Below are positions 1-32,599 of a stretch of 32,599 nucleotides of DNA, piece by piece. The notes under the pieces were generated by a model. That model worked only from the letters and a program-made list of their open reading frames with translations, had not been told where the DNA came from and ran no database searches. Made by a program: the position numbers and the translations under genes. The stretch's first letter is position 1. Every line of letters starts with the position of its first letter. Source of the stretch: Eubacteriales bacterium (GTDB taxonomy: Bacteria; Bacillota; Clostridia; Lachnospirales; Lachnospiraceae); assembly GCA_030536755.1 (NCBI GenBank), contig JAUNPJ010000046.1:1-32599 (forward strand), read 5' to 3'.

Positions 1-2
1 CA

Positions 3-302
3 GGATGGAATGGAACCGGAAAACGTATCTCCATCAAAGATACTCGTGGTATCATCGACGCTATCTTAAACGGAGACATCAAGAACGCACCAACTAAGAA
101 GATCCCATACTTCAACTTCGAAGTACCTACAGAGCTTCCAGGTGTTGATCCTGCAATCCTTGATCCTCGTGACACATACGCTGATGCTTCCGAGTGGGAG
201 ACAAAAGCTCAGGATCTGGCTGACAGATTCATCAAGAACTTCTCTAAATATGAAGGAAACGAAGCTGGTAAAGCACTGGTTTCTGCTGGTCCTCAGAAAT
301 AA
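3..302 (+). CDS. pckA: Phosphoenolpyruvate carboxykinase (ATP), C-terminal part
   Basis: This is the last 99 codons of a gene that begins outside the window. The family catalyses the ATP/ADP-linked interconversion of oxaloacetate and phosphoenolpyruvate in the cytosol. In fermenting anaerobes it often runs towards oxaloacetate. The reading frame opens with [20 protein letters not shown], which resembles the conserved GKR-x-S-I-K-x-TR segment near the end of ATP-type enzymes. The tail then has the family-like [15 protein letters not shown] and LDPRDTY stretches. The stop at 300-302 is followed within 60 bases by a strong hairpin, so this is the end of its transcription unit. Identity rests on remembered family sequence; the catalytic P-loop lies upstream of the window. 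Confidence 0.88.
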
Positions 303-359
303 AAAAATGAACGGAAACGTTGTCTGCGTGCCTGATGAAACATTCAGGTACGCGGCATA

Positions 360-408
360 AAAAGAATCCTGCCAAAGTCATTTTTGTGTACTTTGGCAGG
401 ATTCTTTT
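360..408. terminator. Long hairpin terminator between pckA and the LacI-type gene
   Basis: A perfect 19-bp inverted repeat (360-378 and 390-408) encloses an 11-nt loop. The stem begins with AAAA and ends with TTTT, so it can act on both strands. It lies between two convergent genes, pckA (+) and the LacI-type repressor (-), which suits a shared bidirectional terminator. Confidence 0.85.
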
Positions 409-412
409 GGGT

Positions 413-1399
413 TCAGACAGAACATCTTGTTTCGATTGTATATCCGAGCATTGTCTGCATAATCGGTCCAGAGGATTTTTTGTTGCGAATCATATCAATT
501 AGAAGCTGTGCGGCCGTTTCGCCGCTGGTTTTATAATAAAAATGCGCCGTTGTGAGGTGTGGAAGGATGTACTTTCCGGCCCAGTTATCATCGAGACCGA
601 CGACACTGATGTCTTCTGGAATGCGAATTCCCCGTTGCTTCAGAGTTTCCATAGCGCCGAAAGCGATTCGGTCTGTTGCACAGATGAGGCCGTCTAATTC
701 CTCTGTCTGGTCGAGAAGAAGCTGCATGGAATGCTGGCCACCTTCTGTTGTGAAATCGCAAAGTGAAAAAGCAAGAGAGGCGGGATCAAGGTCAAATTCT
801 TTCATGGCAGCCTCTACGCCGCGGCGGCGGTTAATGCCAACAGCAACATCACGCTCGGTCACACCGATAAAACCGAGTTTTCTGCGTCCTTTTTCCAGAA
901 TCAATTTTGTTAAGTCGTAAGCTGCGCCAAAATCATCGTGGTAGACGCAGGGAACATGACGAAATTGCTGACCGACAATGACGATTGGAATGGGAGAATT
1001 TTTGATGATTTCCTCGTGCTGAGGTGTCATGACGGTGGCCATCATAATGATTCCGGCAACAGGACGGTTCTGAAAAAGTTTCAGATAGGCCAGTTCTTTT
1101 TCCGGATTATTATTTGTGTCAGCCAGCAGACCGAGAAATCCTTCTTCGGCAAGAGTTTGTGAAGCACCTCGTGTGACGCGTGTTACAGCATCGGAATCAA
1201 GTTTCGGGACAATCAGACCTACATGGTCGGTTACTTTTGTTCGTAGCATTTGGGCAATGGCATCTGGCTGATAGCCGGTTTCCTCCATTGCCTGCTGGAT
1301 GCGTTCCCGTTTATCCTGACTCAGCGAACCGCCGTTTAAATAACGGCTTACGGCGGAAGGGGACACACCGGCTATTTCTGCCAATTCTTTCATGGTCAT
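413..1399 (-). CDS. LacI-family transcriptional repressor, ScrR-like
   Basis: A 328-residue LacI/GalR-type regulator. Residues 1-55 form the helix-turn-helix and hinge (MKELAEIAGVSPSAVSRYLNGG, the family's DNA-reading helices). The rest is a periplasmic-binding-protein-like sugar-sensing domain, with GLIVPKLDSDA at its start and ISVVGLDDNWAG near its end. The HTH most resembles sucrose-operon repressors (ScrR/SacR). The gene diverges from a sucrose-class PTS permease and so probably represses it. A ribosome site (AAGGAGG) lies 8 nt upstream of the ATG at 1399; an ATG two codons later is also possible. The inducer, perhaps a phosphorylated sugar, is inferred from context only. Confidence 0.88.
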   Translation of the reverse strand: MTMKELAEIAGVSPSAVSRYLNGGSLSQDKRERIQQAMEETGYQPDAIAQMLRTKVTDHVGLIVPKLDSDAVTRVTRGASQTLAEEGFLGLLADTNNNPEKELAYLKLFQNRPVAGIIMMATVMTPQHEEIIKNSPIPIVIVGQQFRHVPCVYHDDFGAAYDLTKLILEKGRRKLGFIGVTERDVAVGINRRRGVEAAMKEFDLDPASLAFSLCDFTTEGGQHSMQLLLDQTEELDGLICATDRIAFGAMETLKQRGIRIPEDISVVGLDDNWAGKYILPHLTTAHFYYKTSGETAAQLLIDMIRNKKSSGPIMQTMLGYTIETRCSV

Positions 1400-1422
1400 G
1401 AAAAATACCTCCTTATGAAAAA

Positions 1423-1451
1423 ATTATAGCATAGTTTAGATAGAACTGCAA
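1423..1451 (-). promoter_or_regulatory. Promoter of the LacI-type repressor
   Basis: Read on the minus strand, a -35 TTGCAG (1451-1446) and a perfect -10 TATAAT (1428-1423) are separated by 17 bp. They lie about 25 bases upstream of the repressor's start codon. Confidence 0.75.
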
Positions 1452-1606
1452 AGTGCTTCTGTATAGCTGTAAAATTCACAAGTCACTATGCTATGAAATG
1501 GTTATGAAAACGTAGTCAATATTTGAAATGGATTGAATTGGATAAAAGAACAGGGAATGTGAAAAGTAAACAAAAAATATATAAAAAAATTATTAAAATT
1601 CCCAAC

Positions 1607-1659
1607 TAGACGAAGAGGGATTGATGGTATATTATGAAATCATATTAAAAACGATTTCA
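1607..1659 (+). promoter_or_regulatory. PTS operon promoter with putative LacI-type operator
   Basis: A -35 TAGACG (1607-1612) and a -10 TATTAT (1630-1635) are spaced 17 bp apart. An inverted repeat TGAAATC (1635-1641) / GATTTCA (1653-1659) with an 11-bp spacer covers the expected start of transcription. That is where a LacI-family repressor would block initiation. The PTS gene begins 29 bases further on. The operator assignment is inferred from position and symmetry. Confidence 0.55.
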
Positions 1660-1688
1660 AATAAAAAACAAAAAGGAGGAGTTTCATT

Positions 1689-3551
1689 ATGGATTATCAA
1701 AAATGTGCGCAGGAAATCTATATGACAGTGGGAAAGCGTGAAAATCTTGTCAGCGCAGCTCACTGTGCAACACGTCTTCGTCTGGTGACGAAAGATAACA
1801 GTATCGTGGATATGAAAAAACTGGAGGATATCGATGGGGTAAAAGGTGTATTTTCTTCCAATGGACAGCTTCAGATTATCATTGGTACAGGAACAGTAAA
1901 TAAAGTATATGATGAGTTTCTGGCAGTTTCCGGTATGAGCGCGGCAACAAAAGATGACGTTAAGGCAGCGGCAGCGGCAGCCCAGCCATTGCCAAAAAGG
2001 ATGGTAAAGGCTCTTGGAGATGTGTTTGTTCCCATACTTCCGGCCATTGTAGCAGCAGGTTTGATGATGGGATTAGTCGAAGCTCTTGGTAAGTTTTTTC
2101 CGGCTTTTGCGGGAAGCGATATATACAGCTGGATGGATCTTGTTTCTAACACCGCAATCGTATATCTGCCGGTATTGGTTGCAATTTCTTCTGCCAGAGT
2201 GTTCGGCGGAAATATTTTTCTGGGTGGAACCATTGGTATGCTGTTAATGCATATGAATCTTTTGAGCGCATGGACGGCAGCTTCCGATCCGTCACAGATT
2301 CAGTATTGGCATATCCTTTGCTTTGATATTCGTCAGGTGAATTATCAGGGGCATATTATTCCGATTATTATTGCAATCTGGATTATGTGTCAGCTGGAAA
2401 AATGGCTGCATAAACATGTTCCAGAGATGATCGACCTGTTTGTAACACCTCTTATTACGGTCATTGTAACTGCATTTTTAACGATGTCTGTTATTGGACC
2501 GGCTTTCATTGTGGTAGAAAACAATATTCTTACAGTTGTGAAATGGCTGCTCGCGTTGCCTATGGGGATAGGTTCCTTTATTTGTGGCGCTGTGTATCCT
2601 CTTACAGTTGTCTGTGGTATTCATCACATGTTTAATGTGCTGGAGGCGGGAATGATTGCGGAGAATGGTATGAATTTTTGGCTTCCTGTTTCCTGTTCCG
2701 CGAACTTTGCAATGTGTGCTGCCTGTGTTGCAGTATTTGTAAAGGCTAAAAATGTGAAGACAAAATCCCTGGCATTGCCGGCTGGTCTGTCTGCTTCTCT
2801 TGGAATTACAGAGCCAGCAATTTTTGGTATTAACCTCCGATATGTAAAACCACTGGTCTGCGGTATGGTTGGTGCTGCTTTTGGCGCGGCATTTGGTACA
2901 ATTGTCGGTGTGTATGGTTCTGCATACGGAGTCACCGGTATTCCTGGATTTTTAATTACAACAGACTGTACCATGCAGTATACAATCATGCTTTTGATTG
3001 CAGGAGGGATCTCTTTTGTACTCACTTATATTTTATGGAAAGAGGACATACCGGAGGCAGAAACAGCAGCAACTGTTGAAAAAACTGTAGAGACAAAGTG
3101 GGAACCTGGAACGATTATCTGTCCGGTTAAGGGCGTGGCTGTGGCAAACGATCAGATTCCGGATGAAACATTTGCATCGGGTGCTCTTGGAGGCGGCGTT
3201 GGGATTGAACCGGAAGAAGGTATTGTTGTTGCACCTTGTGATGGTGAAATTTCTTCTATTGCAGACAGTAAGCATGCAATTGGAATTACATCTTCGGATG
3301 GAATGGAAATATTGATTCATGTAGGGATTGATACGGTTGCAATGAATGGAAAAGGATTCCAGCCGCAGGTTTCACAGGGCGACCAGGTGAAGGCTGGACA
3401 GGTGATCATGAAGTTTTCTATCGAGGAAATTAAACGGGCAAATTATCCGGCAATTACAGCTGTTCTTTTGACAAACTCTGATGATTATAGTAATTTTAAG
3501 GTGATAAAAACGGGCAAAGTGAGCAGTGTTGATACAATCATGACTGTTTAA
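1689..3551 (+). CDS. PTS sugar permease EIIBCA, sucrose / beta-glucoside class
   Basis: A 620-residue membrane permease that imports and phosphorylates a sugar using phosphate from HPr. Domain order is B-C-A. The EIIB domain (about 1-85) has the phosphocysteine motif AAHCATRLR with Cys26. The EIIC membrane domain (about 105-455) includes GDVFVPILPAIVAAGLMMG and FGGNIFLGGTIGM. The fused Crr-type EIIA (about 475-620) has its phospho-His at about residue 544 (ILIHVGIDTV) and the helper HAIGI. The EIIC sequence and the ScrR-like neighbour favour sucrose, but trehalose or another glucoside is possible. No sugar-6-phosphate hydrolase lies beside it, which is unusual. An AGGAGG site 9 nt before the ATG sets the start. 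Confidence 0.88.
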   Translation: MDYQKCAQEIYMTVGKRENLVSAAHCATRLRLVTKDNSIVDMKKLEDIDGVKGVFSSNGQLQIIIGTGTVNKVYDEFLAVSGMSAATKDDVKAAAAAAQPLPKRMVKALGDVFVPILPAIVAAGLMMGLVEALGKFFPAFAGSDIYSWMDLVSNTAIVYLPVLVAISSARVFGGNIFLGGTIGMLLMHMNLLSAWTAASDPSQIQYWHILCFDIRQVNYQGHIIPIIIAIWIMCQLEKWLHKHVPEMIDLFVTPLITVIVTAFLTMSVIGPAFIVVENNILTVVKWLLALPMGIGSFICGAVYPLTVVCGIHHMFNVLEAGMIAENGMNFWLPVSCSANFAMCAACVAVFVKAKNVKTKSLALPAGLSASLGITEPAIFGINLRYVKPLVCGMVGAAFGAAFGTIVGVYGSAYGVTGIPGFLITTDCTMQYTIMLLIAGGISFVLTYILWKEDIPEAETAATVEKTVETKWEPGTIICPVKGVAVANDQIPDETFASGALGGGVGIEPEEGIVVAPCDGEISSIADSKHAIGITSSDGMEILIHVGIDTVAMNGKGFQPQVSQGDQVKAGQVIMKFSIEEIKRANYPAITAVLLTNSDDYSNFKVIKTGKVSSVDTIMTV

Positions 3552-3579
3552 AAAATAATGGTGAAAGGCGTGTACATAG

Positions 3580-4413
3580 TTGAATAAAAAACTAATTTTT
3601 CTTGATATTGATGGGACATTGACCGAACCTGGAAAAAACATACCTCCGGAATCAGCTGTAGAGGCAGTTGAGATGGCAAGAAGGGCAGGGCATAAAGTAT
3701 TTCTGTGTACAGGAAGAAATTATGGTATGCTCAAACCACTTTTGAAATATGGATTTGATGGCCTGATTGCCAGTTCCGGCGGCTACATTGAGGTTGAAAA
3801 AAAGGTGATCTACGATCATCCAATGACGAAAGAGCAGGAGCAAAGAGCCATGGATGTTCTCGCTCAGAATCAGATTTTTTGTACGATAGAATGCAGAGAT
3901 GGTTCCTATACGGATGAAAGATTGAAAGACTTTCTGCGTGATAATCAGGATAAGAGTGAAAACAGTGAATTGCTTCGCTGGAGAGAACAGATTGAACAGT
4001 CGTTGGGGATTCGGCCAATGTCGGAATATAAGGGGCAGCCGCTTTATAAGATTGTCATGATGGCGCTGTCCAGAGAAAGTCTGGAAAACGCAAAGAAAAT
4101 ACTGGGGAAAGATTTTGCGTTCTGCATTCAGGAAACGAAAGGTCATACGATTCATAACGGAGAATTAATTTGTACAGATTATGACAAAGGACAAGCTGTA
4201 GAACGTGTATGCAGCTATTTGGGGTATACTGTGAAAGATACGATTGGATTCGGTGACAGTATGAACGATTTGGAGATGATGGAAATGGTAGGGATCAGTG
4301 TTTGTATGCAGAATGGGAGTAATGCATTGAAAAATATTGCAGACTATGTCTGTCCTCCATATTATGAGAATGGGATTTATGAAGCGTTTCAGAGGTATCA
4401 ATTATTGATATAG
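3580..4413 (+). CDS. Cof-type HAD-superfamily phosphatase
   Basis: A 277-residue haloacid-dehalogenase-type hydrolase of the Cof (IIB cap) group, which usually removes phosphate from sugar phosphates or small metabolites in the cytosol. Visible motifs are FLDIDGT (nucleophile Asp9, acid/base Asp11), the motif II region LIASSGG, and motif IV GFGDSMNDLEM with its acidic pair. The start is a TTG at 3580 with only a weak purine-rich ribosome site, and no ATG fits the N-terminus. It lies 28 bases after the PTS gene with no terminator between, so it is probably co-transcribed. A role in relieving sugar-phosphate stress from the PTS is plausible but inferred. A hairpin terminator follows at 4557. 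Confidence 0.87.
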   Translation: MNKKLIFLDIDGTLTEPGKNIPPESAVEAVEMARRAGHKVFLCTGRNYGMLKPLLKYGFDGLIASSGGYIEVEKKVIYDHPMTKEQEQRAMDVLAQNQIFCTIECRDGSYTDERLKDFLRDNQDKSENSELLRWREQIEQSLGIRPMSEYKGQPLYKIVMMALSRESLENAKKILGKDFAFCIQETKGHTIHNGELICTDYDKGQAVERVCSYLGYTVKDTIGFGDSMNDLEMMEMVGISVCMQNGSNALKNIADYVCPPYYENGIYEAFQRYQLLI

Positions 4414-4442
4414 AAATTTGGCTGTTGTGGATGGTTATACCG

Positions 4443-4550
4443 ATTCCTTTTGGCCTGCAGCACATATTGGCGATGTTTGTTGCCAATATCGCACCAATCA
4501 TTATACTGGATTAAGCTGATCCAGCCGATTGGGTCTGTAGTGCTTATTTT
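4443..4550 (+). pseudogene. Internally deleted relic of the NCS2 nucleobase permease gene
   Basis: These 108 bases are three collinear pieces of the intact permease gene found at 6213-7526. Bases 4443-4504 match 6279-6340 with one mismatch. Bases 4507-4531 match 6603-6627 exactly. Bases 4527-4550 match 6943-6966 with two mismatches. The intervening roughly 260 and 315 bp are missing. The second junction falls on a shared GATTG and the first on a shared AT. The first piece still reads IPFGLQHILAMFVANIAPII before a stop. The order and orientation match the intact gene, so this is a decayed duplicate with no function as a permease. Confidence 0.88.
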
Positions 4551-4556
4551 GATGAA

Positions 4557-4597
4557 GGGGCTAAAAATCGGCATTAACCGACAGCCCCATGATTCTT
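4557..4597 (+). terminator. Terminator after the PTS/HAD unit and permease relic
   Basis: GGGGCT (4557-4562) pairs with AGCCCC (4583-4588). An inner TCGG/CCGA pair extends the stem, and a T-rich tail follows (TTCTTTTTTA). This fits termination on the plus strand. Read the other way there is no good T tract. Confidence 0.7.
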
Positions 4598-4627
4598 TTT
4601 TATTGATTAAATGTGGGATAACATAAA

Positions 4628-5647
4628 TTAATTAATAGCATGTTTGTGTTCTGGTGTGAATTCATGTTTGTCTGTCCAGGAGAAAAATCCTGCCAGTAAA
4701 GTACCGGAAATGGAATGCCATACACAGGAAACGGCGCAGATGATTGCGGATTCCGGTGTAGATGCAAACTGAGCTGTTGTGGTTGCCAGATTTGTTGCAA
4801 GTCCTGCATTCTGCATACCGACTTCAATGGAAATGGTACGTTTTTTGGCGGTGTTCATACCGGTAAGTTTTCCGGCACCATATCCAAGCAGATATCCGAG
4901 ACTGTTATGAAGCAGTACCGCTGCAAAGATGACAATACCTGACTGGAAGAATTTCGCTCCCTGAGAAGAAATGACGCCTCCGACAACGCAGGCAAGACCT
5001 AAAACAGCAATGCCAGGCATGATTTTTTGTACTTCCTGGAACCATTTTTTCTGTCCGTAAAGGAAGTTAATCAAAAATCCGATTGCAACAGGAACAATGA
5101 CAGTCTCAACAATAGAAATCAGCATTGGAAATCCATGAATTGCAATTTTTGTACCGCTGGCAAGGAAAGAAACCATCAGTGGTGTCATAACTGGCGATAA
5201 AATAGTGGATACGGTAGTCATTCCAACAGAAAACGCAACATCTCCGCCGCAGAGATAAGACATAATATTGGAAGAGACACCTCCCGGGCAGCAGCCTACC
5301 AGAATCAGACCAAGGGCAATTCCGTCTGGAAGATGAAGCGCCTTTGCTACACCAAATGCCAGGAAAGGCATGATCAGATACTGGGCAACTGCACCGATGC
5401 AGATATCCAGCGGACGCTGCGCGAGAATTTTAAAATCGTTGGTTGTCAGAGTCAGTCCCATGCTGAACATGATGAGGCCGATGATGATGGACTGGCTGGT
5501 GAATTTGTTTGCAACAGGATCGACGAACAGCTGAAAATTGACCCATCCCATAAGAGAGGGAACAAAAAAGGTAACAGCTGCGATGGCGATTACAACAATA
5601 GAAGTGTAATCAGATAATAGTTTACTGAGTTTTTGTAATGCTTTCAT
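4628..5647 (-). CDS. Bile acid:sodium symporter (BASS) family transporter
   Basis: A 339-residue integral membrane protein with about ten hydrophobic segments. Family hallmarks are GLIMFSMGLTLT, the gly/pro-rich LVGCCPGGVSSNIMSYL and IEVGMQNAGLATNLA. Bacterial BASS proteins take up organic anions with sodium; substrates vary and cannot be read from the sequence. The ATG at 5647 has AGGAGG 7 nt upstream; upstream in-frame codons belong to the leader RNA and are not coding. The gene stands alone behind a T-box leader, so its expression should rise when a particular tRNA is uncharged. That suggests the substrate is an amino acid, a keto-acid precursor, or something converted to one. Confidence 0.85.
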   Translation of the reverse strand: MKALQKLSKLLSDYTSIVVIAIAAVTFFVPSLMGWVNFQLFVDPVANKFTSQSIIIGLIMFSMGLTLTTNDFKILAQRPLDICIGAVAQYLIMPFLAFGVAKALHLPDGIALGLILVGCCPGGVSSNIMSYLCGGDVAFSVGMTTVSTILSPVMTPLMVSFLASGTKIAIHGFPMLISIVETVIVPVAIGFLINFLYGQKKWFQEVQKIMPGIAVLGLACVVGGVISSQGAKFFQSGIVIFAAVLLHNSLGYLLGYGAGKLTGMNTAKKRTISIEVGMQNAGLATNLATTTAQFASTPESAIICAVSCVWHSISGTLLAGFFSWTDKHEFTPEHKHAIN

Positions 5648-5741
5648 AATAAGTCCTCCTAAATATAGAAACATACTCAAAGAGAAGTACTTTATCGTTC
5701 GTTGTTGAAAGGTACAGCACGAAATAGAATTATTCTGCAAT

Positions 5742-6016
5742 AAAAAAACCCTTCCAGTATGAACTGAAAGGGACGAAATAATCCGCGTTACCACCCTGCT
5801 TCTGCAAAAAACTGCAGCACTCAAAACGTACCATCATACGTTTTCCCTTTAACGGAGGATTCCGGCAAGACTTACTTATATTTCAGACTGCTTCTTAGAG
5901 AGGATATTTGTATTTACCGATATGCCTGTTCACACCAGCCACAGGTTCTCTGAATATCCGCATAAATACAACTTTGTTCTCTTCAACGAATTTGTGGACT
6001 TTCTTTGATTTGCTGT
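5742..6016 (-). ncRNA. T-box riboswitch leader of the BASS transporter gene
   Basis: On the minus strand the leader contains the T-box sequence AGGGTGGTAACGCGG (5797-5783), whose UGGU pairs with a tRNA acceptor end. A terminator follows: a stem at 5772-5749 with a run of seven Ts (5748-5742). A Stem I apical region with the AGAGAACC / GGTGTGAAC signature lies around 5952-5926. A Stem III hairpin pairs AAAACGTA (5844-5837) with TACGTTTT (5830-5823). The family reads uncharged tRNA and switches terminator to antiterminator. The specifier is not certain because two pairings of the AT-rich Stem I are possible: UAC (5912-5910, Tyr) is my first choice and AUC (5905-5903, Ile) an alternative. Confidence 0.93.
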
Positions 6017-6021
6017 CACTT

Positions 6022-6049
6022 ATTATAGTCCTGTCAAGTGAAATGTCAA
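6022..6049 (-). promoter_or_regulatory. Promoter of the T-box leader
   Basis: On the minus strand a perfect -35 TTGACA (TTGAC at 6049-6045, last base 6044) and a perfect -10 TATAAT (6027-6022) lie 16 bp apart. Transcription should start near 6015, just before Stem I of the T-box. Confidence 0.85.
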
Positions 6050-6126
6050 GACAGGACACAGAATGTTCACAAAATAAAAAAGAGGAATGCCTTGAAAAAC
6101 AAGTACGGAAGATTTGCAATCTATGG

Positions 6127-6179
6127 TATAATGAAGATGCATCATTGACTGCGCAATCCTCGTGTTTGTGCAGTCAATG
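6127..6179 (+). promoter_or_regulatory. Permease promoter (extended -10) and 5'-UTR hairpin
   Basis: A TGG-TATAAT extended -10 (TATAAT at 6127-6132) has no strong -35. Just after the likely start of transcription, a 13-bp stem with one G-U pair forms from 6143-6155 and 6167-6179 around an 11-nt loop. No T run follows, so it is not a simple terminator. I see no purine riboswitch core. It may stabilise the mRNA or bind a regulator. Confidence 0.55.
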
Positions 6180-6212
6180 TCGCAAAAAATACAAATGAGA
6201 GGTATTAATAGT

Positions 6213-7526
6213 ATGAACAAATCAGTAAGCATTGATAACATTTATCAGCTGGACGGAAAAGTTCCTGTCGGCAAGGCAATTCCTTTCGGCCTGCAGCACA
6301 TATTGGCGATGTTTGTTGCCAATATCGCACCAATCATTATTGTTGGCGGTGCCAGCGGTCTTGATGGCAAACAGACTGCCATGCTGATACAAAGTGCCAT
6401 GGTCATGGCGGGAATCGGAACATTAATACAGCTCTTCCCGCTGTGGAAGGTTGGTTCAGGACTTCCGATTGTTATGGGAATCAGTTTTACCTTTGTTGCG
6501 GTTTTCTGCTACATAGGACCTACATATGGGTATAATGCTATTGTAGGGGCTGTTTTGATTGGCGGTATTGTGGAAGGTATTCTGGGATTGTTTGCAAAAT
6601 ATTGGATTAAGCTGATCCAGCCGATTGTGTCAGCAAGCGTTGTTACGGCGATTGGATTTTCTCTGTTGTCCGTTGGAGCGTCTTCCTTCGGAGGCGGAAG
6701 CGGAAGTGACAATTTTGGTTCTGCAACCAACTGGATTCTTGGAACAATTACGCTGCTGTGCTGTATCCTGTTCAACATTTTTGCAAAATCGTATTGGAAG
6801 CAGCTGTCTGTTTTGTTTGGACTTGTGGTAGGTTATATTGTGGCAGCTATTATGGGAGTTGTAGATTTTTCAGGGCTGAAGGATGCTTCTCTTGTGGCAT
6901 TTCCATCTCTGATGCCATTCAAACCGGAGTTTAACGTAGATGCGATTGTGTCTGTGGTGCTTATTTTCCTGGTATCCGCGACGGAGACGATTGGTGATAC
7001 TTCTGCACTGGCAAATTCCGGTCTGAATCGGGATGTTACGACAAAAGAGGTATCAGGTTCTCTGGCCTGCGATGGTTTTATCAGTGCGTTATCTTCTATT
7101 TTTGGATGTCTTCCGATTACATCATTCAGTCAGAATGTCGGTCTTGTTGCAATGACAAAAGTAGTCAATCGTTTCACGATCGGAATTGGTGCAATTATCA
7201 TGATTATTGCAGGAATTTTCCCGATATTCGGCGCACTTCTGGCAACTTTGCCGGACGCTGTGCTGGGCGGCTGTACGATTATGATGTTTGGAACGATTGT
7301 AGTGAGTGGTCTGCAGATGATCAGCAAATGCGGGTATTCCCAGAGAAATATCACAATTGCGGCACTGGCTTTGAGCACAGGAATTGGTTTTACGCAAGTT
7401 CCTGAAATCTTCAATATTTTCCCGCAGATGGTACAGAATATTTTTGCGGAAAACTGTGTAGCCGTTGTATTTCTTGTAGCAATTATCCTGAATCTGGTGC
7501 TGCCAAAGAATATGGAAGCAGCGTAA
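6213..7526 (+). CDS. NCS2-family xanthine/uracil-type nucleobase permease
   Basis: A 437-residue proton-coupled nucleobase importer of the NCS2 (UraA/PbuX) family with about 12-14 membrane segments. Signature parts are PFGLQHILAMFVANIAPIII near the N-terminus, FLVSATETIGDTSALA (substrate-binding Glu in helix 8) and FSQNVGLVAMTKVVNR (helix 10 QN-G motif). I take the ATG at 6213, with GAGAGG about 10 nt upstream, over more upstream in-frame starts inside the hairpin leader. The family resemblance is nearer xanthine/uracil carriers than adenine carriers, but the base transported cannot be fixed. A decayed copy lies at 4443-4550, so the gene was once duplicated around the BASS transporter. A methyltransferase gene follows after 10 bases. 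Confidence 0.9.
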   Translation: MNKSVSIDNIYQLDGKVPVGKAIPFGLQHILAMFVANIAPIIIVGGASGLDGKQTAMLIQSAMVMAGIGTLIQLFPLWKVGSGLPIVMGISFTFVAVFCYIGPTYGYNAIVGAVLIGGIVEGILGLFAKYWIKLIQPIVSASVVTAIGFSLLSVGASSFGGGSGSDNFGSATNWILGTITLLCCILFNIFAKSYWKQLSVLFGLVVGYIVAAIMGVVDFSGLKDASLVAFPSLMPFKPEFNVDAIVSVVLIFLVSATETIGDTSALANSGLNRDVTTKEVSGSLACDGFISALSSIFGCLPITSFSQNVGLVAMTKVVNRFTIGIGAIIMIIAGIFPIFGALLATLPDAVLGGCTIMMFGTIVVSGLQMISKCGYSQRNITIAALALSTGIGFTQVPEIFNIFPQMVQNIFAENCVAVVFLVAIILNLVLPKNMEAA

Positions 7527-7536
7527 GAAGGGGCTT

Positions 7537-8133
7537 ATGGACATAAACGAAAATAAATGGGACAAACTGCTCCGTATCCGGACTTCCGGCAGAGATGACT
7601 CCAGGTCAGATCAATACCGGTATCCGTATGAACCTACGCCATATTCTGTGTTGGAGCGACTGGCCTTTTCCGGATATATCGGAAAGAAAAATACGCTGGT
7701 GGATTATGGATGCGGAAAGGGAAGAGTGGATTTTTTCCTGTCTTATCAGACGAGATGCCGCTCCATTGGAATTGAATATGATGAGAGGATTTTTGAAACT
7801 GCGGCAGAGAATCAAAAAACAACAGTTTCAGCGGGACGTGTGAAACTTGTATTACAAAACGCAGAAACGTATGTGGTACCGGAAACTGCAGATCGATTTT
7901 ACTTTTTCAATCCTTTTTCTGTAGAAATTCTGAGAAGTGTTCTGGAGCGAATCAAGGAGTCCTATTATGAACATCCACGGGAAATGCTGTTATTCTTCTA
8001 TTATCCTTCGGATGAGTATGTATCGCATCTGATGACGATGGATGAATTGACGTTTCTTGATGAGATTAATTGCAGGGATTTGTTTGATGGAGAAAATTCC
8101 AGGGAGAGAATCCTGGTGTTTCAAATAGGATAA
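7537..8133 (+). CDS. Small class I SAM-dependent methyltransferase
   Basis: A 198-residue Rossmann-fold methyltransferase. The SAM-binding motif I is VDYGCGKGR (residues 55-63), followed by the acidic end of strand 2 in GIEYD. RFYFFNPFS around residue 120 matches the catalytic strand 4 region of this group. Related small proteins are annotated only as class I SAM-dependent methyltransferases, and the substrate is unknown. The gene starts 10 bases after the permease stop with a purine-rich ribosome site (AGAAGGGG), so the two are probably co-transcribed. That does not prove a link to nucleobase metabolism. A strong terminator follows. Confidence 0.8.
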   Translation: MDINENKWDKLLRIRTSGRDDSRSDQYRYPYEPTPYSVLERLAFSGYIGKKNTLVDYGCGKGRVDFFLSYQTRCRSIGIEYDERIFETAAENQKTTVSAGRVKLVLQNAETYVVPETADRFYFFNPFSVEILRSVLERIKESYYEHPREMLLFFYYPSDEYVSHLMTMDELTFLDEINCRDLFDGENSRERILVFQIG

Positions 8134-8139
8134 AAATAG

Positions 8140-8184
8140 AAGTCAGGAATTGTTCTAAATAAAAAAACAGTTCCTGACTTTTCG
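8140..8184. terminator. Terminator between the methyltransferase and trmH-like genes
   Basis: A 15-bp stem with one G-U pair forms from 8140-8154 and 8166-8180, followed by TTCGTTT on the plus strand. The loop is A-rich. It separates convergent genes and may serve both. Confidence 0.75.
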
Positions 8185-8185
8185 T

Positions 8186-9013
8186 TTATCGATTTCCCAA
8201 TTGCCAGAAAGCGACTGCGCTGGCGGCGGCCACATTCAGGGAATCGACTCCGTGAGACATTGGAATGCAAACGGTATAATCGCAGTCGGCAATGGTGGAT
8301 GAGGCAAGCCCATCTCCTTCTGTGCCGAGTATAATGGCTAGTTTTTCTTCGGACATCAGCTGCGGATCATCGATGTTCACAGCATGGTCGCTGAGTGCCA
8401 TAGCGGCTGTCCGAAAGCCCATGCGTTTCAAAATATCCATGGCAGGTTTTGGCCACTCAGTGTCATTTGTCCCGAGAAAGGTCCATGGAATCTGGAAAAC
8501 AGTACCCATGCTGACACGGATTGCACGCCTATACAGTGGATTGCTGCATGCCGGTGTAAGAAGTACCGCGTCCATATTTAAGGCTGCTGCAGAGCGGAAA
8601 ATGGCGCCGACGTTTGTGGGATTGACCACATTTTCCAGTATGGCGATGCGGTGCGCATGTGAGCATACTTCCTCAACAGTCGGGAGCGGTGGACGGCGCA
8701 TGGCACATAAGGCGCCGCGTGTCAGATTGAAACCTGTCAGCTGCGTCAGCACGTCAAAATCGGCGGTGTAGACAGGAATATCTTTGCAGCGCGCAACGAT
8801 ATGCTGTGCCTGTCCTGCGATATGTTTTCGTTCCAGCAGAAGCGAAACTGGGATGCAGCCTGCATCAAGCGCACGTTCAATGACTTTTGGACTTTCGGCA
8901 ATGAAAAGCCCTTTTTCCGGTTCGTGGCGGTTGAGCAATTGATTTTCTGTAAGCCGTGCGTAGACATCCAGTTCCGGTGCATGAAAATCTGTGATCTCAA
9001 TAATATTTGGCAT
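8186..9013 (-). CDS. SpoU/TrmH-family RNA 2'-O-methyltransferase
   Basis: A 275-residue SPOUT-class enzyme that uses SAM to methylate ribose 2'-OH groups in rRNA or tRNA. An N-terminal substrate-binding part (about 1-115) precedes the knotted catalytic domain. Motif 1 is ENVVNPTNVGAIFRSAAA (about 127-143, with Asn and catalytic Arg140), motif 2 is LGTEGDGL (229-236), and motif 3 is IPMSHGVDSLNVAAA (250-264). The ATG has GAAGGAG just upstream. The length matches TrmH-like rRNA methyltransferases of Firmicutes. The exact target nucleotide is not decidable from sequence alone. Confidence 0.9.
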   Translation of the reverse strand: MPNIIEITDFHAPELDVYARLTENQLLNRHEPEKGLFIAESPKVIERALDAGCIPVSLLLERKHIAGQAQHIVARCKDIPVYTADFDVLTQLTGFNLTRGALCAMRRPPLPTVEEVCSHAHRIAILENVVNPTNVGAIFRSAAALNMDAVLLTPACSNPLYRRAIRVSMGTVFQIPWTFLGTNDTEWPKPAMDILKRMGFRTAAMALSDHAVNIDDPQLMSEEKLAIILGTEGDGLASSTIADCDYTVCIPMSHGVDSLNVAAASAVAFWQLGNR

Positions 9014-9102
9014 GAAATTCTCCTTCGAATAATTTTATGATAAAATATTATAGAAAATGGAGGAAAAAGTGTCAAATCTTAAAATTCAAAGGGGAGATAG
9101 CT

Positions 9103-9435
9103 ATGGCAAAATCAAAGAATGGATATCCTCATATTGATATGAAACAAACAGGAAAACTTTTAAAAAGATTAATTTTTGAGAACGGTTACACTGTAAAAGA
9201 AGTTCAACAGTACTTGAATTTATCCTGCCCTCAGCCGGTATATCGTTGGATGAAAGGGGAAATTCTGCCTTCTCTGGATCACATGTACGCATTAAGCAGA
9301 TTTTTTGGAATACATATGGAAGAAATGATTGTTCCAAAGCAGGAACATGAAATATTTATTGAGGAGAGAGCTTACCATCAAGCGGAAGCGCGGTATGCAG
9401 CATATTACAAATATTTTTCAGAGAAGATTGCATGA
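9103..9435 (+). CDS. Small XRE-like helix-turn-helix protein
   Basis: A 110-residue protein. Residues about 10-65 form an HTH: TGKLLKRLIFENGYTVKEVQQYLNLS, a QPVYRWMKG recognition helix, and LPSLDHMYALSRFFGI, a typical XRE scaffold. The C-terminal 40 residues (EERAYHQAEARYAAYYKYF) are helical and rich in Tyr, Ala and charged residues, and may mediate dimerisation. The ATG at 9103 has GGGGAG 6 nt upstream; longer upstream reading lacks a ribosome site. It may regulate the accessory genes that follow, or be a leftover of the element that brought them. That role is inferred only from position. Confidence 0.75.
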   Translation: MAKSKNGYPHIDMKQTGKLLKRLIFENGYTVKEVQQYLNLSCPQPVYRWMKGEILPSLDHMYALSRFFGIHMEEMIVPKQEHEIFIEERAYHQAEARYAAYYKYFSEKIA

Positions 9436-9538
9436 CGATAGATTTTGGATTAACCGTCCAATGACAAAATGCAGGTTTGTTGATACTATATTTTTGCAAG
9501 AGATATGAAAATATGGAAGCAAGATGGAAGGAATGAAA

Positions 9539-9857
9539 ATGGCTATTCTGATGGTTGACTATGAAAATGTCTGGGGGACAAATGGCTTAAAAGGTGTAGA
9601 ATATCTCACATCAGAGGATGTACTTTATATATTTTATTCACAGTGCTGCGAAAAAATTCGAGCTGAATATATGGAAGCAATCAGAAACAGCAACTGTGAT
9701 TTTATGATATATAAATTGAGGAAGACAGGCAAGAATGCACTTGATTTTTATATAGCTTCTCAGGTAGGAGAATGTTGTGTAACATGATATAGCTGGAGTG
9801 ATGCTTGAAGGATGCAAGGAAAAAACAATTACAGAGTGTTGCAAAATAGATGAGTAA
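9539..9857 (+). pseudogene. Truncated, frameshifted NYN/PIN-type RNase gene
   Basis: Bases 9539-9787 encode 82 residues starting MAILMVDYENVWG, the acidic first strand of a NYN/PIN nuclease, and continuing to KTGKNALDFYIASQVGE, which carries the next conserved Asp. After that the frame ends in CCVT-stop, whereas homologs remembered from related Clostridia run on for another half domain. A second frame from about 9792 to 9857 reads AGVMLEGCKEKTITECCKIDE and may be the remaining tail. The catalytic half after the second acidic residue is missing, so nuclease activity is unlikely. The ribosome site (GGAAGGA) survives. The short product could still be made. Confidence 0.62.
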
Positions 9858-9873
9858 TTATCTATGGAGTAGC

Positions 9874-9979
9874 GCTTCTTTTTTTGCACAAAACAGAAGC
9901 GGGAGTGCTGGCATTTCCTGTGGCGGAGTGCTATATCCATAATCATATGAATATGAAAAGAGCTGAAGATTCGAATTAG
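9874..9979 (+). pseudogene. C-terminal relic of a paralogue of the TOPRIM-like gene
   Basis: One frame reads HKTEAGVLAFPVAECYIHNH and ends at the TAG at 9977-9979. It resembles the C-terminus of the intact gene at 11109-11840, which ends KDEEANRIISRISAAECYNTHNH. At the DNA level GGCGGAGTGCTATA (9922-9935) is identical to 11780-11793, and CCATAATCAT is shared just after. Only about 35 codons remain. A second copy of the cassette's last gene therefore once stood just upstream of the present cassette. Confidence 0.6.
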
Positions 9980-9996
9980 GTCTTCAGCTTTTTTTA
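9961..9996 (+). terminator. Rho-independent terminator before the structured RNA
   Basis: AGCTGAAGA (9961-9969) pairs perfectly with TCTTCAGCT (9981-9989), followed by a run of seven Ts. It isolates the downstream RNA and cassette from upstream transcription. Confidence 0.88.
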
Positions 9997-10030
9997 CATT
10001 TCAGCAATTCCCTTGGAATAGAATGAGAGG

Positions 10031-10060
10031 TTGTTTTGGAAAATAAATATGTGGTATGAT
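10031..10060 (+). promoter_or_regulatory. Promoter of the putative structured RNA and cassette
   Basis: A -35 TTGTTT (10031-10036) and a -10 TATGAT (10055-10060) with an upstream TGG (extended -10) are spaced 18 bp apart. Transcription would start near 10067, at the 5' edge of the structured region. This is the only clear promoter upstream of the three-gene cassette. Confidence 0.65.
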
Positions 10061-10066
10061 AGCCGT

Positions 10067-10222
10067 ATAGCGATAGTGCGAACTGCGAAATCAGCGTAGC
10101 TGATTTCCCCTAGCGAGTGGAAGAAAATTTTGCAAAGCTTTAGTAAACTGATAACAATACAGTAGGAAAATCCTATCAGGTAAGGTCTAACCAACCGCCT
10201 GTATCGAGTCCTTGGAACCGAA
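10067..10222 (+). ncRNA. Putative structured non-coding RNA, class unknown
   Basis: About 155 bases lack an open frame and are rich in mutually pairing segments. CGATA (10071-10075) pairs with TATCG (10202-10206) and closes the region. GAAATCAGC (10087-10095) pairs with GCTGATTTC (10099-10107) in a 9-bp hairpin. CTGAT (10148-10152) pairs with ATCAG (10175-10179) around a nested AGGA/TCCT stem. AGT-GCGA-ACT could cap a GNRA tetraloop. The region is more GC-rich and complex than its AT-rich surroundings and starts right after a promoter. It faintly recalls HEARO/omega-type RNAs linked to IscB, but no IscB is present and I cannot confirm the class. There is no terminator before the next gene, so it could also be a cassette leader. 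Confidence 0.5.
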
Positions 10223-10259
10223 ATAATAAATAAAATTTCTCAGATGGGAGATGAATTTT

Positions 10260-10712
10260 TTGATATATATTTATACTTATAAAAAAGAAGACAATGACTG
10301 GATTTTAAAAAATGATTTATTCTTTAATTTGTATACAAGCAATCAGACGTTAACAGATTTTGATAAAAAGGCTATTAAGGATATTGATAATGCCCAGGTA
10401 CCAGATGACTATCATATTGAAACAAAATATGGTTTGGGGACTATCAGGAATCTTTCGAGTGGATGCAAAACATATTTGAATATTGTAAAAAATCCAGATA
10501 AAGTAGTCAGTGTTGAAGAATGCGGAGGAAATGTTTTGGAAAAGATTTTTTGCATGGATGAAATTCATATATATATGAGCAGACCAGAACGATTTTTTAT
10601 TAATGAGTCTGTGCAAATTTGTTTTAATGACAAGGATATTGTGTTGGGAAAAGCGGGCTATGAACGGTGGTGGAGTAAAGAATATGAGAGGAGAGCGGAG
10701 AATGATTTATAA
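10260..10712 (+). CDS. DUF4869-like protein, first gene of the cassette
   Basis: About 150 residues. Its middle, LGTIRNLSSGCKTYLNIVKNP followed by a CGGNVLEKI segment, resembles DUF4869 proteins, which carry an LSxGxKT-like segment and an ACGxN-like segment. Their function is unknown. The C-terminus is charged (ERWWSKEYERRAENDL). A GGGAG ribosome site (10246-10250) sits directly against the ATG at 10251, which is too close. It is 9 nt from the in-frame TTG at 10260, so I place the start there. The last 11 bases overlap the P-loop gene. No signal peptide or membrane segment is visible. The family assignment is from memory; the reading frame is secure because of the tight overlaps. Confidence 0.6.
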   Translation: MIYIYTYKKEDNDWILKNDLFFNLYTSNQTLTDFDKKAIKDIDNAQVPDDYHIETKYGLGTIRNLSSGCKTYLNIVKNPDKVVSVEECGGNVLEKIFCMDEIHIYMSRPERFFINESVQICFNDKDIVLGKAGYERWWSKEYERRAENDL

Positions 10713-11112
10713 TAGTATTGAGTTTAAAGCAAATCCTTTTTCGTATAGATTGGAATTCAATAGCAGGATTACTCTGGTAAGGGGAGATAGTGCAACCGGA
10801 AAGACATATTTATATCAAATGCTGGAGGATTTGAAAATGATAGATAAATTTCGGGCAATTAAACTGTTTAATTATAAAAGTGATGATTTTCATTCTGAAT
10901 TAAAAGAATGTCGTAATAGATTTATTGTCATAGATAATGCAGACATTTTATTAGATGATGAAGATAGAAAATTTATCAATTTCGAAAAAAGTAATCAGTA
11001 TATGTTGTTTTTGAGAAATTGTGATGGGTTAAATTTATCGATGGAAAGTTTCACAGTTCTTGAAGAACATGCTTATACGGTTACATTAAAAAGAGAGTTG
11101 GTGATGCCATGA
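10702..11112 (+). CDS. Minimal P-loop NTPase, second gene of the cassette
   Basis: A 136-residue protein with a clear Walker A, GDSATGKT (28-35), in the order strand-loop-helix (ITLVRGDSATGKTYLYQML). A Walker B follows at RFIVIDNAD (73-81), where Asp78 ends the hydrophobic strand. It is far shorter than an ABC or AAA+ ATPase and lacks a visible signature or sensor region, so it may need a partner. The ATG at 10702 lies inside the previous gene with AGGAG 8 nt upstream. Its stop overlaps the next start as ATGA. Such coupling suggests fixed stoichiometry within one complex. It could supply the ATPase half of a split ATPase-TOPRIM (OLD-like) pair; that is inference. Confidence 0.72.
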   Translation: MIYNSIEFKANPFSYRLEFNSRITLVRGDSATGKTYLYQMLEDLKMIDKFRAIKLFNYKSDDFHSELKECRNRFIVIDNADILLDDEDRKFINFEKSNQYMLFLRNCDGLNLSMESFTVLEEHAYTVTLKRELVMP

Positions 11113-11840
11113 AATATTTGTGGACAGAAGATAGAGGTGCAGGATTTCATTTTTGGAAATTAGTAAACCAACACGTATTTCAGGGGCAGATGGTTGTGGA
11201 AAGCAAATTAAGCAATCAAGGATTATTAGATGCGATAAGAGGATTAAGACCAGAACCAGATGATATGTATTATATTGCATTTGACATAGTCTATGATAAC
11301 ATGGATATTGTGAATAAACTTTTGGAGTTACAACAATTAATCAGTAAATACCCAAAACAGATTGTGTTGTTAGATGTGACATGTTTTGAATATATTATTC
11401 TTTCATTCAGTCATTTGATTGAATGGACTGGAACTGGAAAAAAAGACAAGATTGAGATGCGCAAACATATTCTAAGTGCTTTAAACAATCATAAAATAGA
11501 ACTTGAAAAAATAGAAAATCGAAAGACGCTGGATTACTTGATGGGGTTTAAACGATTTTCTACAGAAAGAGTGTTGGAAGCTATTACATATGAATTGACA
11601 GACAGTGATGTGTGGAGTGTGAAAGGTGATTCAATGGGAGAATGCTGGTGTCAGGATTGTTGTGTCCTGGTTAACCCGAAAAAGTCGCATTGTGGCTTGG
11701 GAAATATGTCTGGAACAGAGAAAATAGATATATTGTTGAAAGATGAGGAAGCGAATAGAATTATAAGCAGAATCTCTGCGGCGGAGTGCTATAATACCCA
11801 TAATCATTGGAAAATTAAAAACAGGAGAAAGCGCGTATGA
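11109..11840 (+). CDS. TOPRIM-like protein with Cys cluster, third gene of the cassette
   Basis: A 243-residue soluble protein. The N-terminus LWTEDRGAGFHFWKLV resembles the first TOPRIM strand and its catalytic Glu (Glu7). YYIAFDIVYDN gives a possible DxxxD metal pair (Asp59, Asp63) and LLDVTCFEY a later acidic site. Residues 179-195 hold a likely zinc cluster (CWCQDCC, then HC), and the C-terminus has AECYNTHNH. TOPRIM domains occur in OLD and DUF4435-type nucleases, often paired with ATPases. I do not recognise a named family, and the TOPRIM call is from motif order only. It overlaps the previous gene and yaaA by ATGA at both ends. A decayed copy of its C-terminus lies at 9874-9979. Confidence 0.62.
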   Translation: MKYLWTEDRGAGFHFWKLVNQHVFQGQMVVESKLSNQGLLDAIRGLRPEPDDMYYIAFDIVYDNMDIVNKLLELQQLISKYPKQIVLLDVTCFEYIILSFSHLIEWTGTGKKDKIEMRKHILSALNNHKIELEKIENRKTLDYLMGFKRFSTERVLEAITYELTDSDVWSVKGDSMGECWCQDCCVLVNPKKSHCGLGNMSGTEKIDILLKDEEANRIISRISAAECYNTHNHWKIKNRRKRV

Positions 11841-12616
11841 AAATCATTTTTTCGCCTGCAAAGAGAATGAATGTGGATCTGGATAAGCTGGATTATGTAT
11901 CTTTGCCTGTGTTTATGCAGGATACGGAAGTAATCATGAAATGGATGCAGCAGTTATCCTACGAGGAAGCAAAAAAACTCTGGTGCTGCAATGATGGCAT
12001 TGCCAGTTTGAATTTTGAGAGATTTCGCCACATGGATTTATACCGCTCATTGACACCGGCGATTTTGTCTTATGAGGGAATTGCGTATCAATATATGGCA
12101 CCAGCAGTTTTTGAAAACAGTCAGTTTGCCTATGTGCAGGAACATTTGCGGATTCTTTCGGCATTTTACGGGGTGTTAAAACCTCTGGATGGCGTGACAC
12201 CGCATCGTCTGGAAATGCAGGAAAAAGCGAACGTCGGAGGCTGTAAAAATCTCTATGAATTCTGGGGAAAACGCCTGTATCAGGAGGTTGTGGATGAGAG
12301 CAGAGTGATTATCAATCTGGCATCAAAAGAATATTCCAAATGTATCGAAAAATACATACAGCCGGAGGATACTTATATCACCTGCGTGTTTGGAGAATTT
12401 GTCGGCGAGAAGGTTGTCCAGAAGGGCGTATATGCAAAGATGGCCAGAGGTGAGATGGTGCGCTATATGGCAGAAAAGAAAATCTCAGATCCGAAAGAAA
12501 TGAAGAAATTTGACCGCCTTGGATATTCCTATCGACCGGAATTGTCCACGGATACAACATATGTTTTTATCAGAGAAACAAAACTGTGGAGGCAGCCAAC
12601 AGTGGCAGACAAATGA
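11837..12616 (+). CDS. yaaA: Peroxide stress protein YaaA (DUF328)
   Basis: A 259-residue cytosolic protein of the YaaA/DUF328 family. In Escherichia coli this family lowers free intracellular iron and DNA damage during peroxide stress and binds DNA. Family features are the start MKIIFSPAKRMN, then YEGIAYQYMAP, ILSAFYGVLKPLDGVTPHRLEMQ and NLASKEYSK, and the basic ARGEMVRYM near the end. Length is typical. Its ATG overlaps the stop of the TOPRIM-like gene (ATGA), so it is translationally coupled to the cassette. This is an odd link for a housekeeping gene and suggests the cassette was inserted upstream of, and then fused to, its expression. The AGGAGA upstream is a workable ribosome site. Confidence 0.9.
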   Translation: MKIIFSPAKRMNVDLDKLDYVSLPVFMQDTEVIMKWMQQLSYEEAKKLWCCNDGIASLNFERFRHMDLYRSLTPAILSYEGIAYQYMAPAVFENSQFAYVQEHLRILSAFYGVLKPLDGVTPHRLEMQEKANVGGCKNLYEFWGKRLYQEVVDESRVIINLASKEYSKCIEKYIQPEDTYITCVFGEFVGEKVVQKGVYAKMARGEMVRYMAEKKISDPKEMKKFDRLGYSYRPELSTDTTYVFIRETKLWRQPTVADK

Positions 12617-12641
12617 TATAACAGGAGAAAAATTAGAAATT

Positions 12642-13679
12642 ATGAGTGCGAATGCATCGTATTATTATCATCAATTGAATAAAGAACAGCAGAAGGCCTA
12701 CTATGCCATGAAATCCGGGCTGCAGTCGCTGGCAGCTTCATTTCCGGTGCCGCGTTTGTCGGCGAAAGAACTGGTGGATATCTATTTTATGGTGCGGCTG
12801 GACTGCCCGGAGATTTTCTACTCCGTAAAGTTCAGTTACAAATACTATCCCGATTCAGAATATGTGGAATTGAAGCCGGAATATCTGTTTCCAAAAAATA
12901 AAATCAAAGAGCATCAGCAGGCCATGCAGGCGCGTATCCGGAAATTGATTCGTCCCGCAGAAAAACTGGATGAGAAGGGGAAAGAACAGTATATTCACGA
13001 TTTTATCTGCCAGAATATCACATATGATAAATTAAAAAAAGCATACTCCCATGAAATCATCGGGGCTCTCGGACATGGCGTGGGCGTCTGCGAGGGAATT
13101 GCCAAGACCGTCAAAATTCTCTGTGACAATCTGGGTGTCTGGTGCGTGATTGCTCTGTCGGAGGCAAATCCTGAGAAGGGGATCAAATATCGTCATGCCT
13201 GGAATGTGCTGCGAATCGAAGGCGAGCATTATCATCTGGATGCAACGTTTGACAATACGCTCAGTCATGAGGATGTGATTCGTTATGATTATTACAATCT
13301 CAGTGACACACAGATCTTTCGGGATCATGAGCCGGTGATCTGGAAAATACCTGTGTGCAAGGATGGCAATCATACTTATTATAGAGAGAAAAAGATATCC
13401 TTTACGAAACAGGAGGACGTGCGAAAACGCGCGGCACAGGCGGCGAAAAAAGGAAAAATCCTGCTGTTTCACTGGCGCGGCGTATATCTCACCAGAGAAG
13501 TTCTGGGGGAATTGCTGCAGATACTGGAAGAAGAGGCGGCGAAAAAGCAAAAGCATGCGTATTTGTCTTTGAACTGGCCACAGGCAGTCCTTCAGGTAGC
13601 TTTTAAGGAAGAAGCATCGTCGCAGCAGATTGTGATGGAAGAAGCCAATGAAGGTGAAAAGTATGATGTAAAGGAATAA
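12642..13679 (+). CDS. Transglutaminase-like domain protein
   Basis: A 345-residue protein of the transglutaminase/protease-like superfamily. The papain-like triad is visible: Cys150 in GHGVGVCEGIAK, His185 in YRHAWNVL and Asp200 in HYHLDATFD. Residues 1-115 are helical and charged, and about 250-345 form a family-specific tail. No signal peptide is present, so it is probably cytosolic. Its substrate, perhaps a peptide or protein amide, is unknown. The AGGAG upstream is about 15 nt from the ATG, a long spacing, but no better start exists. It follows yaaA by 25 bases and is probably in the same operon, with a histidine phosphatase 25 bases after it. Confidence 0.82.
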   Translation: MSANASYYYHQLNKEQQKAYYAMKSGLQSLAASFPVPRLSAKELVDIYFMVRLDCPEIFYSVKFSYKYYPDSEYVELKPEYLFPKNKIKEHQQAMQARIRKLIRPAEKLDEKGKEQYIHDFICQNITYDKLKKAYSHEIIGALGHGVGVCEGIAKTVKILCDNLGVWCVIALSEANPEKGIKYRHAWNVLRIEGEHYHLDATFDNTLSHEDVIRYDYYNLSDTQIFRDHEPVIWKIPVCKDGNHTYYREKKISFTKQEDVRKRAAQAAKKGKILLFHWRGVYLTREVLGELLQILEEEAAKKQKHAYLSLNWPQAVLQVAFKEEASSQQIVMEEANEGEKYDVKE

Positions 13680-13704
13680 AACAATCACGAAAGGATGAAT
13701 GATT

Positions 13705-14250
13705 ATGGGACATTTTTATTTTATCAGACACGGACAGACCATATGGAATGTAGAAAATAAGATTTGCGGCGCAACGGACATTGCTCTGACAGAGCTTGGA
13801 CATCAGCAGGCCATCGAGACAGGAAAGAAAATTCTTAAGGAGGGAATCCAGGCGGATGAGATTTTGTATTCTCCGTTGGTGCGTGCGGCGGATACCGCAA
13901 AACACATTTCTGAAATTACAGGCATTCCGGCAAGGGAGGAACCTCGTCTGATCGAACAGAACTTCGGAAAATATGAGTCTACACCGCGTGATGGAGCAGA
14001 ATTTCAGGAGGCAAAAAAGGAATGTGCGATTCGCTACGAGGGAGGAGAATCCATGCTGCATCTGGCACAGAGAATTTACAATCTGCTGGATGATATCAAG
14101 GCAGAATCTGATCATAAAACCTACATACTGGTGGCGCACAATGGAATTTCGAGGGTGGTGCACTCCTATTTCCATGAAATGACGAATGCACAATACGCAT
14201 CATTTGGAGTCAAAAACTGCGCTGTCGTGCGATACGATTTTGAAGAATAA
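13705..14250 (+). CDS. Histidine phosphatase (phosphoglycerate mutase-like) family protein
   Basis: A 181-residue member of the histidine phosphatase superfamily. FIRHGQT contains the nucleophile His9 and Arg8. Further pocket residues are Arg60 in YSPLVRAADTA, a Glu in RLIEQNFGKYE and the second catalytic His145 in VAHNG. Such proteins hydrolyse phosphate esters of small metabolites; the substrate is not deducible. I choose the ATG at 13705, 9 nt after AGGA, over the ATG at 13699, which is only 3 nt away. The stop codon directly abuts the stop of the convergent TetR gene, with no terminator between, so the two transcripts must overlap. Confidence 0.87.
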   Translation: MGHFYFIRHGQTIWNVENKICGATDIALTELGHQQAIETGKKILKEGIQADEILYSPLVRAADTAKHISEITGIPAREEPRLIEQNFGKYESTPRDGAEFQEAKKECAIRYEGGESMLHLAQRIYNLLDDIKAESDHKTYILVAHNGISRVVHSYFHEMTNAQYASFGVKNCAVVRYDFEE

Positions 14251-14829
14251 TCACTCTCCTTTGGGGGGCAAAGAAAAAATATTTTGTATTCCATGGTAAG
14301 CGATTTCAACGGGAATATTCCCAAGCTCATCGAGTGAGCAGGAAGTCTCTCCTTTCAGCCAACTCTGGTAAACAGCGATAATTCCGGAAGCAAAAAACTG
14401 AGTGTACAATTCTAGATGTTCTTTTGGTATTTTTGCAAGATGGGAGTAAGTGTCCACGACCGTGCGCACAATGATTTCCTGCACCTGTTCCCAGAAGAAA
14501 TTGTAATTGGTGTGGCGGGCAATGTGTCTGTAGAAGTCCATATGCTCGCCAAGGATATGGTTGAGTGTACGGAAAATGCATCCGACATCATAAGGGTGCT
14601 GAAAAAAGTCATTTTCTTCCAGTGTTTGCAAAAGTTCCCGAATCAGGGCTTCTGTAAACTCTGAGATGATATCATCCACGGAACGATAATGAAGATAAAA
14701 GGTTTTTCGGTCGATATTGGCATGGCGCGCAATCTCGGCGATGGATATTTTCGTTGTATTCTTTTCCATCAGAAGAGAAAGATATGCGTTTTGAATGGCT
14801 GATTTTGTTTTTACGATTCGTTTATCCAT
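14251..14829 (-). CDS. TetR-family transcriptional regulator (divergent from degV)
   Basis: About 192 residues. The N-terminal HTH reads ISIAEIARHANIDRKTFYLHYRSVDDI, the standard TetR DNA-binding region. The C-terminal half is helical and would bind a ligand; WLKGETSCSLDEL near the end matches a subgroup of TetR C-terminal domains seen in Firmicutes. The start is ambiguous. A GTG at 14844 adds five residues (MGFNK), while the ATG at 14829 has GGGG 9 nt upstream, and I favour the ATG. It diverges from a DegV gene, and a palindrome GGCAATTGCC (14887-14896) at that gene's -35 region is a possible binding site. Confidence 0.86.
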   Translation of the reverse strand: MDKRIVKTKSAIQNAYLSLLMEKNTTKISIAEIARHANIDRKTFYLHYRSVDDIISEFTEALIRELLQTLEENDFFQHPYDVGCIFRTLNHILGEHMDFYRHIARHTNYNFFWEQVQEIIVRTVVDTYSHLAKIPKEHLELYTQFFASGIIAVYQSWLKGETSCSLDELGNIPVEIAYHGIQNIFSLPPKGE

Positions 14830-14881
14830 TTTATTAAACCCCACTTTTTGAGAATCTGTAGATTACCCCCCATTTAGCTGC

Positions 14882-14921
14882 GAAGTGGCAATTGCCCGGG
14901 GGACTTCTTTTCCAGTATAAT
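14882..14921 (+). promoter_or_regulatory. degV promoter with overlapping palindrome
   Basis: A -35 TTGCCC (14892-14897) and a perfect -10 TATAAT (14916-14921) are spaced 18 bp apart. The -35 is embedded in the palindrome GGCAATTGCC (14887-14896). Outer GAAGT (14882-14886) and ACTTC (14903-14907) form a further inverted repeat. The divergent TetR protein is the obvious candidate to bind here, but this is inference. Confidence 0.55.
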
Positions 14922-15015
14922 ACCCATGTGTGGAAAAATCAATAACTGCTGAATAACAGGAGTGATGATTGGCACACAGAATACACAGGGATGATAAACC
15001 CGGAAAGAGGGAGTT

Positions 15016-15879
15016 ATGAAATATTTGATTTTTATGGACGTTTCAGGAGATATCAACATTGAGGCAGCAGGTGCACAGGAACTGAAGTTTATTCCGATGG
15101 AATATTCTCTGGGTGATGAAATGCGTACCTGTGAGGGCATGGAAAATTCGGATCTATTAAAAAAGTTTTATGATGGACAGAGAAATGGTGATCTGACAAA
15201 GACTTCTCAGATTTCTCCGTATCTGTATGAGCAGTACCTGGAGCCATATTTTGAGCAGGGATATTCGGTGCTGTATTTGTGTTTATCCAGCGGGCTTTCT
15301 TCTACTTTCCAGTCTGCATGCATGGCACGTACAGCGCTGAAAGAAAAGTACCCACAGCAGGATTTTTATCCGGTGGACAGCCTGTCGGCAACCGGAGGCA
15401 TGGGCGTGCTGGCAGAGCGTGCACTCAGAAACAAAAACAACGGTATGGATCTTGAGGCAAACTACGAAGATCTCTGTCAGGCAGTCAAACACATCAAACA
15501 CTGGTTCATGGTACAGGATCTGATGTATCTGAAACGCGGAGGCAGAATCAGTGCAGCGACAGCCGTAGTAGGTTCCGCTTTGAATGTGAAGCCTATTTTG
15601 AAAATCGATGAGAAGGGAAAGCTTGAAACATTTGCGAAAAAACGCGGCAACAAGGCAGCCGCAAAAGCACTTCTGGAGAATTTTGCTTCGTCTTACGATG
15701 AAAAGTCTGGGGATGTGATCTATATCGTTGATGCAGATGCACAGGATATGGGCGATTATCTGGAGGCAGAGGTGAAGAAGCTTTATCCCGAAGCAGTTGT
15801 CCGTCGAAGCATGCTGTCTCCGATCATCGGGGCACATACAGGACCGGGTATGGCGGCAATCTGCCATATGGGAAAATAA
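15016..15879 (+). CDS. DegV-family fatty-acid-binding protein
   Basis: A 287-residue DegV/FakB-type protein. The family binds a fatty acid in a deep pocket and presents it to the kinase FakA for phosphorylation and entry into phospholipid synthesis. Features are LCLSSGLSSTFQSA (the Ser-rich ligand-head loop), DSLSATGGMG, and LKRGGRISAATAVVGSALNVKPIL, a very typical stretch. The C-terminus has SPIIGAHTGPG. Length fits the family. No fakA gene is adjacent. The gene has its own promoter, with a GAGGGAG ribosome site before the ATG, and diverges from a TetR regulator that may sense lipids. Confidence 0.9.
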   Translation: MKYLIFMDVSGDINIEAAGAQELKFIPMEYSLGDEMRTCEGMENSDLLKKFYDGQRNGDLTKTSQISPYLYEQYLEPYFEQGYSVLYLCLSSGLSSTFQSACMARTALKEKYPQQDFYPVDSLSATGGMGVLAERALRNKNNGMDLEANYEDLCQAVKHIKHWFMVQDLMYLKRGGRISAATAVVGSALNVKPILKIDEKGKLETFAKKRGNKAAAKALLENFASSYDEKSGDVIYIVDADAQDMGDYLEAEVKKLYPEAVVRRSMLSPIIGAHTGPGMAAICHMGK

Positions 15880-15925
15880 GACGGCTGTTGCTATGTAAGA
15901 TTATAACAAATTGTGTTGTCAATTA

Positions 15926-15967
15926 TTGACCACTTAGTCTATTTACAATATAATGGACTAAGTGGTC
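15926..15967 (+). promoter_or_regulatory. Autoregulatory TetR operator and promoter
   Basis: A perfect 12-bp inverted repeat GACCACTTAGTC (15928-15939) / GACTAAGTGGTC (15956-15967) surrounds a near-perfect promoter. The -35 TTGACC (15926-15931) sits in the left arm, the -10 TATAAT (15949-15954) lies in the 16-bp gap after a 17-bp spacer, and the right arm covers the transcription start. Binding by the TetR protein encoded 20 bases downstream would shut off both it and the antiporter gene. Confidence 0.85.
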
Positions 15968-15986
15968 TATTATTATGGAGGAAAAC

Positions 15987-16592
15987 ATGAAAAAAGAAGA
16001 GAAAACAGAATTGACAAAGAAAAAAATACTCTCTGCCGCAATGGAGGAATTTGGAACGAATGGATACCGGGGAGCATCGCTGAATGCGATCTGTCAGGCA
16101 GGAATTCCCAAGGGGCTGTTGTATCACAATTTTAAAAATAAGGATGCGCTGTATCTTTCCTGTGTGGAATGGTGTTTTCAGGCATTGACAGAGTGTTTGA
16201 GAGAAGCGCAGATTGGAAATGATCTGGAAAAATATATGCAGGTGCGAATGAAATTTTTCAGAGAGCATAAGATGGAAGCCCACATATTTTTTGACGCTGT
16301 CTTGCAGCCTCCCGAGAAACTGTATTCTGAAATCTGTATGCTGAAAAAAGAATTTGATGAATTGAACAGGGAATTATATAGAGAGATGATGAGTTCGCTG
16401 CAGCTGAGAGAGGATGTTTCTTATGAAGATGCGATGCGGTATTTTACAATGCTGCAGGAAATGTTTAATCATTCGTTTAGCTGCCAAAACTATGGAAATA
16501 TGTCATTATCCGATAAAATAGAAATTCATGAGAGAGACTTACCGAAAATATTGGATTTGATGCTGTACGGGATTGCAAGGAGGGATGATTGA
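15987..16592 (+). CDS. TetR-family regulator of the antiporter operon
   Basis: A 201-residue repressor. The N-terminal HTH reads KILSAAMEEFGTNGYRGASLNAICQAGIPKGLLYHNFKNKD, split here by eye into helix 1 (to about residue 20) and the recognition helices. The remaining helices form a ligand and dimer domain with no recognisable ligand class. The ATG at 15987 lies 7 nt after TGGAGG; an upstream ATG would overlap that site. The gene begins just after the symmetric operator at 15926-15967, so it is almost surely autoregulated. Its stop overlaps the antiporter start by one base (TGATG), so the two are translated together. Confidence 0.9.
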   Translation: MKKEEKTELTKKKILSAAMEEFGTNGYRGASLNAICQAGIPKGLLYHNFKNKDALYLSCVEWCFQALTECLREAQIGNDLEKYMQVRMKFFREHKMEAHIFFDAVLQPPEKLYSEICMLKKEFDELNRELYREMMSSLQLREDVSYEDAMRYFTMLQEMFNHSFSCQNYGNMSLSDKIEIHERDLPKILDLMLYGIARRDD

Positions 16593-17812
16593 TGCCGGGG
16601 CTTTTGATTCGTTGGGGAATAGTTGTTGTCATTGCTTTTTTGATTGGAAAAGGAGTTTCGAAATTAAGACTTCCGGCCATACTGGGCTGGTTGATTGCTG
16701 GAATGGTGTTGGGACCTTATGCACTGGGGATACTGCCGGATGAATTGGTGAATGCCGGATGGTATCAGAATATCATTCATGTTCTGGAATGTGCAGTAGG
16801 ATTTATGATTGGAACAGAACTTGTGTGGAAAAAAATCAAAAATTACGGAAAAGCTCTGATTCTGACTACGTTGGCACAGTCCCTGGGAACTTTTCTGCTG
16901 GTATCTGGAGTGTTTTCTGTGATCTTTGTGCTGAGAGACATTCCTGTTTATCTGGCGTTTCTGTTCGGAGGAATTGCACTTGCTACGGCACCGGCACCTG
17001 CGTTGTCTATTGTTCAGGAATTTAAGACGCAGGGGGATGTAACAAAAACATTGATTCCCATGGCTGCTCTTGATGATATGGTGGGAGTGGCAGTCTTTTT
17101 TACGACAGTAGCTGTAGTTTCGCGCCAGATATCGGGAAATGGAATGCCGTTGTATATGATTCCCGTGATGATCGTATTGCCGATTTTGATTGGCATTCTT
17201 ACAGGAGTTCCTGCCGGAAGATTATTGAAAAAAGACAGGACAACGCCGCAGACGATTATGATCTTGATGGGAATGATTACAGTAACTGCATGCATCGGGT
17301 ATTTTTGTAATATGTATTTGATGCCGTCTCCTCTGTTAAACTATATGCTGATGGGAATGGCTTTTTCGGCAACCTTCTCCAATATGGTTACGGAAGAACG
17401 TCTGCAGAGAATTGTTGTTGATTTCAATCCTCTGCTTGGTATTTTTATGATTGTTGTTATATTAAATCTGGGCGCACCGCTTGATTATCATGCGATCCTG
17501 GGTGCTGGCGTGTATACTGTTGTTTATATCGTTGTCCGTGCTTTCGGAAAATATTTTGGAGCACGGCTGGGAGCAAAGGCTACACATATGCCGATAACCG
17601 TACAGAAATATCTTGGTTTTACCCTTTTGCCGCATTCCGGAGTATCTTTGGTATTTACCGGTATAGCAGTTTCTGCCTTAATGGGAACTGCACCGGAATG
17701 TGCAGAGATTATTCAGGGAACAATTGCTGCAGCGGCTGTGATCAATGAAATCATTGCTGTAATTGTTGCAAAGAAGGGATTTGAGTGGGCTGGGGAAATG
17801 CCTGTGCAATAA
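16592..17812 (+). CDS. CPA2-family cation:proton antiporter
   Basis: A 406-residue membrane protein with about 12 hydrophobic segments, of the monovalent cation:proton antiporter-2 type. Key features are LRLPAILGWLIAGMVLGP near the N-terminus, the unwound TAPAP helix (about 132-136) and the paired acidic residues ALDDMVG (Asp161-Asp162), which bind the transported ion. The double Asp suggests electrogenic exchange. There is no C-terminal RCK/TrkA domain, so it belongs to the short form. The ATG at 16592 has AAGGAGG about 9 nt upstream. The linked TetR repressor implies induction by a small molecule, perhaps a toxic compound that perturbs pH or ions. Substrate ion unknown. Confidence 0.86.
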   Translation: MPGLLIRWGIVVVIAFLIGKGVSKLRLPAILGWLIAGMVLGPYALGILPDELVNAGWYQNIIHVLECAVGFMIGTELVWKKIKNYGKALILTTLAQSLGTFLLVSGVFSVIFVLRDIPVYLAFLFGGIALATAPAPALSIVQEFKTQGDVTKTLIPMAALDDMVGVAVFFTTVAVVSRQISGNGMPLYMIPVMIVLPILIGILTGVPAGRLLKKDRTTPQTIMILMGMITVTACIGYFCNMYLMPSPLLNYMLMGMAFSATFSNMVTEERLQRIVVDFNPLLGIFMIVVILNLGAPLDYHAILGAGVYTVVYIVVRAFGKYFGARLGAKATHMPITVQKYLGFTLLPHSGVSLVFTGIAVSALMGTAPECAEIIQGTIAAAAVINEIIAVIVAKKGFEWAGEMPVQ

Positions 17813-17919
17813 ATTTCCAGTGTATAGGTAACAAAAAACCATTATAAATTGAAAACTCCCTGCTCTTATGTTAAAGTAAAAGTGGAAAAACTATAATACA
17901 TGTAGAGGAAAATAAAACT

Positions 17920-19116
17920 ATGGAAAGAAGAGTAGGTACTATTTCAAGAGGAATTCGCTGTCCGATTATTCGAGAGGGGGATAATCTCGAAGAGATCATT
18001 GTGGACAGTGTATTAGGTGCAGCAGAGAGCGAAGGCTTTGCGATTCGTGACCGCGATGTGATTGCGGCAACAGAGTCGATTGTGGCAAGAGCACAGGGAA
18101 ATTATGCGACGATCGACGCGATTGCAAAAGATGTAAAAGAAAAGCTTGGCGGAGAGACGATTGGAGTGATCTTTCCGATTTTATCCAGAAACCGTTTCTC
18201 TATTTGCCTGAAAGGAATTGCAAGAGGAGCGAAAAAGATTGTTCTGATGCTGAGCTATCCAAGTGACGAAGTCGGCAATGAGCTGGTGTCTCTGGATCAG
18301 CTGGATGAGGCCGGAATCAATCCATACAGCGATGTGCTGGATGAAAAACGTTATCGTGAATTATTTGGAGAAAATAAACATCCATTCACAGGGGTCGATT
18401 ACGTTTCTTATTATACGGAAGTCATTGAAAGTCAGGGAGCAGAAGTGGAGATTATTTTCGCAAATAATCCAAGAGAAATTTTAAAATACACGAAAAAGGT
18501 ATTGACCTGTGACATTCATACTCGTGTGAGAACAAAACGGATTTTGAAACAAAGCGGTGCGGAAATCGTGCTTGGAATGGACGATATCCTGACAAGCTCT
18601 GTTGACGGAAGCGGCTGCAATGAGCGTTTTGGACTTCTTGGCTCCAATAAATCTACAGAGGAATCTGTCAAACTGTTCCCGCGGGACTGCAGTGCACTTG
18701 TAGAAGGTGTCCAGAAAAAGATTCTGGAGAAGACGGGAAAACATGTGGAAGTTATGGTATATGGTGACGGCGCATTCAAAGATCCGGTAGGAAAAATATG
18801 GGAGCTTGCGGATCCATGTGTTTCTGTTGCACATACACCGGGCCTGGAAGGCACACCAAATGAATTAAAGTTAAAATATCTTGCAGATAATGATTTCAAA
18901 GAATTGTCTGGAGAAAAGCTGAAAGAAGCAATTTCCAAAAGAATTCTGGAGAAAAAGGAGAATCTGGTAGGCGATATGGTTTCTCAGGGAACAACACCGC
19001 GCCGCCTTACAGACTTGATTGGTTCGCTGTGCGATTTGACGAGTGGTTCCGGAGACAAAGGAACACCGGTTATTTTGGTACAGGGATATTTTGATAATTA
19101 TACATCAGAGAAATAA
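17920..19116 (+). CDS. Coenzyme F420-0:L-glutamate ligase (CofE)-like protein
   Basis: A 398-residue protein. Homologs in Clostridia are annotated as F420-0 gamma-glutamyl ligases, enzymes that add glutamate to the F420 tail using GTP. Visible features are RDRDVIAATESIVARAQGN near residue 45, FPILSRNRF, and YGDGAFKDPVGKIWELADP. It is much longer than archaeal CofE (about 250 residues). Most Firmicutes make no F420, so the true acceptor is probably another carboxylate or peptide. The start at 17920 has AGAGGAAAA upstream and a TATAAT at 17892-17897. It forms a single-gene unit closed by the terminator at 19132. The family call is fair; the biochemical role is unknown. Confidence 0.78.
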   Translation: MERRVGTISRGIRCPIIREGDNLEEIIVDSVLGAAESEGFAIRDRDVIAATESIVARAQGNYATIDAIAKDVKEKLGGETIGVIFPILSRNRFSICLKGIARGAKKIVLMLSYPSDEVGNELVSLDQLDEAGINPYSDVLDEKRYRELFGENKHPFTGVDYVSYYTEVIESQGAEVEIIFANNPREILKYTKKVLTCDIHTRVRTKRILKQSGAEIVLGMDDILTSSVDGSGCNERFGLLGSNKSTEESVKLFPRDCSALVEGVQKKILEKTGKHVEVMVYGDGAFKDPVGKIWELADPCVSVAHTPGLEGTPNELKLKYLADNDFKELSGEKLKEAISKRILEKKENLVGDMVSQGTTPRRLTDLIGSLCDLTSGSGDKGTPVILVQGYFDNYTSEK

Positions 19117-19131
19117 AAGAAAACGGCATAG

Positions 19132-19176
19132 AGAGTCCGAAATTTGTCCTTGCGGCAGATTTTCGGGCTCTTTTTA
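19132..19176 (+). terminator. Terminator of the CofE-like gene
   Basis: AGAG-T-CCGAAA on the left (from 19132) pairs with TTTCGG-G-CTCT on the right (to 19171), followed by TTTTT. The stem has one internal mismatch. It lies 15 bases after the stop codon. Confidence 0.75.
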
Positions 19177-19203
19177 TATGAGAAAAATTATCACTTGAAG
19201 TTA

Positions 19204-19235
19204 TTGACATGAAATTATAGTAAGTGTATACTAAC
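19204..19235 (+). promoter_or_regulatory. Fur-like gene promoter with box 1
   Basis: A perfect -35 TTGACA (19204-19209) and a -10 TATACT (19227-19232) have a 17-bp spacer. Over the -10 lies GTAAGT-GTAT-ACTAAC (19220-19235), an inverted repeat with the same 6-4-6 layout as the box at 19790-19805. This suggests autoregulation by the Fur-like protein. Confidence 0.68.
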
Positions 19236-19257
19236 TACCATAAGATAAAGAAAACAC

Positions 19258-19761
19258 ATGAAGTGGAATGATGGTTTGGAAACGACATTGAGTAAGAAAG
19301 AAGATAGCAGATTAACAGAAGATAAAAATCTGGAAGAATGGAATTATGCTCCCATCGATATGAAAAAGAGTGTGATTCTGGAACGGTTCCGGAAAAATGG
19401 CGGCAGGGTTACAAGGCAGAGAGAACTTCTGATTGATATTATTCTTCAGGAACAGTGTACTTCCTGCAAAGAAATCTATGTTCTTGCTTCCAGAAAAGAT
19501 CCGGGAATCGGAATTGCGACTGTATATCGCATGATCCGGTCGCTGGAAGAACTTGGAGCTTTGAAACGGAAAAATACATATCAGATTTATGAACAGGAAT
19601 ATGAGGAAGTGGAGACATGTATCATACAATTGGAAGATGATTGCGTAGTAAAACTGGACGAAGCATCTTTGAAGCAGATTGTGGAAAAAGGGATGAAGGC
19701 GTGTGGCTGTCTGAACAAAAAGAAAGTCAAGCAGGTTCTGGTCAAAAACAAGGGGCTGTAA
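19258..19761 (+). CDS. Atypical Fur-family transcriptional regulator
   Basis: A 167-residue Fur-superfamily protein. The winged helix is clear: GRVTRQRELLIDIILQEQ, then SCKEIYVLASRKDPGIGIATVYRMI with the recognition helix, and LEELGALKRK. Unlike classic Fur, Zur or PerR there is no HxHxxCxxC metal loop after the wing. The C-terminal half has only scattered Cys (ETC, DDC, ACGC) and few His, so metal sensing, if any, differs. It also carries about 35 extra N-terminal residues. The start at 19258 has only a poor ribosome site; in-frame alternatives are no better. It precedes a DUF2325-DUF3793-flavodoxin operon that bears the same box as its own promoter, so it probably controls an iron or redox response. 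Confidence 0.82.
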   Translation: MKWNDGLETTLSKKEDSRLTEDKNLEEWNYAPIDMKKSVILERFRKNGGRVTRQRELLIDIILQEQCTSCKEIYVLASRKDPGIGIATVYRMIRSLEELGALKRKNTYQIYEQEYEEVETCIIQLEDDCVVKLDEASLKQIVEKGMKACGCLNKKKVKQVLVKNKGL

Positions 19762-19782
19762 TTGAAAGCCCCCTATTTTTTA
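19752..19782 (+). terminator. Terminator overlapping the end of the Fur-like gene
   Basis: GGGGCT (19752-19757) pairs with AGCCCC (19767-19772), followed by CTATTTTTT. The left arm lies in the last codons of the regulator gene. It separates, or attenuates into, the operon that starts at 19821. Confidence 0.72.
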
Positions 19783-19789
19783 AATGATG

Positions 19790-19805
19790 GTTAGTTAAAA
19801 CTAAC
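19790..19805 (+). promoter_or_regulatory. Fur-like box 2 before the DUF2325 operon
   Basis: GTTAGT-TAAA-ACTAAC is a perfect 6-4-6 inverted repeat ending 4 bases before the AGGAGG of the next gene. It shares ACTAAC and GTwAGT with box 1 at 19220-19235. No clear -35/-10 pair is visible between the terminator and this box, so how it controls transcription is uncertain. Confidence 0.65.
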
Positions 19806-19820
19806 AAAAGGAGGTATCGC

Positions 19821-20102
19821 ATGAGCGTAGTGATTATTGGAGGAAACGAATGTATGGTCTGTCAATACGAGAAAATTTGTAAGGACTATGGATGCAAGGC
19901 AAAAGTATTTGCAAAAGAGCGAAGCAGTTTTAAAAAGAAGCTGGGGAATCCGGATCTGATGATTTTGTTTACCAATACGGTATCCCATAAAATGGTCAAC
20001 TGCGCCGTGACAGAAGCAAAGAGAAATAAAATTCAGATTGCCAGAACTCATTCCAGCAGTATTGCTGCACTTACAAGCGTTCTGGAAACATATTGCGGAT
20101 AA
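19821..20102 (+). CDS. DUF2325 domain-containing protein
   Basis: A 93-residue single-domain protein. MSVVIIGGNECMVCQYEKICKD followed by a GCKAKVF segment is the DUF2325 hallmark (hydrophobic strand, GG, then a Cys-containing helix), as is the later DLMILFTNTVSHKMVNCAV. The fold is probably a small Rossmann-like domain, and its function is unknown. A strong AGGAGG site precedes the ATG. It lies directly after box 2 and 15 bases before the DUF3793 gene. The same trio with flavodoxin occurs in many gut Clostridia, which points to metal or redox homeostasis. Confidence 0.83.
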   Translation: MSVVIIGGNECMVCQYEKICKDYGCKAKVFAKERSSFKKKLGNPDLMILFTNTVSHKMVNCAVTEAKRNKIQIARTHSSSIAALTSVLETYCG

Positions 20103-20117
20103 AAGGGAGGAATTGTA

Positions 20118-20669
20118 ATGATGGAAAAGAAGATGATCATACATTGTGCGCCGACGCTTGCCGGTCTCAAAACCGCAAATATGTTTAACTATAAATTTTC
20201 TTCTATTGATACGTTCCTGAATGAACTTCGGGACAGTAATGACAAATTAAACAGGAAAGGAGTTTATGTTGAAGTTTTAAAAATCAAAGAAAATCGTGCT
20301 CTGGTTTATGTTTACAGAAAAAAGAGACTGGAGAATGATCTGAAAAAGCCAGGTGTGAGGGAATTGCTTTGGCAGTACGGATACCAGAGCTGTGAATGGC
20401 AGCATTGCCGGGAGCAGCTGAGAAAACGTTTGAAAGAATATGATTGTTTTCCTCATGAGATCGGCGTTTTTCTGGATTATCCTCTGCTGGATGTGATTGG
20501 TTTTATTGAACAGGGAGGAAAAAATTGTAAATGCTGTGGCGTGTGGAAGGTTTACAGCAATGAATGCGAGACACAGCAGTTGTTTGAGAGATACAGAAAA
20601 TGCACAGAAGTCTACCAGAAGGTTTTTGCGAGGGGAAGAACCCTTGTGCAGCTGACGGTAGCAGCATAA
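20118..20669 (+). CDS. DUF3793 family protein
   Basis: A 183-residue protein. IHCAPTLAGLKTANMFNY near the N-terminus and FPHEIGVFLDYPLLDVIGFIEQ in the second half match the DUF3793 family, as does the C-terminal Cys-rich CKCCGVWKVYSNE segment followed by RYRKCTEVY. Several conserved Cys (in CAP, CKCC and RKC) could bind a metal or be redox active. No membrane segment is visible. Function is unknown, but its stable neighbours (Fur-like, DUF2325, flavodoxin) suggest a part in iron limitation or electron transfer. GGGAGG lies 7 nt before the ATG. Confidence 0.82.
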   Translation: MMEKKMIIHCAPTLAGLKTANMFNYKFSSIDTFLNELRDSNDKLNRKGVYVEVLKIKENRALVYVYRKKRLENDLKKPGVRELLWQYGYQSCEWQHCREQLRKRLKEYDCFPHEIGVFLDYPLLDVIGFIEQGGKNCKCCGVWKVYSNECETQQLFERYRKCTEVYQKVFARGRTLVQLTVAA

Positions 20670-20692
20670 AAGAAAGAAGGACGGTATAAAAA

Positions 20693-21118
20693 ATGAGAAA
20701 AATTGCAGTTGTATATTGGAGCAGCACAGGAAATACAGAGGCTATGGCAAATGCAGTGGCAGAAGGCGCCAAAGCTGCCGGGGCAGAAGTAAGTGTATTT
20801 GAGGCAGCAGAGTTTTCGGCAGAGAAAACAGATGATTTTGAAGCAGTTGCATTCGGATGCCCTGCCATGGGTGATGAAGTTTTGGAAGAGACAGAGTTTG
20901 AACCAATGTTCGAGGAATGTGAAGCGAAGCTTGCCGGAAAGCGAATCGTATTGTTTGGCTCCTATGGATGGGGCGATGGACAGTGGATGCAGGATTGGGA
21001 AGAACGCTGCAGGAATCACAAAGCAGAGCTTGTGGCGGACAGTGTAATCTGTGAAGAAATGCCGGATGATGGAGGATTGGAAAAGTGCCGGGCACTTGGT
21101 AAGACGTTGGCTGTATAA
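20693..21118 (+). CDS. Flavodoxin
   Basis: A 141-residue FMN-binding electron carrier. The phosphate-binding loop is WSSTGNTEAMA (about 9-19), and the ring-binding loops appear at AFGCPAMGDE and FGSYGWGDGQWM, with Trp and Tyr flanking the flavin. Short-chain type by length. Flavodoxin commonly replaces ferredoxin when iron is scarce, which fits a Fur-family regulator two genes upstream. It follows DUF3793 by 23 bases in the same operon. Confidence 0.92.
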   Translation: MRKIAVVYWSSTGNTEAMANAVAEGAKAAGAEVSVFEAAEFSAEKTDDFEAVAFGCPAMGDEVLEETEFEPMFEECEAKLAGKRIVLFGSYGWGDGQWMQDWEERCRNHKAELVADSVICEEMPDDGGLEKCRALGKTLAV

Positions 21119-21138
21119 CAGAAAGTAATAAAAGCAAA

Positions 21139-21172
21139 GGGAGATTGTGGCTTGTATAAGTCACAATCTCCC
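21139..21172 (-). terminator. Hairpin between flavodoxin and malic enzyme
   Basis: A 15-bp stem with one G-U pair (21139-21153 and 21158-21172) has a 4-nt loop. On the minus strand it is followed by TTTGCTTTTATT, so it best serves the malic enzyme operon. On the plus strand the tail is A-rich. Confidence 0.72.
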
Positions 21173-21189
21173 AAATACAAAAAATGAGA

Positions 21190-22362
21190 CTATATTCTTG
21201 CTACTTTACTTTTTACTGCTGCTTTTGCTACTGCTTTTGCTACTGCATCTTTTACTCGCGGGTCAAATGCTGCCGGTAAAATATAGTCTGCATTTAACTC
21301 GCTATCACTTACAAGACCGGCAATTGCATAGGCGGCGGCTATTTTCATTTCGTCATTGATATCCGATGCTCGGACATCCAGAGCTCCTCGGAAAATCCCT
21401 GGAAATGCCAGAACATTATTTACCTGATTTGGGAAATCGCTTCTTCCCGTAGATATAACAGCAGCACCTCCTGCTTTTGCCTCATCCGGAAAGATTTCTG
21501 GTGTTGGGTTTGCACATGCAAAAATAATTGCATCTTTTGCCATTGTGGATACCATTTTTTTTGTCAATGTTCCCGGAGCTGAGACGCCAATAAATACATC
21601 TGCACCTTTGATTACTTCTTCTAAGCTGCCTTTTTCACAGTTTTGATTCGTAATTTCAGCCATTTCTTTTTTAATAGGATTCAGGTCTTTTCTTCCTTTA
21701 TAAATAGCACCAGTTCGATCAGTCATAATGACATTTTTAAGTCCCATACTCATCAAAAGCTTAATGATTGCAATACCAGCTGCACCGGCTCCGCTAGTGA
21801 CAATTTTCACTTCTGTAATTTCTTTTTTTACCAGTTTCAATGCATTGATCAGTCCGGCAAGTGTAATCACTGCTGTTCCATGTTGGTCATCATGAAAAAC
21901 AGGGATATCACAGCGTTTCTTTAACTCTTTTTCAATTTCAAAACATCGAGGTGCACTGATGTCCTCCAAATTCACGCCTCCAAAACTTCCCGCAAGAAGT
22001 GATACTGTTTCTACAATCGTATTTACATCCTTGCTGCGCACACAAAGCGGAATTGCATCTACATCTCCGAATTCTTTAAAAAGGACACATTTGCCTTCCA
22101 TGACTGGCATTCCCGCTTCTGGTCCAATATCGCCAAGTCCCAGAACTGCTGTACCATCCGTCACAACAGCAACCGTGTTCCAGCGTCTTGTCAATTCATA
22201 GCTTTTCGTAATATCTTTTTGAATCTCCAAACAAGGCTGTGCTACTCCGGGAGTATATGCTAGAGAGAGGGCTTCTTTGTTATCAACTGCAGCCCGAGCA
22301 GTCACCTCAAGTTTTCCTTTCCATTCATAATGCTTTTTTAATGATTCTTTTGCATAGTCCAT
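21190..22362 (-). CDS. NAD(P)-dependent malic enzyme, decarboxylating
   Basis: A 390-residue bacterial-type malic enzyme that converts malate to pyruvate and CO2 with reduction of NAD(P). Motifs include SLAYTPGVAQPCLEI, TDGTAVLGLGDIGPEAGMPVMEGK, the metal-binding FHDDQHGTAVI, and the nucleotide-binding SGAGAAGIAI. Length fits the short bacterial class without a phosphotransacetylase domain. I choose the ATG at 22362, which has GGAG 9 nt upstream; an ATG two codons earlier is also possible. It is the last gene of a minus-strand operon after a YfcC-type transporter and a carboxylesterase, so malate or a related C4 acid is probably the end product of that pathway. Confidence 0.93.
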   Translation of the reverse strand: MDYAKESLKKHYEWKGKLEVTARAAVDNKEALSLAYTPGVAQPCLEIQKDITKSYELTRRWNTVAVVTDGTAVLGLGDIGPEAGMPVMEGKCVLFKEFGDVDAIPLCVRSKDVNTIVETVSLLAGSFGGVNLEDISAPRCFEIEKELKKRCDIPVFHDDQHGTAVITLAGLINALKLVKKEITEVKIVTSGAGAAGIAIIKLLMSMGLKNVIMTDRTGAIYKGRKDLNPIKKEMAEITNQNCEKGSLEEVIKGADVFIGVSAPGTLTKKMVSTMAKDAIIFACANPTPEIFPDEAKAGGAAVISTGRSDFPNQVNNVLAFPGIFRGALDVRASDINDEMKIAAAYAIAGLVSDSELNADYILPAAFDPRVKDAVAKAVAKAAVKSKVARI

Positions 22363-22515
22363 CTTCATTTTCTCCATCTTTATCGTGTATTTCATATACC
22401 ATTCTTGTTATGGATTTAAAATTGCAGACCAATTTTTCTCTGAAATTTCTACATCCTGTATATTGTCTCTATGACCAAACTCTATTTTTATCTTTTTATT
22501 TTTCACTGCACTTTA

Positions 22516-23916
22516 TCAGATTCCTGTCCATCCAATACCTTGCAGAACAAAAATACATACTGCTGAAAATGCGACAAGTACCAGTGCATATGGTACGGCA
22601 TAACGAAGCCACTTGGAATAACGGGTTTCTGAAAGAATCAGACCTGTAGCAAGTACAGAGGAAACAGGTGTTAGGAAGTTAGTCAGGCCATCTCCTAACT
22701 GATAGCAGGTACAAAGAATCTGACGTGTAATTCCAAGAATATCAGCAACTGGCGTGAACAATGGCATCAAAATCGGAACCTTTGCAGGACCAGAAGGCAT
22801 CATCAGGTTAAACAACGTTGTAAATAAGAACATTCCGATTGCGGAAAAAGAGGATCCTAGCTGTTGGATAATTAAAAGAGCACTGTGTGCAATGGTATTA
22901 ATCACTTGTCCATCTGCAAGTATAACGCTGATCAGTTTAGAAAAACCAATCAAAAGACATACAGGACCCATCTGTGCAGCACCTGCGCAGAAGCGTTTTG
23001 CCCAGTCATTTGGAGTATATCGAAAAACAAAACCAAGGATGATAGCAGATACAAAACCTAAGGCTATTAAGTAGTCAAATCCCCAACCATATTTGGATGA
23101 ACCATATGCATAAATTACAAAGGGCAGAATCATCATAACTACTGCAACTACAGAAGATGGTTTTAAGGCTGTCTCGTTTCCAATATTATTTTTTTCTTCT
23201 TCAGATAAAGTAAGAATTTCTCCGTCTATGCTTCGTGAAGGATCGCGTGATATACGAAGGGCATAACGCGTATTATAAAAAGCACAGAAAGCGGTGAATA
23301 TAATCCATATAAAGATACGGACAGAAAGGCCAGAAACTGCCGGAATGCCAGCCATTTCCTGACACATCAGAATCATCAGTACCGTTGGTCCGATTGCCTG
23401 TCCGGTGATGTATGGCAGGTAAAAAATTGCCATACCTGAAAGTCTATCCAGATTAGTTCTTCTTGCAAGCAGCATACCGCAGGCAACAAAGGTAATCATG
23501 GCGTCATTTCCGGCAAGACCACCAAGAATAGACATCAGAACGGTGATACAGGGGATTAAAACTTTTAAGCTTTTATCCTGCAGACGAAAAATAGAGAAGT
23601 CAACAATATTTTCCACGGAGCCGGAAGAAATCATAACGCTTACCATACCGCCGAGGATAAATAAAAGGGCGTAAGTTGTTCCCATTGAAGCTATGGAAGA
23701 AGTAAGTTTGATAACTGCTGCCAACGGGGAAACAGGGGTGTTTTGTACATAGCTGAAAGAATCTGCAATAACATATCCATTGTCATCAAACTGATATGTA
23801 CCTGCAGGAATGATATAAGTTAAAAGACAACTAAAAAGTGCTAAAAGAACTAGCAGAACCATAACGTGCGGAAAAGCAAGTTTGGAATGTTGTTTTTTTG
23901 ATTTTGTGTTGTTCAT
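22516..23916 (-). CDS. YfcC-family membrane transporter
   Basis: A 466-residue integral membrane protein with about 12 hydrophobic segments. FPHVMVLLVLLALFSCLLTYIIPAG at the N-terminus and ILGGLAGNDAMITFVACG are typical of the YfcC / basic-amino-acid antiporter (ArcD-like) and C4-dicarboxylate-like superfamily. Repeated re-entrant-like motifs follow (MMPSGPAKVPILMPLFTP and QLGDGLTNFLTPVS). The ATG at 23916 has GAGAGGAGG upstream. It sits between a carboxylesterase and malic enzyme, so an organic acid such as malate is the likely substrate, although the family name is non-specific. Confidence 0.84.
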   Translation of the reverse strand: MNNTKSKKQHSKLAFPHVMVLLVLLALFSCLLTYIIPAGTYQFDDNGYVIADSFSYVQNTPVSPLAAVIKLTSSIASMGTTYALLFILGGMVSVMISSGSVENIVDFSIFRLQDKSLKVLIPCITVLMSILGGLAGNDAMITFVACGMLLARRTNLDRLSGMAIFYLPYITGQAIGPTVLMILMCQEMAGIPAVSGLSVRIFIWIIFTAFCAFYNTRYALRISRDPSRSIDGEILTLSEEEKNNIGNETALKPSSVVAVVMMILPFVIYAYGSSKYGWGFDYLIALGFVSAIILGFVFRYTPNDWAKRFCAGAAQMGPVCLLIGFSKLISVILADGQVINTIAHSALLIIQQLGSSFSAIGMFLFTTLFNLMMPSGPAKVPILMPLFTPVADILGITRQILCTCYQLGDGLTNFLTPVSSVLATGLILSETRYSKWLRYAVPYALVLVAFSAVCIFVLQGIGWTGI

Positions 23917-23952
23917 AAGCAACCTCCTCTCAAAATGTAAAATTCTATAAAT

Positions 23953-25305
23953 TTATTCTTCTGAAATTGGCAAATTAGTAATATTATCAATGCATTTGAC
24001 AAATTTATCCGAAGTGTTGTAACGTGGCCAGACAGCAGAATCAAATTCTTCAAAACGGAAAAATGTTCCCCAGAGAGACTGCATAGTCTGTTGAAGAGCT
24101 AACATTTCTTCTCTGCCTGCACCTTTCAGCATAGGAGCATCCCAGGTGTCTAGATTACCAAACAGGAAAGGAAGCTCCAGACAATGGCATGAGTCATAGT
24201 CGGATTCCGGAGCTTTCCATGCAAAGCGATATTTCCATACATGGCAGCCACCTTCGGAAGCAGCGTTAACAAATTTTTTTCCTGGCTGATCATAACGTTG
24301 TTCCTGAATATTTTTTGCAAGTGTCAGGGACTCTTCGTCTTTTCCTGGAATGAAAGCGCGCATTTCATTGACTGTAAATCCCATAATAATTCGGGTTTTA
24401 CGCCGGATGGCTTCTTTTTTTAATGCTTCGACAGTTTGATCTGGTGTATGCCATTGTGTTTTTACTGGTTTGAAAATCATCATCTGATGTTTAGTTCGTA
24501 ATTCATTAGGTATAGAATCAGCGGCCAATAAGATTTCATCGGCAGTTTTGGCTTGAAGCTCTTCCAGAATATCAGTCGGGTTTTGAGAATGAATGTTGAG
24601 TTCTTTAAGCATAGCATTTCCGACTTCAAAAGCATCTTCCATGGTATGGTGACCTCGGCCAAGGGAGGCACTTTCCATAATCACCTGATGAAACAGTCCT
24701 TCCGTATCTGGTCTGGACAGCAGATGTGCAATAGCATTACCACCTGCAGATTGGCCAAAAAGCGTAACGCGGTTGGGATCCCCTCCAAAATTGGAGATAT
24801 TTTCCTGGATCCAGTGAAGAGCCATAATCTGATCTTCAATGTTGAGTGTTTCTTCGCATACGCCCGGATAACAGAAAAAGCCAAAAGGTCCTAAACGATA
24901 ATTCAGATTTACAACAACAATCTGTTCGGAACGAGCCAGAGAAGCACCGTCATACCAGTCAAGATCTCCAGCTCCGTAACAATTGGCACCTCCATGAAAC
25001 CAAACTGCTACCGGCAGATGTCCATTTAATGAAGGTGTACTGACTGCAAGTGTCAGACAGTCTTCGCTGCAAGTGCCAAGTGTAGGTCCCATAGGGATAT
25101 CTAAATCGGATGGACCCTGTGGAGCAATGTTACCTCGAAAAGTTCCGTCGTATTCGCCATCCCATGGTTCCGTCGGCTGCGGCATGCGGAATCTGAGAGG
25201 TCCAACAGGCGGTTTTGCATAAGGGATGCGATGAAACTGAAAAATTCCATGATTGATGCTTCCTTTAATCTTTCCATCTTTGGTTGAAGCAAAACAATTC
25301 TTCAT
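23953..25305 (-). CDS. Type B carboxylesterase
   Basis: A 450-residue alpha/beta hydrolase of the carboxylesterase/lipase (type B) family. The oxyanion-hole HGG is at 104-106, the nucleophile Ser186 in LFGQSAGGNA, the acid probably Glu314 in FTVNE and the His374 in CHCLELPF. FRIPYAKPPVGPLRF-like sequence near residue 25 is also diagnostic. No signal peptide is seen, so it acts inside the cell. It is the first gene of an operon with a YfcC transporter and malic enzyme, so it may cleave an imported ester or a carboxyl ester of a hydroxy acid. That is inference. An AAGGAGG site lies upstream of the ATG. Confidence 0.9.
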   Translation of the reverse strand: MKNCFASTKDGKIKGSINHGIFQFHRIPYAKPPVGPLRFRMPQPTEPWDGEYDGTFRGNIAPQGPSDLDIPMGPTLGTCSEDCLTLAVSTPSLNGHLPVAVWFHGGANCYGAGDLDWYDGASLARSEQIVVVNLNYRLGPFGFFCYPGVCEETLNIEDQIMALHWIQENISNFGGDPNRVTLFGQSAGGNAIAHLLSRPDTEGLFHQVIMESASLGRGHHTMEDAFEVGNAMLKELNIHSQNPTDILEELQAKTADEILLAADSIPNELRTKHQMMIFKPVKTQWHTPDQTVEALKKEAIRRKTRIIMGFTVNEMRAFIPGKDEESLTLAKNIQEQRYDQPGKKFVNAASEGGCHVWKYRFAWKAPESDYDSCHCLELPFLFGNLDTWDAPMLKGAGREEMLALQQTMQSLWGTFFRFEEFDSAVWPRYNTSDKFVKCIDNITNLPISEE

Positions 25306-25349
25306 ATAATTCCTCCTTGCTAATTGTTTGAATGTTTATTTGTTCGCTC

Positions 25350-25397
25350 TTTCGCTCTTTATGGCGAAATTATAACAAATAAGTTTAAACATGTCAA
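25350..25397 (-). promoter_or_regulatory. Promoter and putative GntR operator of the esterase operon
   Basis: On the minus strand, a perfect -35 TTGACA (TTGAC at 25397-25393) and a perfect -10 TATAAT (25374-25369) have a 17-bp spacer. Just downstream, TTTCGC (25350-25355) and GCGAAA (25364-25369) form an inverted repeat overlapping the -10 and start site, and a second TTCGCTC is repeated next to it. The divergent GntR protein is the likely ligand-controlled repressor. Confidence 0.75.
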
Positions 25398-25509
25398 TGA
25401 ATCAAGAAACGCAATACTATACAAAAAATAAAAATATGATTTGTGAAACTTGACAGTCCGGAGAAAAAACAATAAGCTAATGATAGGAAAGAAGAAAGAG
25501 GTAAAATGC

Positions 25510-26232
25510 ATGGGCGAAGTGGTAAAAATTAAGAAAATGTCTGCGGCAGATCTTGTTTTTGAACAGTTAAAACAATTTATATTAGATCATACATGGGAAG
25601 TGGGAAAGAAAATTCCTTCAGAGATTGAACTTTCGAAGGAACTTGGAGTTAATAGATTAACGACAAGGATTGCTTTACAGCGGTTAAATGCCTTAGGGCT
25701 TTTGGATATTCGGGTAGGTGATGGAACTTACGTAAGAGAATTTGATATGAATGCTCATATTGCAGAATTGTCAGATTTTTATGTAAATGAAGAGCTCGTA
25801 AATAAAGTAGGAGAATTTCGTTCTGGTTTAATGAGGATGTGTTTTCCTCTGGCAGTGGAACGTTATACTGAGGAAGAACTGGAAAATTTTTATAAGTTGT
25901 GTCAGCAGCTCCGAAATGAGTGGATAGAATTTCATAAGCAAGATAATGCGGAAAGCGCGAAAGAATTTTTTATGGAAACAATAGAAACTGTAGCAAATCT
26001 GAACAGATTGTTGTGTGCTATGGCACATAATGAACTGATTAATTATGCATTTAATCTGTCAATAGAGCCTATAAAACGCCATATGGAATATAACGCCTCA
26101 AAGCGTACGCAGGATATTGATGATGATCAGATTAATATTTGGGTTAAGCAGTGGGAAAAAATATACGAAGCTTTGAAAAATAAAGATGCTGATGAGTGCC
26201 AGCGCCTGATGGCTAGTATTATTCAAGATTAA
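25510..26232 (+). CDS. GntR/FadR-family transcriptional regulator
   Basis: A 240-residue regulator. The winged helix is at about 10-80 (LEFT part LVFEQLKQFILDHTWEVGKKIP, then SEIELSKELGVNRLTTRIALQRL and LDIRVGDGTYVRE). The all-helical C-terminal domain matches the FCD/FadR type, which binds organic acids, often through a metal; here the metal His positions are not clear. I take the ATG at 25510, with AGAGG 8 nt upstream, over a distal ATG at 25480. It diverges from the esterase-transporter-malic enzyme operon and very probably controls it. Confidence 0.87.
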   Translation: MGEVVKIKKMSAADLVFEQLKQFILDHTWEVGKKIPSEIELSKELGVNRLTTRIALQRLNALGLLDIRVGDGTYVREFDMNAHIAELSDFYVNEELVNKVGEFRSGLMRMCFPLAVERYTEEELENFYKLCQQLRNEWIEFHKQDNAESAKEFFMETIETVANLNRLLCAMAHNELINYAFNLSIEPIKRHMEYNASKRTQDIDDDQINIWVKQWEKIYEALKNKDADECQRLMASIIQD

Positions 26233-26366
26233 TTTATGGTATAAAGTGCAATTTGCAAAAAAAAAGTAAGATGGTCAGAATATAATGGCATGCAGATCCT
26301 TTAGAATAAAGAATGAAAGTCTTCTTTTGTGCAAAAGATTTTAAAGTATTCCAAGAGTAATTAGAT

Positions 26367-26395
26367 TTGCGAATATAATAGAAAAATGATAAAAT
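26367..26395 (+). promoter_or_regulatory. Promoter of the helicase-nuclease-peptidase gene
   Basis: A -35 TTGCGA (26367-26372) and a -10 TAAAAT (26390-26395) are spaced 17 bp apart. No LexA-type SOS box is evident. An inverted repeat TCTTTT-GTGC-AAAAGA (26323-26338) lies upstream and may be a regulatory site or a weak end signal for the GntR gene. The 230-bp gap is otherwise AT-rich and empty. Confidence 0.6.
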
Positions 26396-26462
26396 TGAAA
26401 AAACAAAGAGAATTTTGCAGCATATAAAAACTGTATATGGGGAAAACAAAAGAGGATAAAGT

Positions 26463-28916
26463 ATGCAATTAAATATGGAACAAAAAAGATTGATTCGAAG
26501 TACCACGATGGGACAGGCGATGATAAAGGGTGTGGCAGGATCAGGCAAAACGACTGTGGCAGTACACAGAATTTCGTTTCTTTTAAATCAATATTGCCTT
26601 GAGCCAGAAGATTCTATTTTGATGGTGACTTTCAATAAAAGTTTAATCAATTATATTGATTATATTTACGGGCAAATGGAAGAGGATGAGCAATATAGTT
26701 TATTTAAGGACAAAGATAAAAATCAATATGTGACAATCACAAATATTGATAAATTGTTATATGAGTATTTTCGTGAATATTGCAGAGAAAATAATAAAAA
26801 ACTCACATTTGTAAAGCCACAGCAGGAAAATATAATTTTACAAAAATGTATTTATAAACTTCAAAAATCCTTTGAAGATGTGAAAATTCTTGATATAAAA
26901 AATCTTGGCTTTCTAAAAAAAGAAATTTCATGGATGAAGGCATGTAATTTTGTTGATTTAGAAGTTTATCAAAATGTAGACCGTTTGGGAAGAACAGGTA
27001 GTAGAAACAATAGCGAAGGTCCTCAAAAATTAATGAAAAACAGCAGGACTCGTCAGGCTATTTATGAATTGATGGTTCTTTATACAAAGGCATTATTAGT
27101 GGAGGATTTATGTGATTTTCAGGATTGTGGTTTGTATGCATTAAAGTATTTGAAAAATCATAAAATTCAAAAATACACACATATTATTATCGATGAAAGT
27201 CAGGATTTATCGAAAGTGCAATTGGAATGTCTGATGCAGTTATATGAGTTTGATAAGGATTATAGCAGTATCCTGTTTGTTGCAGATACGGCACAGAGTA
27301 TTTATGATACTTCCTGGTTGATCAGAGGAAGAAGTTTTACCAGTATTGGACTGGATATGACAGGAAAAAGTAATTCTCTGACTAAAAATTATCGTACGAC
27401 AACACAGATTGCAGAGGCTGCATATAGTTTGATAGAAAAAGATCAGGATATTATTACGGATGATAATTTTGTGAAGCCTTCTTTGATTGATAAACAGGGA
27501 AATTATCCTGTCTTTCAGTGCTTTCTAACATTGGAAGAAGAAATTGAAGGAATTGAAAAATTATTGCAGCAGCGTTTGTTAAAGCGTTATAAAAGAAAAG
27601 AAATTGCAATTGTGGCAAGGACAAGAAAAATCCTTGAACAGTTTCAGTTAAGATATAAAAATTCTGAAGAAATTGCGCTTTATTCCAAGCAGGATGGAAT
27701 TCATTTTAATGAAGATACAATAAAATTGCTGACTATGCATTCCATTAAGGGGCTGGAATTTAAGGTGGTCATATTGATGGGGCTTTCGGACAGAATTATT
27801 CCAAATCAGATTATGATGAAGGAAAATGACGATTCTAATTATGCGGAAACGATGGAGAGAAAATTATTATATGTTGGAATGACAAGGGCGACAGAGCGCC
27901 TTTACATGAGTTGTCATGAAATGCCCTCTCGTTTTATTTCCTGTATTAATTCAAAATTTTTGAAATTGAAGGATGATGCAAGATTTAGAAGATTAACAGA
28001 TATACCTATGCAGGATTATCTTTTTCAGGATAAAATTGTCGATTCGTATAACAAAGAAGAAAAGATTCGTCAATGGATATTGAGAGAACTTCATGAAACA
28101 TATCGTTATCCTTTGGATTTGTTAGATGTTGAATTTCGAGTACAGGTATTTTCAAAACTGGGATTTGCGGATGTTGTAGTTTATATCTATGAGAATAATA
28201 AAAAAGTACCGTACATTCTGGTAGAGGTGAAAAAATACTTATCAGGAATTGAAACTGCAAAGAAGCAATTACGCACTTATATGGTAGTAACGCCAGAAGT
28301 ATGTTATGGTGTAGTAACAGATGGAAGTCAATTGCAGATTTTAGATCGCCAGGGATGTGAAATAGACGACATTCCTGTGTTTGATAACTCGATGATGACA
28401 TCAGGAATTGTAGAATACTGTTATGTAGATTTTGATAAAGATAAAGAACATCATTTTTTCAAGGATGAAGATTATCCAGATGAGGTGATTGTGAAGGATA
28501 ACGATAATCAGACAACCTTTACAGGGGAACAAATCATTCACTGTCCTGTTTTTTCTGATATTGCAGCAGGAATACCTATTGAAATGCAAGATGGAATGAT
28601 GGACACCTATGAACTTCCTTTTGAATGGCTCAATTCACCATCCGATTGTTTTATACTTACAGTAAAGGGAGATTCTATGGTAAATGCAAAAATTCATGAT
28701 GGAGATTATGTTATTTTAAGAAAAGCAGATACTGTGGATAATGGTCAGATAGCAGCAGTGGAACTGGATGGTAATGTTACACTTAAGCGTTTTCGCAGCA
28801 TGGGAAGCTATATTTTGCTGCTTCCTGAGAATGATGGTTATGAACCGATTATGATAAATAAGGGAGAAGTACGGATTCTTGGCAAAGCGATAGGTGTTAT
28901 TAAGAGAGTAAATTAA
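26463..28916 (+). CDS. UvrD-like helicase fused to PD-(D/E)XK nuclease and S24 (LexA-type) peptidase
   Basis: An 817-residue fusion. Residues 1-500 are an SF1A helicase: Walker A GVAGSGKT (23-30), Walker B IIIDESQD (241-248), motif III ADTAQSIY (274-281), NYRTTTQI (309-316), TMHSIKGLEFKVVIL (424-438) and VGMTRATERLY (471-481). Residues about 530-640 resemble an HsdR N-terminal nuclease with Asp570 (FADVVVY) and Glu588-x-Lys590 (VEVKK). Residues about 690-817 are a LexA/UmuD-type S24 peptidase: cleavage-like site Ala702-Gly703 in DIAAGIPIE, nucleophile Ser738 (KGDSM) and Lys775 (VTLKRF), 37 residues apart as in LexA. There is no LexA-type DNA-binding domain. The gene is AT-rich, stands alone, and looks acquired. 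Self-cleavage in response to DNA damage could release or destroy the nuclease; that role is inferred. Confidence 0.88.
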   Translation: MQLNMEQKRLIRSTTMGQAMIKGVAGSGKTTVAVHRISFLLNQYCLEPEDSILMVTFNKSLINYIDYIYGQMEEDEQYSLFKDKDKNQYVTITNIDKLLYEYFREYCRENNKKLTFVKPQQENIILQKCIYKLQKSFEDVKILDIKNLGFLKKEISWMKACNFVDLEVYQNVDRLGRTGSRNNSEGPQKLMKNSRTRQAIYELMVLYTKALLVEDLCDFQDCGLYALKYLKNHKIQKYTHIIIDESQDLSKVQLECLMQLYEFDKDYSSILFVADTAQSIYDTSWLIRGRSFTSIGLDMTGKSNSLTKNYRTTTQIAEAAYSLIEKDQDIITDDNFVKPSLIDKQGNYPVFQCFLTLEEEIEGIEKLLQQRLLKRYKRKEIAIVARTRKILEQFQLRYKNSEEIALYSKQDGIHFNEDTIKLLTMHSIKGLEFKVVILMGLSDRIIPNQIMMKENDDSNYAETMERKLLYVGMTRATERLYMSCHEMPSRFISCINSKFLKLKDDARFRRLTDIPMQDYLFQDKIVDSYNKEEKIRQWILRELHETYRYPLDLLDVEFRVQVFSKLGFADVVVYIYENNKKVPYILVEVKKYLSGIETAKKQLRTYMVVTPEVCYGVVTDGSQLQILDRQGCEIDDIPVFDNSMMTSGIVEYCYVDFDKDKEHHFFKDEDYPDEVIVKDNDNQTTFTGEQIIHCPVFSDIAAGIPIEMQDGMMDTYELPFEWLNSPSDCFILTVKGDSMVNAKIHDGDYVILRKADTVDNGQIAAVELDGNVTLKRFRSMGSYILLLPENDGYEPIMINKGEVRILGKAIGVIKRVN

Positions 28917-28931
28917 AAAATATGGAAAGCA

Positions 28932-28960
28932 GGGAGAGCAATCAGCTCTCCCTTAGTTTT
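28932..28960 (+). terminator. Terminator after the helicase fusion gene
   Basis: GGGAGAGC (28932-28939) pairs perfectly with GCTCTCCC (28945-28952) around AATCA, followed by TTAGTTTT. The right arm lies inside the last codons of the convergent membrane protein gene. Confidence 0.7.
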
Positions 28961-29883
28961 AGCATTTTTACTTTTTGAAGCATCCGTGCGGTAAACATCA
29001 GTATGCCAGCTCCTGTCAGAATCTGCAATGGATAAATGACGACATACGTCTCCGGAATCAGCATGGCAAGGATGGTCAGTGCTCCTGCCGGCGGCAAGAA
29101 CATCTGACAGCCGCGCAGAATGAAAATCATCAAAATGGTTGCGGCTGCGGCAGAGATTGTCAGCCGCAGTCCGAATTTCATGGTCAGCACATAGCGGCAG
29201 ACAGATCCGGCGAATGCACATACGCCGATCAAAAGAACCGCTTTGACAGGTTTTTTGAGTGCCTTGCATCCAGGTCTTGTAAATTCTGTGAATGCAACGA
29301 GAAGCGGCGGTGCGACTGCAAAACGAAAATCGATATGTAAGGCTATAAAGATAAATATTGCCGCAAATATACAGCGAACAAACGCAATGAAAAAATCCTG
29401 TTTTTGCGGTAAAGGCGTAGGTTCATAGGGCTCCGGTTCTTTGATTCCGGCATATTCCAGAACAGTTACCGACAATAAGATGAGCGTGGTCAGTACGATC
29501 GCTGCGATGATGTAGATGATGTTTTCCGTTCCAAGCATGACGGGCAGCACCATAGCAGAGATCAAAGGTGCGAAGGTTGTTCTGGAAAATAAAAAAATGA
29601 TTTGACATACAGCAAATGCAAAAGTCATTTGCAGCGGCTTTGTCACTGGCAGAAAGAGTACGATTAATACGCCGGAGATAGCACAGATGGTAATTAAAAT
29701 AAGAATCCGAAGTTTGCTGGTCTGCCAGGAACGTTTAGGCGCAAGCAGCATTCCCACTGCAATTGCAGTGATTTCAGGAAAGATAATTTCCTTTTCTCCT
29801 GTGATCTGAGCAGCACCAACCATTGCTACTACAATGATGAGAGTGCAAAATGCACAGATCGTGTCTTTGAATTTTTCGTTCAT
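28942..29883 (-). CDS. HPP-like multi-pass membrane protein
   Basis: A 313-residue protein with two groups of hydrophobic helices (about residues 10-145 and 175-300) joined by a Pro-rich acidic linker (KEPEPYEPTPLPQKQ). The second half has FLPPAGALTILAMLIPE, close to the HPP motif of the HPP family, and the first has PEITAIAVGMLLAPKRSW. HPP proteins may transport anions such as nitrite in some organisms; here the substrate is unknown. The doubled arrangement suggests an internal repeat. The ATG at 29883 lies just after GGGGGGATTT. Family membership is tentative. Confidence 0.6.
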   Translation of the reverse strand: MNEKFKDTICAFCTLIIVVAMVGAAQITGEKEIIFPEITAIAVGMLLAPKRSWQTSKLRILILITICAISGVLIVLFLPVTKPLQMTFAFAVCQIIFLFSRTTFAPLISAMVLPVMLGTENIIYIIAAIVLTTLILLSVTVLEYAGIKEPEPYEPTPLPQKQDFFIAFVRCIFAAIFIFIALHIDFRFAVAPPLLVAFTEFTRPGCKALKKPVKAVLLIGVCAFAGSVCRYVLTMKFGLRLTISAAAATILMIFILRGCQMFLPPAGALTILAMLIPETYVVIYPLQILTGAGILMFTARMLQKVKMLKLRES

Positions 29884-30167
29884 AAATCCCCCCATATGAT
29901 AGAAAAATATGTATATTTAAAAATAGTGTATAGTATTTTGAAAAAATGTTCAAGTATTTTGATATGTTAATAAATAGACAGAATTGTTAAAAATATATGC
30001 AAAAGAAAACAGATAAAAGTTATTTTTCGTACAATTAGTACAGAATTATAAAACAAACTATAGGATAACCTAAAAATTATTGTATAATTTACAAAAAATA
30101 CTTTACATTATATCAAATTTTATGTATAAAGTAAATAGAGAGAAAAAATAAAGGAAGGAGAGTAGTT
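29884..30167 (+). promoter_or_regulatory. AT-rich divergent promoter region of the pyrophosphatase gene
   Basis: A 284-base gap between divergent genes. The best signal is a -35 TTTACA (30102-30107) and a -10 TATAAA (30125-30130), 17 bp apart, followed by a GGAAGGAGAG ribosome site. A minus-strand promoter for the membrane protein is not clear. I see no riboswitch fold in the rest, which is mostly A/T. Confidence 0.6.
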
Positions 30168-32141
30168 ATGATTTGGTTGATTCCTATTATCGGCATCGTT
30201 GCATTGATTGTTGCGGGTGGGCTTGCAATGTGGGTGACAAAAAGAGATGAAGGAACGGAAAGAATGAGGGAAATCGCCGCAGCTATTCACGAAGGCGCAC
30301 AGGCCTTTTTGATGGCAGAATATAAAATTCTCATCATTTTCATTGTAATTCTTTTTGCCGCTATCGGACTTGGAATCAGTTGGGCTACCGCAGTTTGTTT
30401 CCTGATCGGAGCGCTGTTCTCTACAGCAGCAGGATATTGCGGAATGCAGGTAGCCACTCGCGCCAATGTGCGTACTGCTAATGCAGCAAAAGAAAAGGGT
30501 ATGACCCAGGCACTTCCCATTGCTTATCGAGGTGGAGCGGTTATGGGCTTGTGCGTCGTTGGTCTGGGTCTGTTTGGCATTAGTATGATTTATTTTTTGA
30601 CAGGAAGAGATGACATTTTATTTGGATTCAGTTTGGGTGCATCTTCCATCGCATTGTTTGCTCGTGTAGGCGGAGGTATTTATACGAAAGCCGCTGACGT
30701 GGGAGCAGACCTTGTTGGTAAGGTAGAAGCGGGCATTCCGGAGGATGACCCTCGTAACCCGGCCGTTATCGCTGATAACGTAGGTGATAATGTAGGTGAC
30801 GTAGCCGGTATGGGTGCGGATTTGTTTGAATCTTATGTAGGTTCGATTGTTTCGGCAATTACCCTGGGGCTTCTGGCATATGAGGGAATGAGCGGTGCGC
30901 TGTATCCGCTGTTTTTGGCTGCAATCGGTATCGTGGCTTCCATTCTTGGTGTGTTCTGCGTAAAAGGAAAAGATGGATCCGATCCGCATAAAGCGCTCAA
31001 ACTTGGAACAAATATTGCGAACGTGATTACGATCGTTGCAGCAGTGGTGCTCAGTAAAGTCGTTCTGGGATCTTTCGGACCGTGTGCGGCAATTATTGCC
31101 GGACTGATTGTAGGTTCTCTGATTGGTCTTGTGACAGAGTGGTATACATCTGATAAATATCAGCATGTACATAAAATTGCAGAGCAGTCTGAGACTGGTT
31201 CTGCTACAAATATCATCAGCGGTCTGGCTGTTGGTATGCATTCCTGCACGATTCCGATTCTGCTGATTGCGGTAGGTATTTTTATAGCGTATGTCTGCGC
31301 AGGAATTTATGGAATTGCCCTGGCAGCAGTTGGTATGCTTGCTACAACAGGAAGTACCGTAGCAGTCGATGCATATGGACCAATTGCAGATAATGCAGGT
31401 GGTATCGCAGAAATGTCCGGTCTGGATGAGAGCGTGCGTGATATCACGGATACACTGGATTCCGTAGGAAATACAACAGCAGCCGTTGGAAAAGGATTTG
31501 CGATTGGTTCCGCAGCTTTGACAGCCCTGTCTCTGTTTGTTTCTTATTCAGAAGCAGTACATCTGGAGTCGATTTCGATTCTGACTCCAACTGTTATTAT
31601 CGGACTTTTTATCGGTGGTATGCTTCCGTTCCTGTTTTCTGCAATTACGATGGAATCTGTTTCCAAAGCTGCATACAGCATGATCGAAGAGGTTCGTCGT
31701 CAGTTCAGAGAAAACAAGGGAATTCTGGAAGGAACCAGCAAACCGGATTACAAATCCTGCGTTGGAATTTCCACACAGGCTGCATTGCGTCAGATGCTTC
31801 TTCCGGGAATTATCGCAATCGTGGCACCGATTCTCATTGGCGTACTTTTGGGACCGGAGGCTCTTGGCGGTCTTCTGGCCGGCGCTCTGGTAACAGGCGT
31901 TCTGATGGCTATTTTTATGGCAAATGCAGGTGGCGCATGGGATAATGCGAAGAAGTATATTGAATCCGGACATCATGGTGGAAAGGGAAGTGACTCTCAT
32001 AAAGCAGCAGTTGTTGGCGATACTGTTGGTGACCCGTTTAAAGATACTTCAGGACCATCCATCAATATTCTGATTAAATTAATGACAATTGTATCTTTAG
32101 TATTTGCTCCATTGTTCCTGGCAATTGGAGGATTATTGTAA
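30168..32141 (+). CDS. hppA: K+-dependent membrane-bound ion-translocating pyrophosphatase
   Basis: A 657-residue integral membrane enzyme with about 16 hydrophobic helices. It hydrolyses cytosolic pyrophosphate and pumps H+ or Na+ out of the cell, saving energy for anaerobes. The active site shows [11 protein letters not shown] (177-187) and DNVGDNVGD (203-211), and later DNAGGIAEM and [15 protein letters not shown] near the C-terminus. [10 protein letters not shown] (434-443) has Ala438 where K+-independent enzymes have Lys, so it should be K+-dependent. Many clostridial members of that class pump Na+, but the ion cannot be settled here. The ribosome site is strong and a long terminator follows. 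Confidence 0.93.
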
Positions 32142-32174
32142 AAAATTTATTTCTCTCTAAAAAGTAAAAAGTGA

Positions 32175-32218
32175 ATGTAAAAACGCAGGCGTTCGGGATT
32201 ATGCCTGCGTTTTTACAT
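32175..32218 (+). terminator. Strong terminator of the pyrophosphatase gene
   Basis: A perfect 16-bp inverted repeat (32175-32190 and 32203-32218) with a 12-nt loop has TTTTT in its right arm, and AAAAA in its left arm. It may act on both strands. Confidence 0.9.
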
Positions 32219-32320
32219 ATACTTTTTTCTTTCACAATTTCCTGTTTTTCGAATCGTATGTGCACCACTTTCCTGGTCAACGGAACATTTTCAAACGGCA
32301 GGGTTTGGCTTGGGGCTTCC

Positions 32321-32582
32321 GAACAGCCATTTGCACAGGGAAGGCTTTCCACATCAAGTGCGATCTCTCCGCTTGTGCAGGCAACCTGTTGATTTTCTTG
32401 TTTGGCTGCGCCGCCTATGGATTGCTTTTCAAACGAACTCGCGCCTTGCGCTCAAACAGTGTTTTCAAAGCAATCGCTATGCTCGCCAAGCCTGCGAAAA
32501 TCCGCCAAAGGTCTGCCCGCACAAGCGGAGAGATCTGCACTTTGATTGTGGAAGGTGATCAATCTGTGCAAATTGGCTGTTC
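32321..32582. repeat. Imperfect long inverted repeat (fold-back element), near right edge
   Basis: Two arms of about 125 bases face each other around a centre near 32448-32452. GATCTCTCCGCTTGTGC (32362-32378) is a perfect 17-base complement of 32519-32535. GATTGCTTT (32420-32428) pairs with 32467-32475. GAACAGCC (32321) pairs with GGCTGTTC (to 32582). Stretches between are related but diverged. The region is more GC-rich than the preceding intergenic DNA and has no convincing gene. It may be a MITE-like or REP-like element. Its true outer limits may lie beyond the window. The bases 32219-32320 before it show nothing clear. Confidence 0.6.
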
Positions 32583-32599
32583 TACTTTGTTGGCTATGC

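Follow-up and report, generated by a model that had tools for sequence, protein, structure and literature searches.

Known carriers of self-cleaving S24 domains are repressors and UmuD, and enzymes that join a motor to a PD-(D/E)XK nuclease include HsdR of type I restriction as well as AddAB, AdnAB, and RecB. The motor of HsdR belongs to SF2. In Gabija, GajB works with the GajA nuclease. HsdR is described in the accessible parts of two reports as a ClpXP target in restriction alleviation, DNA-damage stress included (PMC4231737; PMC12255303). In LexA-like proteins, the Ala-Gly cut exposes degrons, and IrvR cuts without RecA, according to the accessible text of PMC7101444. AbpAB is a defence system activated by DNA damage without a need for RecA or LexA (PMC10732053, accessible part), and LexA carrying the lexA3 change G85D is non-cleavable, yet binds RecA (PMC6363387, accessible part).

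Here, we describe a gene in a 32,599-nt stretch of DNA from a member of the Lachnospiraceae (hereafter the window) that places an S24 domain on a DNA motor-nuclease, a combination maintained across phyla. A literature search (most subscription journals lying outside its scope) returned no description of an S24-helicase fusion, and such a fusion was absent from the accessible parts of PMC13192584 and PMC3765255.

Domain organization of the protein

The 817-codon open reading frame proposed in a sequence-only reading of the window was recovered at positions 26463-28916 of the plus strand. Four Pfam matches, each above the curated cut-off, bore out the proposed union of a helicase, a PD-(D/E)XK nuclease, and an S24 domain on one chain:

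26463..28916, plus strand: helicase-nuclease-S24 gene (UvrD helicase, HsdR-type nuclease, and S24 peptidase, 817 aa), from the ORF and Pfam, with the same architecture in relatives
26469..27305, plus strand: UvrD-helicase N-terminal part, residues 3-281 (Pfam PF00580, 3.7e-21; invariant motif residues)
27678..27920, plus strand: UvrD_C, residues 406-486 (Pfam PF13361, 1.4e-24)
28053..28376, plus strand: PD-(D/E)XK nuclease HSDR_N_2, residues 531-638 (Pfam PF13588, 7e-20; BsaXI/HsdR fold matches)
28407..28520, plus strand: beta-rich linker, residues 649-686 (strands present in both structure models)
28545..28892, plus strand: S24 (LexA-type) peptidase domain, residues 695-810 (Pfam PF00717 Peptidase_S24, 1.3e-29; fold)

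The protein has the motifs and fold of a UvrD/Rep SF1 helicase, with a Walker A motif around residues 23-30 and a DE pair at 244-245 in the N-terminal part (motif residues invariant in the family), the D, ExK, and QxxxY core and fold of an HsdR-type PD-(D/E)XK nuclease, and the Ser-Lys dyad and LexA-like fold of an S24 peptidase. Its sequence matches in the PDB include PcrA/UvrD, LexA, and UmuD'. The nearest solved folds of the full-length model were helicases, among them UvrD, AddAB, and AdnAB; because these filled the fold list, the C-terminal part was also folded alone. In that model, the predicted nuclease fold matched BsaXI and HsdR. Structure prediction, which had been suggested as a check, gave a LexA-like S24 fold closest to hyper-cleavable LexA and RecA-bound LexA. 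The gene is unlikely to be an assembly chimera: its flanks have counterparts in a same-genus genome, and the architecture recurs in relatives.

The S24 part scored 117.4 bits against the NCBIfam lexA model TIGR00498 (cut-off 110.95). Nevertheless, the protein differs from LexA and UmuD in that its S24 domain is fused to a helicase-nuclease and the LexA DNA-binding domain (LexA_DNA_bind) was absent in the Pfam scan. A role as a transcription factor was dropped, as no DNA-binding domain matched in the protein. Like HsdR, it combines a motor with an HSDR_N-kind PD-(D/E)XK nuclease, whereas its motor is of the SF1 UvrD type, its nuclease lies C-terminal to the motor, and it has a protease domain of its own. 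The proposed removal of the enzyme to spare the host would be a further likeness to HsdR (PMC4231737, accessible part). Related UvrD-type helicases were found in GajB of Gabija (7.7e-33) and in PADLOC C3a187 (NERD+UvrD; E 4e-38), with both matches confined to the helicase; the 817-aa protein differs from them by carrying nuclease and S24 on the same chain. With AddAB, AdnAB, and RecB it shares a UvrD-like motor, matched structurally, and a PD-(D/E)XK nuclease, but it is a single chain of about 800 aa with an S24 switch, and its nuclease resembles HsdR and type IIG enzymes more closely.

Distribution and conservation of the family

At E <= 1e-30, 4 of 61 close genomes had a match to the whole protein; at E <= 1e-50, 13 of 392 genomes from the order and 18 of 398 from the phylum did. 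Each count includes the own genome, and three of the 18 in the phylum hold pieces or broken copies only (G468, G620, and G807). Among the best 80 of 350 loci in named genomes, 55 were family members or pieces (L038-L089, L091, L092, and L117) and 25 matched the helicase part only (L090 and L093-L116); HSDR_N_2 and S24 matches were absent in the 7 of these 25 outgroup loci scanned. The hosts of family members within the same best 80 include Clostridium, Planococcus, Lachnospiraceae, Gracilibacillus, and Carnobacterium, and further Fusobacteriota, Desulfosarcina, and Ca. Aminicenantes. Of 98 Fusobacteriota genomes searched, 10 carry the gene; in the Aminicenantes phylum, it was found in a single one of 247. 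The helicase-nuclease-S24 gene is a conserved family with a patchy spread, rather than a single oddity.

No phage record covered 80% of the query protein, and the one plasmid record that did was the 962-kb Ilyobacter pILYOP01. Viral contigs gave no match in a single-sequence search and at least 11 weak, partial matches to the helicase part in an alignment search. On these grounds, a phage or plasmid gene was dropped as an explanation. Additionally, frameshifted, stop-bearing, or remnant gene copies were seen at L033, L070, L086, L091, and L117, some of which may be assembly errors. In five species of one genus (G595, G620, G715, G737, and G758), the gene lies at similar positions (contig C1, 11-34 kb), and the G620 copy is broken.

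Merging of duplicates left 61 distinct full-length members, in which the residues singled out by the sequence-only reading proved to be conserved. The nuclease residues Asp570, Glu588, Lys590, Gln602, and Tyr606 are kept in 60 of the 61, and the S24 sites are as follows:

28566..28571, plus strand: presumed self-cleavage site Ala702-Gly703, kept in 59/61 and pairing with LexA 84-85 (by the offset of structurally aligned ranges)
28674..28676, plus strand: Ser738, presumed nucleophile, kept in 60/61
28785..28787, plus strand: Lys775, presumed general base, kept together with Ser738 in 60/61

The exceptions are L081, without the nuclease residues and Ser, and Ilyobacter L006 and L069, without Ala-Gly. 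Of 58 members in which spacings were counted, 51 have Ala and Ser 36 residues apart and 47 have Ser and Lys 37 residues apart. Absence of an S24 profile match, or loss of the dyad or the Ala-Gly site in close homologs, had been named as grounds for rejecting the proposal; the profile search did match S24, and almost every homolog retains Ser, Lys, and Ala-Gly, with losses confined to Ala-Gly in two Fusobacteriota clades and Ser in L081. The predicted C-terminus after cleavage is -IAA or -VAA in 48 of 64 alignment rows, but because the cleavage site itself includes this motif, it does not argue independently for a degron.

In a tree of 29 family S24 domains, 15 LexA, and 3 phage-record S24 domains, a branch with 99/99 support separated all family domains from the rest. 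Such a single clade apart from LexA is what would be expected of one old fusion.

Genomic context

The gene is the last one of an accessory segment in the window:

21133..28928, no strand assigned: accessory segment of ~7.8 kb, absent from the same-genus genome G002, where its flanks are contiguous

The segment also holds genes for a malic enzyme, a DcuC C4-dicarboxylate carrier, a carboxylesterase, and a GntR regulator. Both flanks lie side by side in G002 at about 94% identity. The empty site may reflect gain in the window genome or loss in G002, and gain is favoured because the spread of the family is patchy. The gene had been called AT-rich, and its GC content is indeed 0.332 against 0.410 for the window; its description as solitary between unrelated operons was fair, and is refined by its place at the end of a segment missing from G002. 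A second stretch of the window, 14243-19087, with DegV, TetR, Na/H exchanger, and F420-ligase type genes, likewise failed to match the G002 contig.

The window neighbours of the gene are metabolic genes according to Pfam, and no defence neighbours were found among the genes scanned at this locus. HsdM and HsdS were absent among the window genes scanned, and the scan of six window neighbours showed no GajA-type OLD nuclease; among those neighbours in relatives that were examined one by one, a single one (L053) is OLD-like. The defence reading therefore rests on relatives. We ran PADLOC (E <= 1e-25) on the proteins of 100 aa or more encoded no further than two ORFs from the gene, 142 in all from 50 loci. 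Matches fell to 83 families, of which 25 were listed, and the larger of these were then scanned protein by protein. Among the matches listed, named defence genes accounted for 15 of the 142 proteins, at 13 loci, mads models left out. All of the following are PADLOC matches to neighbours of the gene:

L041: ZorA
L043, L079, L082, and L086: type IV restriction
L044 and L050: PDC-M26A
L046: SIR2-like ThsA match
L061: DrmD-like
L065: DRT UG10
L068: PsyrT and PsyrA
L073: retron XI
L089: BnzA and BnzB

Not counted are an OLD-like match marginally over the threshold (L053), a WYL regulator (L085), two mads3 matches, and a fifth type IV member that the single-protein scans did not identify. The control comprised 142 proteins from 18 random stretches of eight member-bearing genomes, against 50 loci in the foreground, and gave mads3 (2) and mads2 (1) and nothing else, that is, 0 of 142 with mads left out. 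By Fisher tests, the difference was 4e-5 for proteins with mads excluded (15 vs 0, 142 each), 0.002 with mads counted (17 vs 3), and 0.015 by locus (13/50 vs 0/18). Of the 13 loci with defence genes, four (L073, L079, L086, and L089) carry a broken or truncated copy of the gene. The association with defence genes is thus present in relatives and absent among the genes scanned at the window's own locus. The suggestion of an acquired defence gene accordingly gains from the patchy presence and the defence-rich neighbourhoods of relatives, but not from the metabolic neighbours in the window.

At L073 (7860-11866), an Evansella copy stops at about residue 638, without S24, and adjoins a retron XI reverse transcriptase-protease gene. 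NERD-HRDC genes adjoin the gene directly at several Clostridium loci (L041, 12468-13892; L045, 8906-9982; L046, 8918-9985; the BLAST cluster holds six loci, with domains read in three) and may encode a partner.

Proposed function and alternatives

The most likely explanation, which we hold tentatively, is a restriction-like defence enzyme that is turned off by RecA-read self-cleavage. From domains and context we infer a single-gene anti-phage or anti-plasmid enzyme, in which a UvrD-type motor would move on DNA, an HsdR-type nuclease would cut it, and the C-terminal S24 domain would act as a post-translational sensor of RecA filaments. Filaments on the cell's own DNA would bring S24 into its cleavable state, and the chain would be cut at Ala702-Gly703. 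The 702-residue product, with S24 gone and a new -(I/V)AA C-terminus, would be inactivated, perhaps by Clp proteases like LexA fragments. The outcome would be restriction alleviation built into the protein. That such an enzyme itself reads RecA filaments through its LexA-type domain and cuts itself on chromosome damage, sparing the host without an SOS promoter, is a slightly more tentative proposal. If true, a DNA-damage signal would control an immune enzyme by proteolysis, not transcription, linking the SOS signal, autoimmunity control, and restriction, and point variants of one gene would offer a way to test how a damaged host is spared by restriction-like enzymes. A Bacillus-type SOS box, the only consensus scored, was not enriched upstream (2 of 53 regions within one mismatch, 2.3 expected), and control of the gene by such a box was dropped on this basis; the damage signal, if any, would thus enter via the S24 domain.

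The sequence-only reading had left open whether cleavage switches the enzyme on or off. In the opposite arrangement, S24 would keep the helicase-nuclease inactive until RecA filaments formed in phage attack or damage caused cleavage, and the freed enzyme would destroy DNA in defence or cell death. We consider this unlikely, though the anatomy and defence neighbourhood are equally compatible with it and AbpAB offers a case of defence activated by DNA damage, even if without RecA or LexA (PMC10732053, accessible part). Evolutionary evidence leans to off: among nine full-length Fusobacteriota members, Ala-Gly is lost in eight and kept only in L176, and Ser, Lys, and the nuclease residues persist in every one of the nine. 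An enzyme that depends on the cut should not keep its nuclease after losing Ala-Gly and should decay, as the eight of eight full-length Ala-Gly-less members have not, whereas one inactivated by the cut could keep it. The loss occurred in one clade by a change to Gly-Asp, the same Gly-to-Asp change as lexA3 G85D, and in the other by deletion.

These same members count against a pure off-switch, which does not explain why Ser and Lys are kept without Ala-Gly. S24 domains dimerise in LexA and UmuD, and S24 could act mainly without cutting, as a RecA-filament tether or a dimer module pairing two nucleases, with self-cleavage secondary. The retained dyad and the RecA binding of lexA3-type G85D LexA (PMC6363387, accessible part) speak for this; we regard it as rather improbable, since 59 of 61 members retain Ala-Gly and 60 retain Ser-Lys, a dyad that binding alone would not need. 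The off-switch read through RecA is further weakened by L176, which keeps Ala-Gly in a genome apparently without LexA: eight of nine Fusobacteriota genomes tested, that of L176 included, had no LexA DNA-binding match and one had a marginal partial match, against 17 of 17 other genomes with a match. By analogy with IrvR, whose S24 cuts without RecA, RecA can also be questioned as a needed trigger (PMC7101444, accessible part). A damage-regulated repair enzyme of the AddAB/RecB kind, not serving defence, seems slightly less probable still. UvrD, AddAB, and AdnAB are among its nearest solved folds, and in the five same-genus species the gene sits at comparable contig positions, as would suit a resident gene; the patchy presence, the empty site in G002, broken copies, defence-gene neighbours, and the upstream regions without SOS-box enrichment (Bacillus-type consensus) argue otherwise.

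The Ala-Gly-less Fusobacteriota with a Ser-Lys dyad fall into two clades, L006 with L177-L179 and L069 with L180-L183, where the dyad might cut at another position or in trans. L081 has lost Asp570, Glu588, Lys590, Gln602, Tyr606, and Ser738, with the ten residues before its Ala-Gly deleted, and retains the helicase motifs, Lys775, and both folds. Judged from its residues, protease and nuclease catalysis are lost together, which fits an on-switch equally; L081 is one low-coverage draft sequence and the only match among 247 genomes of its phylum. This Ca. Aminicenantes gene (L081, 1180-3570) looks like a double pseudoenzyme, with nuclease and protease sites lost and helicase motifs intact.
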